DNA from: Anaerolineae bacterium
Lineage (GTDB): Bacteria; Desulfobacterota; Desulfobacteria; Desulfobacterales; ETH-SRB1
NCBI GenBank assembly: GCA_035529315.1
Contig: DATKWZ010000001.1
Location: forward strand, 1-64,000
Length of the DNA stretch: 64,000 nucleotides
Direction of reading: 5' to 3'
Within the stretch, counting starts at the first letter, position 1. Each line of letters begins with the position of its first letter. Positions 1-64,000 of the stretch are shown here, piece by piece. The notes below the pieces were generated by a model, which was not told the origin of the DNA, searched no databases, and saw only the letters and a list, made by a program, of their open reading frames with translations. The translations under genes and the position numbers were made by a program.

Positions 1-72
1 ACCTTGCTCGATTACAAGTTTAACGGCATCGATTTTAAATTGTTTCGAGTAGCTCTTTTTCTTCGTTGTCAT
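1..72 (-). CDS. IS3-type transposase OrfA, N-terminus only
   Basis: Twenty-four codons are visible, beginning MTTKKKSYSKQFKIDAVKL. This is the typical basic start of the helix-turn-helix (Transposase_8) subunit of IS3-family elements, which binds the IS ends and is normally joined to the DDE subunit OrfB by frameshifting. The start is ATG at 72, supported by a strong ribosome binding site (GGAGGT, 6 nt spacing). The longer open frame at 35-223 on the same strand is in another phase and is not a gene. Whether the copy is intact cannot be seen. Confidence 0.7.
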   Translation of the reverse strand, partial: MTTKKKSYSKQFKIDAVKLVIEQG

Positions 73-130
73 TTTGCACCTCCAAAAGTTTTATTCTTAT
101 AACACACTTTTCGAGGTGTCCACTATACCT
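1..130 (-). mobile_element. Partial IS3-family-like insertion sequence, left-edge fragment
   Basis: Only the 5' end of the element lies in the window. On the minus strand a transposase OrfA-like reading frame starts at 72 and runs off the edge. The likely terminal sequence lies just upstream, around 105-130, and contains GTGGACACCTCG, which resembles the ends of some IS3-group elements. The outer boundary and any target duplication cannot be fixed without the other end. Confidence 0.6.
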
Positions 131-170
131 GTACCACTTCACTTCAAACTTTTTTCTGTTTCGTGCTTTC

Positions 171-199
171 CTTATTTTGTGTTTTCGTGATTGTTTTTT
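171..199 (+). repeat. 29-bp exact repeat, second copy at 53446-53474
   Basis: The stretch starting CTTATTTTGTGTTTTCGTGA is identical over 29 bases to one upstream of tRNA-Gly. It lies just outside the insertion sequence end. It resembles the 'cacgaa..cacaaa' type of intergenic repeat also seen at 16036 and 24340. Confidence 0.6.
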
Positions 200-252
200 A
201 ATTTTTTGCCGTAAAATCCACAAAATTTATTGTTAAGAAACTAAAACCTGAA

Positions 253-912
253 TTAGTTTCCTATTTTTTTCTTAAAACTTGCTATTGTTTTTTTATAATT
301 AGGGCTTCCAAAAATCGCTGATCCAGCCACAAAGACGTCCGAACCCGCAATTGAAATATCTTCAATGTTTTCTTCGCACACCCCGCCATCTATTTGGATC
401 AGGGTGGACAGGTTCCGCCCCTCAATCATGCTGCGCATGGTTCTGATCTTCTCGAGCGTGTTTGTTATAAATGTTTGCCCTCCGAATCCGGGGTTAACGC
501 TCATTATTACCACAAGATCGACATATTCCAGAATCCAGTCTATTGATGAAATAGCTGTTGAGGGGTTTAGCGCTATTCCGGCACGGCAGCCGGATTCTTT
601 TATCATCTGGATAGTTCTGTTTGCATGAACACATGCTTCAATGTGGATGGAAATCAGGTCTGCTCCGGCTTTTGCAAAATCCGGAATGTAGCGGTCAGGC
701 GCTTCTATCATCAGATGCACGTCTATGGGCAGCGATGTAGCACTGCTTGCCGCTTTAACGATTAATGGCCCCATTGTTATGTTTGGGACAAAATGACCAT
801 CCATAACATCAACATGTATCCAGTCTGCCCCTGCATCTTCAACAGATCTTATTTCATCTCCGAGCTTTGAAAAATCGGCAGATAGTATTGAAGGCGCAAT
901 AAGTTTCTTCAT
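253..912 (-). CDS. rpe: Ribulose-phosphate 3-epimerase
   Basis: Interconverts ribulose 5-phosphate and xylulose 5-phosphate in the cytosolic pentose phosphate pathway. The 219-residue protein is full length for this TIM-barrel family. It shows the N-terminal IAPSILSADF motif, the metal and substrate region HVDVMDGHFVPN (about residues 33-44), His66 in VHLMIE, the MSVNPGFGGQ loop and a late IDGG phosphate-binding segment. Two ATGs compete. The one at 912 is preferred because AGGAG sits 8 nt upstream, whereas ATG 918 leaves only 2 nt. It is last of three minus-strand genes, 26 nt after the PASTA gene, so probably the same operon. Confidence 0.96.
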   Translation of the reverse strand: MKKLIAPSILSADFSKLGDEIRSVEDAGADWIHVDVMDGHFVPNITMGPLIVKAASSATSLPIDVHLMIEAPDRYIPDFAKAGADLISIHIEACVHANRTIQMIKESGCRAGIALNPSTAISSIDWILEYVDLVVIMSVNPGFGGQTFITNTLEKIRTMRSMIEGRNLSTLIQIDGGVCEENIEDISIAGSDVFVAGSAIFGSPNYKKTIASFKKKIGN

Positions 913-938
913 TATCATATCTCCTGAAGTTTGTTCTA

Positions 939-1907
939 TTATGAGTCAAAAACCTGAGTTTTAACCAGTTTATTGTTTTCATATAGAAGAATGGTTGAAT
1001 CATGATTTTTGGGGACTATCAGCAAGATTTCTTCACCGGGTTTTGCAAAGTTATCAAAAAGATCAATTGAAAGCCCGGAGCTGTTTAAGTGTACAAGAAT
1101 ATGTCTTTTTAGAAATCCGTTACTTAAGCTGTATCTGAAAATGCTTGCCCCTTTTTCAGCATGCAAATATGGCTCTTTTATCCGGTCGTGTTTTTGGTTT
1201 ATGATAATATTTATAAATGTACCCTCTACAACCCGATGTCCATATAACGGTTCCTGGCCGACAACGACATTTTTTGGTTTGTCTTCACGGGGATAAAATT
1301 TAATTTCTCCAAGTAATAGATTGTTTTTTTCAATTAAAAATATTGCATCCTCAAGAGAAAGCCCTTTTAGATCAAGCATCTTATATGCTTTTGGCCGCAT
1401 ACCACCGCTTACAAGAATATCTACATGTGCGCCACGCTTAATAATGCTGCCATGGGGGGCGGACTGGCCGACAATTTCCTCTTTTTTAATATTTTTACTA
1501 TATATTGTCGATAATTCTCCTGAATGCAATCCGTTTTCTTCAAGAATTATTCGTGCCTGCTGAATGGAAAGACCTTGAAGATTAGGCATTGAAATAGTTT
1601 TTGTTCCTTTTGAAATAATTATTCTGACATCACGCCCAATTTTTATTTCCGAGCCTGGTTCGGGTTCCTGAAAGATTACATAGTCTGCTGGAATATCTGA
1701 GCTGTATTCAGACCCCTTGATTTTTACATTAAGTTTAAGGTCTGTTAAAATTTCAAGAGCATACAATACTTTTTTTCCGACAAGAGCAGGGACGACAACC
1801 GTGTCTTCACTCTTAATAATGAGTGTGAGAGTAACATAGGCAGATACTACGATGATAATGATTAATGCGATAATGAAGGTTGAAATTTTTACAATTCGTG
1901 TGATCAC
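939..1907 (-). CDS. Membrane-anchored protein with three PASTA domains
   Basis: A 322-residue protein with one N-terminal membrane anchor (residues 8-31) and three consecutive PASTA repeats on the outer side (about 36-101, 104-170, 174-240), followed by a non-PASTA tail of some 80 residues. PASTA units bind muropeptides or beta-lactam-like ligands in penicillin-binding proteins and Ser/Thr kinases, but neither a kinase nor a transpeptidase domain is present here. A stand-alone PASTA gene next to rpe is common in this phylum. Its role is unproved. The start is GTG at 1907, one base after the stop of the upstream gene, implying translational coupling. Confidence 0.85.
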   Translation of the reverse strand: MITRIVKISTFIIALIIIIVVSAYVTLTLIIKSEDTVVVPALVGKKVLYALEILTDLKLNVKIKGSEYSSDIPADYVIFQEPEPGSEIKIGRDVRIIISKGTKTISMPNLQGLSIQQARIILEENGLHSGELSTIYSKNIKKEEIVGQSAPHGSIIKRGAHVDILVSGGMRPKAYKMLDLKGLSLEDAIFLIEKNNLLLGEIKFYPREDKPKNVVVGQEPLYGHRVVEGTFINIIINQKHDRIKEPYLHAEKGASIFRYSLSNGFLKRHILVHLNSSGLSIDLFDNFAKPGEEILLIVPKNHDSTILLYENNKLVKTQVFDS

Positions 1908-1908
1908 T

Positions 1909-2682
1909 TCAATAGCCGGTATACATATTAGCAGGTTGCAAAATCTTTGTGTCTACCTCTTCCCTGATAGGTTGGAATTCAATCCTCAGGTATGTTGCAA
2001 ACGCGATTCTAAAAAACTCTGTTGCCCTGCGTCTGAGTTTTAGAAAATCATCGGTCTTGATCCTATGTGTTTTTCTGATTTCTTCAAGCTTTTTTATATG
2101 TTCGGCCTTTTCTATTTCCCTGCCGTCAAGACCATATTGGACGACCTTTAAGCCAAGGGCGAAGAGATCTTTAATTGCCTCAAAATATTTTTCTTTAAAT
2201 TCTACATAGTGAATTAGACTGTCGCCCCAAAAATCGGGATTTTCGATCCGGCTTTCCGTGGTTTGTCGAAAATTATCGGATGGTATGAGGGATTCAAGGA
2301 GACTGTAAATTTTTTTTAAAATCGGTTTAACAAGCGCTGTATTGCCGGCCATTGGAAATACCAGCTCGTTCATGATTTCCTGAAATTCAATACTGAGTCG
2401 TTCACATTCATAAGACAGGGCTTGACCGAGCTTTTCCATTCGATTTTCATCTACCTTGTTTTCTTGCGGCTGAATATCCGGAAGCTCGGAGTGTTCATTA
2501 ATTGAGCGAAATATTAAAAAGTTAGCCATTATAGATACAATATACAATAGCCCTGATGCGTTATTTATATCAATATCTCGTTTCAATAAGAAGCCCTTGA
2601 TTTCCGTTGTCATTGGGTGTTTTTTTGCTGTTTGAGATTGGTTTTTTGCTCTTTCTTGTTTAAATCGACTTTTTCTTCCCAT
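1909..2682 (-). CDS. Unrecognised 257-residue protein
   Basis: No family was recognised. The N-terminus is basic and polar (about 24 residues), there is no signal peptide, and the rest reads as a soluble, mostly helical protein rich in Glu, Lys and Ile. The ATG at 2682 has GGGGA 8 nt upstream. It is the first gene of the unknown-PASTA-rpe run and its TGA is one base from the PASTA start. In related genomes an rRNA methyltransferase gene (rsmB) often precedes the PASTA gene, but this protein has no methyltransferase motif. Confidence 0.7.
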   Translation of the reverse strand: MGRKSRFKQERAKNQSQTAKKHPMTTEIKGFLLKRDIDINNASGLLYIVSIMANFLIFRSINEHSELPDIQPQENKVDENRMEKLGQALSYECERLSIEFQEIMNELVFPMAGNTALVKPILKKIYSLLESLIPSDNFRQTTESRIENPDFWGDSLIHYVEFKEKYFEAIKDLFALGLKVVQYGLDGREIEKAEHIKKLEEIRKTHRIKTDDFLKLRRRATEFFRIAFATYLRIEFQPIREEVDTKILQPANMYTGY

Positions 2683-2717
2683 AATTTATCCCCAATCTCC
2701 CCAATCTGGATTAATCT

Positions 2718-2774
2718 GAACCGCAATAGCGAGCGCATTCCCCGTAGCTTGCTGCCGGGTTAGCAAGCGAATCC
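2718..2774 (-). repeat. Dispersed repeat family A, copy A1
   Basis: Read on the minus strand it carries GATTCGCTTGCTAAC, then GGGGAATGCGCTCGC and TATTGCGGTTC. The same blocks recur at 8841-8928, 14240-14371 and 16105-16248. It lies in the 229-bp gap between the divergent unknown gene and the AOR gene. Confidence 0.75.
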
Positions 2775-2911
2775 TCAATTTATCGCAACTTGTTATTTAC
2801 AACTATCAAAAAAGACTGTTACTGTCAATTATGTTGGGCTGTTTATGTTCGGCATAAAAATGTTTTTGTTTTTTTTCATGAAATATTCGGGTTAGCGGCA
2901 GGAGGATTAGC

Positions 2912-4684
2912 ATGTATGGTTTTTATGGCAGGATTTTAAAGGTCGATCTTTCCACGGAAAGATTTAATATAACAACAATAGACGAGAAAATTTATTGTAG
3001 ATATCTTGGCGGAAAGGGGCTTGCTTCTTATCTTCTTTATACTCTTAATCCTGAAGGGGTTGACCCTCTTTCTCCTGCCAACTGCCTGATTTTTGCAACC
3101 GGCCCTGTTACCGGAAGTGTTATATGGGGTTCGAGCAGATACGGGGTTTTTACCAAATCACCTCAGACAGGCCTTTATTCAGAATCCTACTCAGGAGGCA
3201 GAGTGCCGGAAGCCATTGATTCAACAGGATTTGACGCTATTGTTATTGTGGGTAAAAGTAAGAAGCCAGCTGTTCTGGAAGTACACCCTGAAGGGGCTGT
3301 TTTTCACGATGCCGGTGATATATGGGGAATGGAAACTTATGAAGCAGAAGATGCTGTTAATCATCGGTTTGGAATCGCCGGAAGTAAAAGAAAAAAGACA
3401 GGTTCAGTAGTAATAGGGCCTGCCGGCGAAAAGCTTGTTTGCTTTGCTGTTATCGAAAACGACTACTGGCGTTCTGCCGGAAGGACCGGAGTGGGAACGG
3501 TCATGGGATCAAAAAATCTCAAGGCAGTAGTTTTTAAAGGCGATAAAAGGCGTTTGCTTTTTGATAAAGAGAATATCAAACCCTTTTCAAGGCAGGTTGC
3601 GGAAAAATCAAGGGATAATCCGTCGGTTCTGGCTTTCAAATCCTGGGGGACTCCAAACATGGTCAGGACCGCTAATTTGGCCGGGGCATTTCCAACAAGA
3701 TACTGGGCGCAGGGATTTTTTGACGGATGGGAAAATATCAGCTCACAGGCGCTGCATGAGCGCTGTAGCGTTACACCTCATGCCTGCCCCAAATGTTTTA
3801 TTTCATGCGGAAGGATGACCACGGTTGTCAGCGGCCGCCATGCAGGGCTTAAGATCGAAGGGCCTGAATACGAGACTATCTATGCCTTTGGCGGCCTTTG
3901 CCTGATTGACAGTATCGAGGAAATCGCTTATTTAAACGATATTTGCGACAGGCTTGGTATGGACACAATAACAGCCGGCAACCTTTGCGGGTTTACAATC
4001 GAAGCTGCAAGAAAGAAAAGCATAGAATTTCATATAGATTATGGCGATGTAGACGGCATTGCCGGTTTGCTTAAAATGATTGCAAAAAGAGAAGGGATCG
4101 GGGATGTTCTTGCAAGGGGGATTAGATATGCCGCAAAAGAATGGAACCTGGAGGATTTGGCAGTTCATGTTAAGGGCCTTGAGCCGCCAGGATATGATCC
4201 AAGAAGCCTTAAGGGAAGCGGGCTTGGTTTTGCGGTATCTGACAGGGGCGCATGCCATTTAAGAGCAAACTTCCATAATCCGGAATTAACCGGCCTGATC
4301 GATCCTGCTGTTATTAAAGACAAAGCAAAGCTCTTTGTTGATTTCGAGGATCGTCTGACCCTCATGGATGTCCTGATACTGTGCCGGTTTTACAAAGACC
4401 AGTGTTCCTGGGAAGGGCTGAGCCGGCTCATTCAAATTACAACAGGGTTAAAGGAAAGCAAAGAGTCTCTTCAGAAAAGAGCTGCGGAAATAAAGAACCT
4501 GATCCGTTGTTTTAATATTCGTGAAGGCATGAGGCCGGAGGATGACAATCTTCCCAGTCGTTTATACAAAAAGTTTAATAAAACCAAAAGCAGAATAACT
4601 GAAGATGAGCTCAAGGCCATGCTGAAGGATTACTATAACCTTAGAGGATGGGATCAAAACGGTCTGCCGAAAGTTAAACAATAA
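2912..4684 (+). CDS. aor: Tungsten-type aldehyde:ferredoxin oxidoreductase
   Basis: Oxidises aldehydes to carboxylates with ferredoxin as electron acceptor, using a tungsto-bispterin and one Fe4S4 cluster. The 590-residue protein has the N-terminal AOR domain (MYGFYGRILKVDLS; GGKGLASYLL; FATGPVTG) and the cluster ligands Cys292, Cys295 and Cys299 (C-P-K-C-x3-C), with Cys491 in LILCRF as the likely fourth. The ATG at 2912 follows AGGAGG. No ferredoxin, MoaD-like or pterin-synthesis gene lies beside it, so the gene appears monocistronic. The substrate cannot be told from sequence. It may equally belong to a less-characterised AOR subfamily such as those linked to aromatic or glyceraldehyde-3-phosphate metabolism. 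Confidence 0.92.
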   Translation: MYGFYGRILKVDLSTERFNITTIDEKIYCRYLGGKGLASYLLYTLNPEGVDPLSPANCLIFATGPVTGSVIWGSSRYGVFTKSPQTGLYSESYSGGRVPEAIDSTGFDAIVIVGKSKKPAVLEVHPEGAVFHDAGDIWGMETYEAEDAVNHRFGIAGSKRKKTGSVVIGPAGEKLVCFAVIENDYWRSAGRTGVGTVMGSKNLKAVVFKGDKRRLLFDKENIKPFSRQVAEKSRDNPSVLAFKSWGTPNMVRTANLAGAFPTRYWAQGFFDGWENISSQALHERCSVTPHACPKCFISCGRMTTVVSGRHAGLKIEGPEYETIYAFGGLCLIDSIEEIAYLNDICDRLGMDTITAGNLCGFTIEAARKKSIEFHIDYGDVDGIAGLLKMIAKREGIGDVLARGIRYAAKEWNLEDLAVHVKGLEPPGYDPRSLKGSGLGFAVSDRGACHLRANFHNPELTGLIDPAVIKDKAKLFVDFEDRLTLMDVLILCRFYKDQCSWEGLSRLIQITTGLKESKESLQKRAAEIKNLIRCFNIREGMRPEDDNLPSRLYKKFNKTKSRITEDELKAMLKDYYNLRGWDQNGLPKVKQ

Positions 4685-5006
4685 CTCAAGGTTTGCACCC
4701 TTATTATTTATTAAAGCCCTTAACCCTACTAAGGCGGATAAAACGGTAATGGCCAAAATAAATTTTTAAAGCGAAATATTATTTCTTAAGCTTCGACAAC
4801 GGCACCGATAACAAACATCAAGACAATACTTGAAACAAGGTATGAGTTTAGCAAGTTATATATCCTTTGTGCCTGTTCTTGGCACAAGTCATGGAGTGCT
4901 GGTTAAAAAAGACAGATAAATCATTTTTGCTTGAAAAATTGAATTTGGCTCCTTTACCGCCTTGACTTTGATAGAAATCAAGAGTGCGAAATTTGAGTAA
5001 TAAAAA
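4685..5006 (+). other. 322-bp gap without a supported gene
   Basis: No coding frame or known RNA was recognised. The only structure noticed is a 7-bp hairpin at 4867-4887 (TTGTGCC / GGCACAA) without a T-run. An in-frame TAATAA immediately before the next start shows that the following gene does not extend into this gap. Confidence 0.5.
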
Positions 5007-5735
5007 ATGATTACTAAAACGCAAAAGCTTTCCGGTGACCGTGCTATCCATCAGTTCAGAGGCAAAACCAGCAATATTTATATTGTTGAGGCTAACAGGG
5101 AAGATGCTACATTCCTTATTGACTGCGGAATGCCGTCCGATGCAGAGGTTTTATTTGACACTTTAAAGCGATTGCCGGAGTTGAGGCGCATTGTTTGCAC
5201 ACACTTTCATGTGGATCATGTTGCAGGATGGATCAATCTTAAAAAAGTCTTCAAAAACTGCGAAATCTGGTTTCACGAAAGGGCAAAACCTTTTGTTGCA
5301 GGCCGCAGACGCATCCCTTGTCCTTCATTTGGCGATTATATTAAAATACTCCTGCCGTGTATGAAAGAGTATGGTTATTCCCCGAAGTTTGGTGATCTGT
5401 TTAATGGCGGGCTGTATGGCACGCCGTTTAAAAAAGGATTTCCCCTGGATCGAGTCGAATTCTTTGCAAATGAACAAAAAGTGCTGCCGGGCTTTATTAC
5501 AATACAGACTTCTGGTCACAGACCCGGCTCGGTCTCCTTTTTTGACCCTGACAGCGGAATACTTGTTTCCGGAGACTTCATTGTGGTGATTCAGGATAAG
5601 CTTGTAAACAATTCATTTGTGGCAAGCAGGAAGGATCAGAAAAATTCAATCGATAAAATCAAGCAGATGAATGGTATAAAGTTTATCTATCCAGGGCATG
5701 GTTATTGTCGGCGGTTCAATGCGGATGAATTATAA
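5007..5735 (+). CDS. MBL-fold metallo-hydrolase
   Basis: A 242-residue metallo-beta-lactamase-fold enzyme. The metal motif H66-F-H68-V-D70-H71 is intact, followed by the later ligands in TSGHRPGS, SGDF and PGHG, so a binuclear zinc (or iron) site is expected. The layout resembles glyoxalase-II-like hydrolases and quorum-quenching lactonases, but no feature fixes the substrate. The ATG at 5007 is the only possible start because two stops precede it. There is no clear ribosome binding site. It ends tail-to-tail with the next gene, overlapping it by 6 bp. Confidence 0.85.
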   Translation: MITKTQKLSGDRAIHQFRGKTSNIYIVEANREDATFLIDCGMPSDAEVLFDTLKRLPELRRIVCTHFHVDHVAGWINLKKVFKNCEIWFHERAKPFVAGRRRIPCPSFGDYIKILLPCMKEYGYSPKFGDLFNGGLYGTPFKKGFPLDRVEFFANEQKVLPGFITIQTSGHRPGSVSFFDPDSGILVSGDFIVVIQDKLVNNSFVASRKDQKNSIDKIKQMNGIKFIYPGHGYCRRFNADEL

Positions 5736-6413
5736 TTTTGAGGATATATTTAATGATTTAAGATAATACCTGTTGTCTTTATGTTTTACCTGCAAGTTAT
5801 ACATTTTGATTGTTTCAGTTAAAGGACGGCCAAACATAAAATCAATCATATCAGGGTTTATTCCAGCCTTTTCAGCAAGCAAAGGGCGCAGATGAATGTC
5901 ATATCGGATAATATCGAGTATGTCTTCAACGGCCTTATTTTTTTTATCACAATTTAATTGACTTACAAACCCGCTGACCTTTTTATATGAGCACCGGGCC
6001 TGATGATCTTCGATCAGATTCCACAGTCCATTGATTTTTGATAACAGGTCTTTACGGGTCAGCCGGTTTTTTGAATAGATCCTTTCTAATTCTTCAGTAT
6101 CCCAGCATTTAAGGGCTCTGCATTCAATCGGCCTGTTCTTATATATTTTGCAGTTATTATCATCTTCGTTGAAAAAGATGCACATCCATGAATGCTTGCC
6201 CCCTTTTATTTTTATTATGTCGGTGGTTGCCGTCAGAAACCGGCCTTGAACATTATCAAAGACAGGTTCACCCTCTCTGATAGTATAAATATATTTTGAT
6301 AAAATAATACCCTTTTCAATCAGGTTCTTATCTTCAATGTGAAAACATGGTCCCCCTTTTTTGCAACAGGTTCCACATCGGTTACAATTAGATTGTTTAG
6401 GTGCCGATACCAT
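5730..6413 (-). CDS. YkgJ-family CxxCxxCC cluster protein
   Basis: A 227-residue protein with N-terminal Cys10, Cys13, Cys16 and Cys17, and a second cysteine group in RPIECRALKCW near residues 98-103. Together these form the CxxCxxCC (YkgJ/UPF0153) domain, thought to hold zinc or an iron-sulfur cluster. Function is unknown in the family. The C-terminal half (from about residue 120) is helical and not recognised. A second, shorter relative lies at 51633-52022. It is divergent from the J-domain gene and convergent with the MBL gene. Confidence 0.8.
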   Translation of the reverse strand: MVSAPKQSNCNRCGTCCKKGGPCFHIEDKNLIEKGIILSKYIYTIREGEPVFDNVQGRFLTATTDIIKIKGGKHSWMCIFFNEDDNNCKIYKNRPIECRALKCWDTEELERIYSKNRLTRKDLLSKINGLWNLIEDHQARCSYKKVSGFVSQLNCDKKNKAVEDILDIIRYDIHLRPLLAEKAGINPDMIDFMFGRPLTETIKMYNLQVKHKDNRYYLKSLNISSKL

Positions 6414-6613
6414 AAAATTATCATAGCAAAATAAATGCTGGTTTACAATTGTCGTCCTGTTTAATTTTGCATAACATGGTGTAATTTGTTAATGTATAAA
6501 AAATGTTTTTTTTGACGGGATTTACCGGGCATTTCGCGGCTTCGTCATTTTCGCCTGCCGACGCCTGAGGCAGCATTCAGCTTATGTGCCGGCATCTCTG
6601 GAGATAAAACGAT

Positions 6614-7621
6614 TTGTATCTTGCTTTAAAAACGATCAAAGGGGAAACTCATTATTTTATCAGGGAATCCTATCGTGACGGGACATGCCTGCGGAACCGC
6701 GATCTGTTTGATTTAGGGACAGACCCATCTCAATATATTATTTATCCTGGAGGAAATGCATTCTATGTCGATGAAACACTTGATGACAGACTCCGGACTT
6801 TAAGCTGTAATTATTCTGTTTATGATCTTGACGATCTTTTCTGGCCTTTTTTAAAGCCTGAAATCAGAGCCGCGCTTTCACCGTGTCGTCACAGGGGAGA
6901 AATATCGAGAGGGAAAAGAGCCGATAAAGAAAAAGAGGAAAAAACGCTGACAGAGATTCATCTTTTCGACAAGCGGAGAGTTCATTATTTAAAGTTCGGC
7001 CATATAGACCAGGGAAGAATTGGACTTGTGTCCCCCAAGCTGTTTAATAGGCTCATAAACAAATCAAGGGATGAGCTCGAACAATACTTTATGGACACGG
7101 AGAGGTCTCTTGATAGATCAGAATTCAAGCTATATGTTTATGTAATTTTTGATCTGCAGAAGTATTTTACTGAGTTGATAGCAAAATCAATGCCCCAGGG
7201 CCTTAATCAAAACAAGATTGATCAATATTTCCTCGAAGAAATATGCCTGCTGAACAAGGACAGCTCTTTCTGGAGCGGAATGGATACAGAGGGGAACCTG
7301 GACGAATATCTGATCAGGTATGTTATTATGTTTTTTGATAGCGAATATGGCAGGAGTTCTTTCCTGGACGACTATATCCGCGACTACATGAACAGCAAAA
7401 GAGGTTATGTTCCTCCACGCAGAAGCGCTTCGGTAATTTTAGAGGAGGCAAGTACAATATTTGGTGTAAAAAAGGATGCACTGAGAAAAATAAGCAAAAA
7501 GGGTTTAACCCGTATATACCGGCAAATGGCCCAAAAACTGCATCCCGACAAAGGGGGAGAAAAGGAAAAATTTGTCAAATTGTCGGAAGCATATAATGAA
7601 TTGTTGAAAAGCAAAACATAA
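6614..7621 (+). CDS. J-domain protein with unknown N-terminal region
   Basis: The last 65 or so residues of this 335-residue protein form a J domain with the HPD triad at 310-312 (LHPDKGG), the motif that stimulates DnaK ATPase. Unlike DnaJ or CbpA, the J domain is at the C-terminus and there is no G/F-rich or zinc region. The first 270 residues match nothing I recognise. There is a basic/acidic linker near residues 98-112. This suggests an Hsp70 co-chaperone that delivers a specific client. The start is TTG at 6614 with GGAG 10 nt upstream; the first ATG lies far inside. Confidence 0.75.
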   Translation: MYLALKTIKGETHYFIRESYRDGTCLRNRDLFDLGTDPSQYIIYPGGNAFYVDETLDDRLRTLSCNYSVYDLDDLFWPFLKPEIRAALSPCRHRGEISRGKRADKEKEEKTLTEIHLFDKRRVHYLKFGHIDQGRIGLVSPKLFNRLINKSRDELEQYFMDTERSLDRSEFKLYVYVIFDLQKYFTELIAKSMPQGLNQNKIDQYFLEEICLLNKDSSFWSGMDTEGNLDEYLIRYVIMFFDSEYGRSSFLDDYIRDYMNSKRGYVPPRRSASVILEEASTIFGVKKDALRKISKKGLTRIYRQMAQKLHPDKGGEKEKFVKLSEAYNELLKSKT

Positions 7622-7816
7622 CGGCTTACATCACACAAAGTAAGGTATCAGGATATGTTCAGCCCACCTGTTTCTTTCGGAGTTTGTGTAAGAATATGGA
7701 GAAAATTAATATTAACTCCTTGACGATGTAAACTCATAAGCTGAGGAACGTCCGATAGATTCCGCAGTATTTCGAGTTAGCTTTTATACGAGCAAGCCTA
7801 TAAATAAAGGAAATTT

Positions 7817-8437
7817 ATGAAATCAAACAGCAAACATTGGGATGAAATATTTTCCAAAACAGAAGATGCAAAGTTGGGGTGGTATGAAAAGGACACTTCT
7901 CAGACATTTAAGTTGTTGCATAAAATTCCTGATTGGGAAAAAGCCACAGTATTCCTTCCTGGTGCCGGCACGTCTGTTCTCATAGAAAATCTTATTTCCA
8001 GGGGGATCAAACTGATTCTTAATGACATTAGCAATGAAGCCTTAAATCTGGTCAGGCAAAGATTGCAAGACAAATGTGAAAAAATTGATTGGCTTTGCCA
8101 AGATATTGCTCAGCCGATCAAAGGGTCCATACCGGAAGTCGATATATGGATTGATAGGGCTGTTTTACATTTTTTAACCAATGAATATGATATCAAAGGG
8201 TATTTTGAAAATTTAAAATCAATGCTGAAATCAGGTGGTCATGCCATATTTGCAGAATTCTCAATGATAGGTGCGCCCAAATGTGCGGGTTTGACGCTCC
8301 ACAGGTACTCTATTGATGAATTGTCGAAAAACTTGGGCTCATCTTTTAAAATTGTGTCTCATTTTGACCATACGTACATAAATCCTTCCGGTGATCCAAG
8401 ACCATATATTTATGCTCTCTTCAAAAGAGAAAAGTAA
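7817..8437 (+). CDS. SAM-dependent methyltransferase, TPMT/TehB-like class I
   Basis: A 206-residue class I methyltransferase. The N-terminal HWDEIFS...LGWYE segment is typical of a thiopurine/tellurite-type subgroup. Motif I is FLPGAGTSVL (residues 47-56), motif II the acidic end LNDIS, and motif IV VDIWIDRAVLHF. The acceptor is unknown; these proteins often modify small thiols, metalloids or halides. AAGGAAA precedes the ATG. It stands alone and ends 17 bp into the remnant frame on the other strand. Confidence 0.82.
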   Translation: MKSNSKHWDEIFSKTEDAKLGWYEKDTSQTFKLLHKIPDWEKATVFLPGAGTSVLIENLISRGIKLILNDISNEALNLVRQRLQDKCEKIDWLCQDIAQPIKGSIPEVDIWIDRAVLHFLTNEYDIKGYFENLKSMLKSGGHAIFAEFSMIGAPKCAGLTLHRYSIDELSKNLGSSFKIVSHFDHTYINPSGDPRPYIYALFKREK

Positions 8438-8724
8438 AACCATTTGCAACGGCATTAACTTTGTTACCCCATGATTCTATCCGAAGTGGCCACAGTTCTT
8501 TATATTTCTTGCGATTATTACTGTCTGCATGAGGATGGTCCCAGCGTTCCCCCCGGTTATTGGAATACTTGTCTATCTTTTCAAAGCATTTCGGGAAATC
8601 CTTAATAATATAATTTTCGTCAAAGGTATTAAATCTAATAATTATATGCCAATGTGGGCTGTTTTTCAGCGGTGATGTATCGTGAAAAGCCTGTGCTTGC
8701 CTGTCAAATTTCTCTTGTGATAAA
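8421..8724 (-). pseudogene. Open-frame remnant directly after tRNA-Arg
   Basis: Immediately past the encoded CCA of tRNA-Arg an open frame of about 100 codons continues without a usable start codon. Its translation looks protein-like (SPHWHIIIRF; RWDHPHADSNNRKK; IESWGNKVNA) rather than random. The HWH triplet followed by hydrophobics recalls HUH-type Rep/relaxase motifs, but one motif is not enough to assign it. It may be the stub of an element once integrated at the tRNA 3' end, or chance. Confidence 0.3.
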
Positions 8725-8800
8725 TGGTGCGCCCGGCTGGATTTGAACCAGCGGCTTTCAGCTCCGGAGGCTGACGCTCTATCCCCTGAGCTACGGGCGC
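8725..8800 (-). tRNA. tRNA-Arg (CCG)
   Basis: A complete 76-nt cloverleaf on the minus strand. The acceptor stem is GCGCCCG/CGGGCGC, the anticodon loop CTCCGGA reads CCG, the T-loop TTCAAAT is present, and ACCA is encoded at the 3' end. It follows folC on the same strand after repeat A2. No separate promoter was seen. Confidence 0.96.
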
Positions 8801-8840
8801 ATATTTTTGAAGCTCCTCGCCGCACGCGGACGGGGTGTTT

Positions 8841-8928
8841 TCGACCGTAAGGAAGCTTGCTGTTTTTGGATTCGCTTGCTAACTCCGCCGCAAGCAGCGG
8901 GGAATGAGCTCGCTTTTGCGGTTCAAAG
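8841..8928 (+). repeat. Dispersed repeat family A, copy A2
   Basis: Carries GACCGTAAGGAAG, TGTTTTTGGATTCGCTTGCT, then GGGGAATGAGCTCGC and TTTTGCGGTTCA, in the same order as A3 and A4. It sits between the folC stop and tRNA-Arg. Confidence 0.8.
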
Positions 8929-8942
8929 ATCTTACATGATAA

Positions 8943-10232
8943 TTATTTAATTAGCGATGATAAGTCAAGAGCCTCTTTTGCTTCTCCAACAAGGTATAGA
9001 GAGCCCGCGATGCAAATCGCATCATTAACGGATGTTGTTTTAATTGCATGCTTAATGGCTTTGCCGACGTCAGGGATAATCTCTATATCCTGAATGATTT
9101 TCTTTGCTGCGGGAAATAATCTTTCCGGAGATAAAGCTCGATCAACCTTAGGGCGGGTTAATATTGCCTTGCTGCAAAGAGGGAGAAGGCAGGCAAGCAT
9201 TGCAGCATAAGGTTTGTCGTCCAGTATGCCTGTAACAAGTGTTATCTTCCGTTTAGCCAGATTTTCGGACATAAATTTTGCCAGATAACGGGTGGCGATT
9301 AAATTATGTGCTCCGTCAAGGAGGATGAGCGGAGAGGAGGAGACTATTTCCAGTCTTCCGGGCCATCTGTTTTGCGCAAGACCATCTTTGATATTCTGGA
9401 AGGAAAGGTTTGCTTTATTCTGGTTGAGTATTTCGCATGCGGCCAGGACAATGGCTGCATTGTCAATCTGGTAGCTGCCGAGCAGACCTGTGCGCATATT
9501 TCTCCATACTGTGTTAATACCAAAGTAGGAAAAGCTTTTATCTTTATTTCGCCTGATACGGAATTCATTGCCTAGGCGATAAAAAGGGGCGGATTGTTTT
9601 GCGGCCATCTTTTTTAACACCGAGATTGCTTTTTTTTGTTTTACGCCGGCAATAACAGGAACCGATTTTTTTATTATGCCCCCTTTTTCACCTGTTATTT
9701 GCGCTATGGTGCTTCCCAGATATTTTTTATGTTCAACAGATATATTGGATATTATAGAAATGACCGGTTTTATAATATTTGTTGCATCAAGCCTTCCTCC
9801 CATGCCTGTTTCTATGACAGCCCAGTCAACCTTTTGCCTGCTGAATTCATAAAAGGCCATTGCGGTTGTTAATTCAAAAAAGGTTGCTTCAAGGTCGTTT
9901 GGTATAACCTTATTTACAGCCTTATAAGATTCTACAACTTTTTTGTCTGAGACAGGGATGTTGTTTATGCGGATCCTTTCATTAAACTTTACAAGGTGAG
10001 GTGAAGTATACAGGCCGACTTTATATCCGGATAGTTGCAGAATTGAGGAAAGAGCAGAGGCGATTGATCCTTTTCCGTTTGTTCCGGCTACATGTATGCA
10101 TGAAAAACCATCCTGCGGATTATTTAGGCTTTTTAGAATGCCTGTGATGGTTGAAAGACCTAATTTTATCCCGAAATTTCCGAGGCTATTCATAGCCTTC
10201 ATGCAATTAATATAAGAATCTTTTAGATGCAT
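8943..10232 (-). CDS. folC: Bifunctional folylpolyglutamate / dihydrofolate synthase
   Basis: ATP-dependent ligase that adds glutamate to dihydropteroate and to reduced folates in one-carbon metabolism. At 429 residues it is full length for the Mur-ligase superfamily. It has the N-terminal NFGIKLGL segment, the P-loop AGTNGKGS (49-56), the YTSPHL motif and the DGAHN motif of the C-terminal domain. The first ATG (10232) gives the usual lead of about 15 residues before the NFGIKLGL segment, although no ribosome binding site is visible. It lies 8 nt after the rpsU terminator, so it may depend on read-through or a promoter hidden in that hairpin. Confidence 0.93.
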   Translation of the reverse strand: MHLKDSYINCMKAMNSLGNFGIKLGLSTITGILKSLNNPQDGFSCIHVAGTNGKGSIASALSSILQLSGYKVGLYTSPHLVKFNERIRINNIPVSDKKVVESYKAVNKVIPNDLEATFFELTTAMAFYEFSRQKVDWAVIETGMGGRLDATNIIKPVISIISNISVEHKKYLGSTIAQITGEKGGIIKKSVPVIAGVKQKKAISVLKKMAAKQSAPFYRLGNEFRIRRNKDKSFSYFGINTVWRNMRTGLLGSYQIDNAAIVLAACEILNQNKANLSFQNIKDGLAQNRWPGRLEIVSSSPLILLDGAHNLIATRYLAKFMSENLAKRKITLVTGILDDKPYAAMLACLLPLCSKAILTRPKVDRALSPERLFPAAKKIIQDIEIIPDVGKAIKHAIKTTSVNDAICIAGSLYLVGEAKEALDLSSLIK

Positions 10233-10237
10233 ATTAA

Positions 10238-10275
10238 TAAAAAAAACCCGGCAGAATTAATATTCATGCCGGGTT
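10238..10275 (-). terminator. Intrinsic terminator after rpsU
   Basis: On the minus strand a perfect 9-bp stem (AACCCGGCA / TGCCGGGTT) is followed by eight T residues. It ends the rpsU transcript about 22 nt past its stop and lies just before folC. Confidence 0.88.
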
Positions 10276-10296
10276 GATTTTCCATATAAATTTGTA

Positions 10297-10494
10297 TTAT
10301 CTATATCTCGAAGCTGTAATTCTTCGCCTTCTTAAGGCTTCACGCTGTTTACGACGTTTGTGCTCACTCGGCTTTTCATAGTTTTTTTTGAGTTTTAATC
10401 TTTTAAAAAGCCCGTCGTTTTGAATTTTTTTTTTCAAAATTCGCATAGCCTTTTCAATATCATTATCGAAAACTTTGACCTGAATTTCCTTCAA
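10297..10494 (-). CDS. rpsU: 30S ribosomal protein bS21
   Basis: Small basic protein of the 30S subunit near the anti-Shine-Dalgarno region. Sixty-five residues with the typical arginine-rich C-terminus (RKQREALRRRR). The frame opens with TTG at 10494, where the AGGAG sequence is only 1 nt away. A GGGGG further up gives an 8-nt spacing, so TTG can still be read, but the start is the least certain part of the call. It has its own terminator. Confidence 0.92.
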   Translation of the reverse strand: MKEIQVKVFDNDIEKAMRILKKKIQNDGLFKRLKLKKNYEKPSEHKRRKQREALRRRRITASRYR

Positions 10495-10531
10495 ACTCCT
10501 CGCCCCCTTCTTTCCATCAGATGATTTAAGA

Positions 10532-11479
10532 TGAGACCTTTGTAAAAAAGACCCTTAAATCATGAATATTTTTTGATGGTTATTAAACATTTAATTTTTT
10601 TGAATTAGATAATATAAATTAAAATATATCGTTAAGCAAGAAAAATATTTCCTGTAAACACAAAACATCAAACACAGGGCAAGAAATTGAAGAGTCTTCT
10701 CGCACGGTTAGGCTTGTTTTTACAGCTTTGAAACAAGCTCTGCAGTAACATTCCCTACGCTTGGTTTGCCGTCAAGCGTTATATATTTAATAGAGTCGTT
10801 TTTAGCGGCAAGATCTTTAAAATAGTAAGATGCTGCAAGTGTGCCGTTTTCGGTGTTATAGTAAATACCGTGTCGTTTGCTGATGGCGGTTTCATCCTGA
10901 TCGTCTGCTCTTTCGCTTAATCCACCTCCGCACACTCTGCATTTGTCTCCATCAGGTTTAATGGCATCAATATAAATGTTGTTTGGATGGTTGTTGTTAT
11001 TAACACAGAGCCTGCGGCCCATGATCCTGTTTTTGGCAATTTCGCGGTCAAGAATAATTTCTACGACAATATCGAGTTTCATATTTGCTTTTTTAAGAGA
11101 TTCGTCCAGCTTTATGGCCTGAGTTTTATTTCTCGGAAACCCGTCAAGAAGCCATCCGTTTTTGCAGTCATCCTTTTGCAGGCGGTCAAGTATCATGGGT
11201 ATGGTGATTTCATCAGGCACCAGATCTCCTCTGTCGATATATCCCTTGGCTTTTGTGCCAAGTTCTGTTCCACCTTTGATGTTTTCACGAAAAATAGCGC
11301 CTGATTCAATATGAGGAGTGTTGTATTTATCCTTTAAAATAGCTCCCTGAGTTCCCTTGCCGCTGCCGTTTGGCCCAAAAAACAAAATGTTCATCAAATT
11401 CTCCTTTCTCAATTATAATTAGGTTCTTTAAGATAGTTCGCTGATATTCTGATTTAATTTTTAATTTTCAAAGGTCTCA
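10532..11479. repeat. Inverted family-D ends flanking adk
   Basis: TGAGACCTTTG at 10532-10542 and its exact reverse complement CAAAGGTCTCA at 11469-11479 bracket adk. The same 11-12 bases form the tips of the family D element at 29645-29809. No D interior is visible beside adk, only the tips and A/T-rich flanks. Confidence 0.55.
10720..11394 (-). CDS. adk: Adenylate kinase with D. gigas-type metal LID
   Basis: Catalyses AMP + ATP to 2 ADP in the cytosol. The 224-residue protein has the P-loop GPNGSGKGT (7-15), the AMP-site DGFPR and a long LID. The LID holds Cys130, His136, Cys152 and Cys155, spaced C-x5-H-x15-C-x2-C. This is not the usual four-cysteine zinc LID. It matches the spacing described for the zinc/cobalt/iron-binding enzyme of Desulfovibrio gigas. 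ATG 11394 is chosen because AAAGGAG lies 6 nt upstream; an in-frame upstream start at 11412 has none. Confidence 0.95.
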   Translation of the reverse strand: MNILFFGPNGSGKGTQGAILKDKYNTPHIESGAIFRENIKGGTELGTKAKGYIDRGDLVPDEITIPMILDRLQKDDCKNGWLLDGFPRNKTQAIKLDESLKKANMKLDIVVEIILDREIAKNRIMGRRLCVNNNNHPNNIYIDAIKPDGDKCRVCGGGLSERADDQDETAISKRHGIYYNTENGTLAASYYFKDLAAKNDSIKYITLDGKPSVGNVTAELVSKL

Positions 11480-11562
11480 GATTCAGTTCGTCATCTTTAA
11501 CTTTACTATTAAAATAGCTATGTTTTGTCAAGAGTTGATGAATCTGATAAATTTAATTTTAT

Positions 11563-11845
11563 CAGAAATTTACAAACTCATTATAAGCTTGACTTGAGGC
11601 ATCGGACAATTAAATTTAAGAACGGCTGAAACTCGCGCATAAGTGACCCTAAAGAAAGAACTTAGAGCAATCCTTTCATAAAAAGCCAGGCTAAAGTCGG
11701 TATTATCCGACTCATAGAAAATTTTATTAAGTCGTCGTTCTTTCTTAACGCTCACTAATACGCTCAAACAGTCAGCTGTTTTAAATCTAAGTGTCCACCA
11801 CCTCAAGCTGCTAACAGGTTGTTTTTTTGAGTTTGTAAATTTCTG
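11563..11845. mobile_element. 283-bp MITE-like element with 18-bp perfect ends
   Basis: The outermost 18 bases, CAGAAATTTACAAACTCA at 11563-11580, are repeated as an exact inverted copy at 11828-11845. The interior contains one 78-codon open frame (11570-11806, minus strand) that begins MRWWTLRF and resembles nothing I know. No target duplication is evident. The right end stops two bases before the cca stop codon. Confidence 0.7.
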
Positions 11846-11847
11846 TT

Positions 11848-13224
11848 TTACAGGTTTGTCAAAAAATTTTTTACCAGGCCGAGGGCTTCCTGTTTGGTGT
11901 TGATTTTATCAGACAGCCTTTCTTCTTGAACAATCTTCAGTATTTTTTTAAATAAAGGCGAAGGTGTCAGGCCGAACTCATGAATCAGGTCGTAACCTGT
12001 TATAAGGGACGGCTTTGTTCTCCCCGGCATAAAATCCGAAAAAAAATCGTGGAGCATGGTTTTTGCAAATTCGATAAACGCCGCGTCCCTTACATTCTCT
12101 TTGTTACATTTTCCTTGAATATCGGCGATTGTATGAAGCAATAAAGCAGGGGCATTATCGCCACATTTTATAAAGAATCGTGTTATACTTTTTTTGGGCA
12201 GCATTTTTTTCTGATGAGATATAAAAAGAAATAACGATCTTATATGGTTGCGGACAATAAAATCTATATAATATCTTTCATTAGTTGAAAGTTTCAGCCT
12301 TTTGCTGATTTTGTTTGCCATATCGGCTCCCTTTTTACCGTGCCCGTAAAAATGAATATTGCCCTGGCTGTCGATGCTTTGCGCAACAGGCTTTCCTATA
12401 TCATGCAGAAGTATTGCGAATTTTAGAAGATATCCTTTGTTATTGTTAAGCTGGTTTATGTTTTGGTTATATATTTCAGGCATATACTCCGAATAATCAT
12501 TAAGGATTTTTTCAAGACAGCAAAAAGCCTTCATTGTATGGTCAAAAACATCATAAGAATGATACCTGTTTTGCATGCATCCTTTTAATGCGTGGAGTTC
12601 GGGGAAGATTTCACTAAGAAGTCCGGAGCTAGCCATTTGGGATAGATAGTAATATGCTTTATACGATCGGAGTATCTTGAAAAGTTCTGCCCTGACCCGT
12701 TCTCCGGCTGAGTTTTTAATAAGCCCTGCATCTTTTTTAATTGCGCAAACTGTTTGCGGATCGATTTTAAAATCAAGCAATGCACATATCCTGTATGCCC
12801 TTATCATTCGTATCGGATCCCTTATAAAGGCCTGTTTTGATACCATGCGAATTTTTTTGTCGGCAAGGTCCTGTATGCCGCCGAGCGGGTCGATAATTCT
12901 CCCTGAAGATAAAGAGTATGCTAAGGCATTGATTGTGAAATCTCTTTTATTAAGGTCATCTTCAATCGAGGCGTCATTTATTGATGAAATATCAAAAATT
13001 TTATTGCCTGAGACCACACGGATTATCATCCGCCCTGGTTTTCCCATCCTGACAATCCGGCCTGATGTTTTAGAGGCAATATTTTTTGCGAATTGTTCTG
13101 GATTTCCTAAAACAGCGATGTCATAATCAATTGGAGATAATCCTAAAAGAAGATCTCTGATTGAACCGCCGACAAGATATGCGTTTTTTGTTTTGGGAAT
13201 AATATTTGAATTGATTTGAATCAT
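11848..13224 (-). CDS. cca: tRNA nucleotidyltransferase / poly(A) polymerase family, HD type
   Basis: Adds or repairs 3' CCA (or only C or A residues) on tRNAs. The class II nucleotidyltransferase core is at the N-terminus: GGSIRD (19-24), the catalytic DYD (33-35) and the RDFTINAL motif near residue 94. An HD phosphohydrolase-like motif (LLHDIGKP) follows near residue 282. Length is 458 residues. Which base is added cannot be decided, and the tRNAs in this window already encode CCA. It is divergent from coaE. Confidence 0.9.
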   Translation of the reverse strand: MIQINSNIIPKTKNAYLVGGSIRDLLLGLSPIDYDIAVLGNPEQFAKNIASKTSGRIVRMGKPGRMIIRVVSGNKIFDISSINDASIEDDLNKRDFTINALAYSLSSGRIIDPLGGIQDLADKKIRMVSKQAFIRDPIRMIRAYRICALLDFKIDPQTVCAIKKDAGLIKNSAGERVRAELFKILRSYKAYYYLSQMASSGLLSEIFPELHALKGCMQNRYHSYDVFDHTMKAFCCLEKILNDYSEYMPEIYNQNINQLNNNKGYLLKFAILLHDIGKPVAQSIDSQGNIHFYGHGKKGADMANKISKRLKLSTNERYYIDFIVRNHIRSLFLFISHQKKMLPKKSITRFFIKCGDNAPALLLHTIADIQGKCNKENVRDAAFIEFAKTMLHDFFSDFMPGRTKPSLITGYDLIHEFGLTPSPLFKKILKIVQEERLSDKINTKQEALGLVKNFLTNL

Positions 13225-13305
13225 AAGCCTATTAAATTTAACATATCTTAAAATTTAATTTTTTTCAATGAGCCATAATAAACAAAAAAAATCGGGTAAA
13301 AATCT

Positions 13306-13926
13306 ATGCTTAAAATTGCCGTGACAGGCTGCGCCGGTTCCGGCAAAACATCTGTTTGCAACCGTTTTAAAGAGTTGGGTGTAAAGGTCATAAGCTCAGA
13401 CATCCTCGCAAGAGAAGCGGTTGCAGAGGGTTCGCCTGCTTATAATAAGGTTGTTAATTACTTCGGTAAAAAAGTGTTAACAGAGGATGGCGGTTTAAAT
13501 CGTCGAATGCTGCGCAGAATTATCATTAATGATAATTCTGCAAGAGAGTCTCTTGAGAGCTTTGTGCACCCTGAAATAATAAAACTGATGCATTCACAGA
13601 TGATTAAAGCAGAAAAGGATGGGAACCATGTTGTGCTGGTAGAGGTTCCGCTTCTTTTTGAGTTAGGCTTAGAGGGTTGCTTTAATGTGGTTATTGCTGT
13701 AATCGCAGGTCGTAAACTGCGTGTAAAAAGGCTTATGGATCGTGATGATGTTTCCCGCGAAGATGCCGAAGCCCTCTTGAACCATCAATTACCGGATGAA
13801 GATAAAGCAAGGCGGGCTGAATTTGTAATAAAAAATGACGGTTCATTCGCCCGGATGATACGATCTGTTGATCATCTTTACAAAGATCTGGTTCAAAAAT
13901 ATGTAAAAGAGTTTGAAAGTACTTGA
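13306..13926 (+). CDS. coaE: Dephospho-CoA kinase
   Basis: Last step of coenzyme A synthesis, phosphorylating the 3'-hydroxyl of dephospho-CoA. A 206-residue P-loop kinase with GCAGSGKTS (8-16), the SSDILAREAV segment and VEVPLLFE. Only a weak GGGT lies before ATG 13306. It precedes a repeat-rich gap and the rho operon on the same strand. Confidence 0.94.
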   Translation: MLKIAVTGCAGSGKTSVCNRFKELGVKVISSDILAREAVAEGSPAYNKVVNYFGKKVLTEDGGLNRRMLRRIIINDNSARESLESFVHPEIIKLMHSQMIKAEKDGNHVVLVEVPLLFELGLEGCFNVVIAVIAGRKLRVKRLMDRDDVSREDAEALLNHQLPDEDKARRAEFVIKNDGSFARMIRSVDHLYKDLVQKYVKEFEST

Positions 13927-14110
13927 CAAATACAAAATTATAATTTAGCCTTTTTAGAATTAAAGCAATTGAATTTGCTTGTTGGAGAGAATGCCTCAGT
14001 TAATTCCTTCAGTTAAGACCTTTGATTTACTCCCATTTTAAAGCCTTTGATAGATTCTGTTTGATTTTTGCATATGATATATAGAAGATTATATGTTGTG
14101 ATATTTAATT

Positions 14111-14473
14111 TGAGATCTTTGCAAAAAACCGTCTTTTGCCTAATTAGTGTTTTAGTAAAGCGTCTATGTCAGGCTCAAGTATAATTTTGAGCTTTCAAAT
14201 TTTAATTGTGAATGAAGAAGAAACTAGATTTTATGAATAACCCTGTAGCAAGCTAAAGTCCCGCTTTTGCGCGGGATTCGACCGCAAGGAAGTTGGCTGT
14301 TTTTAGATTTGCTCGCTAACCCCCTACCTCTGAAGCGGGACTACAGGGGATGCGCTCGCTATTGCGGTTCAAAATTTTCCATGTATTCCTCTGGTTATAC
14401 GATGGGCAGGAGCCCCTCCTTAAACAGAAAAAACAGAGCAGAAAAAATTGAGTATTTTTCAACGGTTTCAAAT
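14111..14473 (+). repeat. Family D repeat element (D2), interrupted by family A
   Basis: The left half (14111-14200: GAGATCTTTGCAAAA, CTTTTGCCTAATT, GTCAGGCTCAAG) and the right half (14380-14473: TGTATTCCTCTGGTTA, AAAATTGAGTATTTTTCAA) match the two halves of the complete copy at 29645-29809. The copy of family A at 14240-14371 lies between them. This accounts for most of the 582-bp gap before rho. Confidence 0.6.
14240..14371 (+). repeat. Dispersed repeat family A, copy A3
   Basis: Holds GACCGCAAGGAAGTTGGCTG, then TTTTTAGATTTGCTCGCTAA, and ends GCGCTCGCTATTGCGGTTCA. It is preceded by a CCCGCTTTTGCGCGGG hairpin. Confidence 0.8.
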
Positions 14474-14508
14474 AAGAAGGATAAAATATTTTGAGAGGTA
14501 ATGATTCG

Positions 14509-15756
14509 ATGAATGTAGTTAAACTAAAAGACAAGAAAATAAATGAACTTATGGAGATGGCAAAAAAATTTCAGATTGAGGGCGCTGCTGGAATGAGGAA
14601 GCAGGAACTTATTTTTGCATTACTTCAGGCACAGATTGAGAAAAACGGGCAGATATTTGGAGAAGGCACACTGGAGATACTGCCTGACGGTTTTGGATTT
14701 TTAAGAGCGCCTGATTACAACTATTTGCCGGGGCCTGATGACATATATGTATCTCCATCACAAATACGTCGATTCAATCTCAGGACCGGCGATACCATAT
14801 CAGGGCAGATCCGCCAGCCCAAGGAAACCGAGCGGTATTTCGCATTATTAAAGGTCGAGGCCGTTAATTATGAAGATCCGGAAAAGGCCAGGGATAAAAT
14901 ACTTTTTGACAACCTGACCCCGCTTTATCCGGACAGGAAGATGAATCTTGAAAACTCTTTCGATAATTATTCTATGCGTATTATGGACCTTATGACTCCA
15001 ATCGGGTTTGGCCAGAGAGGGCTGATCGTTTCGCCGCCCAGATCAGGGAAAACAATGCTGCTGCAAAATATTGCAAACAGCATTATAGCGAGTCACAAAG
15101 ATATTATTCCGTTTGTGCTCCTTATTGATGAACGGCCCGAAGAGGTTACCGATATGGCGAGATCGGTAGATGCTGAAGTTATCAGCTCAACCTTTGATGA
15201 ACCTGCTGAAAGACATGTCCAGGTTGCTGAAATGGTTATTGAAAAAGCAAAAAGATTAGTAGAACATAAAAAAAATGTGGTTATCCTTCTTGACAGCATA
15301 ACCAGGCTGGCGCGGGCTTATAATTCCGTTATGCCGCCAAGCGGGAAGATCCTGTCAGGCGGGGTTGATTCAAATGCGCTTCAGCGTCCCAAACGTTTTT
15401 TTGGGGCTGCCAGAAACATTGAGGAGGGCGGAAGCCTGACTATTATTGCAACTGCTTTAATTGATACAGGAAGTCGCATGGACGAAGTTATTTTTGAAGA
15501 ATTCAAGGGCACTGGAAACCTGGAGCTTGTATTAGATCGCAGACTTTCCGACAAACGGCTGTTCCCTGCGATTGACATCAAGAAATCGGGCACACGGAAA
15601 GAAGAATTACTTCTTGATAAGGAAACACTTGCCCGCGTATGGATATTGAGAAAAGTTCTTTCTTCATTAAATCCTGTTGACAGTTTGGAGTTTTTGCTTG
15701 AAAAAATGAGCGGAACAAAGGATAATAAATCATTTTTGGCTGCTATGAATGCATAA
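14509..15756 (+). CDS. rho: Transcription termination factor Rho
   Basis: Hexameric RNA helicase that releases RNA polymerase. A 415-residue protein of standard length. It has a Rho_N domain, the cold-shock-like RNA site DGFGFLR, the P-loop PPRSGKT near residue 180, the Walker [11 protein letters not shown] and the later Q/R loops. ATG 14509 is preferred over the TTG at 14491 because GAGAGGT lies 9 nt upstream. It is followed by rpmE after 27 nt. Confidence 0.97.
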
Positions 15757-15783
15757 AATTAACAAACAGGGGGTTTAGAAAAC

Positions 15784-16002
15784 ATGAAAGCCGGGATTCA
15801 TCCTGAATATTATGAAACATCAATAAAGTGTGCGTGCGGAAATGTCATCGAGGTTGGTTCTACCAAAGAGGATATTCGAGTTGAAATCTGTTCAAAATGC
15901 CACCCTTTTTTTACAGGCAAACAAAAGCTCATAGATACAGCCGGTCGAATTGAGCGTTTCCGCAAAAAATATGAAAAATTTCAGAACAATCAAAAAAAAT
16001 AG
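15784..16002 (+). CDS. rpmE: 50S ribosomal protein bL31, zinc form
   Basis: Seventy-two residues with the zinc ligands of the C+ type (CAC at 16-18 and CSKC at 36-39). It binds between the subunits in the central protuberance. AGGGGG precedes the ATG. It lies 27 nt after rho, the usual partner in this phylum. An 18-bp inverted repeat shortly downstream may end the transcript. Confidence 0.96.
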
Positions 16003-16035
16003 CTTTTTCCTGTATACTTTATATTAGAAAGTCAC

Positions 16036-16092
16036 ACCACGAGGGACACGAAGATAGACATTAGTTAAGAACTTCTTCGTGTCCCTCGTGGT
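16036..16092. repeat. Family C inverted repeat, copy C1
   Basis: An exact 18-bp inverted pair, ACCACGAGGGACACGAAG at 16036-16053 and its complement at 16075-16092, with a 21-nt loop. A related but less perfect copy is at 24340-24401. It could fold as a strong hairpin after rpmE, though there is no T-run. Confidence 0.8.
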
Positions 16093-16104
16093 TTAATTTA
16101 AGAT

Positions 16105-16248
16105 TCCCTGTAGCACAAGCTACAGGGTTCTTCGACTGTAAGGAATTTGGCTATTTTTAGATTCGCTCGCTAACTCCTCAGCTCCGCTGGGAAGCGATCT
16201 CCGCTTTGCTCCTACAAGCTACGTGGAATGGGCTCGCTATCGCGGTTC
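16105..16248 (+). repeat. Dispersed repeat family A, copy A4
   Basis: Starts with a 9-bp hairpin (CCCTGTAGC / GCTACAGGG), then GACTGTAAGGAATTTGGCTA and TTTTTAGATTCGCTCGCTAA, and ends GGGCTCGCTATCGCGGTTCA. It ends 40 bp before prfA and makes the prfA frame look longer than the gene is. Confidence 0.8.
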
Positions 16249-16288
16249 ACTTTGTTTTGTTCCTGTATGGGGATATGTAGTTAAAATT

Positions 16289-17374
16289 ATGTTTAATAAA
16301 TTAAAAGGGGTTGAAGAACGCTTTGTAAAGCTTGAAAAACTTTTAAGCGATCCCGAGATATTGCAGGATCGGGATGCATACCAGAAATATAGCAGGGAGC
16401 ATTCTGATTTAAACAAGATTATAAGGGTTTTCAGGTTGTATAAGCATACATTGACGGATCTCGACGACAGCATGGAGCTGTTAAGGGATGGAGACTCTGA
16501 TATAAAGGATATGGCCAGTGATGAGGTTGATGCCCTTACACTTAAAAAGGAAGATTATGAGGATGAGCTAACAAGGCTGCTTATTCCCACCGATCCTCTT
16601 GACGAGAAAAATGTTATCATCGAAATACGGGCAGGCACAGGCGGTGAAGAAGCGGGTCTTTTTGCGGCCGATCTTTTCAGGATGTACAACAGGTATGCTG
16701 AAAACAGAAACTGGAAAGTGGAGATCATGAACCATCACACAACAGGTGTCGGCGGTTTAAAAGAGATTGTTGCGATGATTCATGGCAAAGGGGCATACAG
16801 TCGTTTTAAATATGAAAGCGGCACTCATCGCGTTCAGCGCGTTCCAACAACAGAGGCTCAGGGAAGGATACATACATCTGCCGTTACTGTTGCGGTCCTG
16901 CCGGAAGCAGAGGATATTGAAGTTAACATTGATCCTGCTGATATTAGGGTTGATGTGTTCCGGTCGTCCGGCCCGGGAGGCCAATCGGTCAATACAACCG
17001 ATTCTGCAGTACGCATTACGCATCTTTCCACCGGGTTGGTGGTTACATGTCAGGATGAGAAATCACAGCTAAAAAACAAAATCAAGGCGATGAAGGTACT
17101 CAGGGCGCGTCTTCTTGACAATATCACCAAAGAACAGGATGAACAAAGATCAGAAGATCGGAAAAGCCAGATAGGCAGTGGAGATCGGAGCCAAAGAATC
17201 AGGACTTATAACTTTCCCCAGGGAAGGGTTACTGATCACCGTATCGGGCTGACATTATACAAACTGGAAAATATTTTGCAGGGTGATATAGACAAAATAA
17301 TAGACGAGCTTTCAACATTTTATCAGAGTCAGGCTTTACAGCATGCAGAATCAATTGAAGACCAGCGCCAATGA
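16289..17374 (+). CDS. prfA: Peptide chain release factor 1
   Basis: Reads UAA and UAG and hydrolyses peptidyl-tRNA. A 361-residue protein with the tripeptide PTT in RVPTTEAQG (PxT marks RF1 rather than RF2) and the GGQ motif at 230-232. The start is ATG 16289, which gives the normal [12 protein letters not shown] beginning. The extra open frame upstream is repeat A4. It overlaps prmC, its modifying enzyme, by 32 bp. Confidence 0.96.
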
Positions 17375-18260
17375 ATGGACCATACTTAACATCCTTAAGT
17401 GGACCGCTTCCTATTTTCAAACCCACGACATAGACAGCCCAAGGTCTGCAGCCGAAATACTTCTTGCGCATACCTTAAAATTAAACAGAATAGAACTGTA
17501 TATGCGTTATGATCAGCCGCTTTCAGAAAAAGAGCTTGCGCTTTTTAAGGCTTTGATAAAAAGGAGGATAGCCAGAGAGCCCATTGCTTATATTGTGGGG
17601 GTTAAGGAGTTCTGGTTGATGGATATTGCTGTTACAAAGGATGTTCTTATCCCCCGCCCCGAGACCGAACATCTTGTTGAGGCAGCGCTTTCTCTTTTGC
17701 CAATAAGTTCAGCGCCTGATTCTTGCAACATCCCAAAACGTATTTTAGAGCTTGGCACAGGTTCCGGAGCAATAATTTGCGCTCTTGCATTGCATCGCCC
17801 TGAGCATATTTTTATTGCTTCAGATCGTTCAATTAAGGCTGTTGAACTGGCCGTAAAGAATGCAACACATCATAATCTTAATAAAAAAATCATGTTTTTT
17901 TCAGGTGATTGGTTTATGTCGTTAAATGAGGATACTCATCTGTTTGATATGATAATATCAAATCCGCCATATATTAATACCCGGCTTATCAATAAGCTTC
18001 AGCCTGAAATCTCTATGTATGAACCAGTCATGGCTCTTGACGGAGGTAAGGACGGACTTTGCTGGCTCAGGCATATTATAAGCGGCGCGCATATCTATCT
18101 TAAGCCCGGAGGCAGTCTTTTGTTGGAGATAGGTCATGACCAGAAAGAGGATGTCAGCAGGATTGTCAATTCCTGTGGTCATTATGAACAGGTCGTGTTC
18201 ACAAAAGACTACAGCGGATACTATCGTGTGGTTCATATGAAAAGGTCGATTAATTGCTGA
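17343..18260 (+). CDS. prmC: Release factor glutamine methyltransferase
   Basis: Methylates the glutamine of the GGQ motif of RF1 and RF2 with SAM. A 305-residue protein with a helical N-terminal domain, motif [10 protein letters not shown] and the catalytic NPPY at 207-210. The ATG lies inside prfA, so translation of the two is probably coupled. Confidence 0.95.
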
Positions 18261-18309
18261 TAGACTTTTTACGAAATTCTCAAATTTATATTGCGAAGTT
18301 TATTTAAGT

Positions 18310-18338
18310 TTGATACAAAAAATAGTTTAAAATAATTC
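18310..18338 (+). promoter_or_regulatory. Possible sigma-70 promoter of rpsB-tsf-pyrH
   Basis: TTGATA at 18310-18315 and TAATTC at 18333-18338 with a 17-bp spacer, in an A/T-rich gap. The leader before rpsB is about 90 nt, long enough for S2 autoregulation, but I did not identify that RNA motif. Confidence 0.4.
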
Positions 18339-18439
18339 ACAGACCTTTGGACCTGTTTCCTGGTGCTTTCATTTTTTGAGGGTCGGAAGCGGGGTTGATG
18401 GAGGTGAAAGGAAAAACCAATTAAAAGAGAGGAAAAACT

Positions 18440-19324
18440 ATGGCTTATCTTAAAATGAAGGAGCTTCTTGAAGCTGGGGTACATTTTGGGCATCAGACAA
18501 AGCGCTGGAATCCAAAAATGAAACCATACATCTTCGGAGCAAGGAACGGTATTTATATTATCGATCTTCAAAAAACTGTTCGCATGTTTAAAACAGCGTA
18601 TGATTTTGTAACCGACATCGTCACAGAGGGAAAATCGGTTCTTTTTGTAGGCACCAAAAAGCAGGCCAGGGAATCTATTTATGAAGAGGCTAATCGATGC
18701 GAAATGTTTTATGTGCATAACAGGTGGTTGGGTGGAATGCTGACAAATTTTCAGACCATTAAACAGAGTATAGATCGTCTTAACTATCTTAACGATATAA
18801 TTAATGATGGATCTATAAATTTGTTTCCCAAAAAGGAGCGACTGAAACTTGAGCATGAAAGGGTAAAGCTCGACAACAATCTTGGCGGAATCCGGACCAT
18901 GAACGGGGTTCCAGGCGCTATCTTTATTGTTGATTCTAAAAATGAGGCAATTGCAGTGCGTGAGGGGAAACGTCTCAATATACCTATTATTTCTATTGTT
19001 GATACTAACTGCGATCCTGATGAAATTGATTATATCATACCGGGCAATGATGATGCCATACGGGCAATACGGCTGATTACAGCCAGAATTGCCGATGCCT
19101 GTATAGAGGGCAGAAAGCAAATGCTCGAGAAACAGCAGGCAGAGGCCGACAAAGAAATCGAAAAGCAACCTGAACCAGTATCTTTCGGTGAAAAATTAGA
19201 AGCAGGTCAAAGGAGAATTGTCTCGGACGGTGCAGATGGACCGATTATAGAGATAATAAAAAAAGTAAAACCTGTGGATGATTCTGGAAGCGAAGAACTG
19301 GTAAATATTACTGAGGCAGAATAG
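18440..19324 (+). CDS. rpsB: 30S ribosomal protein uS2
   Basis: Primary 30S protein on the head-body junction. Typical start [20 protein letters not shown], with GTKKQA and the DTNCDPD segment. At 294 residues it has an acidic tail of about 60 residues beyond the usual end (Glu/Lys rich from about residue 233). AGAGAGG precedes the ATG. It heads the classic rpsB-tsf-pyrH-frr run. Confidence 0.97.
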
Positions 19325-19396
19325 ACAAGAGGGCTTTGAAAAGCGCTAATCGGGCAAAAGAGGGCGTTTTTTAAGGGTCTCGACAGGAGAAAAAGG

Positions 19397-19996
19397 ATGG
19401 CAACAATTAGCGCAGCAATAGTTAAACAGCTCCGTGAAAAGACAGGAGCAGGTATGATGGATTGCAAAGAAGCTCTTACAGAGTGCGATGGTGATATAAA
19501 CAAATCCATTGATTTCTTAAGAAAAAAAGGGCTGGCAACAGCCTTAAAGAGATCCGGCAGGGTTATGAGTGAAGGCCTGATAGAATCTTATATTCATACG
19601 GGCAGCAAACTTGGCGTGTTGGTTGAGATTAATTGCGAGACCGATTTTGTTGCAAAAAACGATGATTTTATTGAGTTTGCAAAAAACATAGCGATGCATA
19701 TTGCAGCCATCAATCCTGTTGGGATCAGGCCTGAAGATATTTCCGAAGAGACAATTAACAGGGAAAGGGAAATCTATCGTGCGCAGGCTATAGAAACAGG
19801 CAAGCCCGAACAGATTATAGATAAGATAACAGAGGGTAAGCTGCAGAAATTTTATAAGGACAACTGTCTCATGAGCCAGGCATACGTACGGGATCCCAAT
19901 ATAACTATTGAGGATCTTTTAAACAGCTTGATTGCAAAGATCGGCGAGAATATTACGATTAAGCGTTTTGTACGGTTCCAGCTAGGGGAGTCTTGA
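19397..19996 (+). CDS. tsf: Elongation factor Ts
   Basis: Nucleotide exchange factor of EF-Tu. A 199-residue short form with the N-terminal UBA-like domain, the [12 protein letters not shown] motif and [16 protein letters not shown] lies 7 nt before the ATG. It is 72 nt after rpsB and 4 nt before pyrH. Confidence 0.97.
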
Positions 19997-20000
19997 GACT

Positions 20001-20717
20001 TTGGCATTAGCTCGGTATAAAAAAGTTTTGTTAAAGCTTAGCGGCGAAGCCCTTATGGGCGATAGGGACTTTGGAATCAGCCAGGAAAGGATAAAATATA
20101 TGGCTGATGAAATCTGTTCGGTATTTAATCTCGGGATTCAGATTGCCGTAGTTATCGGCGGAGGCAATATATTCAGAGGGGTTAGCGCAGGTTCATTCGG
20201 CATGGATAGAACAGCTGCTGATCACATGGGCATGCTTGCTACGGTGATCAACAGTATTGCATTGCAGGATGCTCTTGAGAAAAGAGGGGTTCAGACCCGT
20301 ATACAGTCGGCCATATCAATGCATGAAATAGCTGAACCGTATATACTTCGCAAAGCTATACGCCATCTTGAAAAAGGGCGTGTTGTGCTTTTTGCAGCTG
20401 GTACCGGCAACCCATACTTTACTACGGACACCGCTGCTGTATTAAGAGCCCAGGAAATTCATGCTGAGATTTTACTAAAAGCTACCAGGGTTGACGGCTT
20501 TTATGATTCAGATCCTGAAATTAACATGGATGCTAAATTCATAAAAAAAATAACTTACATGAAAGTCCTTGAAAAACAGCTTAAGGCCATGGATACGACA
20601 GCTATTTCTCTGGCTATGGATAATAAACTCCCAATTGTTGTTTTTAATCTGAAAGAAAAAGGAAATTTCAGAAAGATTGTCTGTGGTGAGGAGATTGGGA
20701 CACGAATTGACAGTTGA
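20001..20717 (+). CDS. pyrH: UMP kinase
   Basis: Phosphorylates UMP to UDP; hexameric amino-acid-kinase fold. 238 residues with [18 protein letters not shown], the [13 protein letters not shown] uridylate site and [11 protein letters not shown]. The start is TTG at 20001 with GGGGAG 10 nt upstream, overlapping the end of tsf; no nearby ATG gives the full motif. Confidence 0.96.
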
Positions 20718-20720
20718 GAT

Positions 20721-20854
20721 AAAGTGCCTAACGTTAAGGAATTCTGCCATTTTATATAGGTTGCTTAAGCCATCAATGCACAGGGGAGCAAACTACTTCT
20801 ATCTTTGGGTTATCAATTAGCACGCCGAAGGCGTACCACAACTTTAGGCACTTT
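20721..20854. repeat. Family E repeat, copy E1
   Basis: AAAGTGCCTA at 20721-20730 and its inverted copy TAGGCACTTT at 20845-20854 bracket the pyrH-frr gap. The right part (CGAAGGCG, AACTTTAGGCACTTTA) recurs at 23068-23114. Confidence 0.55.
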
Positions 20855-20878
20855 AAACTTTATGATTAGGTGAAAGAG

Positions 20879-21436
20879 ATGATTGATTCGATTTATCAGG
20901 AAACAAGAGATTCGATGGGCAAGTCGGTATCAGCCCTGAAAAATGAAATAAAAAGGGTCAGGACAGGGCGTGCCTCCCAGTCGCTGCTTGACGGCATACG
21001 GGCTGATTACTACGGCACTCCGACCCTAATTGCCCAGATGGCATCTATTTCAGTTCCTGAAAGCAGTCTTATTACAATACAGCCGTGGGATAGCTCCGCA
21101 ATCAAGGAGATTGAAAAGGCGATATTGAAATCGGATCTTGGCCTAACACCTTCAAATGACGGCAAGATAGTAAGAATATCAATTCCATCGCTTACAGGGG
21201 AGAGAAGAAAAGAGCTCGTAAAGATCGTGCATAAAATGTGCGAAGATTATAAGATTGCGCTGCGTAATATAAGGCGTGATTCAAAGGATCTGTTAAAAGG
21301 TTTAAAAAAGGATGGTGAGATTGCGGAAGATGATGCTTTCAGGGCTCAGGATCATGTCCAGAAAATAACAGATGAGTATATCAAGCAAATCGACGATGTC
21401 TATAACGAAAAAGAGAAAGAGATTCTTGAATTTTAG
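20879..21436 (+). CDS. frr: Ribosome recycling factor
   Basis: Splits post-termination ribosomes with EF-G. From ATG 20879 the protein is 185 residues, the family's usual length, and AGGTG lies 6 nt upstream. The GTG at 20870 lacks a binding site. It has RTGRASQSLLD and the helical bundle ending DVYNEKEKEILEF. It overlaps the likely uppS start. Confidence 0.96.
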   Translation: MIDSIYQETRDSMGKSVSALKNEIKRVRTGRASQSLLDGIRADYYGTPTLIAQMASISVPESSLITIQPWDSSAIKEIEKAILKSDLGLTPSNDGKIVRISIPSLTGERRKELVKIVHKMCEDYKIALRNIRRDSKDLLKGLKKDGEIAEDDAFRAQDHVQKITDEYIKQIDDVYNEKEKEILEF

Positions 21437-22166
21437 TGAAGCTTACCATGTTTATACAGATCGCAGTACTGCAAATCCCTCTCATGTGGCCATCATTATG
21501 GATGGAAACGGCAGATGGGCAAAACAGCGCCTTTTAAACCGTATAAAAGGTCATGAAAAAGGGGCTGAAACAGTTCGAACAATTGTCGAATGCTGCCGTG
21601 AAATCGGAATTTCCATCCTGACCCTGTATGCTTTTTCCACAGAAAACTGGCAGCGACCAAAAGTGGAAGTCGCTGCTCTTATGACCCTTCTTGCAAACTT
21701 TCTTAAATCAGAGCAAAAAAAATTATTGGATAATAATATCCGGCTCAATGCAATAGGGCAGATTGAGCGTTTGCCGGAAAATGTCCGGAATGTACTATAT
21801 AAGACCATGGCTTTAACGGAAAAAAATAACGGCATGCTTCTAAACCTTGCGTTGAGTTATGGTGCCAGAGCTGAGATAGTCAGAATGGTAAAAGATATTG
21901 CAATAAAGGTTAAAAAGGGCATAATCGATCCTGATTCAATAACAGATGGTGTTATATCTGATTCCCTTTATACAAAAGGGATGCCTGACCCTGATTTGTT
22001 GATAAGAACCAGTGGCGAGATGCGCATAAGCAATTTTCTTCTGTGGCAAATCGCTTATACTGAAATTTATGTTACAGATACATTGTGGCCTGATTTCAGC
22101 AAGGATGAGTTTATGCAGATTTTGAAAGATTACCAACACCGAAAACGCAGATTCGGCAAAGTGTAA
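21426..22166 (+). CDS. uppS: Undecaprenyl diphosphate synthase (isoprenyl transferase)
   Basis: Makes the C55 cis-polyprenyl carrier for peptidoglycan from farnesyl-PP and IPP. The catalytic Asp is in IIMDGNGRW, with RGHE-like IKGHEKGA, LYAFSTENW and the late RTSGEMRISNFLLWQ motif. The start is uncertain. TTG 21426 gives about 246 residues and a normal lead; ATG 21396 or 21372 would overlap frr by 41-65 bp. Confidence 0.94.
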   Translation: MNFSEAYHVYTDRSTANPSHVAIIMDGNGRWAKQRLLNRIKGHEKGAETVRTIVECCREIGISILTLYAFSTENWQRPKVEVAALMTLLANFLKSEQKKLLDNNIRLNAIGQIERLPENVRNVLYKTMALTEKNNGMLLNLALSYGARAEIVRMVKDIAIKVKKGIIDPDSITDGVISDSLYTKGMPDPDLLIRTSGEMRISNFLLWQIAYTEIYVTDTLWPDFSKDEFMQILKDYQHRKRRFGKV

Positions 22167-22192
22167 AACACGACGAATAATTGAAAAACAAT

Positions 22193-23026
22193 ATGCATTT
22201 TAAACGTTGGATTACAGCTATTGCGGCTCTTCCCCTTGTTGTCTTGCTGATTTGCAAAGGGGGGGCAATTCTGTTTGCTATATTTATCTGTATAGTATGC
22301 ATGCTGGCGCTTGTAGAATATTTTGGCATAACGTTCAATAAAGCTCAAAGCTCAAAGCTGGAAGCTAAAAATCTTTCAGGTTTCAGCTTTCAGGTTTCAG
22401 CTTATGTTTTTGGCACTATGATTATTATGGCCGCATATATAAACTCGTTTAATATTATTTTTGGCCTTATTATTTTAAACCTTATTTTTTCCGGACTGAT
22501 TTCTCTATACTACTTCAAGACAAATCCCTCGGTTGTGGAGCTGATTGCAAGGCAGGCCCTTGGCATTATATACATTCCATTATCTCTTTCCTGCATGGTG
22601 TTAATACGAAATGATGCAGATGGCACAGCCTGGATTTTTTTTCTGATGGCTCTTGTTTTTGCGGGTGATACAGGCGCATTCTATGTGGGCTGCCTTTTCG
22701 GGCAACATAAACTTTGTCCTGCCGTTAGCCCGGGAAAGACTATTGAAGGCGCTATAGGTGGACTTGCAGCGACTTTGGGGGCAGGGCTTATCTTTATGAA
22801 TTATTTTTTAAAATCATTGCCATTGGGGCCAGGCATCCTGTTTTTTCTTTGCATCGGAGTTGTCGGGCAGGTTGGCGATCTGTTTGAATCCGAACTTAAA
22901 AGATATTCCGGCGTGAAAGATTCAGGCTCAATCCTGCCCGGTCACGGCGGCATCCTTGATCGAATTGATGCGCTTTTGTTTGCAGCCCCTGTGATGTTTT
23001 TCTTTAAAGAATATATATTTGTGTAG
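22193..23026 (+). CDS. cdsA: Phosphatidate cytidylyltransferase
   Basis: Makes CDP-diacylglycerol for phospholipid synthesis in the inner membrane. It has about seven membrane segments and the family signature near the C-terminus (S-E-L-K-R-Y-S-G-V-K-D-S, then HGGILDRID). ATG 22193 gives the usual MHFKRWITA start; TTG 22181 is the alternative and neither has a good binding site. A short low-complexity insert at about residues 50-70 comes from a repeat (22341-22403). Confidence 0.92.
   Translation: MHFKRWITAIAALPLVVLLICKGGAILFAIFICIVCMLALVEYFGITFNKAQSSKLEAKNLSGFSFQVSAYVFGTMIIMAAYINSFNIIFGLIILNLIFSGLISLYYFKTNPSVVELIARQALGIIYIPLSLSCMVLIRNDADGTAWIFFLMALVFAGDTGAFYVGCLFGQHKLCPAVSPGKTIEGAIGGLAATLGAGLIFMNYFLKSLPLGPGILFFLCIGVVGQVGDLFESELKRYSGVKDSGSILPGHGGILDRIDALLFAAPVMFFFKEYIFV
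22341..22403 (+). repeat. In-frame microrepeat inside cdsA
   Basis: AAGCTCAAAGCTCAAAGCT is followed by two tandem units of TTTCAGGTTTCAGC type. The array stays in frame, encoding a polar loop between the second and third membrane segments. Confidence 0.65.
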
Positions 23027-23067
23027 GTTTACAGATTGTCTTGTATTGAACCACGGTTAAAATTGGC

Positions 23068-23114
23068 AGCGTCGAAGGCGCATTCCTTAACTTTAGGCAT
23101 TTTAGGCACTTTAG
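23068..23114 (+). repeat. Family E repeat, copy E2
   Basis: Holds GCGTCGAAGGCG and AACTTTAGGCATTTTAGGCA, matching the right half of the copy at 20721-20854. It lies 25 bp before dxr. Confidence 0.5.
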
Positions 23115-23138
23115 CTCACTTATAACTTTTACTATACA

Positions 23139-24296
23139 ATGAAACAGCTTTCCATACTTGGATCTACAGGATCAATCGGTTGTAATGCTCTTGCAATTAT
23201 AGAAATGTTTCCTGAGCAATTCGGTATTAAAGCCCTTGCGGCCGGAACCAATATTAAACTGTTAGCCGACCAGATCAAGAGATTTTCTCCTGAGCTTGCC
23301 GTTGTTATTGATGGGAACAGGGCTCTTGAACTGAAAAAAATACTTCCCCCAAAGACCCGCGTTGAAATAATGTACGGGGAAGATGGATACAGAGCCGCAG
23401 CCACACATGGATCTGTTGATATGATTGTGTCTGCAATGGTAGGCGCAGCAGGTCTTGTTCCGACTCTTGCAGCAATAGAGGCAGGCAAGAACATTGCTCT
23501 GGCTAACAAAGAATCCATTGTAATGGCAGGCGAGATTGTTGCGAAAAAAGCTGATGAAAAAGGGATAAACATACTTCCGATCGACAGCGAGCACAGCGCT
23601 ATCTTTCAATGTATTGCGGGCCAGCGAAAAGAGGATCTTGACTGTATTTTACTTACAGGCTCAGGAGGCCCCTTTTTGAACCGGCCGGCAAGTGAATTCG
23701 CAAGCATAACGCCGGAACATGCTCTTGCGCATCCAACCTGGCAGATGGGCAAAAAGATCAGCATTGATTCGGCCACACTTATGAACAAGGGGCTTGAGGT
23801 AATAGAGGCCAAATCCCTTTTCAAGGTTTCTCTGGATATGATAAAGGTTGTAATTCATCCGCAAAGCGTGATTCATTCAATGGTTTCTTTCAGGGATGGA
23901 GCAATAATCGCCCAGCTTGGCATACCGGATATGAAGGTGGCCATAGCATATGCCATATCATATCCAAAGCGTCTTTCTTTAAGACAACCGATACCTGATT
24001 TTGCAAACATGGATCCTTTGACATTTAAAAAGCCTGATTTAGATAAGTTTCCCTGTTTAGGCCTGGCTTATACCGCAGGCAAGACAGGCGGAACCCTTCC
24101 CGCGGTTTTAAATGCATCAAACGAGATGGCTGTGCAGGCTTTTTTAGACAGACGCATTCCATTTGTTAAAATACCAGAGGTTATAAGCAGGACAATGGAG
24201 ATTCACTCTGTTGTCGCAAATCCCGAGCTGTCCGATATTATCGAATCTGACAAATGGGCCCGGGAATACTCAAAAAAGGAGATAATCGGCTGTTAA
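23139..24296 (+). CDS. dxr: 1-deoxy-D-xylulose 5-phosphate reductoisomerase
   Basis: Second step of the MEP isoprenoid pathway, with NADPH. A 385-residue protein with the dinucleotide motif GSTGSIG (8-14), the metal ligands in DSEHSAIFQC, the flexible loop AHPTWQMGKKISIDSAT and MNKGLEVIEA. No ribosome binding site precedes the ATG. It sits between cdsA and rseP, the usual order. Confidence 0.97.
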   Translation: MKQLSILGSTGSIGCNALAIIEMFPEQFGIKALAAGTNIKLLADQIKRFSPELAVVIDGNRALELKKILPPKTRVEIMYGEDGYRAAATHGSVDMIVSAMVGAAGLVPTLAAIEAGKNIALANKESIVMAGEIVAKKADEKGINILPIDSEHSAIFQCIAGQRKEDLDCILLTGSGGPFLNRPASEFASITPEHALAHPTWQMGKKISIDSATLMNKGLEVIEAKSLFKVSLDMIKVVIHPQSVIHSMVSFRDGAIIAQLGIPDMKVAIAYAISYPKRLSLRQPIPDFANMDPLTFKKPDLDKFPCLGLAYTAGKTGGTLPAVLNASNEMAVQAFLDRRIPFVKIPEVISRTMEIHSVVANPELSDIIESDKWAREYSKKEIIGC

Positions 24297-24339
24297 TAGC
24301 CGGAACTCAACATCATCAACTAATCTATTTTATTGTTAA

Positions 24340-24401
24340 TTACCACGAAGAACACGAAGGTTTTTTCTTTATCTTTACTCACTTCGTGCTCTGGTGGTAA
24401 A
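24340..24401. repeat. Family C inverted repeat, copy C2
   Basis: TTACCACGAAGAACACGAAG on the left pairs imperfectly with CTTCGTGCTCTGGTGGTAA on the right. Same family as 16036-16092. It lies in the dxr-rseP gap. Confidence 0.7.
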
Positions 24402-24464
24402 AATATCGCAGTGTGTGCCTCCGGGTTTTCTTAAGTTAATGGCATTAGATTGGAACTTATAATT

Positions 24465-25532
24465 ATGTTAACTACCATATTTTCATTTGTCGTAGTTTTG
24501 GGGATACTTATTTTTTTTCATGAACTTGGCCATTTCCTTGTCGCAAGGCTTTTTGGAGTGGGCGTGGAAAAATTTTCATTGGGGTTTGGCCCTAAACTGT
24601 TCGGAAAAAAGATAGGCAGAACCGAGTACATTGTTTCTATAATGCCGCTTGGCGGATATGTTAAGATGGTGGGAGAAGAACCAAATGCAGATATATCTCC
24701 TGCTGACATGCCTGTTTCGTTTACACATAAGCATGTTTTTAAACGGATTTTAATCGTTGCGGCAGGTCCTTTTTTTAATTTTCTTCTTGCCGCAATAATA
24801 TTTTTTGGAATTTTTCAAAGTTACGGCGCTATTATTTTAAAACCTGTTATCGGAGATGTTACCGAAGGTTCACCGGCTTATCAGGCAGGATTGCAGAAGG
24901 ATGACGAAATAATAGAAATTGATGGACTTGCTGTCAAGAGCTGGGAGACGATGGCTGAAATTATTACCGAGAGCAAAGGTAAAAGCCTTGCCTTAACAGT
25001 TCGCAGGGTAGGATCGAGTCTTGTTTTAAATGTTATTCCAAAGCAAATTCCCACAAAAAGTATATTCGGCGATGAAATTAACCGATATGTAATCGGAATT
25101 ACAGCCTCCGGTGCTACATTTGCAAGGGAGTTGAATCCGTTTCAGGCTTTTTCAGAGAGTATTATCCAAACCTGGAAAATTTCCAAATTAGTTGTAATTA
25201 GTATTGGTAAAATGATACAGGGAACTGTCTCTATGAAAACCATGGGCGGCCCGATAATGATTGCCGAGATGGCTGGGCAGCATGCCAGGGAGGGGGCGAC
25301 CAGCCTTGTTTTTTTTATTGCTCTCCTTAGCATCAATCTTGGCGTTTTAAACATACTTCCTATACCGGTTTTAGATGGCGGTCATCTGATTTTCTTTTTT
25401 ATCGAAGCTGCAACAGGACGTCCGGTCAGTATAAGAGTTCGTGAAATCGCTCAGCAGGCAGGGATCTTCATATTAATATTGCTGACGATCTTTGTGTTTT
25501 ATAATGATATTTCACGCGTATTTTTTAGTTAA
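24465..25532 (+). CDS. rseP: Site-2 protease RseP / zinc metalloprotease
   Basis: Intramembrane zinc protease that cleaves membrane-anchored anti-sigma factors and signal-peptide remnants. A 355-residue protein with HELGH at 19-23 in the first membrane helix, a PDZ domain (about 120-200) and the second active motif LPIPVLDGGHL near residue 304. ATG 24465 is chosen over TTG 24450 because it gives the usual start two turns before HELGH. Confidence 0.95.
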   Translation: MLTTIFSFVVVLGILIFFHELGHFLVARLFGVGVEKFSLGFGPKLFGKKIGRTEYIVSIMPLGGYVKMVGEEPNADISPADMPVSFTHKHVFKRILIVAAGPFFNFLLAAIIFFGIFQSYGAIILKPVIGDVTEGSPAYQAGLQKDDEIIEIDGLAVKSWETMAEIITESKGKSLALTVRRVGSSLVLNVIPKQIPTKSIFGDEINRYVIGITASGATFARELNPFQAFSESIIQTWKISKLVVISIGKMIQGTVSMKTMGGPIMIAEMAGQHAREGATSLVFFIALLSINLGVLNILPIPVLDGGHLIFFFIEAATGRPVSIRVREIAQQAGIFILILLTIFVFYNDISRVFFS

Positions 25533-25593
25533 AAGGAATGTAACAATTTAGGTTCACAGTTCCACGGTTTACGGTTCCAAATTAGAAAGAGAC

Positions 25594-25620
25594 GAACCCT
25601 GAACCCTGAACCCTGAACCA
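25594..25620 (+). repeat. Heptamer tandem repeat in front of purL
   Basis: Three full GAACCCT units plus a partial fourth end 2 bp before the purL ATG. They occupy the place where a ribosome binding site would be. Confidence 0.85.
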
Positions 25621-25622
25621 TT

Positions 25623-28600
25623 ATGCCGTATCGACTCGAAATAGCGCTTAACCAGGATCTTGTTGATGCTGAAGGGGAAGGTATTCGCCGGAAGGCATTT
25701 GATTATTTTGGCCTGAAGCTTTCACGTGTACGCACTATTAATGCACTTACCATTGATGCCGACCTGACCACCGACCAGTTAAAAACCATTCAGACAGAAA
25801 TCTTTACAAACCCTGTAACACAGACATCCTCTTATAATCCTCTTTTAATTGATTTTGACTGGATTATCTGGGTTGGTTTCAGGCCGGGTGTCAGGGACAA
25901 TCCAGGCAGCACCGCTGTTGAGGCGGTCGAGGATATTTTAGGAATAAAGTTTAAGCCCGGGGAGGCGATCTATACTTCAAAACGGTATTGCCTGAAAGCA
26001 AAAGGGCTGACAGCCGAAGATGTTGACAAAATCGCCGGCGAACTGCTTGCCAACAACATTATACAAAAATGGAAGATATATTCGCAACAGGATTGGGACA
26101 ATAAATCAGGAACTGGAATTATTATTCCCAGGGTCAGGCTTGATCATAAGCCGGTTGTTATGCCGATTCCGATTGACACTGATGAAACACTGAAAAGAAT
26201 AAGCGATGAGCGGAACCTTGCTTTGAATCCAAATGATATTCCAACCATCAGGGCCTATTTTTTAGACACCAAGGTTCAGGCAGAGCGGGCCCTGGTCGGT
26301 CTTGCAGAACCCACAGATGTTGAACTTGAATATATTTCCCAGGCAAGAAGCGATCATTGCAACCATAATACCTTTCAGGGGCTGTTCCATTACAAGGATC
26401 TTTCAACAGGCCATGCAGAGGTTGTGGACAATATTTTTGAAACCTGTATCAAGCAGCCGACACTCTCATTAAAGGAAAAAAAGCCGTGGGTTGTGTCTGT
26501 GCTGTGGGATAATGCCGGCGCAGGACAATTTGACGACGATCACTATTACGTTATCACAGGTGAGACCCACAATTCCCCATCCAACATGGAGGCTTACGGC
26601 GGAGCAATAACCGGTATCGTCGGCGTGTATCGTGATCCCATGGGAACAGGCAAGGGCGCAAAGCTGATTATGGGGGGGTATGGTTATTGTGTAGGGCATA
26701 GGGATTATAATGGCGATCTTGCCCCGCATCTTCATCCAAGACGTCTTCTGGATGGGGTTATAGAAGGTGTGAGGGACGGCGGCAACAAGAGCGGGATCCC
26801 CACAACCTTTGGACAGCTCATTTTTCACCCTGGTTATATGGGAAAGGCCCTGGTTTTTGTGACAGCCGTCGGCATAATGCCCACGCAGATAAAGGGAGAG
26901 CCTGCGGAACAGAAAAAAACATCACCCGGAGACCTGGTAATTATGTGCGGCGGAAGGGTCGGCAAAGACGGGATTCATGGCGTGACCGCGGCATCTGAGG
27001 TTTTTTCTGAAAGCACCCCTGCCGGTCATGTGCAGATAGGGGATCCATATACCCAGAAAAAGATGCATGATTTTATATTAGAGGTGCGCGACAAAGGGTT
27101 TATAAGATTTATTACAGACAACGGAGGAGGAGGGCTTTCATCCTCTGTCGGGGAATCTGCTCTGTTTTCAAACGGATGCGAAATCCAGCTTGAAAAGGTT
27201 CCTTTAAAATATGAAGGCCTTGATCAATGGGAAATATGGATTTCAGAATCCCAGGAGCGCATGACCGTGGCTATAAGGCCGGAGGATCTGGACAGTTTCC
27301 TTGCACTTTCAAAAAAGCATGCTGTTGAGAGCACCGTTATCGGTAAATATACGGATTCAGGGAAACTTCATATCACCTATAACGGGAAGACGTGCGCCTG
27401 TATTAATCTTGATCTATTAAGCGCTGGTTTTCCACAGTGGGAATTTGATGCGCACTGGCAGGAGCCTGAAAAAAGGGGACTCTTTGAACCGGTTATCAGA
27501 GAGCCTCGTGACTATGAATCTTTACTGACAGACATTTTGTCGCGTCCCAATATATGTTCCAGAGAATGGATATCCAGGCAGTATGATCATGAAGTGCAGG
27601 GAACAAGCGTTATTAAACCCCTTGTAGGCGTTGGTCGCGATGTTAACACTGATGCGTCGGTTATAAGGCCTGTGCTTGATTCTGAGAAGGGGCTTGCTTT
27701 TGCCCAGGCGCTGCTACCCACATATTCGGAAATAGATGCTTATCACATGACAAGTTGCACTATTGATGAGGCTGTGCGAAGGCTGATTGCTGTCGGGGCA
27801 GACTTGGACATGATAGGCGGTGTGGATAATTTTTGCTGGCCCAACATTCAATACCATCCTGAAGATAATCCTGACGGCAGATTTAAGGCAGCGCAACTGG
27901 TTCGCTCATGCCGGGCGCTTCGGGATATCTGCCTGGAATATGGAATACCGCTCCTTTCAGGCAAAGACAGCATGTATGTTGATGGATATCTTGCAGGCCG
28001 GTATGGTGAAACCCACAAGGTATCTGCTCTTGAAACCATCCAGTTTTCAACTATCTCTGTTATCGACGATATAAACAAATGCATTACAATGGACTCCAAG
28101 ATACCTGGTGATCTGGTTTATATTCTTGGAGAAACAGGAAACGAGCTTGGAGGCTCAGAATACTACGAGCATTATGGATATGTCGGCCTGAATGTCCCGC
28201 AGGTGCATGCCGGGCGGTTTGCCTTGCTTTACAGAGCTCTTGGCAGCGCTATTGAAAAAGAGGTTGTCGCATCTGCCCATGGAATATATCGCGGCGGTCT
28301 GGGAGTGCATCTAACAATGGTTGCCATGGGCGGAGATCTGGGCATGAAGGTCGATCTTGCTCTTATTCATTCCAAGAGGATTAATCGTATTGACACCATT
28401 TTATTTTCAGAATCAGCGGGTCGTTTTATAGTGACAATAGATCCTGAAAACAGAAAGATCTTTGAAGATATTTTTAAAGGGCTTCCTTGTTCCTGTATAG
28501 GGGTTATAACAGATAAGTCCGGCGATTTGGTTATCAGCGATTCTAAAAACAGAGGGAAAAGCAAGACCATTATTTCCATGCCTGTTCAAGACTTGAAAAC

Positions 28601-28634
28601 CGCGTGGAAAAAACCGTTTGGAGAGTTGATATGA
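25623..28634 (+). CDS. purL: FGAM synthase, fused PurS-PurL subunit
   Basis: Converts FGAR to FGAM in purine synthesis using ammonia from PurQ. At 1003 residues it is longer than a lone PurL. The first 170 or so residues resemble PurS-like segments, followed by the PurL core with ARSDHCNHNTF, the ATP-site GETHNSPS (about 313-320), DNGGGGLSSS and a second lobe. There is no C-terminal amidotransferase domain; that is purQ, whose start overlaps the stop in ATGA. The start codon follows a GAACCCT repeat rather than a binding site. Confidence 0.94.
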   Translation: MPYRLEIALNQDLVDAEGEGIRRKAFDYFGLKLSRVRTINALTIDADLTTDQLKTIQTEIFTNPVTQTSSYNPLLIDFDWIIWVGFRPGVRDNPGSTAVEAVEDILGIKFKPGEAIYTSKRYCLKAKGLTAEDVDKIAGELLANNIIQKWKIYSQQDWDNKSGTGIIIPRVRLDHKPVVMPIPIDTDETLKRISDERNLALNPNDIPTIRAYFLDTKVQAERALVGLAEPTDVELEYISQARSDHCNHNTFQGLFHYKDLSTGHAEVVDNIFETCIKQPTLSLKEKKPWVVSVLWDNAGAGQFDDDHYYVITGETHNSPSNMEAYGGAITGIVGVYRDPMGTGKGAKLIMGGYGYCVGHRDYNGDLAPHLHPRRLLDGVIEGVRDGGNKSGIPTTFGQLIFHPGYMGKALVFVTAVGIMPTQIKGEPAEQKKTSPGDLVIMCGGRVGKDGIHGVTAASEVFSESTPAGHVQIGDPYTQKKMHDFILEVRDKGFIRFITDNGGGGLSSSVGESALFSNGCEIQLEKVPLKYEGLDQWEIWISESQERMTVAIRPEDLDSFLALSKKHAVESTVIGKYTDSGKLHITYNGKTCACINLDLLSAGFPQWEFDAHWQEPEKRGLFEPVIREPRDYESLLTDILSRPNICSREWISRQYDHEVQGTSVIKPLVGVGRDVNTDASVIRPVLDSEKGLAFAQALLPTYSEIDAYHMTSCTIDEAVRRLIAVGADLDMIGGVDNFCWPNIQYHPEDNPDGRFKAAQLVRSCRALRDICLEYGIPLLSGKDSMYVDGYLAGRYGETHKVSALETIQFSTISVIDDINKCITMDSKIPGDLVYILGETGNELGGSEYYEHYGYVGLNVPQVHAGRFALLYRALGSAIEKEVVASAHGIYRGGLGVHLTMVAMGGDLGMKVDLALIHSKRINRIDTILFSESAGRFIVTIDPENRKIFEDIFKGLPCSCIGVITDKSGDLVISDSKNRGKSKTIISMPVQDLKTAWKKPFGELI

Positions 28635-29449
28635 AGAGGGTAAATGCTCTTGTCTTGGCCGGATACGGCCTGAACTGTGATAATGAGACAGCTTATGCCC
28701 TTGAACTGGCCGGAGCTTCAGCCAGTAGGGTGCATATCAACTCGCTTATTGACGGTTCCGTGACTCTTGATGATTTCCAGATAATGATTTTTGTGGGAGG
28801 ATTTAGCTGGGGAGACGATCACGGCGCAGGTGTGATTCAGTCTGTTCGTCTGAAGACAAATATAGGCGATAAGATACTTGAATTTGTTGACAAGGGGAAT
28901 CTTGTGCTTGGAATATGCAATGGATTTCAGACACTTGTCAACCTGGGGCTTTTGCCCGGCTTTAAGGGCGATTACAAGACACGATCTATTGCCCTTGCAT
29001 TTAATGATTGTGGAAATTTCAGGGATGAGTGGGTAATGCTTAAGGTTAATCCTTTATCTCCATGTGTATTTACAAAAGGATTCGATACCCTGGAGCTTCC
29101 TATAAGACATGGAGAAGGAAAGTTTTATTCAGGCAAGGCCGTAATTGAGCAATTATTTGATAACAACCAGGTTGCTATGCAGTATGCCATGCCAAAAGGC
29201 AGTCTTGCCGACAACAGGTTTCCATTTAATCCAAACGGATCAATAAATGATATTGCCGGTATATGTGATCCCACCGGCCGGATCTTCGGCCTTATGCCTC
29301 ATCCCGAAGCCTTTAACCACTGGACAAATCATCCGGACTGGATGCGCGATAAGGAAAAGATAAAGCGTTGCGGAGGCGCAATAAATCCAGGTACTACAGC
29401 CGGCATACGCATGTTTCAAAATGGCGTGGATTTTATTTGCGGCAGGTAG
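28631..29449 (+). CDS. purQ: FGAM synthase glutaminase subunit PurQ
   Basis: Class I glutamine amidotransferase supplying ammonia to PurL. The nucleophile is Cys96 in GICNGFQT, with the His/Glu pair in PHPEAF. At 272 residues it is longer than Bacillus PurQ and resembles the C-terminal domain of large PurL enzymes. ATG 28631 overlaps the purL stop by 4 bp and has GGAG upstream; the earlier ATG at 28604 would overlap by 31 bp. Confidence 0.94.
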   Translation: MKRVNALVLAGYGLNCDNETAYALELAGASASRVHINSLIDGSVTLDDFQIMIFVGGFSWGDDHGAGVIQSVRLKTNIGDKILEFVDKGNLVLGICNGFQTLVNLGLLPGFKGDYKTRSIALAFNDCGNFRDEWVMLKVNPLSPCVFTKGFDTLELPIRHGEGKFYSGKAVIEQLFDNNQVAMQYAMPKGSLADNRFPFNPNGSINDIAGICDPTGRIFGLMPHPEAFNHWTNHPDWMRDKEKIKRCGGAINPGTTAGIRMFQNGVDFICGR

Positions 29450-29644
29450 TTGATTTTCCCCCGGAACTGGTTATTTTCACTGTTTTTTCTTTTAGATTTA
29501 GCCACCCTGGTTAAATAGTCCTTTGGAATTTAACAGGGCAGGCAGACTCATCCCAGTACGATTGTTCCGACCTGCGGGGTCGGCGTAGACAGGCTACATG
29601 GCAACAACCGTTTGATCAGTTAACTACTCGACTAAAGGTAGTGG

Positions 29645-29809
29645 GAGACCTTTGCAAAATGCCCCCTTTTGCCCAATTGAGCGCTGATGCTTCACTTCGT
29701 GTTGGCGTCAGGCTCAAATTTTAAGCCTCGAAACACTCAATGTATTCCTACGGTTAAAAATTTCGCCTTCCTTGAACTTAAACAAAATTGAGCATTTTTC
29801 AAAGGTCTC
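29645..29809. mobile_element. Complete family D element (D3), 165 bp
   Basis: The ends are inverted: GAGACCTTTGCAAAATGC on the left and GCATTTTTCAAAGGTCTC on the right. There is no coding frame. Its right half recurs at 14380-14473 and its tips flank adk and precede both pilX genes. The rest of the purQ-fimT gap (29450-29640) holds only a small palindrome (CCGACCTGCGGGGTCGG). Confidence 0.7.
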
Positions 29810-29817
29810 GTAGTGGC

Positions 29818-29832
29818 TGGCGCAAAATTTGC
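29818..29832 (+). promoter_or_regulatory. Candidate sigma-54 promoter of the pilin cluster
   Basis: TGGCGCAAAATTTGC has GG and GC exactly ten bases apart, as in the -24/-12 consensus TGGCAC-N5-TTGC. It begins 9 bp after the D3 end and about 160 bp before fimT. By chance one expects around two such matches in a window this size, so position is part of the argument. Confidence 0.45.
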
Positions 29833-29850
29833 ATATAAATCAATTTTAAT

Positions 29851-29962
29851 GGATTCGCAAAAAGTCGTCATTTCGGTAGATCCCGGATCAAGTCCGGGAG
29901 GAGTCCAGATGATCTGCAACTACTTGAAAAGACTGGATTACGGCTTTCGCCGGAATGACGGA
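29851..29962. repeat. Family B-like repeat (B4)
   Basis: Opens with GATTCGCAAAAAGTCGTCAT and closes with TTTCGCCGGAATGACGG. The inner parts pair (GTCATTTCGG / CCGGAATGAC). It forms the untranslated leader of fimT. Confidence 0.55.
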
Positions 29963-29981
29963 AATGAGGAATCGAGGCTCT

Positions 29982-30440
29982 ATGCGGCTTTGCAATAAAC
30001 AATCCGGCTTTACACTTATTGAACTGATCGTTACAATTGCTATTCTGGCGGTGTTTGCCGGCATTGCCGTTCCAAATTTTCTGTCTTACATGCCGAAAAG
30101 CAGGTTAAATGGAGCGGCCAGGCAGGTGATGGGTGATTTGATGGCAGCAAGGATGAGAGCTGTTAAAGAGAACTCCACGGCTACGGTAACGTATCTTAGC
30201 AACCATGAGTATAAAATATCGACTGTCAGTGAAGAGAAAACCGTGAATATCTGGCCCAATTATCATGACGTAACTATCGGCAGCGTTAGCGGCGGCAGCT
30301 TTAGTAGTAACAGCTTCAGTAATATTAGTTTTCTTTCCAGAGGAACATCAAACACCGGCAGTGTTGGTCTAACCAATTCGACCAACTCAAAGAAGGTGAG
30401 TGTTACTATAACAGGACGTGTTAAGATAACTCATTTATAA
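29982..30440 (+). CDS. Minor pseudopilin, GspH/FimT type
   Basis: A 152-residue prepilin with a short leader ending in Gly9, then Phe10-TLIE. This fits the prepilin-peptidase consensus with Glu at mature position 5, and a hydrophobic helix follows to about residue 35. The GspH/FimT-type LNGAARQVMGDLMAARMRAVKEN segment follows (broken here at residue level by the helix end). The tail is rich in Ser and Asn. ATG 29982 has GAGG upstream; the ATG at 29964 would lengthen the leader. First gene of the minor-pilin cluster, likely exported through a type IV pilus assembly machine encoded elsewhere. Confidence 0.86.
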   Translation: MRLCNKQSGFTLIELIVTIAILAVFAGIAVPNFLSYMPKSRLNGAARQVMGDLMAARMRAVKENSTATVTYLSNHEYKISTVSEEKTVNIWPNYHDVTIGSVSGGSFSSNSFSNISFLSRGTSNTGSVGLTNSTNSKKVSVTITGRVKITHL

Positions 30441-30471
30441 TTATCTCTACAACACCATTTGCCATTTAGAT

Positions 30472-30580
30472 GTCATTTCGAGAAGCGAAGCGACGAGAAA
30501 TCTTACTGCAAAACATATAGTTAAGGATTCCTCCTTTTGGTCCTGTCTGCGTGCGGACACGCACAGGCAAGCGAAATGAC
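30472..30580. repeat. 109-bp repeat with inverted GTCATTTCG ends (family F)
   Basis: GTCATTTCG at 30472-30480 and CGAAATGAC at 30572-30580 bracket a non-coding stretch. The inside has AAGCGAAGCGACGAGAAATC and a CCTGTCTGCGTGCGGACACG palindrome. It lies between fimT and pilV and splits the two genes by 190 bp. Confidence 0.65.
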
Positions 30581-30630
30581 AAGCGTCATTGTAGGATTAT
30601 TTAACATAAACATAAGGAAAAACTTCCCTA

Positions 30631-31011
30631 ATGTGCAGATTATGCGACAGCAACAATGGTTTTACCCTAATGGAAGTTCTGTTTGCCATGCTTATTTTGA
30701 CAGTAGGACTGCTTGGAACGGCTGCCCTGATAACAGGGGTAATTAACAGCAACAAGCTTAGCAACAGGATTAGCACCGCCACGATTCTGGCGCAGGATAA
30801 GATGGAAGAGATCAGAGGGGTTGGATACGCTGGCGCTGATGCTGAAGCTGGGACAGAAGGCTATAATATCATTCCAAATTATCTTTTATATAAAAGAATC
30901 ACAGCCGTAGTTGCCGGTGATCCAGCCGCTGGCATGAAGAAGATAACTGTTACCGTATATTGGGATTCTGATGCCCATTCGGTTGTTTTAAATACTATCC
31001 TTGCGGAGTAA
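30631..31011 (+). CDS. Minor pilin, PilV type
   Basis: A 126-residue prepilin. The leader ends at Gly10, then Phe-TLMEVLFAML with Glu5. After the helix come AQDKMEEIRGVGYAG and a short beta-rich end (ITVTVYW). This fits PilV/type IV pilus modification proteins, which join a tip-priming complex with PilW, PilX and FimT. AAGGAA lies 12 nt before the ATG. It is 5 nt before pilW. Confidence 0.86.
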   Translation: MCRLCDSNNGFTLMEVLFAMLILTVGLLGTAALITGVINSNKLSNRISTATILAQDKMEEIRGVGYAGADAEAGTEGYNIIPNYLLYKRITAVVAGDPAAGMKKITVTVYWDSDAHSVVLNTILAE

Positions 31012-31016
31012 ACCTA

Positions 31017-31634
31017 TTGCATTATTTGCCTAAAAATAGAGAGAGCGGTTTTACCCTGGTGGAAATGCTGATTGCCATGACAATTGGTCTGATTATCCTG
31101 ACGGCATTGTCGAGCACCTTCCTTATTCAGCGCAAAACATATGATGTTCAGGAACAGATTGTCGAGATGGTTCAGACAGCAAGAGCTGCCATGGACATGA
31201 TGACCAGAGAAATCAGGATGGCGGGGTATAATCCGGCTGGTGTAAGTTTTGATGGTATTCCATATAATGCGGATTCATCGACAATCGATGTATATGCGGA
31301 CCTTAACGGCAACGGCAGTATCGACACCACCAGCGGTACTTACGAACATATAACATATTTATATGACAGCACGAATAATCAGATCGACAGGAATACGAAT
31401 ACCGGTGGCGGCAACCAGCCATTTGCCGAAAACATCGAGACGTTTGAAGTTTTGTGCCTAAAAGCTGATGGCGTGACGGAAGTAACTACAACTGCCGAAA
31501 ATGCTGATATTCGACAGATAAGGATTACAATAACCGCCAGGACAACTGAAGCAGATGCTGATTATTCCACAAATGGCGGATACAGGACACATACTTTAAC
31601 CTCTTTGATAACGCCAAGAAATCTTGGTTTATAG
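31017..31634 (+). CDS. Minor pilin, PilW type
   Basis: A 205-residue prepilin with leader ending in Gly11 then Phe-TLVEMLIAM. The region after the helix (MVQTARAAMDMMTREIRMAG) is characteristic of PilW. The start is TTG at 31017 with GGAG 9 nt upstream at the end of pilV. The last 33 codons are repeated downstream as a remnant (33935-34036). Confidence 0.86.
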   Translation: MHYLPKNRESGFTLVEMLIAMTIGLIILTALSSTFLIQRKTYDVQEQIVEMVQTARAAMDMMTREIRMAGYNPAGVSFDGIPYNADSSTIDVYADLNGNGSIDTTSGTYEHITYLYDSTNNQIDRNTNTGGGNQPFAENIETFEVLCLKADGVTEVTTTAENADIRQIRITITARTTEADADYSTNGGYRTHTLTSLITPRNLGL

Positions 31635-31691
31635 AAACTGGTTACGGGTTCCGACTACTCGACTTTCAAAGGTCTCAATAAAGGGTTTTAA

Positions 31692-32900
31692 ATGTCAGAT
31701 ATGGGTTTGACATATAAAAATGAAAAAGGAATGGTCCTTCCTCTTGGGCTTATGTTCCTTGCTATTATAGCGATTCTGGGAACTACTGCGGTTATAGTAA
31801 CAACAACAGACCTTAAAATCGGCAGCAATTACAGGGCCAGCGAAGAGGCATTTTATGCGGCGGAAGCGGGAATCGAAGAGGCAAGGGCGAGGCTCCGCCA
31901 AAGTGCGGCAAATCATATTAATGATGGACATCCCACCTCTGACCAATGGAGGGCATATATTGGAGAGAATGTAAAAGCGCAAGGAAAGGGATACAACAGC
32001 AGTAATGCGATGCATATTAGGGTATCCAGTCTTCAATCCTATCTGGCATATGTTGTAGAAATAAAACACCAGACAGATACATCAGGCAATATTTTATACT
32101 GGGGAGATCCTGACGGCGACGGGATCAGCCAGCGCAATCTTGATGGGACGTACTCCGGCAACAAAAATATCTATCTTGTTACGAGTTACGGCTATTCAGG
32201 CACTTCAAACAAGGCAATATGTGTTGAAATGACACTGGTTCCTCCTGTAACTGCGCCGGCCGCTCTTTATATTGAAGCCTCAACGACTATTCAGGGTTCC
32301 AGTACTAATATTATCGGCACAGATAGTTGCGGAAGCGAGGATAAGCCGGGGATTATTACTTCACAGGCCGAGGGGTCGATTACGGAGAACGGCAATCCCA
32401 CTATTTCCGGCGACCCCGCTATCTCATACAACGGCGCAAACATGGACATCCAGTCTGTAGTTGATTCCTTTAAAGGCTCCGCTGATTTCGCGTATACTGT
32501 AAATAGCGCCACTGATACAGGAATGAACTGGGGAACTCCGACACCAGGTGCAACCCTGCAGGATCCTTCTTCTTGCAGCTCCAGCAACATTGTTTATTAC
32601 AACACACAGAATACCTATATAAAACTTAGTGGAGGCTCTGCAGGATGCGGGATACTTCTTGTTGAGGGAGATCTGGATATGAGTGGCGGGTTTTCATGGT
32701 ATGGTATAGTTATTGTGACAGGAGCTATTACAATTACCGGCGGCGGGGATAAGAACATTACTGGCGCTTTGATTGCCGGCGGATCCGTAGATGCTGATAT
32801 TGTAGGTGGAAATTCCAATATAGTCTATTGCAGTTCAGCGATAGATAATCAGACAGAAAACCATCCTTTGCTCATACTTAGCTGGGAAGAGGAAATGTAA
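31692..32900 (+). CDS. PilX-like minor pilin with large C-terminal domain, copy 1
   Basis: A 402-residue protein. The N-terminus NEKG-MVLPLGLMFLA is PilX-like, with a hydrophobic helix (13-36) and the conserved GSNYRASEEAFYAAEAG. From about residue 180 comes a Gly/Ser/Asn-rich, repetitive beta region (GDLDMSGG, GAITITGGG) that looks like a right-handed beta-helix or adhesive domain, ending LLILSWEEE. AAAGGG lies 6 nt before the ATG. It is paired tail-to-tail with the exported protein gene at 32921. A second copy with nearly the same first 52 residues is at 34110. Confidence 0.82.
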   Translation: MSDMGLTYKNEKGMVLPLGLMFLAIIAILGTTAVIVTTTDLKIGSNYRASEEAFYAAEAGIEEARARLRQSAANHINDGHPTSDQWRAYIGENVKAQGKGYNSSNAMHIRVSSLQSYLAYVVEIKHQTDTSGNILYWGDPDGDGISQRNLDGTYSGNKNIYLVTSYGYSGTSNKAICVEMTLVPPVTAPAALYIEASTTIQGSSTNIIGTDSCGSEDKPGIITSQAEGSITENGNPTISGDPAISYNGANMDIQSVVDSFKGSADFAYTVNSATDTGMNWGTPTPGATLQDPSSCSSSNIVYYNTQNTYIKLSGGSAGCGILLVEGDLDMSGGFSWYGIVIVTGAITITGGGDKNITGALIAGGSVDADIVGGNSNIVYCSSAIDNQTENHPLLILSWEEEM

Positions 32901-32920
32901 AGGGGATGCTATTTGAAGCT

Positions 32921-33457
32921 CTACTTTTTTACCCACCAGCCTTCAGGCAGCTTTCCATTGTTAATTTCCTTTACCTTGTCAGTAATATCATATATCTTAG
33001 CGGAAATCTTTCTCATTTCATCCCTTGCTTTTTTCTTGGCTTCCTGATCTTTATTATGTGTAGCTTCCCGGATTTTTTCCAGGCTTTCATCAAGTTTGGC
33101 CACCAGCTCTATTTTTCTTTTTATATAGTATTTTACATCTAATGTTTCAGGTTTTATTTTCTCTTCTCTCGTTACAATACCAGTTTTTCCGTTGGTTTTA
33201 CTTTCCATGTCAGTTATATTTTTTTCAGAATCTATCTCTTCTTCATATTCTATATCTGTTTTCTTTATTGTTCTTACAAAATTCTTTTCAATCCCCACAA
33301 TTCCGCCGCGATAATAGAACTTTATCTGACGACCTTCCTTCCAGTAGTGGTTAGTTATGAATGTAGAGCCGTTTTTTAACTCAATAAGATAAGAAGAAAA
33401 GCATACAGCAGGCCATATGATGAAGAAAATTATTATTAGCGGAATAAACTTTTTCAT
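32921..33457 (-). CDS. Small exported protein of unknown family, copy 1
   Basis: 178 residues from ATG 33457: signal peptide (residues 1-21, cut near CFSS), then a beta-rich domain YLIELKNGSTFITNHYW...GGIVGIEK (about 22-65). A charged linker and a helical part (about 110-165) follow, ending NGKLPEGWW. No family name is known to me; the beta part suggests a small SH3- or Sm-like barrel. It is tail-to-tail with pilX copy 1 and homologous over its full length to 35362-35907, with the first 65 residues closest. The earlier ATG at 33499 would spoil the signal peptide. Confidence 0.75.
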   Translation of the reverse strand: MKKFIPLIIIFFIIWPAVCFSSYLIELKNGSTFITNHYWKEGRQIKFYYRGGIVGIEKNFVRTIKKTDIEYEEEIDSEKNITDMESKTNGKTGIVTREEKIKPETLDVKYYIKRKIELVAKLDESLEKIREATHNKDQEAKKKARDEMRKISAKIYDITDKVKEINNGKLPEGWWVKK

Positions 33458-33516
33458 AATATTTTCATGATATAATATTAGTTGTAATAATTCCATCAAA
33501 TATTAAAGTCAATATT

Positions 33517-33703
33517 GATAAACTCGTAAAAAGTCCAAAAACACGTCATTGCGAGCAAAGCGAAGCAATCTCATGGATTGCAACAGCCTGTAATTGCTGG
33601 ATAGCGCTGACGGTTAGCGCTTCCGCTTCACTACGTGTCACTTCGTGCCCCGCCTTCGTGGGAATGACGATTAAGGGGTATGCTGGACTTATTACGAAAC
33701 CGT
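33517..33703. mobile_element. Family B MITE-like element (B1)
   Basis: The left end GATAAACTCGTAAAAAGTC is identical to the right end (reverse complement) of the copy at 52022-52160. The right end GGACTTATTACGAAAC is degenerate. The inside has a TTGCGAGCAAAGCGAAGCAA repeat unit. It separates the two pilX units. Confidence 0.65.
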
Positions 33704-33879
33704 CAAATATTGGTTTCTGAAAAAAATTGGTAAAGTTAATTTTATACAAACGATTAGAACATTAAATATTTTAATAGCTAAGATATAATTTATTTTAAAG
33801 TAAGAGTTTGAATCCCATAATATAATATGATAATATAATTTTTGTTGATTACCAACAATTTTTATTGGAAATGCCGAAA

Positions 33880-33894
33880 TGGCATATAATTTGC
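33880..33894 (+). promoter_or_regulatory. Candidate sigma-54 promoter of the second pilX unit
   Basis: TGGCATATAATTTGC matches TGGCAC-N5-TTGC with GG and GC ten bases apart. It lies 40 bp before the pilW remnant and 215 bp before pilX copy 2. CATATAAT inside it could alternatively serve as a sigma-70 -10 box. Confidence 0.45.
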
Positions 33895-33934
33895 GGGACT
33901 TAATAGTAGAAGAAGGCAATACTTTGTATCCTTA

Positions 33935-34036
33935 ACCGCCAAAACTGTCGAAGCAGGCTCTGATTATTCAGCAAATAACGGTTACAGGACACACACTTTA
34001 ACCTCTTTAATAACGCCGAGAAATCTTGATTTATAG
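33935..34036 (+). pseudogene. 3' remnant of pilW (last 33 codons)
   Basis: Translates to TAKTVEAGSDYSANNGYRTH and on to SLITPRNLDL then stop, matching the end of PilW (31533-31634) with about eight changes. The shared sequence continues through the pilW-pilX spacer. No pilin N-terminus is present. It marks the left boundary of the duplication. Confidence 0.85.
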
Positions 34037-34109
34037 AAACTCGTTACTGGTTGCTCGTTTCGACTGCTCGACCTTCAAAGGTCTCAATAAAGGGTTTTAA
34101 ATATCAGAT

Positions 34110-35351
34110 ATGGGTTTGATATATAAAAATGAAAAAGGAATGGTCCTTCCTCTTGGGCTTATGTTCCTTGCTATTATAGCGATTTTGGGAACCACAGCGG
34201 TTATAGTAACGACAACAGACCTTAAAATCGGCAGCAATTACAGGGCCAGCGAACAGGCATTCTACGATGCAGATGCCGGCGTTCAATACGTAATTGCAAG
34301 CATAAAAGATGGACTTGAAAATGAAACCTTTGCTCTGCCTGCAAATATCGAAGATACCGTTTCTTTTACTTCTTATTATACAACACCTGCGGATTTTTCC
34401 TTTACTATCTCAGACATATCAATGACTGATTCAAATACCTACACCTTCACCAGCACCGGCAGCGGTCCTGGAAACTCGCAATCCGTCATAGAAGTCTCAT
34501 TTGCGAGAGAGGTCACAAGCGCTATTAATTACGCTGGATTTGGTGATGCAAAATTAGATACGAAAAATGGCGGAACTACTTTGAGTTATGACAGCAGCAG
34601 CCCCGATCCCACAAAAAACGATCCTTCTAACCCGTCATTTCAAAGCACGCATGAAGCCGATGTTGGATCTAATGACTGGCTGGTGACCCATAATGGGGTG
34701 TTGATTGATGGAAGCGGAGTATTTGGCGAACAGTCAGACGGCTCTCCTACAACAGACGGCATTCATGGCGGCACAACATTTTATGAAACAACCCCTGTCA
34801 ATGCAGGAAGGATCGATCCTGACCCTCTTGGTGTAAATTCCGGAGGCATATATGATCCTTCTACCTATAGTGTCAGCAACGACAATGACCTCTCCGGAGT
34901 CGGCACCACAATCAACACCAGCGGCCCCGTCACTCTCGTCGGAAAAGCAGGTGGAGCCAATTATTACTTCACGGATATCACCCTGAAAGTTGGGTCAAGC
35001 CTCACTGTTGATGTAACGGCAGGACCACCGGTCAACATATTCCTGGAAGGTGGTCTTGAAGCCAAGAACGGCTCGACAATTAATGTTGTTGGGAACGCAA
35101 CGGATTTTGCTATTTTTTCAAACTCTGCTTCTAAGATCGATTTTAAACACAACAGTGAATTCAAGGGGCTGGTATATGCTCCATTTGCACCTGTTGACAT
35201 GAAAAACAGTTCATCGGTCTATGGAGCAATATGGGCTAAAACCTTAGATATAAAAAATTCAGGTACACTCTATTTTGACACAGCCTTGAAAAACAAGTAT
35301 TCAAATACAACAAACAATATGTTAATTCAGTCTTGGAAAGAAGTTTTTTAG
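34110..35351 (+). CDS. PilX-like minor pilin with large C-terminal domain, copy 2
   Basis: 413 residues from ATG 34110. Residues 1-52 match copy 1 at 50 of 52 positions, then the sequences diverge fully. The C-terminal half is again Gly/Ser/Asn-rich and repetitive (LEAKNGSTINVVG, SEFKGLVYAPFAPVDMKNSS) and ends MLIQSWKEVF, echoing copy 1's ending. The codon equivalent to the copy 1 start is ATA here, so the usable ATG is 15 nt from AAAGGG instead of 6. It is tail-to-tail with its own exported partner gene. Confidence 0.82.
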   Translation: MGLIYKNEKGMVLPLGLMFLAIIAILGTTAVIVTTTDLKIGSNYRASEQAFYDADAGVQYVIASIKDGLENETFALPANIEDTVSFTSYYTTPADFSFTISDISMTDSNTYTFTSTGSGPGNSQSVIEVSFAREVTSAINYAGFGDAKLDTKNGGTTLSYDSSSPDPTKNDPSNPSFQSTHEADVGSNDWLVTHNGVLIDGSGVFGEQSDGSPTTDGIHGGTTFYETTPVNAGRIDPDPLGVNSGGIYDPSTYSVSNDNDLSGVGTTINTSGPVTLVGKAGGANYYFTDITLKVGSSLTVDVTAGPPVNIFLEGGLEAKNGSTINVVGNATDFAIFSNSASKIDFKHNSEFKGLVYAPFAPVDMKNSSSVYGAIWAKTLDIKNSGTLYFDTALKNKYSNTTNNMLIQSWKEVF

Positions 35352-35361
35352 ATTTTATTTT

Positions 35362-35907
35362 TTACATCTGGTCATCCTTATCCCACCATGAAGGAACTTT
35401 ACCCCCATAAGCGGGTTTTACCTTATCGCTGAGAGCTGAAAGTTCTTTTTGTAACAACAGAAGCTTTTCCCATTGCTCATCTGTTTGCTTACCATCCTTT
35501 TTCCTCTTTGCTTCCATGAAGGCAGCGGAAACAGTCTCGATTTCCGTTGCGATACGCATTTTTTCCTTAAGAAATGCTTCTTTTTCAGGATGAGACAACA
35601 GCCCTGTCTCTTTTTCCTGCCCCGATTCCGGTTTGTATTCAGATTCTGCTTTGACCTCTTCTTCTTTTACCGGCCGTGATTCTTCCTTTATGTAAGGCAA
35701 ATCAGACTTCCTGATTTCCCGGACCAGGCTTTTTTCAATCCCCACAATTCCGCCGCGAAAGTAAAGCTTTATCTGGCCTTTTTTCTCCCAATAGTGGTTA
35801 GTTATAAATGTAGAGCCGTTTTTTAACTCAACGAGATAAGAGGAAAGACCGACAGATGGATATATGAAAAAGGCGATGAATACAATTATTAGAATAAACT
35901 TTTTCAT
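35362..35907 (-). CDS. Small exported protein of unknown family, copy 2
   Basis: 181 residues from ATG 35907: signal peptide (1-22), the domain YLVELKNGSTFITNHYW...GGIVGIEK, a Glu-rich linker (about 70-95), a helical region and the ending GGKVPSWWDKDD. It is a paralogue of 32921-33457. The N-terminal domain is highly similar, the linker is not. It stops 11 bp from the pilX copy 2 stop on the other strand. Confidence 0.75.
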   Translation of the reverse strand: MKKFILIIVFIAFFIYPSVGLSSYLVELKNGSTFITNHYWEKKGQIKLYFRGGIVGIEKSLVREIRKSDLPYIKEESRPVKEEEVKAESEYKPESGQEKETGLLSHPEKEAFLKEKMRIATEIETVSAAFMEAKRKKDGKQTDEQWEKLLLLQKELSALSDKVKPAYGGKVPSWWDKDDQM

Positions 35908-35957
35908 AAGATCATCCAACAATCCCATCATTCCGTGAACGGTTACCATTAGACTAA

Positions 35958-38525
35958 TTAATCCTTTTTATAGCCCAGCAGTTCGTATATCTTCAGGTTT
36001 CCGAGTCTGTCATCAACATCACGCAGTTTCAGGCGTGACCGTGCGGAATGGCAGGTTTTTTCACTAATCAAAATACCGTTCGGAATGGATTTGGTAAGCC
36101 CCTGAAGCTTAAATACATCATTCACGGGATCGCCGATAACAGTATAATCCATTTTCATGTCAAAGCCGAAGTTGCCTACAACTACTTCACCAGTATGAAC
36201 ACTTATACCTATACTTATAGAAGCGCCAAATTCCCCGGCAAAATAATCATTTACGGTTGCAAGCGAGTTTTTCATTTCAAGCGCTGCCAGCACAGCATTA
36301 TCTGAATCCATAGTGCTTGAGACAGGCGCTCCGAAAAGCGCGAGCAGCCCATCACCAAGATACTTATCAACAATACCGTGATATTTGAAGACTATGCCTC
36401 CCATAACGGAAAAGAAATGATTGAGCAGAGCAACTGTTTTCTGATATCCGATTTTTACTGAAAGCTCTGAAAATTTCCTGATATCAACATTCAGCATAGT
36501 AATAGTCTTTACCTCTTCAGCCATTTCCTTTCCTGTTTCTGAATGGTGGATGATCTTATCGACTATATACTTGGGTACAAATTTTTGAAACACGTTCCTT
36601 ATACCACGCTCATGCTCGGCCATTGAGACGGTTTCCTTGTAAAGCCTGGCGTTTTCAATGGCAATACTTACCGATGATGATATAGACTGCAGCAGATCTT
36701 CATCGTTGGAGTCAAAATCCCCCTTAATTTTATTTAGAACTTCAAGAACCCCGACAACCCTTCCCTGAGAAATCATCGGCACGCACAATGCAGACAACGT
36801 CTCAAAACCTGTAGTGTTATCTACATTAGGATTAAAGTGCGGTGACTTGTGTGTATCATTTATAATAATTGATTCCCCCCGTGCCGCCGTATAACCGGCA
36901 ATTCCCTGACCCATTTTAAGTCGCAGATTTTTCAGATCTTTCAGAGATTCAAGTTCAACATTAAATCCAACAGCAAGCTCAAGCTCGTTTTCCTTCACAA
37001 GATATAGAGTACCCGCTTCAACGTTCATGATTACTTTAATCATATCCATTGTATACTCAAGAACCTTGTTCATATCAAAAGTTGATGAAGCAAGGGCGCT
37101 TCCAATTTGTTTGATCGAATCCAATTCTTTATTGCGTTTAACAACAGATTCAGACAACTTATTGCGCTCTATGGCAACGGAAAGCGCATCCGCCATCCAT
37201 TCTATTAATTGCTTATTATCATAAAACACAACTGACTCCTGTGCAGTTAACGCAACCAATCCATACATAACCCCGCTCATCTTCAATGGTGCAAGAATGC
37301 ATGACTTAACACCCTGATTCACAAAGAGTTTTTTCTCAACCTCACTGGAAAGCACACTGGCATCATCTATAATAAGAGTGTTCCCCTGTTTCAGAATCTT
37401 ATCAATGATAGTACCCCTCTGGTATTGATAAAAGGCGTTTTTGGTAATATCTGTTGGCGCATTGGCCAGCAAATCAATAATTTTTATCTGATTAGGAATG
37501 TTTTCAACTATGGTTATCACCAAAGCTATACTAAACGGAACAACGGCTTGAATCTCATTCATAATAGCATGTAAAAGTTCACTATCCCTGAGACTTGAGT
37601 TCATTGTCTTGAAGATTTTCTCAACTGCCTTTAGAATGAGCTCTTCCTTTTTATTATACTTCAAAAGACTGAGGTTTTCATATGTGAAAGCAGCGTTGCT
37701 CAAAAGGGGAGTCAAAACTTCCACGTCGTCCTGTGTATAAATTTTATCACTACTTCTACATGAAATTGTAAGCACTCCGACAATATCTTTGCTGGTTTTA
37801 ATCGGCATACAAACAAAGGATTTCGAGGCATATTGAGGACGGTTTGCCCTTCCGAACCTGGTGTCCTTTTCAATGTCTTCAACCACGATAGGCGATTTAT
37901 TGATTACAGCATACTTGGCGATACTTGTTTTAAAATCCACCTCGTCATCTATCTTGATGTATTCCCCAGCCCCAATGGTCGCCTTAACAATAAACGACTC
38001 GCTGTCACGATCCAGAATCATGACTGAACCCACGTCTGAAACAGTTAATGCCAGGGAACGCTCCAGGGTGATATAAAGGATTTCAGTTGGATCAAATGTA
38101 ACATAGCAAAGTTCGGAAAGCTCCTTTAGTATTGATATTTCAGAAGACTTCTTTTGAAGCTGCTGGAAAGTCTTGCTGAATTGATTCTCAATTGCGTTAA
38201 AAGATTGGACAAGGCTGTGTATTTCATCCGTGCCTGGATGAATTCCTTCTCCTGTCTCTGCAATATTTTTCTTGGAAATCTTATCGGATATATTCGTTAT
38301 CTCATTAAACAACCTCCTTAGCATCGTATATCCTGAAAATGAAAAAACCAGAAGGCCCAGAAAAAACAGCAAAACATATTCGTCATTCATTAAGTTATAT
38401 CTGATTCCGAACATAACAAATCCCAGTACAGGGAACAGAAAAAAGAGGCCAAATATTATAATGAGCTTATAATGAAGATTTTTATTTTTAAGGGAATTAT
38501 TCCCAAACCACTTCTCAAAATTCAT
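35958..38525 (-). CDS. Membrane class III nucleotide cyclase with three GAF domains
   Basis: An 855-residue signalling protein. It has two membrane helices (about 20-37 and 50-67), a HAMP-like segment and coiled coil (68-150), three GAF domains (about 140-280, 300-455, 480-630) and a C-terminal class III cyclase (about 665-830). Both metal aspartates are present (LNVDIRKFSEL; YLGDGLLALFG). In the transition-state motif VNDVFKLQ the Asn is kept but the usual Arg four residues later is Lys. It would make cAMP (or cGMP) in response to a small ligand or redox signal. It lies just beyond the pilin units on the opposite strand to pilX, 50 bp upstream (in its own reading direction) of exported copy 2. 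Confidence 0.87.
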   Translation of the reverse strand: MNFEKWFGNNSLKNKNLHYKLIIIFGLFFLFPVLGFVMFGIRYNLMNDEYVLLFFLGLLVFSFSGYTMLRRLFNEITNISDKISKKNIAETGEGIHPGTDEIHSLVQSFNAIENQFSKTFQQLQKKSSEISILKELSELCYVTFDPTEILYITLERSLALTVSDVGSVMILDRDSESFIVKATIGAGEYIKIDDEVDFKTSIAKYAVINKSPIVVEDIEKDTRFGRANRPQYASKSFVCMPIKTSKDIVGVLTISCRSSDKIYTQDDVEVLTPLLSNAAFTYENLSLLKYNKKEELILKAVEKIFKTMNSSLRDSELLHAIMNEIQAVVPFSIALVITIVENIPNQIKIIDLLANAPTDITKNAFYQYQRGTIIDKILKQGNTLIIDDASVLSSEVEKKLFVNQGVKSCILAPLKMSGVMYGLVALTAQESVVFYDNKQLIEWMADALSVAIERNKLSESVVKRNKELDSIKQIGSALASSTFDMNKVLEYTMDMIKVIMNVEAGTLYLVKENELELAVGFNVELESLKDLKNLRLKMGQGIAGYTAARGESIIINDTHKSPHFNPNVDNTTGFETLSALCVPMISQGRVVGVLEVLNKIKGDFDSNDEDLLQSISSSVSIAIENARLYKETVSMAEHERGIRNVFQKFVPKYIVDKIIHHSETGKEMAEEVKTITMLNVDIRKFSELSVKIGYQKTVALLNHFFSVMGGIVFKYHGIVDKYLGDGLLALFGAPVSSTMDSDNAVLAALEMKNSLATVNDYFAGEFGASISIGISVHTGEVVVGNFGFDMKMDYTVIGDPVNDVFKLQGLTKSIPNGILISEKTCHSARSRLKLRDVDDRLGNLKIYELLGYKKD

Positions 38526-38685
38526 CTTATAACTCTTTCTCCGAAATTTGCATTGTAAATGTTTTGGTACGCGAATTGTCTGGATTTCCGCTCCCCGATC
38601 GAAGTCGAGGACAAGCTTCGCTGGGATGACAAAAGCGTGTGCTTTTGATTTTTTGCTAAGTCATCAACCTTAATGGTCTATGGTC

Positions 38686-39723
38686 TCATTTTTTCGGTAA
38701 AGGGCTGCAGATTTTAGCGCCCGGAGTAATACTTTTATCCGACCTTGTAATAAGAACTGTAGCTGTGTTCTGTTCGGTGCGCAGGACAAACAATGTCCCA
38801 AAATCTACGACCGAAAGAAGGGTATATTTTTTACTTTTGGGATCGAGCCGCTTTTTTTCCTGGTAATATATACTGTAGTACTGCCCCGGCATTACGCCTT
38901 CCTGACTGCCCCTGTCAATAAAGGCTATTGCGCCGTCTCCGCTGATGGTTGCTTTTTCTTCTGAGCCTATGATTGATCCTTCAAGCCCTTTTTTGCTTTC
39001 GGCAATTAATATTTTCTTTGACAGCGGCTGATACGGCATTAAAAGATCATTGACTGCAATAGAGCGGAAAGATTGAACAACCTTTGCTACAGAAAAATCA
39101 GGATGCTTTTCTGTAATTTCAAGTATCCCGGTCAGATAGTGCTGAAATCCAACAGTATCCTTTGTTTTTTTGTTTATTACATGTTCTATGGTTCTATATG
39201 TTGTATATTTTTGCCCTGGAATAAATAATGCATTATTATTTTGTTTTATATAAACCTTGTCACCATGACTGATCATAATTTTATCGTTATATGACTTGAA
39301 TATATGTCCTGAGGGGGTAACAGGTTCTTTTTTAATAAAACCTATTTTGTCAATTGCAGTATAAAGGAGATATGGAGGTTCTTTTTGCGGCTTTTTTTCT
39401 TGCAAGGACTTTTCAGCCACATCTGTTTCAGCCGTTGTTTTAATCCACCCTTTATGAAACAGGCGTATCCTTTCGCCAGGGTAAACCAGATGGGGATTGG
39501 GGACCTGTCTGTTTTCTTCCCACAAATCAGGCCACTGCCATGGTGAATCAAAGAATCGCTGCGAAATATCCCAGAGTGTGTCTCCCCTTTGAATAGTATA
39601 ATAAAAGCCTGTTTCATGTTTGATTCCCTTTTCATCTTCAGCACAAAGATATAAGGGGCAAGCAATTATTACTGTGAATATCCACAGACAGGGAATTACT
39701 TTGATAATTTTACTATAATTCAT
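38686..39723 (-). CDS. Secreted LysM-domain protein
   Basis: 345 residues: signal peptide or anchor (1-28), one LysM peptidoglycan-binding domain (about 42-90: YTIQRGDTLWDISQRFF and ENRQVPNPHLVYPGERI), then a 240-residue region without a recognised catalytic domain. This matches the LysM proteins common in this phylum that are often filed as FimV/YgaU-like. It likely sits at the cell wall. About 160 bp upstream of the cyclase on the same strand, so possibly co-transcribed with it. Confidence 0.82.
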   Translation of the reverse strand: MNYSKIIKVIPCLWIFTVIIACPLYLCAEDEKGIKHETGFYYTIQRGDTLWDISQRFFDSPWQWPDLWEENRQVPNPHLVYPGERIRLFHKGWIKTTAETDVAEKSLQEKKPQKEPPYLLYTAIDKIGFIKKEPVTPSGHIFKSYNDKIMISHGDKVYIKQNNNALFIPGQKYTTYRTIEHVINKKTKDTVGFQHYLTGILEITEKHPDFSVAKVVQSFRSIAVNDLLMPYQPLSKKILIAESKKGLEGSIIGSEEKATISGDGAIAFIDRGSQEGVMPGQYYSIYYQEKKRLDPKSKKYTLLSVVDFGTLFVLRTEQNTATVLITRSDKSITPGAKICSPLPKK

Positions 39724-39811
39724 AGATTGCTCCGATATTTGATTTTCAGCCTGATTCAGCAGATAGATTTTTATTTTTTATATCCCTCCTGTTATTTATT
39801 TGTCAAGCTTT

Positions 39812-39856
39812 TCAAAAAAAAGCCCTCATGCTGTAACAGCAAGAGGGCTTTTTTTG
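39812..39856 (-). terminator. Intrinsic terminator after groEL
   Basis: AGCCCTC / GAGGGCT stem with an inner GCTGT / ACAGC stem, flanked by A/T runs on both sides (8 T on the minus strand). It ends groESL and could also act on plus-strand transcripts. Confidence 0.9.
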
Positions 39857-39895
39857 TTTTAAGATGATCGGTATCAATATGAAGACGGCTTTATT

Positions 39896-41566
<1,671 letters not shown>

Positions 41567-41574
41567 TCAATTTA

Positions 41575-41862
41575 TTATTCGATTATTCCAAGAACATCAT
41601 CTTCACGCATGATGAGATATTCTTCGCCGTCAATCTTCACCTCTGTGCCGCCATACTTGCTGAATAAAATCCTGTCACCCTTCTTTATCTCAAGAGCTAT
41701 TCTCTTGCCGTCATCACCTGTTTTGCCCTTACCAATAGCAATAACCTTTCCTTCTATCGGTTTTTCCTTAGCTGTGTCGGGAATGATAATTCCTCCCCTG
41801 GTGGTGGTTTCTTCTTCAACACGTTCTACTAAAATTCGATCTTGTAATGGTCTGAGTTTCAT
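41575..41862 (-). CDS. groES: Co-chaperonin GroES
   Basis: 95 residues, the usual length. [14 protein letters not shown] start, the mobile loop with [16 protein letters not shown], and the end [13 protein letters not shown] precedes the ATG by 10 nt. First gene of the groESL pair. A weak TTGACC at 42018-42023 is the only promoter-like sequence noticed upstream. Confidence 0.98.
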
Positions 41863-42112
41863 TGTTTACAATCTCCTTTTTTCTTTTCACGAATTATCAA
41901 AATCAGTTACACCAAATTCCTAACTTTGGTTTTTTGTAAAACACCCTGTGTTTATAACTTAAATAAAATAGTTACAGATTTAAATTTGTAAAGAGCAATA
42001 AATTTAATTTCTTAAAAGGTCAAAAATAAGACGACGTTATAAAAAATACATTTATGCGTTTTTTCAAAGGGCTGTAGGCGCATTGGATGGACTTTTTAAA
42101 AAATCGCCAGTT

Positions 42113-42385
42113 TTAATCATCTTTTTTGGCTGATTTAGCTGATTTGTCGGTTTTTGAAGTCGATGCCTTGTCTTTTGCTTTGCATGGAGCAGAAGAGGCT
42201 TGGGGTTTGTGTGAATAGTCTGTTACATACCAGCCTGTTCCTTTTAGATGAAAAGTACTTTGTGAAATAAGTTTTTGAAGCTTTCCTGCACAATGTCTGC
42301 ATTTAGTTAGCGATTTGTCAGAGAATTTTTGTATTACCTCTTCAACCTCGCCACATTGAGTGCATTCATATTCATAAACTGGCAT
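42113..42385 (-). CDS. FmdB-type zinc-ribbon protein
   Basis: 90 residues. The N-terminal zinc ribbon has Cys8-x2-Cys11 and Cys29-x2-Cys32, in the MPVYEYECTQCG...CRHC layout of FmdB regulators. Then comes a GTGWYVTDY segment and a Lys/Ser-rich tail. The family was first linked to amidase/formamidase regulation, but its general role is unknown. GGAGG precedes the ATG and a near-perfect promoter lies 36 bp upstream. Confidence 0.9.
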   Translation of the reverse strand: MPVYEYECTQCGEVEEVIQKFSDKSLTKCRHCAGKLQKLISQSTFHLKGTGWYVTDYSHKPQASSAPCKAKDKASTSKTDKSAKSAKKDD

Positions 42386-42420
42386 TGTTTGATGACCTCC
42401 TTATTTAAGCTTTGTTTTGT

Positions 42421-42448
42421 ATTATAGTAAGTGTTTTTTTATTGTCAA
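42421..42448 (-). promoter_or_regulatory. Sigma-70 promoter of the zinc-ribbon gene
   Basis: On the minus strand TTGACA (42448-42443) and TATAAT (42426-42421) are separated by 16 bp. Both boxes match consensus exactly. Expected start of transcription about 42414, 29 nt before the ATG. Confidence 0.8.
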
Positions 42449-42474
42449 GCAACGGCTATCAGTTTTTTTCCTGA

Positions 42475-43014
42475 TCAGTTCCGTAATCTATCAAAGCTTG
42501 CGTGCCATTTGCTATAGAACTTTAATACATCTGCCAGCCCTGCAATCCTTACAGAGCTTAAAATTTCACGAGTTTCTTCATGCACCCGTTTTTCTTCCAT
42601 ATTTCTTTCTTCGCATGAAGCATCAAAGCTCTGGATAAATTTGCTGAACCTGACGATATGAATTAATTCATGGACTATAATATATAGTATAAACAGGAAG
42701 AGCTCCATACCGGGTGATTGTTTTAATGCTGCAAGAATGGAATGGTCCTGAAGGCATATTTTATAAAAATCATATGTCGACGAACTGAGCGATGTATCTT
42801 TTAGTCGGCCTTTATAGCGGACAATTTGTGCAAAAGGCCCGTCGGTTGTTTCATCGGGGCAAAGATCAACCAGGGTTTTGACATCATACCTGCGGTGAAG
42901 CCACTGAGCTTCCGACATCTTGTAAAAGTTACTGACAAGTTCCTCAGCTATTGCCACTGAATCGTTAACTGTTTTGAGCTGATCCGGGTTGAATTTTTTC
43001 AGTTGTTTCATCAT
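42475..43014 (-). CDS. Unrecognised protein with an HExxH motif
   Basis: 179 residues from ATG 43014 (ATG 43011 is equally possible). In the middle, FLFILYIIVHELIHIVRFSK contains H-E-L-I-H within a hydrophobic helix, the zinc-binding signature of gluzincin-like peptidases. Glu-rich sequence after it could supply the third ligand. No signal peptide or other domain was seen. The longer open frame up to 43098 adds only sequence that resembles the 'cacagagg' intergenic repeat. Its stop lies just upstream of the zinc-ribbon promoter. Function unknown. Confidence 0.65.
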   Translation of the reverse strand: MMKQLKKFNPDQLKTVNDSVAIAEELVSNFYKMSEAQWLHRRYDVKTLVDLCPDETTDGPFAQIVRYKGRLKDTSLSSSTYDFYKICLQDHSILAALKQSPGMELFLFILYIIVHELIHIVRFSKFIQSFDASCEERNMEEKRVHEETREILSSVRIAGLADVLKFYSKWHASFDRLRN

Positions 43015-43226
43015 AAATTTGCTTTCACAACTGAGCACAAAGAGATCACAGAGGAAATATTGTAATTGCAAAGAATTATCTTTGTGTTTACTGTGCATTC
43101 TGCGCTAAATTATATTTTTTACGAGATTGTCAAATTTAACTTACTAAGAAAATTGTGGACAAATAACAATAAATAGTGTTAAAAATAAAAATTATGTAAT
43201 TAAATATTATCATTGGAGGTGATTCG

Positions 43227-43325
43227 TTGAGTAGTGTAGTTAAGAAACGGAGAAAGAAGATGCGAAGACATAAACACAGAAAGCTTTTGGCACGCACACG
43301 CCATCAGAGAAGAAAAGGTAAATAA
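43227..43325 (+). CDS. COX24/AURKAIP1-type small ribosomal protein (32 residues)
   Basis: A very short gene with start TTG 43227 preceded by GGAGGT at 6 nt. The product MSSVVKKRRKKMRRHKHRKL and the end ARTRHQRRKGK match the small, extremely basic AURKAIP1/COX24-domain proteins of bacteria, relatives of a mitochondrial small-subunit protein. It is probably a ribosome component. A 15-bp inverted repeat follows at once. Confidence 0.8.
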   Translation: MSSVVKKRRKKMRRHKHRKLLARTRHQRRKGK

Positions 43326-43327
43326 GG

Positions 43328-43390
43328 ATTAGAGGATTAAGGCATTAGTGGCGGCAAATCACGATATTTTTTAATCCTTAATCCTCTAAT
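43328..43390. repeat. 15-bp inverted repeat after the COX24-type gene
   Basis: ATTAGAGGATTAAGG at 43328-43342 and CCTTAATCCTCTAAT at 43376-43390 pair exactly with a 33-nt loop. It may end both the small gene and, from the other side, hflC. There is no long T-run. Confidence 0.75.
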
Positions 43391-43396
43391 AAACCT

Positions 43397-44341
43397 CTAA
43401 TTAAAATCTCCTTTAAGATATTTAAAAAATTCTGAATCTGTTGAAAGAACAATAGAGCTGTTTTCATCAAGAGATATATTATAAATTTCAAGGGTCTTGA
43501 CAAATGAATAGAACTTCGGATCTATTCCAAATGCTTCGGCAAATAATTTAGTTGCCTCTGCATCGGCCTTTCCTTTTATCCCCTGGGCGGTTTTGTAGGC
43601 CTCTGATGTTATCTTTTTCAAGTCCCGCTCTTTTTTGCCGAGAACTTTTCGGGATTCCCCCATTCCTTCGGAACGAAATTTTTCCGCTATCTGACTGCGT
43701 TCCGCAATCATTCTGCCATAAACAGATGCTCTAACCTGTTCCACATAATTAATACGCTTAATCTTAACGTCGACGAGTTCAATTCCGAACTTGGCAAGTT
43801 TTGGTTGAGCCTGTTCCAATATCCCCTTTGATATCTTTTCTCTGCCCGTATTAATGGAATATATGTCGCGCTGCTTTTTCTTTTCATCTTCTGCGGTTAT
43901 TTCAAAAGCCTCCATCTCTCTGTTTGACGTGCGAACGGTTTCAATAAGCTTGTAGGAGGTTATAAAATTTCTTACTGCCGGATCTATGATATCATCAAGC
44001 CTTCTCAGAGCGCTTACAGTATTGTTTACTGTCTGAAAAAATTTGACGGGATCGACAATTTTCCACCTGGCAAATGTGTCAACCCATATATAGGTTTTTT
44101 CCAGAGTCGGTATCTGCCCTGGATCACCATCCCACGCCAAAAGATTTTTTGGAAAATATGTGGCATGCTGGATAAAAGGTACCTTGAAGTAAATGCCTGG
44201 TTCTGTTTTTGGAACGCCGACCACCCTTCCAAATTGAGTGACTACTACCTGCTCGGTTTCGTCAACAGTATAAGCTGAAGCAAATGCAACAAGAAAAAAC
44301 GCAATTGCAGCGATAATTAAAATCATACCTTTAGGTTTCAT
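43397..44341 (-). CDS. hflC: Membrane protease modulator HflC
   Basis: Band 7/SPFH-domain protein that with HflK forms a periplasm-facing cage around FtsH. 314 residues with one N-terminal membrane helix (5-22), VDETEQVVVTQFG and a long helical C-terminus. Its ATG overlaps the hflK stop in ATGA. ftsH is not in the window. Confidence 0.93.
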   Translation of the reverse strand: MKPKGMILIIAAIAFFLVAFASAYTVDETEQVVVTQFGRVVGVPKTEPGIYFKVPFIQHATYFPKNLLAWDGDPGQIPTLEKTYIWVDTFARWKIVDPVKFFQTVNNTVSALRRLDDIIDPAVRNFITSYKLIETVRTSNREMEAFEITAEDEKKKQRDIYSINTGREKISKGILEQAQPKLAKFGIELVDVKIKRINYVEQVRASVYGRMIAERSQIAEKFRSEGMGESRKVLGKKERDLKKITSEAYKTAQGIKGKADAEATKLFAEAFGIDPKFYSFVKTLEIYNISLDENSSIVLSTDSEFFKYLKGDFN

Positions 44342-45375
44342 TTTTGCGCACCATTTTGTTTTCCAAGATTAAGTAAAGGTAAAAAATTCTTTTGTTCAGA
44401 ATCTATAATATATTTATGGCCAAGCTTTGGAAGCAGCTCCTGTATTGCTTCAAGATAAAGACGCCTTTTAGTAACATCCTTTGCTTTTATGTACTCTTTA
44501 TAAACGGCTGTAAACCTTTCGGAATCACCTTTAGCCCTGTTTATCCTGTCTAAAGCGTAGCCTTCTGCCGCCTGAATGGTTCTGTCCGCTTCACCCCTGG
44601 CTGCCGGTATAGCCTTGTTATAATCCTCTTTGGCTTTATAAATCATTTGTTCCTTTTCCTGAACCGCCTGGTTGACTTTGTTAAACGATGACTGCACAGG
44701 CTCTGGAACGTTGGTCCTTTTCATTTCTATTGTTACAATACTAATGCCGGCTTCTGCATTGTCCATCTCTTTTTGCAGGACGTTTCTGGCATCAATTGCA
44801 ATTTCTTCCCGTTTTGTAATGACCTCATTGATACTCCTGTCGCCCACTACAAGACGCATTGCCGCTTCCGACATATCTCTGAGCAGTTTAGGAGCATTTT
44901 GCACCTTGAACAGATATTCATAAGGATCCTTTATCCTGTACTGGACAATCCATGGAACCAGCCCCACATTAAGATCTCCGGTAAGCATAAGTGATAAGTT
45001 CTCATTTTCACTGTCTGTTTGGAAACGTTCTCTAAGGTCACTTTCTGGTGAACGGAAGCCGAATTCCTCTTTATAGACACGTTTTATCTTTACTTTTGTT
45101 ATTTTTTCAATTCCTGAAGGCAGCTTGAAATTAAGTCCTGGTTGGCTGGTACGGATATATTTCCCAAACCGCTGGACAATACCGACCTCATCCACTCCAA
45201 TAGTATAAAACATCGAAGAGCCGAAAAACAGGGCGATTAGAATAAGAATAATAATCGGGCCGCCTGGTAATTTGAACTCTTTAATTTTTTTTACAAGTTC
45301 ATCCACATTCGGCGGCATTCCGCCCCTGCCAACATTCTGTTGTTGTTGCTTAAGTTTGTCCCAATCCCAATTCAT
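44338..45375 (-). CDS. hflK: Membrane protease modulator HflK
   Basis: 345 residues. A short Gln/Gly-rich N-terminus (QQQQNVGRGG), one membrane helix (about 40-60), the SPFH domain (GVDEVGIVQRFGKY) and the RGEADRTIQAAEGYA helix. Partner of HflC. AGGA lies upstream of the ATG. Confidence 0.93.
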   Translation of the reverse strand: MNWDWDKLKQQQQNVGRGGMPPNVDELVKKIKEFKLPGGPIIILILIALFFGSSMFYTIGVDEVGIVQRFGKYIRTSQPGLNFKLPSGIEKITKVKIKRVYKEEFGFRSPESDLRERFQTDSENENLSLMLTGDLNVGLVPWIVQYRIKDPYEYLFKVQNAPKLLRDMSEAAMRLVVGDRSINEVITKREEIAIDARNVLQKEMDNAEAGISIVTIEMKRTNVPEPVQSSFNKVNQAVQEKEQMIYKAKEDYNKAIPAARGEADRTIQAAEGYALDRINRAKGDSERFTAVYKEYIKAKDVTKRRLYLEAIQELLPKLGHKYIIDSEQKNFLPLLNLGKQNGAQK

Positions 45376-45437
45376 AAATTTAATATCCTGTAAATTTTAT
45401 CCAGATAACATTTATAATATCGTACACTTAATTATAA

Positions 45438-45466
45438 AATCTATCTTGCTTGATATTGTAAGTCAA
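45438..45466 (-). promoter_or_regulatory. Possible sigma-70 promoter of hflKC
   Basis: On the minus strand TTGACT (45466-45461), 17-bp spacer, TAGATT (45443-45438), about 60 bp before hflK. Confidence 0.4.
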
Positions 45467-45516
45467 GCTAAAAGCAGAAATTATATGAGACTAGGGTTTT
45501 TCTTGACAATAAAGCT

Positions 45517-45604
45517 GATGAATTCGTAAAAAGTCCAACACACACCTTAACCGTCATTTTCGCGAAGGCGGGGCATGTAGTGAAGTGGGAGTGACTTGAC
45601 TTTA
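45517..45604. repeat. Family B repeat, truncated copy B2
   Basis: Opens with GATGAATTCGTAAAAAGTC, then a GTCATTTTCGCGAAGGCGGG block. The right end is degenerate (GTGACTTGACTTTATAA). It lies just before the DciA-like gene. Confidence 0.55.
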
Positions 45605-45617
45605 TAATTTTATTATT

Positions 45618-45938
45618 ATGGTGGAAAAAAGGAAAAATATCAAAGAATTTGAACACATAGGCGGTGTTATTAATAATTTCCTGAAAACATGCCGGCATGA
45701 ATCTGATCAAGAGCTGGTTAAAATTTGGAATTTGTGGAATAGCGCGGTAGGAGATGTTGTTGCGGAAAATACCAGGCCTGCCGCATTCAAGGGACGGCTT
45801 CTTCTTGTGCATGTAGTCAGTTCAACATGGATGCACCAGCTTCAATTTTTAAAAACAGATATTATAGCAAAGGTAAATGATGCTCTGGGCAAGGACATGG
45901 TCGGAGAAATAAAATTCAAGATCGGTCCTTTAAGCTGA
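45618..45938 (+). CDS. DUF721 / DciA-like protein
   Basis: 106 residues with the DUF721 pattern (WNSAVGDVVAENTRPAAFKG, RLLLVHVVSSTWMHQL). In other bacteria DciA loads the replicative helicase DnaB, so a role in replication initiation is plausible. No ribosome binding site is visible before the ATG. It is 13 nt before the methyltransferase gene. Confidence 0.78.
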   Translation: MVEKRKNIKEFEHIGGVINNFLKTCRHESDQELVKIWNLWNSAVGDVVAENTRPAAFKGRLLLVHVVSSTWMHQLQFLKTDIIAKVNDALGKDMVGEIKFKIGPLS

Positions 45939-45951
45939 ACTCTTACAAAAG

Positions 45952-46686
45952 ATGAAAACTTTAACAACAGATACTTTTTTTAACGGTCGTCTGCAGGTCA
46001 AACAGAATCGGTTGGGCTACCGTTTTTCGATTGATGCAGTTTTGTTGGCAGACCATATCAGGTTGCGGCCTGGCGACAATGTCCTTGATCTTGGAACAGG
46101 ATGCGGAATTATCCCCTTGATTCTTGCGTATAGGCATAAAAAGATAAAAGTTTATGGCGTTGAAATTCAAAAGGAGCTTGCTGATATTGCATCTGAAAAT
46201 GTTAAAGAAAATCACATGGAAGATCGAATTTTCATCCTCTGTTGTGATATGAAAGAGCTGAAGCATGATATGGTTTCCGGTCCCGTGGATCTGATTGTAT
46301 GCAATCCCCCATACAGGAGGGCCGGGTCAGGAAGGATGAATCCGGATCAACAAAAAGCGGTTGCCAGGCACGAAATTAAGGTTAATCTGAACGATGTTAT
46401 TGAAACAGCCCGTTGCATGTTACGAACTTCAGGAAGGTTTGTTATGATTTATCCTGCCCAGCGGATAACCGATATGCTCACTCAAATGCGTTCAAATGGT
46501 ATTGAGCCTAAATTTTTCCGTATGATTTATTCAGATCTGAGTTCAGAAGCAAAACTTATTTTGGTGGAAGGGATTAAAGGCGGACGCCCCGGCACAAAGA
46601 TTGGCCCACCCCTTATCATCTATTGTAAAGATGGCAAAGATGGTTCCTATACAGATGAAGTCAAAAAGATGATGGAAGGATTATAG
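45952..46686 (+). CDS. trmN6: tRNA1(Val) (adenine37-N6)-methyltransferase-like
   Basis: 244-residue class I methyltransferase. It has FSIDAVLLADH near the N-terminus, motif I LDLGTGCGIIP, the catalytic NPPYRRAGSGRMNP and a KAVARHE segment, all typical of YfiC/TrmN6. The tRNA target is inferred from the family only. Convergent with the DUF1015 gene, 15 bp apart. Confidence 0.87.
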   Translation: MKTLTTDTFFNGRLQVKQNRLGYRFSIDAVLLADHIRLRPGDNVLDLGTGCGIIPLILAYRHKKIKVYGVEIQKELADIASENVKENHMEDRIFILCCDMKELKHDMVSGPVDLIVCNPPYRRAGSGRMNPDQQKAVARHEIKVNLNDVIETARCMLRTSGRFVMIYPAQRITDMLTQMRSNGIEPKFFRMIYSDLSSEAKLILVEGIKGGRPGTKIGPPLIIYCKDGKDGSYTDEVKKMMEGL

Positions 46687-46701
46687 ATTTTCAGAATCTG
46701 T

Positions 46702-48024
46702 CTATAGCTTGTTTATCACCTGGCCGGTTATTACCTTGGGATAAAAATAGGTTGATTTTCTCGGCATTATCAGCCCCTGCTGGGCTATTTCACGCACCTG
46801 GTTAATTTTTGTCGGGTTAAGAATAAAGGTGATATCGCATCTGCCTGAGACAACCTCCTGGATCGCCTTTTCTTCGCTGCTTGAATATGCAATCAGTTTT
46901 TCATTATCAAGCATTGACTGGTCAAAACCAAGAATCTCCATTAATATAAGACGGGTCAACACGGTCACGTCAAGACTTTTTAATGGATCCGGGAGGTTTT
47001 CGCCTGTCACATGATTCATGACATTTGGCTTTAATGTCAGCAAATAAAATTCCGGATGGTTTTTCATAAAGGCTCCAATCATATTTTTTGAGCTGTTTGA
47101 TTTAAGAGCCGATATAAAGTTTGCCCTGGCTTTTCCTATTTCGTTGTTTTCAAATGGTATTCTATTTATGCAAAAATAATTTTCTGCTTTTTGGATAAAT
47201 GAAGCAAGAATTGAATCTTTAATCCCTGTCAGCATTCGGTGTGCCGGAAGTATAACCAGACCGGGATCTTCCATGCTGCAAAGATACATCATTACATAGT
47301 TGGCCGGATTGTCGTTATTAAAATCAGGCGTTGTGCTTGACAGGTGGTTTTTATAGTTAAGGGCTGTTTCATATCGATGGTGTCCATCAGCTATAAAAAT
47401 GCTTTTTTCTTTCATTGCATCGGCAACATATCTGTGCACAGAGCTGTCGGTTATGCGCCATAGCCTGTGTTTCATGCCTTGTTTATCGATAATGTCTATG
47501 TCAGGTTTTTTGCTGCATGCAGCATCCTTTAATGAATCCAAAATAATGTTTTGATCTGAATAGAGTGAAAATATGGGACTGAAATTGGCATTGCAGGCCT
47601 TTATCAGCTCGAATCTTTCCGCGCTTACCTTGGAGAAGGTTTTTTCATGGGGAAGAATTATACCCTTGTCAAAGGGTTCAAGGCGGACCAGAGCGTTCAG
47701 CCCATAGCGCGTAACTATTTTATTTCCCAAGGTAAAACCAACAGTTGTCAGATAAAAGGCCGGCGATGTATCCTGCACCATTATTTTTTCTGAAATCCAT
47801 TTGTTAAGCAGGTTTGCGGCCCTTGTATACCGGTTGTTTTTATCCGTGTCATTTTTTGTTGATTTACCCAGGTCCAGCCGGACAATATTATACGGACTTT
47901 GTTTGTAAAAATTACACTGATCTTGTTCAGTAATGATATCATAAGGCGGTGTTATGACTTCAGATAGATTATGAATTTTGTGCTGGTTATAGAGTATTCC
48001 CCTGAAAGGGATGATTTCAGCCAT
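46702..48024 (-). CDS. DUF1015 family protein
   Basis: 440 residues with the family's hallmark blocks: MAEIIPFRGILYN, VITPPYDIIT, the ILPHEKT motif and the IADGHHRYETAL motif near residue 210. The latter resembles a ParB/serine-kinase-like (SerK) nucleotide fold, and some relatives act as ADP-dependent serine kinases or in phosphoserine metabolism. No direct evidence here. AGGAA precedes the ATG. Confidence 0.82.
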   Translation of the reverse strand: MAEIIPFRGILYNQHKIHNLSEVITPPYDIITEQDQCNFYKQSPYNIVRLDLGKSTKNDTDKNNRYTRAANLLNKWISEKIMVQDTSPAFYLTTVGFTLGNKIVTRYGLNALVRLEPFDKGIILPHEKTFSKVSAERFELIKACNANFSPIFSLYSDQNIILDSLKDAACSKKPDIDIIDKQGMKHRLWRITDSSVHRYVADAMKEKSIFIADGHHRYETALNYKNHLSSTTPDFNNDNPANYVMMYLCSMEDPGLVILPAHRMLTGIKDSILASFIQKAENYFCINRIPFENNEIGKARANFISALKSNSSKNMIGAFMKNHPEFYLLTLKPNVMNHVTGENLPDPLKSLDVTVLTRLILMEILGFDQSMLDNEKLIAYSSSEEKAIQEVVSGRCDITFILNPTKINQVREIAQQGLIMPRKSTYFYPKVITGQVINKL

Positions 48025-48181
48025 GTTTTTTTCCTGTTTCCCTCTGTTTGTTATTTCCGTGAAGTTTATCCCCTTTTACGCAACCATCAATAATAGGATA
48101 ATCTTATTCAAGTCAAATAATTATTGAAAAAATTTTATTTGTTTTTTTTTCTTTCCAAAACATCTGGGCATATAAAGTTTA

Positions 48182-48209
48182 TTGACATGAAACAGCAAAA
48201 AAATATAAA
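48182..48209 (+). promoter_or_regulatory. Sigma-70 promoter of tRNA-Ser(CGA)
   Basis: TTGACA (48182-48187) and TATAAA (48204-48209), 16 bp apart. Transcription would start about 10 nt before the tRNA. Confidence 0.75.
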
Positions 48210-48225
48210 TAAACTATTTACTGCC

Positions 48226-48318
48226 GGAGAGGTTGCCGAGTGGCTGAAGGCCCCGCTCTCGAAAAGCGGTATCCTGTGAATAACGGGATCGTGGGTTCGA
48301 ATCCCACCCTCTCCGCCA
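48226..48318 (+). tRNA. tRNA-Ser (CGA)
   Basis: 93-nt class II tRNA with long variable arm, GGAGAGG/CCTCTCC acceptor, anticodon loop CTCGAAA (CGA), T-loop TTCGAAT and encoded GCCA. Confidence 0.96.
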
Positions 48319-48319
48319 G

Positions 48320-48342
48320 GAGATTTAACGTTGTTAAATCTC
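48320..48342. repeat. 10-bp hairpin after tRNA-Ser(CGA)
   Basis: GAGATTTAAC-GTT-GTTAAATCTC, a perfect stem starting 2 nt past the tRNA CCA. No T-run follows. It may protect or end the precursor. Confidence 0.6.
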
Positions 48343-48428
48343 ACCAGTGGCTTGTAGCCAGCAGCTCAAAGGCTTTGCCTACTCGTAGCTATTAGCTATA
48401 AGTAGCCGTTAGGCTCTTAAGGGATTCT

Positions 48429-48785
48429 ATGAAATTTAGATTCAAAGAGTTTAGAATTTACAAAGACGCTAAAGACTATTGTAGATTTTGCCGGGACGTT
48501 ATTGCGAATCATTTAGCCAGACAAGACAAAAGTTTAACAAGCCAATTGGATAGAGCACTGAATTCAATTGTGCTTAACATTGCTGAAGGATCTGCTGACA
48601 ATTCTGATACTGAGTTTGCCCGGTTTTTAGGTATATCAATGAGATCTGTCTATGAAACCGTTGCAGGATTTGATCTTGCAACCCTATATGAATATATTGA
48701 TGAGGATTTAAACCAGAGAATTGAAGAAAAGGCACACTCTCTGGTAAAGCAATTAGCATCATTTCGTAACAAGCTTAAAACATAA
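48429..48785 (+). CDS. Four-helix-bundle protein (S23/TIGR02436 type)
   Basis: 118 residues with the family pattern FRIYKDAKDYCRFCRDV, LTSQLDRALNSIVLNIAEGS and EFARFLGISMRSVYE. Such proteins are usually encoded in 23S rRNA intervening sequences or scattered alone, with unknown function. Here the gene lies between two tRNA-Ser genes, flanked by AGCTATTAGCTA-type microrepeats. It is probably acquired. The start ATG 48429 lacks a good binding site. Confidence 0.82.
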   Translation: MKFRFKEFRIYKDAKDYCRFCRDVIANHLARQDKSLTSQLDRALNSIVLNIAEGSADNSDTEFARFLGISMRSVYETVAGFDLATLYEYIDEDLNQRIEEKAHSLVKQLASFRNKLKT

Positions 48786-48816
48786 TGCTATTAGCTAAGA
48801 GCTATTAGCTAATAGT

Positions 48817-48837
48817 ACCCCCGCTTGTAGCGGGGGT
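48817..48837. repeat. 8-bp hairpin before tRNA-Ser(GGA)
   Basis: ACCCCCGC-TTGTA-GCGGGGGT, ending 3 nt before the tRNA. It could separate the four-helix-bundle transcript from the tRNA or mark the 5' processing site. Confidence 0.6.
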
Positions 48838-48840
48838 TGC

Positions 48841-48934
48841 GGAGAGATGTCCGAGCTGGCTGAAGGAGCACGACTGGAAATCGTGTGTGCTGCCAAAAGC
48901 GGCACCCAGGGTTCGAATCCCTGTCTCTCCGCCA
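48841..48934 (+). tRNA. tRNA-Ser (GGA)
   Basis: 94-nt class II tRNA with GGAGAGA/TCTCTCC acceptor, anticodon loop CTGGAAA (GGA), long variable arm, T-loop TTCGAAT and encoded GCCA. An open frame runs through it into dnaX but is not translated from here. Confidence 0.96.
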
Positions 48935-48987
48935 AAAAATCTTTACCACAGAGAGATTTAAAGCGGTTAAAATGGAATATCATCTGT

Positions 48988-50691
48988 ATGTCTTATATTG
49001 TTCTTGCACGCAAATACCGTCCCCAGACATTTGAGCAGGTTATTAAGCAGGATCATGTTACCCTGACTTTAACCAATGCGATTTCATTAAATCGTGTTGC
49101 ACACGCAATTTTGCTTACAGGGCCCAGGGGAACAGGCAAGACAACCGTTGCCCGTATACTGGCAAAAGCCATGAATTGTAAGGATGGCCCTACTCCTGTT
49201 CCATGCAATAAATGCAGATCCTGCCATGAAATCACTTCAGGCAGTTCAGCCGATGTGTATGAAATTGACGGTGCATCAAATAATGGTGTAGAGCAGATCA
49301 GAACTTTGTGTGACAACATCAAGTATATGCCGGCATATAGCCGTTACAAAATATATATTATTGATGAAGTCCACATGCTCAGTAAGGGCGCATTTAACGC
49401 TCTTCTAAAGACCCTTGAAGAGCCGCCGTCCCATGTCATGTTTATTTTTGCCACTACCGAGCCAAACAGAATCCCGATAACCATTCTTTCCAGATGCCAG
49501 AGATACGATTTCAGGCATATAGATATTGAGTCGCTTTCTGAGCACATGAAAGATCTCTGCGCCAAAGAAGGGTTTGATATATCTATTGAGAGCCTCGAGC
49601 TTATTGCCCGTGAAGCAGGAGGAAGCATGAGAGATGCTTTAAGTCTTCTTGACCAGGTTATCTCTTGCGTGCAGGGCTCTATAACGCACGACAAAGTCTT
49701 GGATATTTTAAGCGTTATTGACAGAAAAATTATTTTTGATATTTCCGGTGCTGTTTTACGCGGGGATCTTCCGGCGATTCTTGATATTTTGGATGATATT
49801 TATGCCCGTGGTTATGAAATGCAAAAGCTGTATGCTGATATGGTTGAACAATTCAGGAATTTGCTTGTTGTAAATATGGGGGAAAATATCGGCAAGCTGG
49901 TAAATCTTCCCGCGCATGAAATAGACCTTATGCGTGATCAGGCAAAGGATGTCTCTCCGATTTTTTTAAATCAGATTTTTGATCTTCTTTTTAAGGAGGA
50001 GCCTGCGATAAGGTTTTCAGCTCAGCCAAAGCTGGCAATTGAATTGCTGTTTATCAAGATGTTTCAGATAAAACCGGCCATGCCCATCGACCTGCTTATT
50101 GAAAAGCTTGATAATCTTAAAAATGGTATTTATGAAAAAAAGGATTATGGGATTTCCGAAGACCAGGCATCTTACGGCTGTCACGAAAAAGGTCATCAAT
50201 TGAACAGCCACGAGCAAGGCCGGCCTGAAAAGGATCTTCAGGGCTGGACAGGGTCGGCAACGGAAATCAGGGAATTAAAAGAGCCTGATGATCAAACAAA
50301 TGTTTCATATAAAGACGATCTTGATCTGACATGGAAAAGGCTGCTTGATATTTTTCTGAAAAACCATTCTGCACTTGCTGCAAACCTTGAAAAGTGCATC
50401 CTGAAAAAACTGACGGAACATAGCCTGGAAATCGAAATCAACGGCAATGGTTTTAATGTTAACATGATAAAGCGCAGTAAAAATGTGGCTATTATAAAAA
50501 AGGTATGCGAAGATTTTTTTGGGAAAAGAATGGATCTGGCCTTAACAATTAAAGAGAACCAGAAAAAAGACAACCAGGAACATAAAACAGACAGAGAAAG
50601 CCGTTTGAAACAGGAGGCTTTAAGCCACAGCCTGGTCGCGGACACTATAGAAATTTTCAATGGACGGATATTGGATGTAAAAATATTATAG
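48988..50691 (+). CDS. dnaX: DNA polymerase III subunits gamma/tau
   Basis: Clamp-loader ATPase of the replisome. 567 residues from ATG 48988 (MSYIVLARKYRPQTF). P-loop GPRGTGKTT (45-53), zinc cysteines C-x8-C-x2-C-x2-C (NCKDGPTPVPCNKCRSC), the box IIDEVHML and SRC finger FILSRCQR-like ILSRCQRYDF. The C-terminal third is tau-specific. It holds a slippery A-AAA-AAG at 50136-50142 that could give a gamma form. Start of the usual dnaX-ebfC-recR operon. Confidence 0.95.
   Translation: MSYIVLARKYRPQTFEQVIKQDHVTLTLTNAISLNRVAHAILLTGPRGTGKTTVARILAKAMNCKDGPTPVPCNKCRSCHEITSGSSADVYEIDGASNNGVEQIRTLCDNIKYMPAYSRYKIYIIDEVHMLSKGAFNALLKTLEEPPSHVMFIFATTEPNRIPITILSRCQRYDFRHIDIESLSEHMKDLCAKEGFDISIESLELIAREAGGSMRDALSLLDQVISCVQGSITHDKVLDILSVIDRKIIFDISGAVLRGDLPAILDILDDIYARGYEMQKLYADMVEQFRNLLVVNMGENIGKLVNLPAHEIDLMRDQAKDVSPIFLNQIFDLLFKEEPAIRFSAQPKLAIELLFIKMFQIKPAMPIDLLIEKLDNLKNGIYEKKDYGISEDQASYGCHEKGHQLNSHEQGRPEKDLQGWTGSATEIRELKEPDDQTNVSYKDDLDLTWKRLLDIFLKNHSALAANLEKCILKKLTEHSLEIEINGNGFNVNMIKRSKNVAIIKKVCEDFFGKRMDLALTIKENQKKDNQEHKTDRESRLKQEALSHSLVADTIEIFNGRILDVKIL
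50136..50142 (+). other. Possible programmed frameshift site in dnaX
   Basis: In the dnaX frame codons 383-385 read GAA AAA AAG, giving the E. coli-type slippery heptamer A-AAA-AAG in correct phase. A -1 shift leads to a stop after 28 further codons, for a gamma-like product of about 413 residues. No strong downstream stem was seen. Confidence 0.4.
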
Positions 50692-50703
50692 GAGGTATTT
50701 TTC

Positions 50704-51015
50704 ATGAAAGGCATGGGGGGTATGATGAAGCAGGCCCAGAAGCTTCAAGCCAGGATGGCAAGCCTGCAGGAAGAGATGGCTGAAAAAGTTATTGAAGCAA
50801 CTGCAGGCGGAGGCATGATAAAGGTCGCAGCAAACGGCAGGCAGCAGATTCTGTCTATTCAGATAGAAAAAGAGGTTGTGGATCCTGATGATGTTGAGAT
50901 GTTGCAGGACCTGATATTAGCGGCGGTAAATGACGCTCTGGCAAAGTCAAATGAAATGGTTTCAGCAGAAATGAGCAAGCTTACAGGCGGCTTGAGCATA
51001 CCAGGATTAATGTAA
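50704..51015 (+). CDS. YbaB/EbfC nucleoid-associated protein
   Basis: 103 residues, DNA-binding dimer of the nucleoid. [18 protein letters not shown] start and [26 protein letters not shown] precedes the ATG. It lies 12 nt after dnaX and 1 nt before recR. Confidence 0.93.
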
Positions 51016-51016
51016 C

Positions 51017-51628
51017 ATGAGCTTTTATCCATTGCCAATCTTGAATTTGATTAGAAATATATCAAGGTTGCCGGGAGTTGGCGAAAAAACAGCCGAACGT
51101 CTTGCAATGCATATATTGCGCACTCCGCTCAGGGAGGCTGAGGAGCTTGCCCGCAGCATACTGGAAATGAAAGACAAAATAAAACTGTGCTCAACATGTT
51201 ATGCTTTGAGCGACAGCCATATTTGCAATATTTGCAGCGACCAGACAAGGTCAGCCGCCATATTATGCGTTGTGGAGCAGCCTGCTGATATGGTTGCTAT
51301 TGAAAAGTCAGGCTCATATAAGGGCTTGTATCATATTCTTCAAGGGGTGCTTTCCCCAATGAACGGAGTGGGCCCGGATAAGATCAGAATCAAAGAGCTT
51401 GTATTAAGGATAGAGAAAAACATGGTCAAAGAGGTTGTGCTGGCAACAGGCACAAATGTTGAAGGTGAGGCAACCGCCTCTTATATTGCGCAACTCCTTA
51501 ACAAATATCCGGTTAAAATAACCCGGATAGCGTCCGGCGTGCCGATGGGAGGCGACCTGAAATACGTGGATCAGGTTACCTTGAAAAGGGCCATGGAAAC
51601 CAGGCATACTGTTGATTTTGGCGGTTAA
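51017..51628 (+). CDS. recR: Recombination protein RecR
   Basis: 203-residue member of the RecFOR pathway. Helix-hairpin-helix (LPGVGEKTAERLA), zinc finger CSTC...CNIC (57-72) and a Toprim domain. Its start is 1 nt after ebfC, implying coupling. Confidence 0.96.
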   Translation: MSFYPLPILNLIRNISRLPGVGEKTAERLAMHILRTPLREAEELARSILEMKDKIKLCSTCYALSDSHICNICSDQTRSAAILCVVEQPADMVAIEKSGSYKGLYHILQGVLSPMNGVGPDKIRIKELVLRIEKNMVKEVVLATGTNVEGEATASYIAQLLNKYPVKITRIASGVPMGGDLKYVDQVTLKRAMETRHTVDFGG

Positions 51629-51632
51629 TGAT

Positions 51633-52022
51633 ATGAACCCATCCGATATCTTCAAATGTGAAAAATGCGGTGACTGTTGCAAGGGATATGGCGGGACTTA
51701 TGTTACTGAGAAAGATATTGAAGCAATAGCAGCTTATATCAAGACGGATAAAGAGAATTTTGTCAAAGATTATTGTTATATGTCCGGAAGCCGGCCGGTT
51801 TTGGCACAGAAAAAGGATGGCTACTGTATATTCTGGGACAAACTTTGCACAATTCATCCGGTTAAGCCTAAAATGTGCAGGCAGTGGCCTTTTATCAAAA
51901 ATGTATTGATAGATATAAATAACTGGCAGATCATGGCCAGCATATGCTCGGGCATGCGCATAGATGTGCCTGATGAAACAATCAGGGAATGCGTAAGGAA
52001 AGAACTTTTAAAGAATCAATAA
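51633..52022 (+). CDS. Short YkgJ-family CxxCxxCC protein
   Basis: 129 residues from ATG 51633. Cys10, Cys13, Cys16 and Cys17 in KCEKCGDCC, and a second group around DKLCTIHPVKPKMCRQWPF, make the complete CxxCxxCC domain with almost nothing added. Zinc or iron-sulfur binding is expected, function unknown. It begins 4 nt after recR and probably belongs to the dnaX operon. TTG 51612 is an alternative start. Confidence 0.8.
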   Translation: MNPSDIFKCEKCGDCCKGYGGTYVTEKDIEAIAAYIKTDKENFVKDYCYMSGSRPVLAQKKDGYCIFWDKLCTIHPVKPKMCRQWPFIKNVLIDINNWQIMASICSGMRIDVPDETIRECVRKELLKNQ

Positions 52023-52160
52023 TGACAAGCTCGCAAAAAGTCCAAAAACACCGTTTTCCGTCATTCCGTCGAAAGCCGGAATCCAGTCTTTTCAAGCAGT
52101 TGAAAGCCATATGGACTCCGGTTTTCACCGGAGTGACGACTTTTTACGAGTTTATCAATA
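52022..52160. mobile_element. Family B MITE-like element (B3), best-preserved copy
   Basis: Ends GACAAGCTCGCAAAAAGTC (52024-52042) and GACTTTTTACGAGTTTATC (52138-52156) are inverted repeats with 16 of 19 matches. The inside has the CGTCATTCCGTCGAAAGCCG / ACCGGAGTGACG pair. It separates recR/ykgJ from murI. Confidence 0.75.
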
Positions 52161-52179
52161 ATTATGAACTTGCAAAAAT

Positions 52180-52965
52180 ATGATTGGAATATTTGATTCA
52201 GGAATAGGTGGTCTGACCGTTGTGCGAGCATTTATGGAACAGCTGTCAGGTTATGATATTATCTATTTTGGTGATACTGCCAGAACTCCGTATGGCAACA
52301 AGAGCCCTGAAACAGTTGTCAAGTATGCTCTTGAAAACACAGATTTTCTTTTAAGCAAAGGCGCAAAGATAATTGTCATGGCATGCCATACAGCTTCAAG
52401 TGTTGCAACGGAAAAGATGGCTGAAAGGTTTGATGTCCCGATTTTCGAAGTTATCACACCGGCTGTAGAGCTTGCAATAAAGTCTTCCGGAAAGTCCGGA
52501 ATCGGCGTTATCGGAACAAGGGCTACGATAAACAGCGGCATCTATGAAAAAAAGATAAAGCAAATGAATCCTGATGCAAAGGTTTATTCCTTTCCGTGCC
52601 CTTTGCTTGTCCCATTGGTAGAGGAGGGGTGGCTTAAAAAACCGGAAACAAGGATGATAGTAAAAAAATATCTGCATCCCCTGAAGATCAGGCAGATAAA
52701 AACCCTTATCCTTGGTTGCACCCATTATCCAATCTTAAAAAACATCATACAGCAAAAGGTTGGCAAGAGGGTAAACATAATCGATTCTTCTATCGCTGTT
52801 GCAGGCAAGGTAAAGGCTTTTTTAGAAAATCATATTGAAGTCGACAGTATGCTCGATAAAAAAGGGGGGTGCAGGTTCTTTGTGTCTGATGTAACAGCGC
52901 AGTTTGAAAAAACAGCAAAAGACATGCTTAAAAGAACCCTTATTCTTGAGCATGTAAGGATATAA
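52180..52965 (+). CDS. murI: Glutamate racemase
   Basis: Makes D-glutamate for peptidoglycan. 261 residues with DSGIGG (6-11), first catalytic cysteine Cys69 and the second in LGCTHYP. The first motif reads ACHTAS instead of the almost universal ACNTAS, replacing the Asn next to the cysteine by His. The rest is normal, so activity is likely. No ribosome binding site; the gene starts 20 bp after the B3 element. Confidence 0.92.
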   Translation: MIGIFDSGIGGLTVVRAFMEQLSGYDIIYFGDTARTPYGNKSPETVVKYALENTDFLLSKGAKIIVMACHTASSVATEKMAERFDVPIFEVITPAVELAIKSSGKSGIGVIGTRATINSGIYEKKIKQMNPDAKVYSFPCPLLVPLVEEGWLKKPETRMIVKKYLHPLKIRQIKTLILGCTHYPILKNIIQQKVGKRVNIIDSSIAVAGKVKAFLENHIEVDSMLDKKGGCRFFVSDVTAQFEKTAKDMLKRTLILEHVRI

Positions 52966-53120
52966 GGCAACAGTTCACGGTTGTCGGTTTACGGCTCACA
53001 GTTTTTTCAATGAACTATGCAAAGAGCGGCTTTTATGCTTTGATCAACCGTTAACTGTAAACTGTTAACCGTAAGCGGTTACAGATATTAGACGTGATTA
53101 ATATTTATGGAGAGAAAGTC

Positions 53121-53372
53121 GTGAAAGACAAAGAAGGATTATACTATTATCCGTTTCCCGGGAACAAACAAATCCGCACGTATGTTCGCGAATCTGAAGG
53201 AAACATTTGGTTCAGGCTCTGGAATAAAGAAGACCCTGGCCTGTGGATGGAACACGGGTGGGTGCCGTACGGGGCCATCAAGCTGGCTGCAAGCATGTTC
53301 AAGCGCGGCGGTTTTGACCCTGACCAGGCTTATGATATCAGGGTGGCAAAGGCGCTTCTTGCAGAAAAATAA
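53121..53372 (+). CDS. Unrecognised 83-residue protein
   Basis: Soluble, aromatic-rich (YYYPFPG, NIWFRLWN, LWMEHGWVPYG). GTG 53121 is chosen because GGAG lies 8 nt upstream; the frame can be extended to GTG 53094. It follows a stretch of CGGTTTACGG-type microrepeats. Probably a conserved small protein of this lineage, function unknown. Confidence 0.6.
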   Translation: MKDKEGLYYYPFPGNKQIRTYVRESEGNIWFRLWNKEDPGLWMEHGWVPYGAIKLAASMFKRGGFDPDQAYDIRVAKALLAEK

Positions 53373-53445
53373 TCGTTAAGCATGCATTGTGAATAAGGTT
53401 GAAAATTCATATCCTTATTTTGTGCCTTTGTGGCTGAACTGCTGT

Positions 53446-53474
53446 CTTATTTTGTGTTTTCGTGATTGTTTTTT
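53446..53474 (+). repeat. 29-bp exact repeat, first copy at 171-199
   Basis: Identical over 29 bases to the stretch next to the insertion sequence end at the left edge. It is followed by TTTTCAAGGGTCTC, which resembles a family D tip. Confidence 0.6.
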
Positions 53475-53504
53475 CAAGGGTCTCATCTGCTGATTATAAA
53501 AATA

Positions 53505-53531
53505 TTGACAAATAAATATTTTTGACATAAT
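53505..53531 (+). promoter_or_regulatory. Promoter of tRNA-Gly
   Basis: TTGACA (53505-53510) with CATAAT (53526-53531) at 15 bp, or TAATTT at 17 bp. Transcription would begin about 10 nt before the tRNA. Confidence 0.6.
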
Positions 53532-53547
53532 TTAATTAACTTGGGAT

Positions 53548-53623
53548 GCGGGCATAGCTCAGCTGGTAGAGTACAAGCTTCCCAAGCTTGGTGTCGCGAG
53601 TTCGAATCTCGTTGCCCGCTCCA
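53548..53623 (+). tRNA. tRNA-Gly (CCC)
   Basis: 76-nt cloverleaf with GCGGGCA/TGCCCGC acceptor, anticodon loop TTCCCAA (CCC), T-loop TTCGAAT and encoded TCCA. It precedes the rimP-nusA-infB operon on the same strand. Confidence 0.96.
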
Positions 53624-53819
53624 TGTGTCTGTGTGTCCGCCTTTTTTCATTTATAAAGGTTTAGTAAAGAGATATCTGGAGAATGGAGATGACCTTCGGC
53701 AATCTCCTTGATGATGGGACTTTTATCTATATGCTCGGGTTGGAGTAAATTGTTTCTTATGGTTATTTCGTTGAACAGATAAAGGTTCTATCTATTTCAA
53801 AAGAGTTATAAATGAGAAG

Positions 53820-53846
53820 AAACGGGCTTTAGCCCGTTTTTTTTGT
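53820..53846 (+). terminator. Intrinsic terminator just before rimP
   Basis: ACGGGCT-TT-AGCCCGT followed by eight T, then GTTTTTTT. It ends 10 nt before the rimP ATG. It can end the tRNA-Gly transcript and, if read through, limits the nusA operon. Confidence 0.85.
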
Positions 53847-53855
53847 TTTTTTGAT

Positions 53856-54440
53856 ATGGGTTATAGACAGGTGAGAACTAAAAGGGAAAAAATAAAGAGA
53901 TCTGAATTTAATAGAAAAGATCGGGAATTTAAAATAGGGCCTCGGGCGGCTCAGAAAGAAATCGTCAGATGGATAAAGGAGTCGGCACAGCTATTATGCG
54001 AAGTCGAAGGCATGGAGCTGGTTCATGTTGAGTGTCAGCGGGAATCAGCCCGTATGATAATACGTCTTTATATAGACAGGCCCGGAGGAGTTACGCTGGA
54101 TGACTGTGTGCATATCAGCAGGCAGATGAACAATTCTATGGATGTTGATCTAAAAGAATCGGATTTTGAAAACATTGGGCCATATAATCTGGAGGTTTCA
54201 TCTCCAGGGCCTAATCGGCCTCTTGGGGAAAGGTCGGACTTTGAAAGGTTCAAGGGACAAATTGTTGAAATTAAGACATTGAAACCTGTTGAGGAGCAAA
54301 AAAAATTCAAGGGCGTTCTGCTGGGTATGTCAGAAGAAACTGTTGAGCTTTTAAGCAACGACAAGACAATTGCTATTCCTTTTAAGGAAATTACCAGGGC
54401 GTGCCTTATTAATTATAATGGAGAAAATCGATGCTTATAA
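53856..54440 (+). CDS. rimP: Ribosome maturation factor RimP
   Basis: Needed for 30S assembly. 194 residues from ATG 53856, with a basic lead of about 30 residues before the family's normal start. The core has CEVEGMELVHVEC, YIDRPGGVTLDDC and EVSSPGPNRPL. The ATG directly follows the terminator T-run and has no binding site, so an internal start such as GTG 53871 is possible. It overlaps nusA by 10 bp. Confidence 0.9.
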   Translation: MGYRQVRTKREKIKRSEFNRKDREFKIGPRAAQKEIVRWIKESAQLLCEVEGMELVHVECQRESARMIIRLYIDRPGGVTLDDCVHISRQMNNSMDVDLKESDFENIGPYNLEVSSPGPNRPLGERSDFERFKGQIVEIKTLKPVEEQKKFKGVLLGMSEETVELLSNDKTIAIPFKEITRACLINYNGENRCL

Positions 54441-55825
54441 CAGAAATTAAGCGTGTAGTTGATCAGGTTAGCCGAGATAAGGGTATTGAGCGCAAAGTTC
54501 TTATTAAGGCTCTTGAAGAGGCATTAAGATCGGCTGCTAAAAAAAAGTTTGGAAGCAAAGTCGATATTGAAGTGCAATATAACGAAGAAACCGGTGAGAT
54601 AGAGGTGTTCCAGTTTAAAGAGGTCGTGGAGGAGGTAACCGAACCTGATCTTCAAGTCAGCATGGCAGAAGGACGCAATCTGGATCCGGAATGTGCTGTT
54701 GGAGACAGCCTTGGCACAAAAATGGATACCTCAACCTTTGGCAGGATAGCTGCGCAGTCAGCCAAACAGGTTATTATTCAGAAGATGAAGGATGCGGAAA
54801 ATGATGCGATTTACGCCAGCTACATCGACCGGAAAGGTGAAATAATAAATGGAATTGTCCAGCGCATCGACCGCGGTAATATCATTGTTAATCTTGGTCA
54901 TACCGAAGGTATTCTTCCAGCCAGAGAGCAGGTTCCAAAAGAGACATATCGACGTGGAGATCGAATTAGAGCGCATATAATTGATGTGTTGCGTGACACT
55001 CGCGGGCCGCAGATAGTTCTTTCCAGAACACACCCTAATTTTCTTGTTAATCTTTTTAAAACAGAAGTTCCTGAAATTAATGAAGGGATTGTTAAGGTCA
55101 TGGGCACGGCTCGTGAACCAGGAGTCAGGGCAAAATTTGCGGTAGTATCAAATGATTCTGATATAGATCCGGTCGGAGCATGTGTTGGAATGAAAGGAAG
55201 CCGTGTGCAGAATGTTGTTCAGGAGCTCAGAGGTGAGAAGATAGACATTATATCCTGGCATATTGATCCTGCAAAATTTGTGTGCAATGCTCTGGCGCCT
55301 GCTGAAATATCCAGGGTAATTATTGATGAAGAGAATCGTTCAATGGAAGTAATAGTCCCTGACGAATTCCTGTCAATAGCTATTGGGAAAAATGGCCAGA
55401 ACGTGAGGCTTGCTTCAAAATTGACCAAATGGCACCTTGATGTCATAAGTGAGGCGCGTTATAGCAAGGCCATGCAAAACGGTTACGATTCTTTAGTGGC
55501 ATTGACCGGAGTAAGCATAAGCATGGCGGACACACTGTATGAAAAGGGCTATTTTTCTGCTGAAGAATTAAGCAAAGCTGCTCCGGAAGATTTGATTCAG
55601 ACCAGAGAGATTGATACAACAAAAAAAGCCGAAAAACTAATCAAAACCGCAAAGGATTATTTGGCAAATATAAAAGAAATTAAGGCAACATCTGAAGAAG
55701 AATTATCTGACGATTCGCATGAGCCGGCCAACCGAAACGGATCAGAGCCTTTATCATTATCAGATGATCAAAAAGATTCCGGAGAAGAAGCGGACAAAGA
55801 AGAAAATGTATTGAAAAAGGATTAA
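54431..55825 (+). CDS. nusA: Transcription factor NusA
   Basis: Controls pausing, termination and antitermination. 464 residues: N-terminal RNA-polymerase-binding domain (1-125), S1 (about 133-200), KH1 and KH2 (about 205-345) and a short acidic tail after one helix-hairpin repeat. GGAG precedes the ATG, which lies inside the rimP end. Confidence 0.97.
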   Translation: MLITEIKRVVDQVSRDKGIERKVLIKALEEALRSAAKKKFGSKVDIEVQYNEETGEIEVFQFKEVVEEVTEPDLQVSMAEGRNLDPECAVGDSLGTKMDTSTFGRIAAQSAKQVIIQKMKDAENDAIYASYIDRKGEIINGIVQRIDRGNIIVNLGHTEGILPAREQVPKETYRRGDRIRAHIIDVLRDTRGPQIVLSRTHPNFLVNLFKTEVPEINEGIVKVMGTAREPGVRAKFAVVSNDSDIDPVGACVGMKGSRVQNVVQELRGEKIDIISWHIDPAKFVCNALAPAEISRVIIDEENRSMEVIVPDEFLSIAIGKNGQNVRLASKLTKWHLDVISEARYSKAMQNGYDSLVALTGVSISMADTLYEKGYFSAEELSKAAPEDLIQTREIDTTKKAEKLIKTAKDYLANIKEIKATSEEELSDDSHEPANRNGSEPLSLSDDQKDSGEEADKEENVLKKD

Positions 55826-55878
55826 TGTCATGCCAAGGAATGCAATAGCATTAAAACAATTAAACTTTAGGAGGATTG

Positions 55879-58452
55879 ATGGCAAAAATCAGAGTATATG
55901 AGTTTGCCAAGACTCTTAACATAGAAAACAAGATGCTCCTTGAAAAGTTAAGGGATATGGGCGTTTCTGTAAAGAGCCATATGAGTGCTCTGAATGAAGA
56001 GACAATGGCCAGAGTCAGGGCCGAGCTTTTCGGCCCAAAGCCTCAGGAGATTGAGATTACGCGCGTTAAACCAACCGTTATTCGAAGACGCGCAACACCT
56101 GTTAAGGCAAAAGTGGTGGATGCTGAAGCAGTGCCTTTGGAAGATGTAACTCTTCTTGAAAAGAAGGTTGAAGAAAAACCGGTTGAGAAAAAGGTTGCTG
56201 AAAAAGCGGTCGCTAAAAAGAAGAAAGATCTTCCCAAAATAATCGAAGAGCCTAAGCAAGCTGTTGAATCTGTTGAGCCGCAAAAAAAGGAGAAGGTCGC
56301 TGCTGGATTAAAACCCGCAAAGGTCCTGAAACCTAAAAAAGGGCTAAAGAAAGAGGTCCCTGCGAAGATCATAAAGATGCCGATAACTCCCGAGAAAAGG
56401 GTTAAGATTGAGCCAAAACCCGAGCCTGAGTTAAAACCTGAAAAAAAACCGGCTGAGATAACCGAAGTCCCTGTTAAAAAACACAAGAAAAAGGTCGAAA
56501 AAAAGAAGCCGGAAGAAGCTGTTGAGGACAGAAAGTTTTTAAAAAAGAAAATCTCTTTTCGAAAAAAAGAGATCGTGGAAGGCAAAGACCTTTATGCCAA
56601 GGGATATCCCGGCAGAAAAGGCCGCAAGGGGGCTAAGGGAAGAATAGCAGCTTATGGCCAAAAGCCATTGATTACCACGCCTAAAGCCATTAAACGGAGG
56701 ATTAAAATTGACGATGCTATTGTTGTATCGGATTTGGCTAAGCGCATGGGAGTTAAAGCAGGTGAAATAATAAAAAAACTTATGTCATTAGGCGTTATGG
56801 CAACCCTTAACCATGCAATAGACTTTGATACAGCGGCTATTGTTGCCGAAGAATTTAATTATGAAGTCGAACAAGCCACTTCTGTAGAAAAATTTATTTT
56901 AAAAACCGAAAAGGATGATCCTGACAAGCTGATTGTCAGGCCGCCTGTTGTTACTGTTATGGGGCATGTGGATCATGGTAAAACATCTCTCCTCGATGTG
57001 ATACGTAAAAGCCATGTAACCGATACCGAAGCCGGTGGTATTACGCAACACATAGGCGCATATTGTGTTTCTACAGATAAAGGGCAAATCGTCTTTTTAG
57101 ACACTCCAGGGCATGAAGCTTTTAGTGCAATGCGTGCACGCGGGGCCAAAGTTACAGATATTGTAATTCTTGTTGTTGCTGCCGACGACGGTGTTATGCC
57201 ACAGACGATCGAGGCTGTTAATCACGCAAAGGTCGCAAAAGTGCCGATAATTGTAGCTGTTAACAAGATCGACAAACCAGGTGCGGATCCTGAACGCGTT
57301 AAACGTGAACTATCCGACCTGGGACTTGTGCCAGAGGATTGGGGAGGAGATGTTTTCTTTATTAATGTTTCCGCCAAGGAGAATATCGGCATAAACGATC
57401 TGCTTGATATGATACTCTTTCAGGCGGAATTATTGGAGCTAAAGGCCAATCCTGACAAGCTGTCAAATGGTCATGTGGTTGAATCAAAAATTGATCCTGG
57501 CAGAGGGGCTGTTGCCACAGTGCTTGTGCAGGAAGGCACTCTTCGTGTGGGTGATACGTTAGTTTGTGGAATACACTATGGAAAGGTTCGAGCCATATTG
57601 AACGACAGGGGGTATATGATTAAATCCGCGGGGCCATCAATGCCTGTGGAGGTAGTCGGCCTTTCTGGTGTGCCTGATGCCGGAGACGATTTTATTGCTC
57701 TTTCCGATGATAAAAAAGCAAAGCAGGTCAGCCTGCATCGTATTCAGGAGCAGCGATCCAGAGAACTGGCAAAAACAGGCAGATTAAGCCTGAGCCTTGA
57801 AAAACTTTATGAGAGCATGCAGGAAGGCGAAACTAAGGAGTTGAATCTTATAATAAAGACAGATGTGCAAGGCTCTATCGAGGCGCTTGCGGATTCTCTC
57901 ACAAAACTTTCCAATGATGAAGTTAAAATAAATGTCATCCATTCAGCTACCGGAACTATAAGCGAATCGGATATTTCTCTGGCAGCGGTATCAAAAGCGA
58001 TAATTATCGGCTTTAATGTACGCTCAAACCCAAAGGTTCAGGCGTATGCAAATGAGGAAAATGTCGATATACGTTATCATAAGATTATCTATAATGTTAT
58101 CAAGGAGATAAAGGATGCTATCCTTGGCATGATGTCTTCTGCTTTTGAAGAACGGATTTTGGGCAGAGCCGAAATTCGCGAAGTTTTTCATATCCCCAAA
58201 ATCGGCAAGGTCGGCGGTTGTTATGTGACCGATGGGAAGGTTGAGCGAGGAAGATCCGCGCGTGTTCTTAGAGACGGCGTCATCTGTTATGACGGCAAGA
58301 TTTCTTCACTGCACCGTTTTAAAGACGATGCCAAGGAGGTCCAGAGCGGCTATGAATGCGGAATCGGCATTGAAAAATACAACGATATTAAGGTCGGCGA
58401 TATAATTGAATGCTACTACCTGGAAGAGATTAAACCTAAGATGGAAGAATAA
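55879..58452 (+). CDS. infB: Translation initiation factor IF-2
   Basis: GTPase that brings initiator tRNA to the 30S subunit. 857 residues: an IF2_N domain (3-50), a Lys/Glu/Pro-rich linker to about 225, a second IF2_N, then the G domain with GHVDHGKT near 360, DTPGHEAF and NKIDKPG, and domains II-IV. ATG 55879 is preferred to TTG 55876 (AGGAGG 4 nt away). Confidence 0.97.
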
Positions 58453-58534
58453 ACCATTATTTGCTAAGGCAGGTAGATTTGTCGGGACTAAAAAGCAAAG
58501 GATTTAAAACCGGCGAATAAAAAAATAAGAAACT

Positions 58535-58822
58535 ATGGTTGTCGGTTCAGGGATTATTGTATTCAGGCTGCATGACTGTCGTTCTTTAAAAGGCAAAAGA
58601 ACGATTGTCAAATCGATTATCAGCCGGTTGCGAAACAATTTTAATGCTTCGGTTGCCGAGGTTGGCTCAAATGATATCCATCAAAGAGCTGAAATAGGTT
58701 TTGTTCTGGTCGGCAACAACAAGGCAGTGATTAATTCTAAGATTGACAAAATATTCAACATGGCAGACGAGTTGGGGCTGGCCGAGATAATTGATAGCAA
58801 AATGGAGATTGTCAATTTATGA
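58535..58822 (+). CDS. DUF503 (YlxP-like) protein
   Basis: 95 residues, small conserved protein regularly found between infB and rbfA. Pattern RLHDCRSLKGKRTIVKSIISR, with NFNASVAEVG and QRAEIGFVLV. Its role is thought to be in ribosome biogenesis by neighbourhood only. Its stop overlaps the rbfA start in ATGA. Confidence 0.88.
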   Translation: MVVGSGIIVFRLHDCRSLKGKRTIVKSIISRLRNNFNASVAEVGSNDIHQRAEIGFVLVGNNKAVINSKIDKIFNMADELGLAEIIDSKMEIVNL

Positions 58823-59169
58823 AATGCTTTTCACGATCCGATAGAGTAAGCGGCCAGATACAAAAAAATCTGTCGGAACTGCTGAAAAAAAGCATTAAAG
58901 ATCCTCGCCTTGAGATGGTTACGATTACCAGTGTAAAGATGTCTCAAGACTTAAGGATTGCCCGTGTATACTTTGTTTCTTCAGGAGATAAAACAAGCAG
59001 AAAACAGGCAGTCCAAGGTTTTAAGAGCGCTCTTGGATATGTAAAACGGATTCTTGCCGCTAAACTGGGCTTGCGTTACATGCCTGATCTGCATTTTTTT
59101 TATGATGAATCTTTTGATTATGGATCGCACATAGACCATATGTTAAAATTAATAAAAACTGATGATTAA
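58819..59169 (+). CDS. rbfA: Ribosome-binding factor A
   Basis: 116-residue KH-like protein for late 30S maturation (16S 5' end). RSDRVSGQIQKNLSELL and DPRLEMVTITSVKMSQDL. It overlaps the genes on both sides by 4 and 8 bp. Confidence 0.95.
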   Translation: MKCFSRSDRVSGQIQKNLSELLKKSIKDPRLEMVTITSVKMSQDLRIARVYFVSSGDKTSRKQAVQGFKSALGYVKRILAAKLGLRYMPDLHFFYDESFDYGSHIDHMLKLIKTDD

Positions 59170-60130
59170 TCAGATAATACAACACTTGAAAAACAGTAAT
59201 AATATTTTTCTTTGTTCCCATATTAATCCGGATGGAGATGCGATAGCCTCTATGATTGCCATGGGGCTTTCACTTGCTTTATGGCAAAAAAAAATAACCC
59301 TTTATAACGAAAGCCCAATTCCTGCTGTTTATAGTTTTTTGCCTTCAGTCAAACGTATTGTGCGGCACATTGACAGACAAACCATATATGATACCGCAAT
59401 TGTTCTTGATTGTGGCGATTTGCATCGTGTGGGGAAGGCAGCTTCATTTGTAAGCCGTATTCCGGTCCTCATCAATATTGACCATCACCTTTCCAATAAC
59501 AGCTTTGGCGATTTTCAGTTAATAGATTTTTCTGCATGCGCCAGCGTTGAAATCATATATCGTCTTTTAGGGGAAATGGGGTTGCCAATCAGCAAGGATA
59601 TTGCTACCCTGATATATACTGGGATTTTAACCGATACAGGTTCGTTCCGTTTTTCAAATACGAACAAATCTGCTTTTACAATTTGCAGGGAAATGATAAA
59701 TATTGGTGTTGATCCCTATTATATTGCCAGGAATATATATGAAACTTTATCTCCGGGTTACATTAAACTTTTACATAAGGCGCTTGGCTCTATAGAGATA
59801 TCAAAAAACGGTAAACTATCAATGATAACGCTTACGAAGGAGATGTTAGATAAAACCGGAGCTCGGCCTGAAGAGGTAAACGGTCTGATAGATTACGCAA
59901 AGGCTATAAAAAATGTTAAGATAGCGGTTCTTATTCACGGTATATCTGACACGAGAGAAGAAGCGCATGGCCGATTTCGTGTCAGTCTCCGTTCCGATGG
60001 AACCGTTGATGTCGCTGCATTTGCCTCATCTTTTGGCGGTGGTGGGCATTACAGTGCGTCAGGATTTGCTATTGAATCTTCAATTATTGATTTAAAAAAC
60101 CTGATTTTTAATTTTGCCGAAAAAATTTGA
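59162..60130 (+). CDS. nrnA: DHH-family oligoribonuclease / pAp phosphatase NrnA-like
   Basis: 322 residues. The DHH domain has SHINPDGDA (His20, Asp24, Asp26), DCGDLHRVG and DHHLSNN. The DHHA1 domain at the C-terminus has the GGGGH substrate motif. It degrades nanoRNA and dephosphorylates pAp, with manganese. Standard position between rbfA and truB; stop overlaps truB by 1 bp (TGATG). Confidence 0.92.
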   Translation: MINQIIQHLKNSNNIFLCSHINPDGDAIASMIAMGLSLALWQKKITLYNESPIPAVYSFLPSVKRIVRHIDRQTIYDTAIVLDCGDLHRVGKAASFVSRIPVLINIDHHLSNNSFGDFQLIDFSACASVEIIYRLLGEMGLPISKDIATLIYTGILTDTGSFRFSNTNKSAFTICREMINIGVDPYYIARNIYETLSPGYIKLLHKALGSIEISKNGKLSMITLTKEMLDKTGARPEEVNGLIDYAKAIKNVKIAVLIHGISDTREEAHGRFRVSLRSDGTVDVAAFASSFGGGGHYSASGFAIESSIIDLKNLIFNFAEKI

Positions 60131-61041
60131 TGCAGCATCGATTAAACGGGATTTTAGTTGTAGATAAATCGCCAGATATGACTTCCGCCAAAGTTGTAGC
60201 CCATGTTAAAAAACTGCTTGGTGCAGAAAAAGTCGGACATGCCGGCACCCTTGATCCGTTTGCAACAGGTGTATTGGTCTGCTGCCTCAATGATGCTACA
60301 AAGCTTTGCAGGTTTTTATTGCACGACAAAAAAAAATATGTGGCGGTTATTCATCTTGGGGTTGAAACAGATACGCAGGATTTTACAGGAAATATAATTT
60401 CAACATCCGATAAAACGACATTTACGGATAAGAAGTTACGTCTAACATTTAAGCAATTTGAAGGGGCTATCAAACAATGGCCTCCGGTTTATTCGGCGTT
60501 AAAACATAAAGGGGTTCCATTATACAAGCTTGCGCGAAGAGGCAAGCCTGTTCAGAAAGAGGCAAGGAGTGTTTTTCTTTCATATATTAAAATACTTGAG
60601 ATAAGTTTACCTTTGATACGTTTTGAGGTGTCCTGCTCTGCGGGAACATATATCAGGACGCTATGCGCAGATATTGGGGCGGCTCTTGGATGCGGAGGGT
60701 GCCTTGAAGAGCTAAGAAGGATTGAAAGCAGTGGATTTACAATCAGCCAGGCTTTAACACTGCCGGAAATGGAGGATCTTCATTTATCGCATAAGCTTTC
60801 AGATCGGTTAATAAGTATGTCAGACGTGTTGCAATATATGCCCAGGCATATCGCCGATAATCTTTTGACTGATAAGTTAAAACATGGCAGCATAATTACC
60901 AGGCAGGATATTATTTTACAACAAACGGATATTTATGAAGATTTCATCAAGATTATGGACACTGATGATAATCTTATAGCAATATTAAATCTGGAAAAAG
61001 ATAGCGACAAATATCATTATTGCTGTGTTTTCCCAAAATAA
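60130..61041 (+). CDS. truB: tRNA pseudouridine(55) synthase
   Basis: 303 residues, forms pseudouridine in the T-loop. Catalytic Asp42 in HAGTLDPFATGVL, plus Y-type motif KKYVAVIHLG and the late SCSAGTYIRTL. ATG 60130 shares a base with the nrnA stop; the TTG at 60127 is the alternative. Confidence 0.95.
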   Translation: MQHRLNGILVVDKSPDMTSAKVVAHVKKLLGAEKVGHAGTLDPFATGVLVCCLNDATKLCRFLLHDKKKYVAVIHLGVETDTQDFTGNIISTSDKTTFTDKKLRLTFKQFEGAIKQWPPVYSALKHKGVPLYKLARRGKPVQKEARSVFLSYIKILEISLPLIRFEVSCSAGTYIRTLCADIGAALGCGGCLEELRRIESSGFTISQALTLPEMEDLHLSHKLSDRLISMSDVLQYMPRHIADNLLTDKLKHGSIITRQDIILQQTDIYEDFIKIMDTDDNLIAILNLEKDSDKYHYCCVFPK

Positions 61042-61081
61042 TATAATATAAAATATTTATTAAAAGGAGGAGGCAAATAAA

Positions 61082-61351
61082 GTGGTTCAGACATCGGAAA
61101 TTAAAAAAGATCTTATTAATCAATATAAATTGCATGAAACCGATACAGGTTCACCCGAGGTTCAGATCGGGCTTCTGACACATCGTATCGTATATCTTAC
61201 TGAACACTTGAAGGTTCACAAAAAGGATCATCATTCCAGAAGAGGTTTGCTGGTTTTGGTTGGAAGGCGACGCAGACTTTTAAATTACGTTAAAAACAAT
61301 GATGTGAAGCGATATCGCTTGATCATTCAAAACATGGGGCTGAGAAGATAA
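61082..61351 (+). CDS. rpsO: 30S ribosomal protein uS15
   Basis: 89 residues, normal length, binds the central domain of 16S r[22 protein letters not shown] and [17 protein letters not shown]. The start is GTG with AGGAGGAGG 9-11 nt upstream. 40 bp after truB, followed by pnp as in most bacteria. Confidence 0.97.
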
Positions 61352-61379
61352 CATATTTATTCAGCCGCCTTTTTTTATT

Positions 61380-61475
61380 GATGAATTCGTAACAAGTCAT
61401 TTTTTTACCACTGAGCCCACAGAGAACATATTGATATTTTAAATGGTGTTTCCGTGTTCTTTGCGGCAAATTTGT
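61380..61475. repeat. Family B end plus family C-like repeat in the rpsO-pnp gap
   Basis: GATGAATTCGTAACAAGTC (61380-61398) is a family B tip. TTACCACTGAGCCCACAGAG and GTGTTCTTTGCGGCAAA recall family C. No complete element. The gap is 173 bp and otherwise empty. Confidence 0.4.
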
Positions 61476-61524
61476 TTTTTGCGAAGCCGTCATTATCAGT
61501 TATTAGTCTTTATAAGGAGACAAA

Positions 61525-63612
61525 ATGGAAAATATATATAAAGCCGAAGTAGGGGGAAGAACCCTAAGCATAAGTTCGGGCAAAATTGCAAAACAGGCTT
61601 CAGGTTCGGTTGTAGTCCAATACGGAGAAACCATTGTGATGGTTTCTGTTGTATCATCCAGAGAGGAACGGGAGGTAGCTTTTTTGCCTCTTTCAGTAGA
61701 ATATCAGGAAAAGATATATGCAGCAGGCCGGATACCCGGTAATTATTTCAGGCGTGAACTCGGACGCCCAAGTGAAAAAGAGACATTAACAGCCCGGCTG
61801 ATCGACCGCCCCATCAGGCCTCTTTTCCCAAAAGGCTACTGCAGCGAAACACAGATTATCGCTCTTGTTCTTTCCATGGATCAGGAGAATGATCCCGATA
61901 TTCTGGCAATGATAGGTGCCTCCGCAGCTCTTGAAATATCTGACATCCCTTTTGCCGGACCTATTGCATCTGTTCGAGTCGGCAGAATAGACGGCAAGCT
62001 TTTAATCAACCCTTCAATAAGTGAATACGAACTCTGCGATATCAATATTATTGTAGCTGGTTCTGAAACCGGAATTGTAATGGTAGAAGGCGGTGGTAAC
62101 GTAGTCAATGAAGCAGATATGCTGGAGGCTATATTTTACGGGCATGAGGCATTAAAACCGATAGTTGATATGCAAAAGAAGCTAAAATCAAGCAATGGAG
62201 TTCAAAAACGTTTATTTGTCCTTCCTGAAAAAGACAAGGATCTTGTCAATAAAATCGTTCCTGAAGCATCCTCGCAGCTACTTGATATCCTTATGATTCC
62301 CGGCAAACAAGACCGCAACAAATCTCTTAGCGTTTTCAAGTCTGATAGCTTTGCAAAACTCGGCGATGATTTTACTGAACGCAAGGATGAAGTATATGAG
62401 ATATATAATGACTTAATTAAATCAATTATGCGAGATCTTATCCTTAAGGAAGGGCGCAGGATAGACAACAGAAGATTTGATGAAATAAGGTCTGTTTCCT
62501 GTGAAGTCGGAGTGCTGCCCAGGCCTCACGGAAGCGCCCTGTTTACCAGGGGGGAAACTCAGGTATTAGGAGTGTTAACCCTTGGTTCGGGTCGTGATGA
62601 GCAGCGGGTGGAAACTTTAAGCGGGGAAGAATCCAGACCGTTTATGCTTCATTACAATTTTCCCCCTTATTCAGTTGGAGAGGCAAAACGCTTTATGGGC
62701 CCAAGCCGTAGAGATATAGGCCATGGCGGGCTGTCAACAAGAGCTATTGAAAAGGTTTTGCCGCCCAAGGAAGAATTTGATTATACTATTCGAATTGTTT
62801 CAGAGGTGATGGAGTCTAACGGCTCTTCATCCATGGGGACCGTATGTGCGGGTATTCTGGCCCTGATGGATGGCGGGGTTCCCATAAAGGCCCCGGTTGC
62901 AGGCATTGCAATGGGCCTTGTAAAGGATGGAGATAATGTGGTTATACTGTCCGACATTCTTGGGGATGAAGATCATGCCGGTGATATGGATTTTAAGGTG
63001 GCCGGCACATCTGAAGGCATAACCGCACTTCAAATGGATATTAAAATTCATGAGCTGTCAAAGAATATATTGGAAAAGGCTCTTGAACAAGCCCGTTTGG
63101 GGAGGCTTTTTATTCTTGACAGGATGCTGGAAGCATTGGAAAAGCCCAGGGACAACACCTCTCCCTATGCCCCCAGAATAATAACTATAAATATCAATCC
63201 TGATAAAATCCGGGATCTCATAGGGCCGGGCGGGAAAATGATCAGGGCGATTCAGAGTGAAACAAACACGCAAGTTGAGGTAGATGATACCGGTCTTGTT
63301 AAAATCGCTGCTTTTTCTCGGGAAGAATCGGATGCAGCTTTACAAGCGATAAAAGCTATTACAATGGAACCGGAGGTAGGGGCAATTTACGAAGGCAAAG
63401 TAGTGAAAATCATGGATTTTGGCGCATTTGTCCAGATAATGCCCGGCTGTGACGGTCTTGTACATATTTCACAACTTGCCACGCAGAGGGTTGCAAAGGT
63501 TTCAGACATTGTTAAGGAAGGCGACATAATTAAAGTCAAGGTTCTCGAAGTTTCAAATGACGGGAAGATACGCCTGAGCCGCAAGGCTGTTCTGGAAGAA
63601 GAACAGGTTTAA
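61525..63612 (+). CDS. pnp: Polyribonucleotide nucleotidyltransferase (PNPase)
   Basis: 3'-5' phosphorolytic RNA degradation; trimer. 695 residues: two RNase PH domains, KH ([16 protein letters not shown], near 560-575) and S1 (from about 620). AAGGAG precedes the ATG. Confidence 0.97.
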
Positions 63613-63622
63613 GGTCTGTAAC

Positions 63623-64000
63623 ATGAACCACGCCCCTATAATTAAAATACTCTGGTTAAGGCAGGACCTGCTTGAGGATATTCCTCTTCCCTGCTATATG
63701 ACACCCCAGTCAGCAGGGATGGATATATGCGCAGCTGTAGAAAAAGAGATCATTGTTGAAACAGGAGGGATTGCCCTGATACCCACCGGGTTTGCCATGG
63801 CCATCCCTACTGGGTTTGAAGCACAGATCCGCCCGAGAAGCGGGCTGGCTGTAAAGCATGGCATAGGGCTCATTAATTCACCAGGCACGATAGATGCTGA
63901 CTATCGTGGCGAGGTGATGATTCCGGTTATTAATTTAGGTAAAAAGGATTACACTATTTATAGAGGCGACAGGATTGCCCAGATGGTCATTAAAAGGGTA
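63623..64000 (+). CDS. dut: dUTP diphosphatase, truncated by the window edge
   Basis: 126 codons visible. It hydrolyses dUTP to dUMP, keeping uracil out of DNA. Motifs AGMDICA (1), [12 protein letters not shown] (2), [11 protein letters not shown] (3) and [10 protein letters not shown] (4) are present; motif 5 lies beyond the edge. AAGG is 8 nt before ATG 63623, 11 bp after pnp. Confidence 0.93.

Follow-up and report, generated by a model that had tools for sequence, protein, structure and literature searches.

Allelic or cassette variation that leaves the N-terminus conserved is found in the pilin and minor-pilin alleles of Pseudomonas aeruginosa and in pilE/pilS of Neisseria, where the part that varies is the major pilin or an entire operon allele. 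At the locus described here, unlike these, the varying unit is one large tip-type minor pilin together with half of its convergent neighbor. The minor-pilin order is that of the canonical FimU-PilV-PilW-PilX-PilY1 complex, in which PilX likewise lies beside the tip (PMC7541494, PMC13190605), although no PilY1 gene was found, PilX is 400-575 aa long instead of the short form, and there is a conserved convergent partner. A further likeness is to the modular pilins PilB and PilC of Streptococcus sanguinis, in which a functional domain is grafted on a short pilin in a tip complex and the modules are placed where PilY1 acts in diderms (PMC9934059, PMC10191384). Those modules are vWA and lectin domains, PilC keeps Glu5 unlike the PilX studied here, and the available parts of these reports describe neither multi-allelic exchange at a fixed locus nor reserve cassettes. 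The tip-associated DNA-binding pilin ComZ of Thermus thermophilus (PDB 6qvi) is similar in being a GspK-like pilin with a large ice-binding-related beta-solenoid, for which a pilus-tip position has been argued; the accessible text on ComZ does not report body exchange (PMC6561018).

A constant N-terminus with an exchangeable C-terminus that alters pilus binding is also seen in the PilV shufflon of IncI plasmids (R64, TP114), where Rci inverts 3' ends of ~70-110 residues in a site-specific manner (PMC9045228). In contrast, no recombinase or inverted segments were seen at the present locus, and bodies of ~350 residues are swapped, apparently by homologous recombination. The arrangement resembles orphan cdiA-CT/cdiI and rhs-CT modules as well, in that alternative C-terminal modules, many without start signals, lie behind a conserved upstream gene with short homology, and body and partner gene move together (PMC3150448). 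Those modules are toxin/immunity pairs oriented in one direction, whereas here a pilin faces a convergent exported protein without toxin signature, and no toxin or immunity family occurs among the Pfam/NCBIfam matches of the locus. An earlier note on this DNA had put the locus forward as a candidate for an undescribed system, a proposal that is not supported: pilins of modular build are on record, and so is a tip pilin with a beta-solenoid (ComZ).

The window, the whole stretch of 64,000 nucleotides that was analyzed, is assigned to Candidatus Desulfaltia (ETH-SRB1 family, Desulfobacterales), a seafloor sulfate reducer. It carries two tandem cassettes, each made of a pilW 3' end, a spacer, pilX and a convergent exported gene (conv); the coordinates and counts given earlier for this duplication and its pilW stub hold. 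The features are:

29818-29833, plus strand: sigma-54-type -24/-12 element TGGCGCAAAATTTGCA, 5' of fimT (consensus match only)
29955-30440, plus strand: fimT/GspH-like minor pilin with class III signal and Glu5 (Pfam N_methyl and GspH)
30631-31011, plus strand: pilV-like minor pilin (TIGR02523, E 2.9e-12, slightly under cut-off)
31017-31634, plus strand: pilW-like minor pilin, complete (N_methyl; PRK10557, E 1.7e-11)
31531-31844, plus strand: left conserved arm, copy 1 (pilW 3' end, spacer, pilX head; repeat D1/D3)
31692-32900, plus strand: pilX1, with PilX_N head to 31844 (E 9e-11) and class A1 body at 31845-32900
32921-33457, minus strand: conv1, convergent exported protein, with class-specific C-half (32921-33276) and family-conserved N-half (33277-33457)
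33542-33690, unstranded: REP-like repetitive element CGTCATTGCGAGC...GGAATGACG between the cassettes (20 more partial matches in the 2.2-Mb genome)
33880-33894, plus strand: sigma-54-type element TGGCATATAATTTGC preceding cassette 2 (consensus match that may be chance)
33933-34253, plus strand: left conserved arm, copy 2 (repeat search and codon comparison)
33935-34036, plus strand: pilW 3' stub, in-frame LTAKTVEAGSDYSANNGYRTHTLTSLITPRNLDL and stop, closing on the pilW stop
34110-35351, plus strand: pilX2, with PilX_N head to 34253 (E 2e-8) and class B DUF7305 body at 34254-35351 (E 2.6e-19)
35362-35907, minus strand: conv2, with conserved N-half (35724-35907) and C-half (35362-35723) common to G005, G013 and L108
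35958-38525, minus strand: GAF-class III adenylate/guanylate cyclase, right flank of the syntenic locus (Pfam)

The fimT, pilV and pilW genes (29955-31634) are encoded with pilX, in the same order in relatives, and pilW is 69-77% identical to that of G001, G003 and G005. The cyclase gene is on the same strand as conv2 and directly upstream of it, and the same neighbor is present in G001 (87%). The groEL-adjacent position of the locus is constant in genera g1 and g2 and in families f13 and f16, and the bodies at this position vary.

Both PilX proteins match PF14341 (PilX_N) above the gathering threshold (E 9e-11 and 2e-8) and have a class III leader. In both copies the head has its cleavage site between NEKG and MVLPL and lacks Glu5 (cap-type, the K-type tip subunit); Glu5 is retained in FimT, PilV and PilW. 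Two members of the PilT/PilU family and PilQ were found in the genome above cut-off, along with a PilB-like protein under its equivalog cut-off. PilY1, searched in metagenome bins with one Pfam model (PF05567), was detected in none of 15 ETH-SRB1 family genomes including G000. It is present in 162/242 genomes of the order, and in only 5/30 of those with a strong conv compared to 157/212 of the others. PilX probably stands in for PilY1.

A mechanical repeat search identified two direct repeats joining the blocks, 31531-31891 / 33933-34300 (83-88% DNA identity) and 33254-33462 / 35701-35912 (76-86%). The two left arms are mostly ~95% identical from 31587 to pilX codon 48. Counted from the common ATG (31701 / 34110), the first 52 residues of PilX1 and PilX2 agree at 50, with mismatches at residues 4 and 49 only; the bodies are unalignable, as had been noticed earlier, with no BLAST match between them and a global identity of 23-28%, which is background. 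When the blocks were aligned at the DNA level, the break was placed at codon 48/49 because few codons change before it (5/48 in codons 1-48, 4 synonymous and 1 a replacement) and nearly all change after it (11/12 in codons 49-60, even at the unchanged residues 51, 52, 54, 56 and 57). The switch at codon 48/49 is abrupt, and divergence is not uniform. Since codons differ at unchanged residues, the AFYxAxAG motif past codon 48 is old and lies outside the recent identity. The similar C-terminal motif ascribed to the pair is present in both proteins; it is general among PilX proteins of the group and not peculiar to these two. An assembly artefact is ruled out, because the split between head and body and the extra cassettes recur in independent assemblies. 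Recent duplication or conversion of the head within this genome is unsupported, as the DNA identity between the PilX1 and PilX2 heads (97%) is on a par with that of the PilX1 head to the heads of G005 (97%) and G001 (96%). Constant homogenization was also rejected: between species, synonymous sites of the head are only modestly more conserved than those of pilW and pilV.

Judged by sequence, PilX heads track the host family and bodies cross families. PilX1 and its counterpart in the sister species G001 (GroEL 97%) are 98% identical in the head and 38% in the body, with 18% for the conv C-half and 81% for the N-half; for L107 the corresponding values are 65, 58, 61 and 40%. Against genomes of family f41 the head is at 57-64% and the body at 57-62% (74% for the C-terminal part in G161), with body identities to this family spanning 57-69%. 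The PilX2 body is 66% identical to that of G031, from another family, where FimT, PilV, PilW and the head are at 31, 29, 32 and 37%. AU tests rejected the host family as one clade for both class B (p 2.7e-91) and class A bodies (p 1.3e-61). The head-tree test against joining the PilX1 head with bearers of A1 bodies gave p 0.052, and the head tree is weak because it has too few columns. Bodies were sorted into classes A1, A2, B, C, D and E, and genus g1 contains at least five classes, so that a lineage does not keep one fixed body. Classes A and C are related, as are B and E; homology of A and B was rejected, since the last 42 columns alone align, and weakly (hhalign 28%). A scan of named genomes with full-length PilX1 found nothing, and a scan with the head alignment found 20. 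Viral contigs gave no match, and a viral origin was discarded.

In one rival view the block was duplicated in tandem and the two bodies then diverged rapidly under positive selection, with nothing exchanged. This would fit the tandem blocks, the terminal motif on both proteins and bodies that may share a fold. It does not account for the abrupt synonymous step at codon 48/49, for PilX1 and PilX2 bodies that are each nearer to other families than to one another or to sister species, for the AU rejections, or for conv N-halves that differ between the blocks as much as between species (75%). Barring mis-binned genomes, the cross-family bodies refute this explanation, which we regard as extremely unlikely; PilX1 and PilX2 are not ordinary diverged paralogues.

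Alternatively, an ancestral array of all six classes may have been inherited with differential loss, its heads homogenized in each genome by gene conversion and with little horizontal transfer. The widespread extra cassettes and remnants are compatible with this, as is the presence of class B bodies at the locus in several families. However, recent transfer fits the comparison of G001 and G007, from different genera (GroEL 90%), in which the body (85%), conv C-half (88%) and FimT (89%) exceed PilV and PilW (77-78%). The 66% match of the PilX2 body to G031 despite four upstream pilin sequences at 29-37%, and the maximum of two or three cassettes in any genome examined, also make such an array doubtful.

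The conv gene is likewise a mosaic of a family-conserved N-half and an exchangeable C-half that adjoins the pilX body. The repeat between the blocks is limited to its 5' half (33277-33463 / 35724-35912). Conv1 is closer to L107 in the C-half (61%) than in the N-half (40%), and the reverse is true for G001 (18 and 81%). Body class and conv C-half similarity are associated, with 17 pairs alike in both compared to 3.4 expected (p 5e-5), yet strict co-inheritance was rejected: G011, G012 and G014, whose bodies are class B, have conv C-halves similar to that of conv1 as well, and a rank Mantel test was not significant. The pilX body proposed earlier as the exchanged unit is retained, and the unit is extended to cover the 3' half of conv too.

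These observations suggest a modular PilX tip protein diversified by cassette exchange, a reading we hold to be reasonably likely. In this reading pilX encodes the cap-type minor pilin of type IVa pili that retract. The first ~50 residues of the protein, which comprise the leader and the alpha-1 helix and have no Glu5, would serve as the assembly head, kept within the host family, and the remainder as a large exchangeable body, probably exposed at the pilus tip in PilY1's usual place. The earlier idea that the assembly head is kept and the body exchanged is supported by the codon 48/49 step and the cross-family bodies. Recombination between strains, genera and families may use the conserved 5' ends of the two convergent genes as arms, with pilW end, spacer and pilX head on the left and the conv N-half on the right. 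The variable middle, pilX body plus conv C-half, would be replaced together often but not always.

Related genomes contain further blocks in which this head is joined to different bodies, and pilW stubs of differing length precede extra pilX copies in G000, G012, G013 and G014 (two). In the window, the cassette made of the pilW stub, pilX2 and conv2 would be an extra unit in tandem, probably an alternative, either retained or incoming, that may be weakly expressed or a reserve. A stronger version, quite improbable, holds that this reserve is silent and that cell lineages switch it into the site of expression, in the style of pilin antigenic variation or the PilV shufflon. Such a reserve would agree with the stub-led cassettes, the near-identical left arm of ~320 bp, the frameshifted extra copy in G008 and the degraded start of pilX2, whose upstream ATG (31692) has become ATA (34101). 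On the other hand, pilX2 is open over 413 codons, still has an ATG in frame and is preceded by a sigma-54-like element of its own; no recombinase-like gene was seen among the examined locus neighbors, nor any genome pair in a switched state. The repeats are direct and no inverted exchange cassettes were found, the only inverted repeat being a 20-bp hairpin at 39815.

Of the two bodies for which structures were predicted, PilX2 gave a usable model (pLDDT 82), a pilin with a beta-solenoid. In Foldseek searches it matched ComZ best (E 3e-7), followed by DUF3494 ice-binding proteins, with low TM-scores to ComZ of ~0.3 over the whole chain and a sequence identity of ~14%. One class B relative exceeds the cut-off of PF20597 (ice-binding-like adhesive). 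The PilX1 model is poor (pLDDT 50, best structural match E 0.015), so a class A solenoid rests on weak matches. In the accessible account of ComZ the solenoid lies ahead of the final pilin strand (PMC6561018); such an arrangement would explain why PilX1 and PilX2 have a C-terminal motif in common. The class B body would likewise be a beta-solenoid set in a pilin fold. A search of the accessible literature found nothing on Desulfaltia pili or DUF7305; if the modular-tip reading is right, DUF7305 gains a likely fold and place.

By analogy with ComZ, the body might be a DNA receptor for natural transformation and not an adhesin. The nearest solved structure to PilX2 is indeed a tip-associated DNA-binding pilin, according to the portion of that report available (PMC6561018). 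However, the same fold is also used in ice-binding and adhesion, and the extreme diversity of bodies has no obvious need in DNA binding. We consider a DNA receptor unlikely. Pilus-binding phages using the tip could drive body diversity in place of ligand differences, type IV pili being common phage receptors. Wholesale cross-family replacement is not specific to phages, and this explanation is very unlikely. For the modular tip protein, a tip position, ligand binding, replacement of PilY1, use of the second copy and an adhesin or partner-choice function are inferred. The earlier idea of a choice of adhesins on one pilus, with both copies used in one cell, is a conjecture; pilX2 has a degraded start.

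Because relatives carry still other bodies on the same anchor, the tip would be the part that evolution swaps, and a swapped tip may alter what the cell holds on to. The exchange layout would be simple, with conserved 5' ends of convergent genes as homology arms and variable 3' ends forming one middle, and one head with many bodies supplies natural chimeras for separating pilus assembly from pilus function. We very tentatively propose that PilY1-less seafloor sulfate reducers, including partners of alkane-oxidizing archaea, bear at the pilus tip a beta-solenoid module that binds ligands and can be interchanged. Families would trade it as a convergent-gene cassette together with a matching exported protein and keep a reserve in tandem, and the module would determine the surface or partner organism to which the cell attaches. 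If true, this would name the varying pilus part in PilY1-less bacteria and give a direct handle on partner recognition by bacteria in syntrophic consortia, a long-standing question.

The region upstream of block 2 has no similarity to the promoter region of fimT, and the idea that it was copied from there was rejected. The window contains 4 sigma-54-type consensus matches compared to 1.2 expected. The element found before fimT recurs in G001 and G007 ahead of the operon, and variants of it are present in G002, L099, G028 and G042.

The host genome (2.2 Mb, 57 contigs, ~98% complete) belongs to the ETH-SRB1 group of the Desulfobacterales, with Candidatus Desulfaltia and Eth-SRB1 as nearest named relatives. 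In the excerpted account of PMC10553843, Eth-SRB1 and Seep-SRB1a, which live in syntrophy with archaea that oxidise ethane and methane, form one family, and the adhesins of syntrophic sulfate reducers are partly partner-specific; PilX is not discussed in that excerpt. The minor-pilin locus is laid out as follows, and the coordinates and counts of an earlier note on it were correct wherever checked.

29955-32900, + strand: fimT-pilV-pilW-pilX operon, pointing toward conv, a small exported-protein gene on the opposite strand
31692-32900, + strand: pilX1
32921-33457, - strand: conv1
33542-33690: repetitive element that begins CGTCATTGCGAGC and ends GGAATGACG; the genome has 20 more partial matches to it
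34110-35351, + strand: pilX2
35362-35907, - strand: conv2
35362-39723, - strand: conv2 with the GAF-class III nucleotide cyclase and LysM genes that closely precede it on this strand, beside groEL

The second cassette follows the first and comprises a 34-codon pilW stub, pilX2 and conv2; beyond it lie the GAF/nucleotide-cyclase gene, the LysM gene and groEL, in that order. An element resembling the 33542-33690 repeat also precedes fimT (about 29870-29960).

The earlier note had proposed a pilus-tip protein with a kept head and an exchanged or fast-diversifying body. Aligned as DNA, the two blocks are mostly ~95% identical across the pilW end, the spacer and the first 48 pilX codons, and identity drops to background within a few codons past codon 48. 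Over codons 1-48, pilX1 and pilX2 differ at 5 of 48 codons, against 11 of 12 in codons 49-60, synonymous changes at unchanged residues included. This step means that pilX head (the first ~50 residues) and body (the rest) have different histories. conv1 and conv2 are alike in their 5' halves only (about 75-80% DNA identity). Thus, the variable middle runs from a left break at pilX codon 48/49 to a right break mid-conv, and its borders, as aligned, correspond to the conserved 5' ends of the two convergent genes.

PilX1 and PilX2 were each used as a query against 58 related genomes, and head-only and full-length matches fell in different genomes. Within the host family (f1), 17 intact heads share 75-98% identity. 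At least five classes of body can be told apart, namely A1/A2, B (with DUF7305), C, D and E, and genus g1 alone has A, B, C, D and E. Relatives do carry more blocks in which this head is joined to other bodies. BLAST makes no connection across the main classes, and profile comparison joins A to C and B to E, with A and B joined over the last ~42 columns only. Exchange occurs inside bodies too, which makes them mosaics, since those of G005 (L065) and G010 (L070) share only their first ~118 residues (55% identical) and continue in different classes.

Identities across the locus cross in several comparisons. Between X1 and sister species G001 (GroEL 97%), PilV is 79% identical, PilW 77%, the head 98% and the conv N-half 81%; the body is 38% and the conv C-half 18% (unrelated). 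Against family f41 genomes (GroEL 81-84%), the X1 head is 57-64% and the body 57-62% identical, with the C-terminal part reaching 74% in G161; against locus L107, head and conv N-half are 65% and 40%, body and conv C-half 58% and 61%. X2 compared with G031 (family f16) gives FimT 31%, PilV 29%, PilW 32%, head 37% and body 66%. Between G001 and G007, of another genus, body (85%) and conv C-half (88%) are close; FimT is 89% identical (L062 and L067) and PilV and PilW 77-78%, and fimT may be exchanged too. AU tests reject a single host-family clade, at p-AU 2.7e-91 for the bodies of class B (lnL 134.5 lower) and at p-AU 1.3e-61 for those of class A (lnL 214.4 lower). The head tree (52 columns) groups X1 with its own family, a formal test against the opposite grouping being borderline (p 0.052). 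Ordinary diverged paralogues, the reading that the earlier note had set against its own, are at odds with the crossing patterns and AU rejections: the duplicated cassette is real, recurrent and not ordinary paralogy. Bodies could instead derive from an older array by differential sorting, the heads being converted, a history not fully separable from horizontal movement, but the G001-G007 and X2-G031 patterns favour transfer.

Most genomes compared are metagenome bins, in which short contigs may be mis-binned. A 3.8-kb contig of G183 (L102, family f41) carries an f1-like head (85-90%), PilV (73%) and conv N-half (88%), yet GroEL is 81% identical; either the whole cassette was transferred or the contig is mis-binned. 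The class B pilX of L106, whose contig is labelled Nanoarchaeota, is almost certainly contamination in that bin.

In most genomes conv and pilX lie stop-to-stop, about 0-50 bp apart, and the convergent pair is found again in other families. The conv N-half tracks the pilX head (Mantel r 0.68, p 0.0005). The C-half is class-specific and associated, with exceptions, with the class of the body (17 pairs are similar on both counts versus 3.4 expected, p 5e-5), which linkage alone could explain.

Extra pilX copies follow pilW 3'-end stubs of varied length in G000 (the host), G012, G013 and both G014 loci, and second cassettes are present in G010 and G028. The two G014 copies (L073/L103 and L074/L104), 90% identical in body and each behind a stub, lie on different contigs, which suggests recent dispersal of a cassette; the complete pilW is on a third contig. 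In G008, a short deletion within the head breaks the frame of the second copy (L068, near 4172). Frameshifts in L039 (G012, near 1264-1293) and L152 (G161, near 804-815) could be sequencing errors. In pilX2 the start codon used by pilX1 is lost (ATG to ATA) and the remaining ATG lies ~15 nt from the ribosome-binding site, yet the frame is open over 413 codons and a sigma-54-like element lies upstream, resembling the pre-fimT element that the host shares with G001 and G007. Thus, this copy may serve as an alternative expressed at a low level or as a reserve.

PilX has MVLPL behind the leader Gly; unlike FimT, PilV and PilW, it has no Glu5, which marks it as a predicted cap-type subunit. The PilX2 model is good (pLDDT 82) and comprises a long helix, a domain rich in beta structure, a solenoid and closing strands. 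Among solved structures its best match is Thermus thermophilus ComZ (E 3e-7), followed by ice-binding proteins of the DUF3494 type. ComZ is described as a GspK-like pilin in which a solenoid resembling that of ice-binding proteins precedes the final pilin strand, and a tip position is argued for it (PMC6561018). The LLI.SW.E motif ending PilX1 and PilX2 would then form the strand that completes the pilin fold; a ComZ-type layout would place the solenoid before that strand and so account for a common end behind unrelated bodies. A class B relative scores above the threshold for the ice-binding-like adhesive domain PF20597. For PilX1 the model is poor and gives no more than a hint of this fold.

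PilT/PilU, PilQ and PilB-like genes are encoded in the host genome, so the pilus is probably retractile. PilY1 has no match in this genome or 14 others of its family, and is present in 162 of 242 genomes across the order. It occurs in 5 of 30 genomes with a strong conv match versus 157 of the remaining 212, and in 5 of 15 strong-conv genomes outside the family (Fisher p 0.002; genomes not independent). Family f41 repeats the pattern, since four of its five conv-bearing genomes lack PilY1 and seven f41 genomes listed with PilY1 have no strong conv. G031 has both, and its PilY1 adjoins its other, short-PilX minor-pilin set. These results make the large PilX a plausible stand-in for PilY1 at the tip; function is inferred.

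As a kind, the system is a variation on things already described, not the undescribed one that the earlier note had considered: modular pilins, a tip pilin of the ComZ type, and exchange of cassettes as in PilV shufflons or orphan CdiA-CT modules. Three features do appear new in the literature searched: the swapping of entire beta-solenoid bodies on the PilX head at one fixed locus, a convergent partner whose C-half is exchanged together with the pilX body, and the link of such a locus to the absence of PilY1. The cyclase at the locus is 87% identical to its counterpart beside the G001 pilin locus, and a cyclase placed next to such a locus could couple contact with a surface to cAMP.
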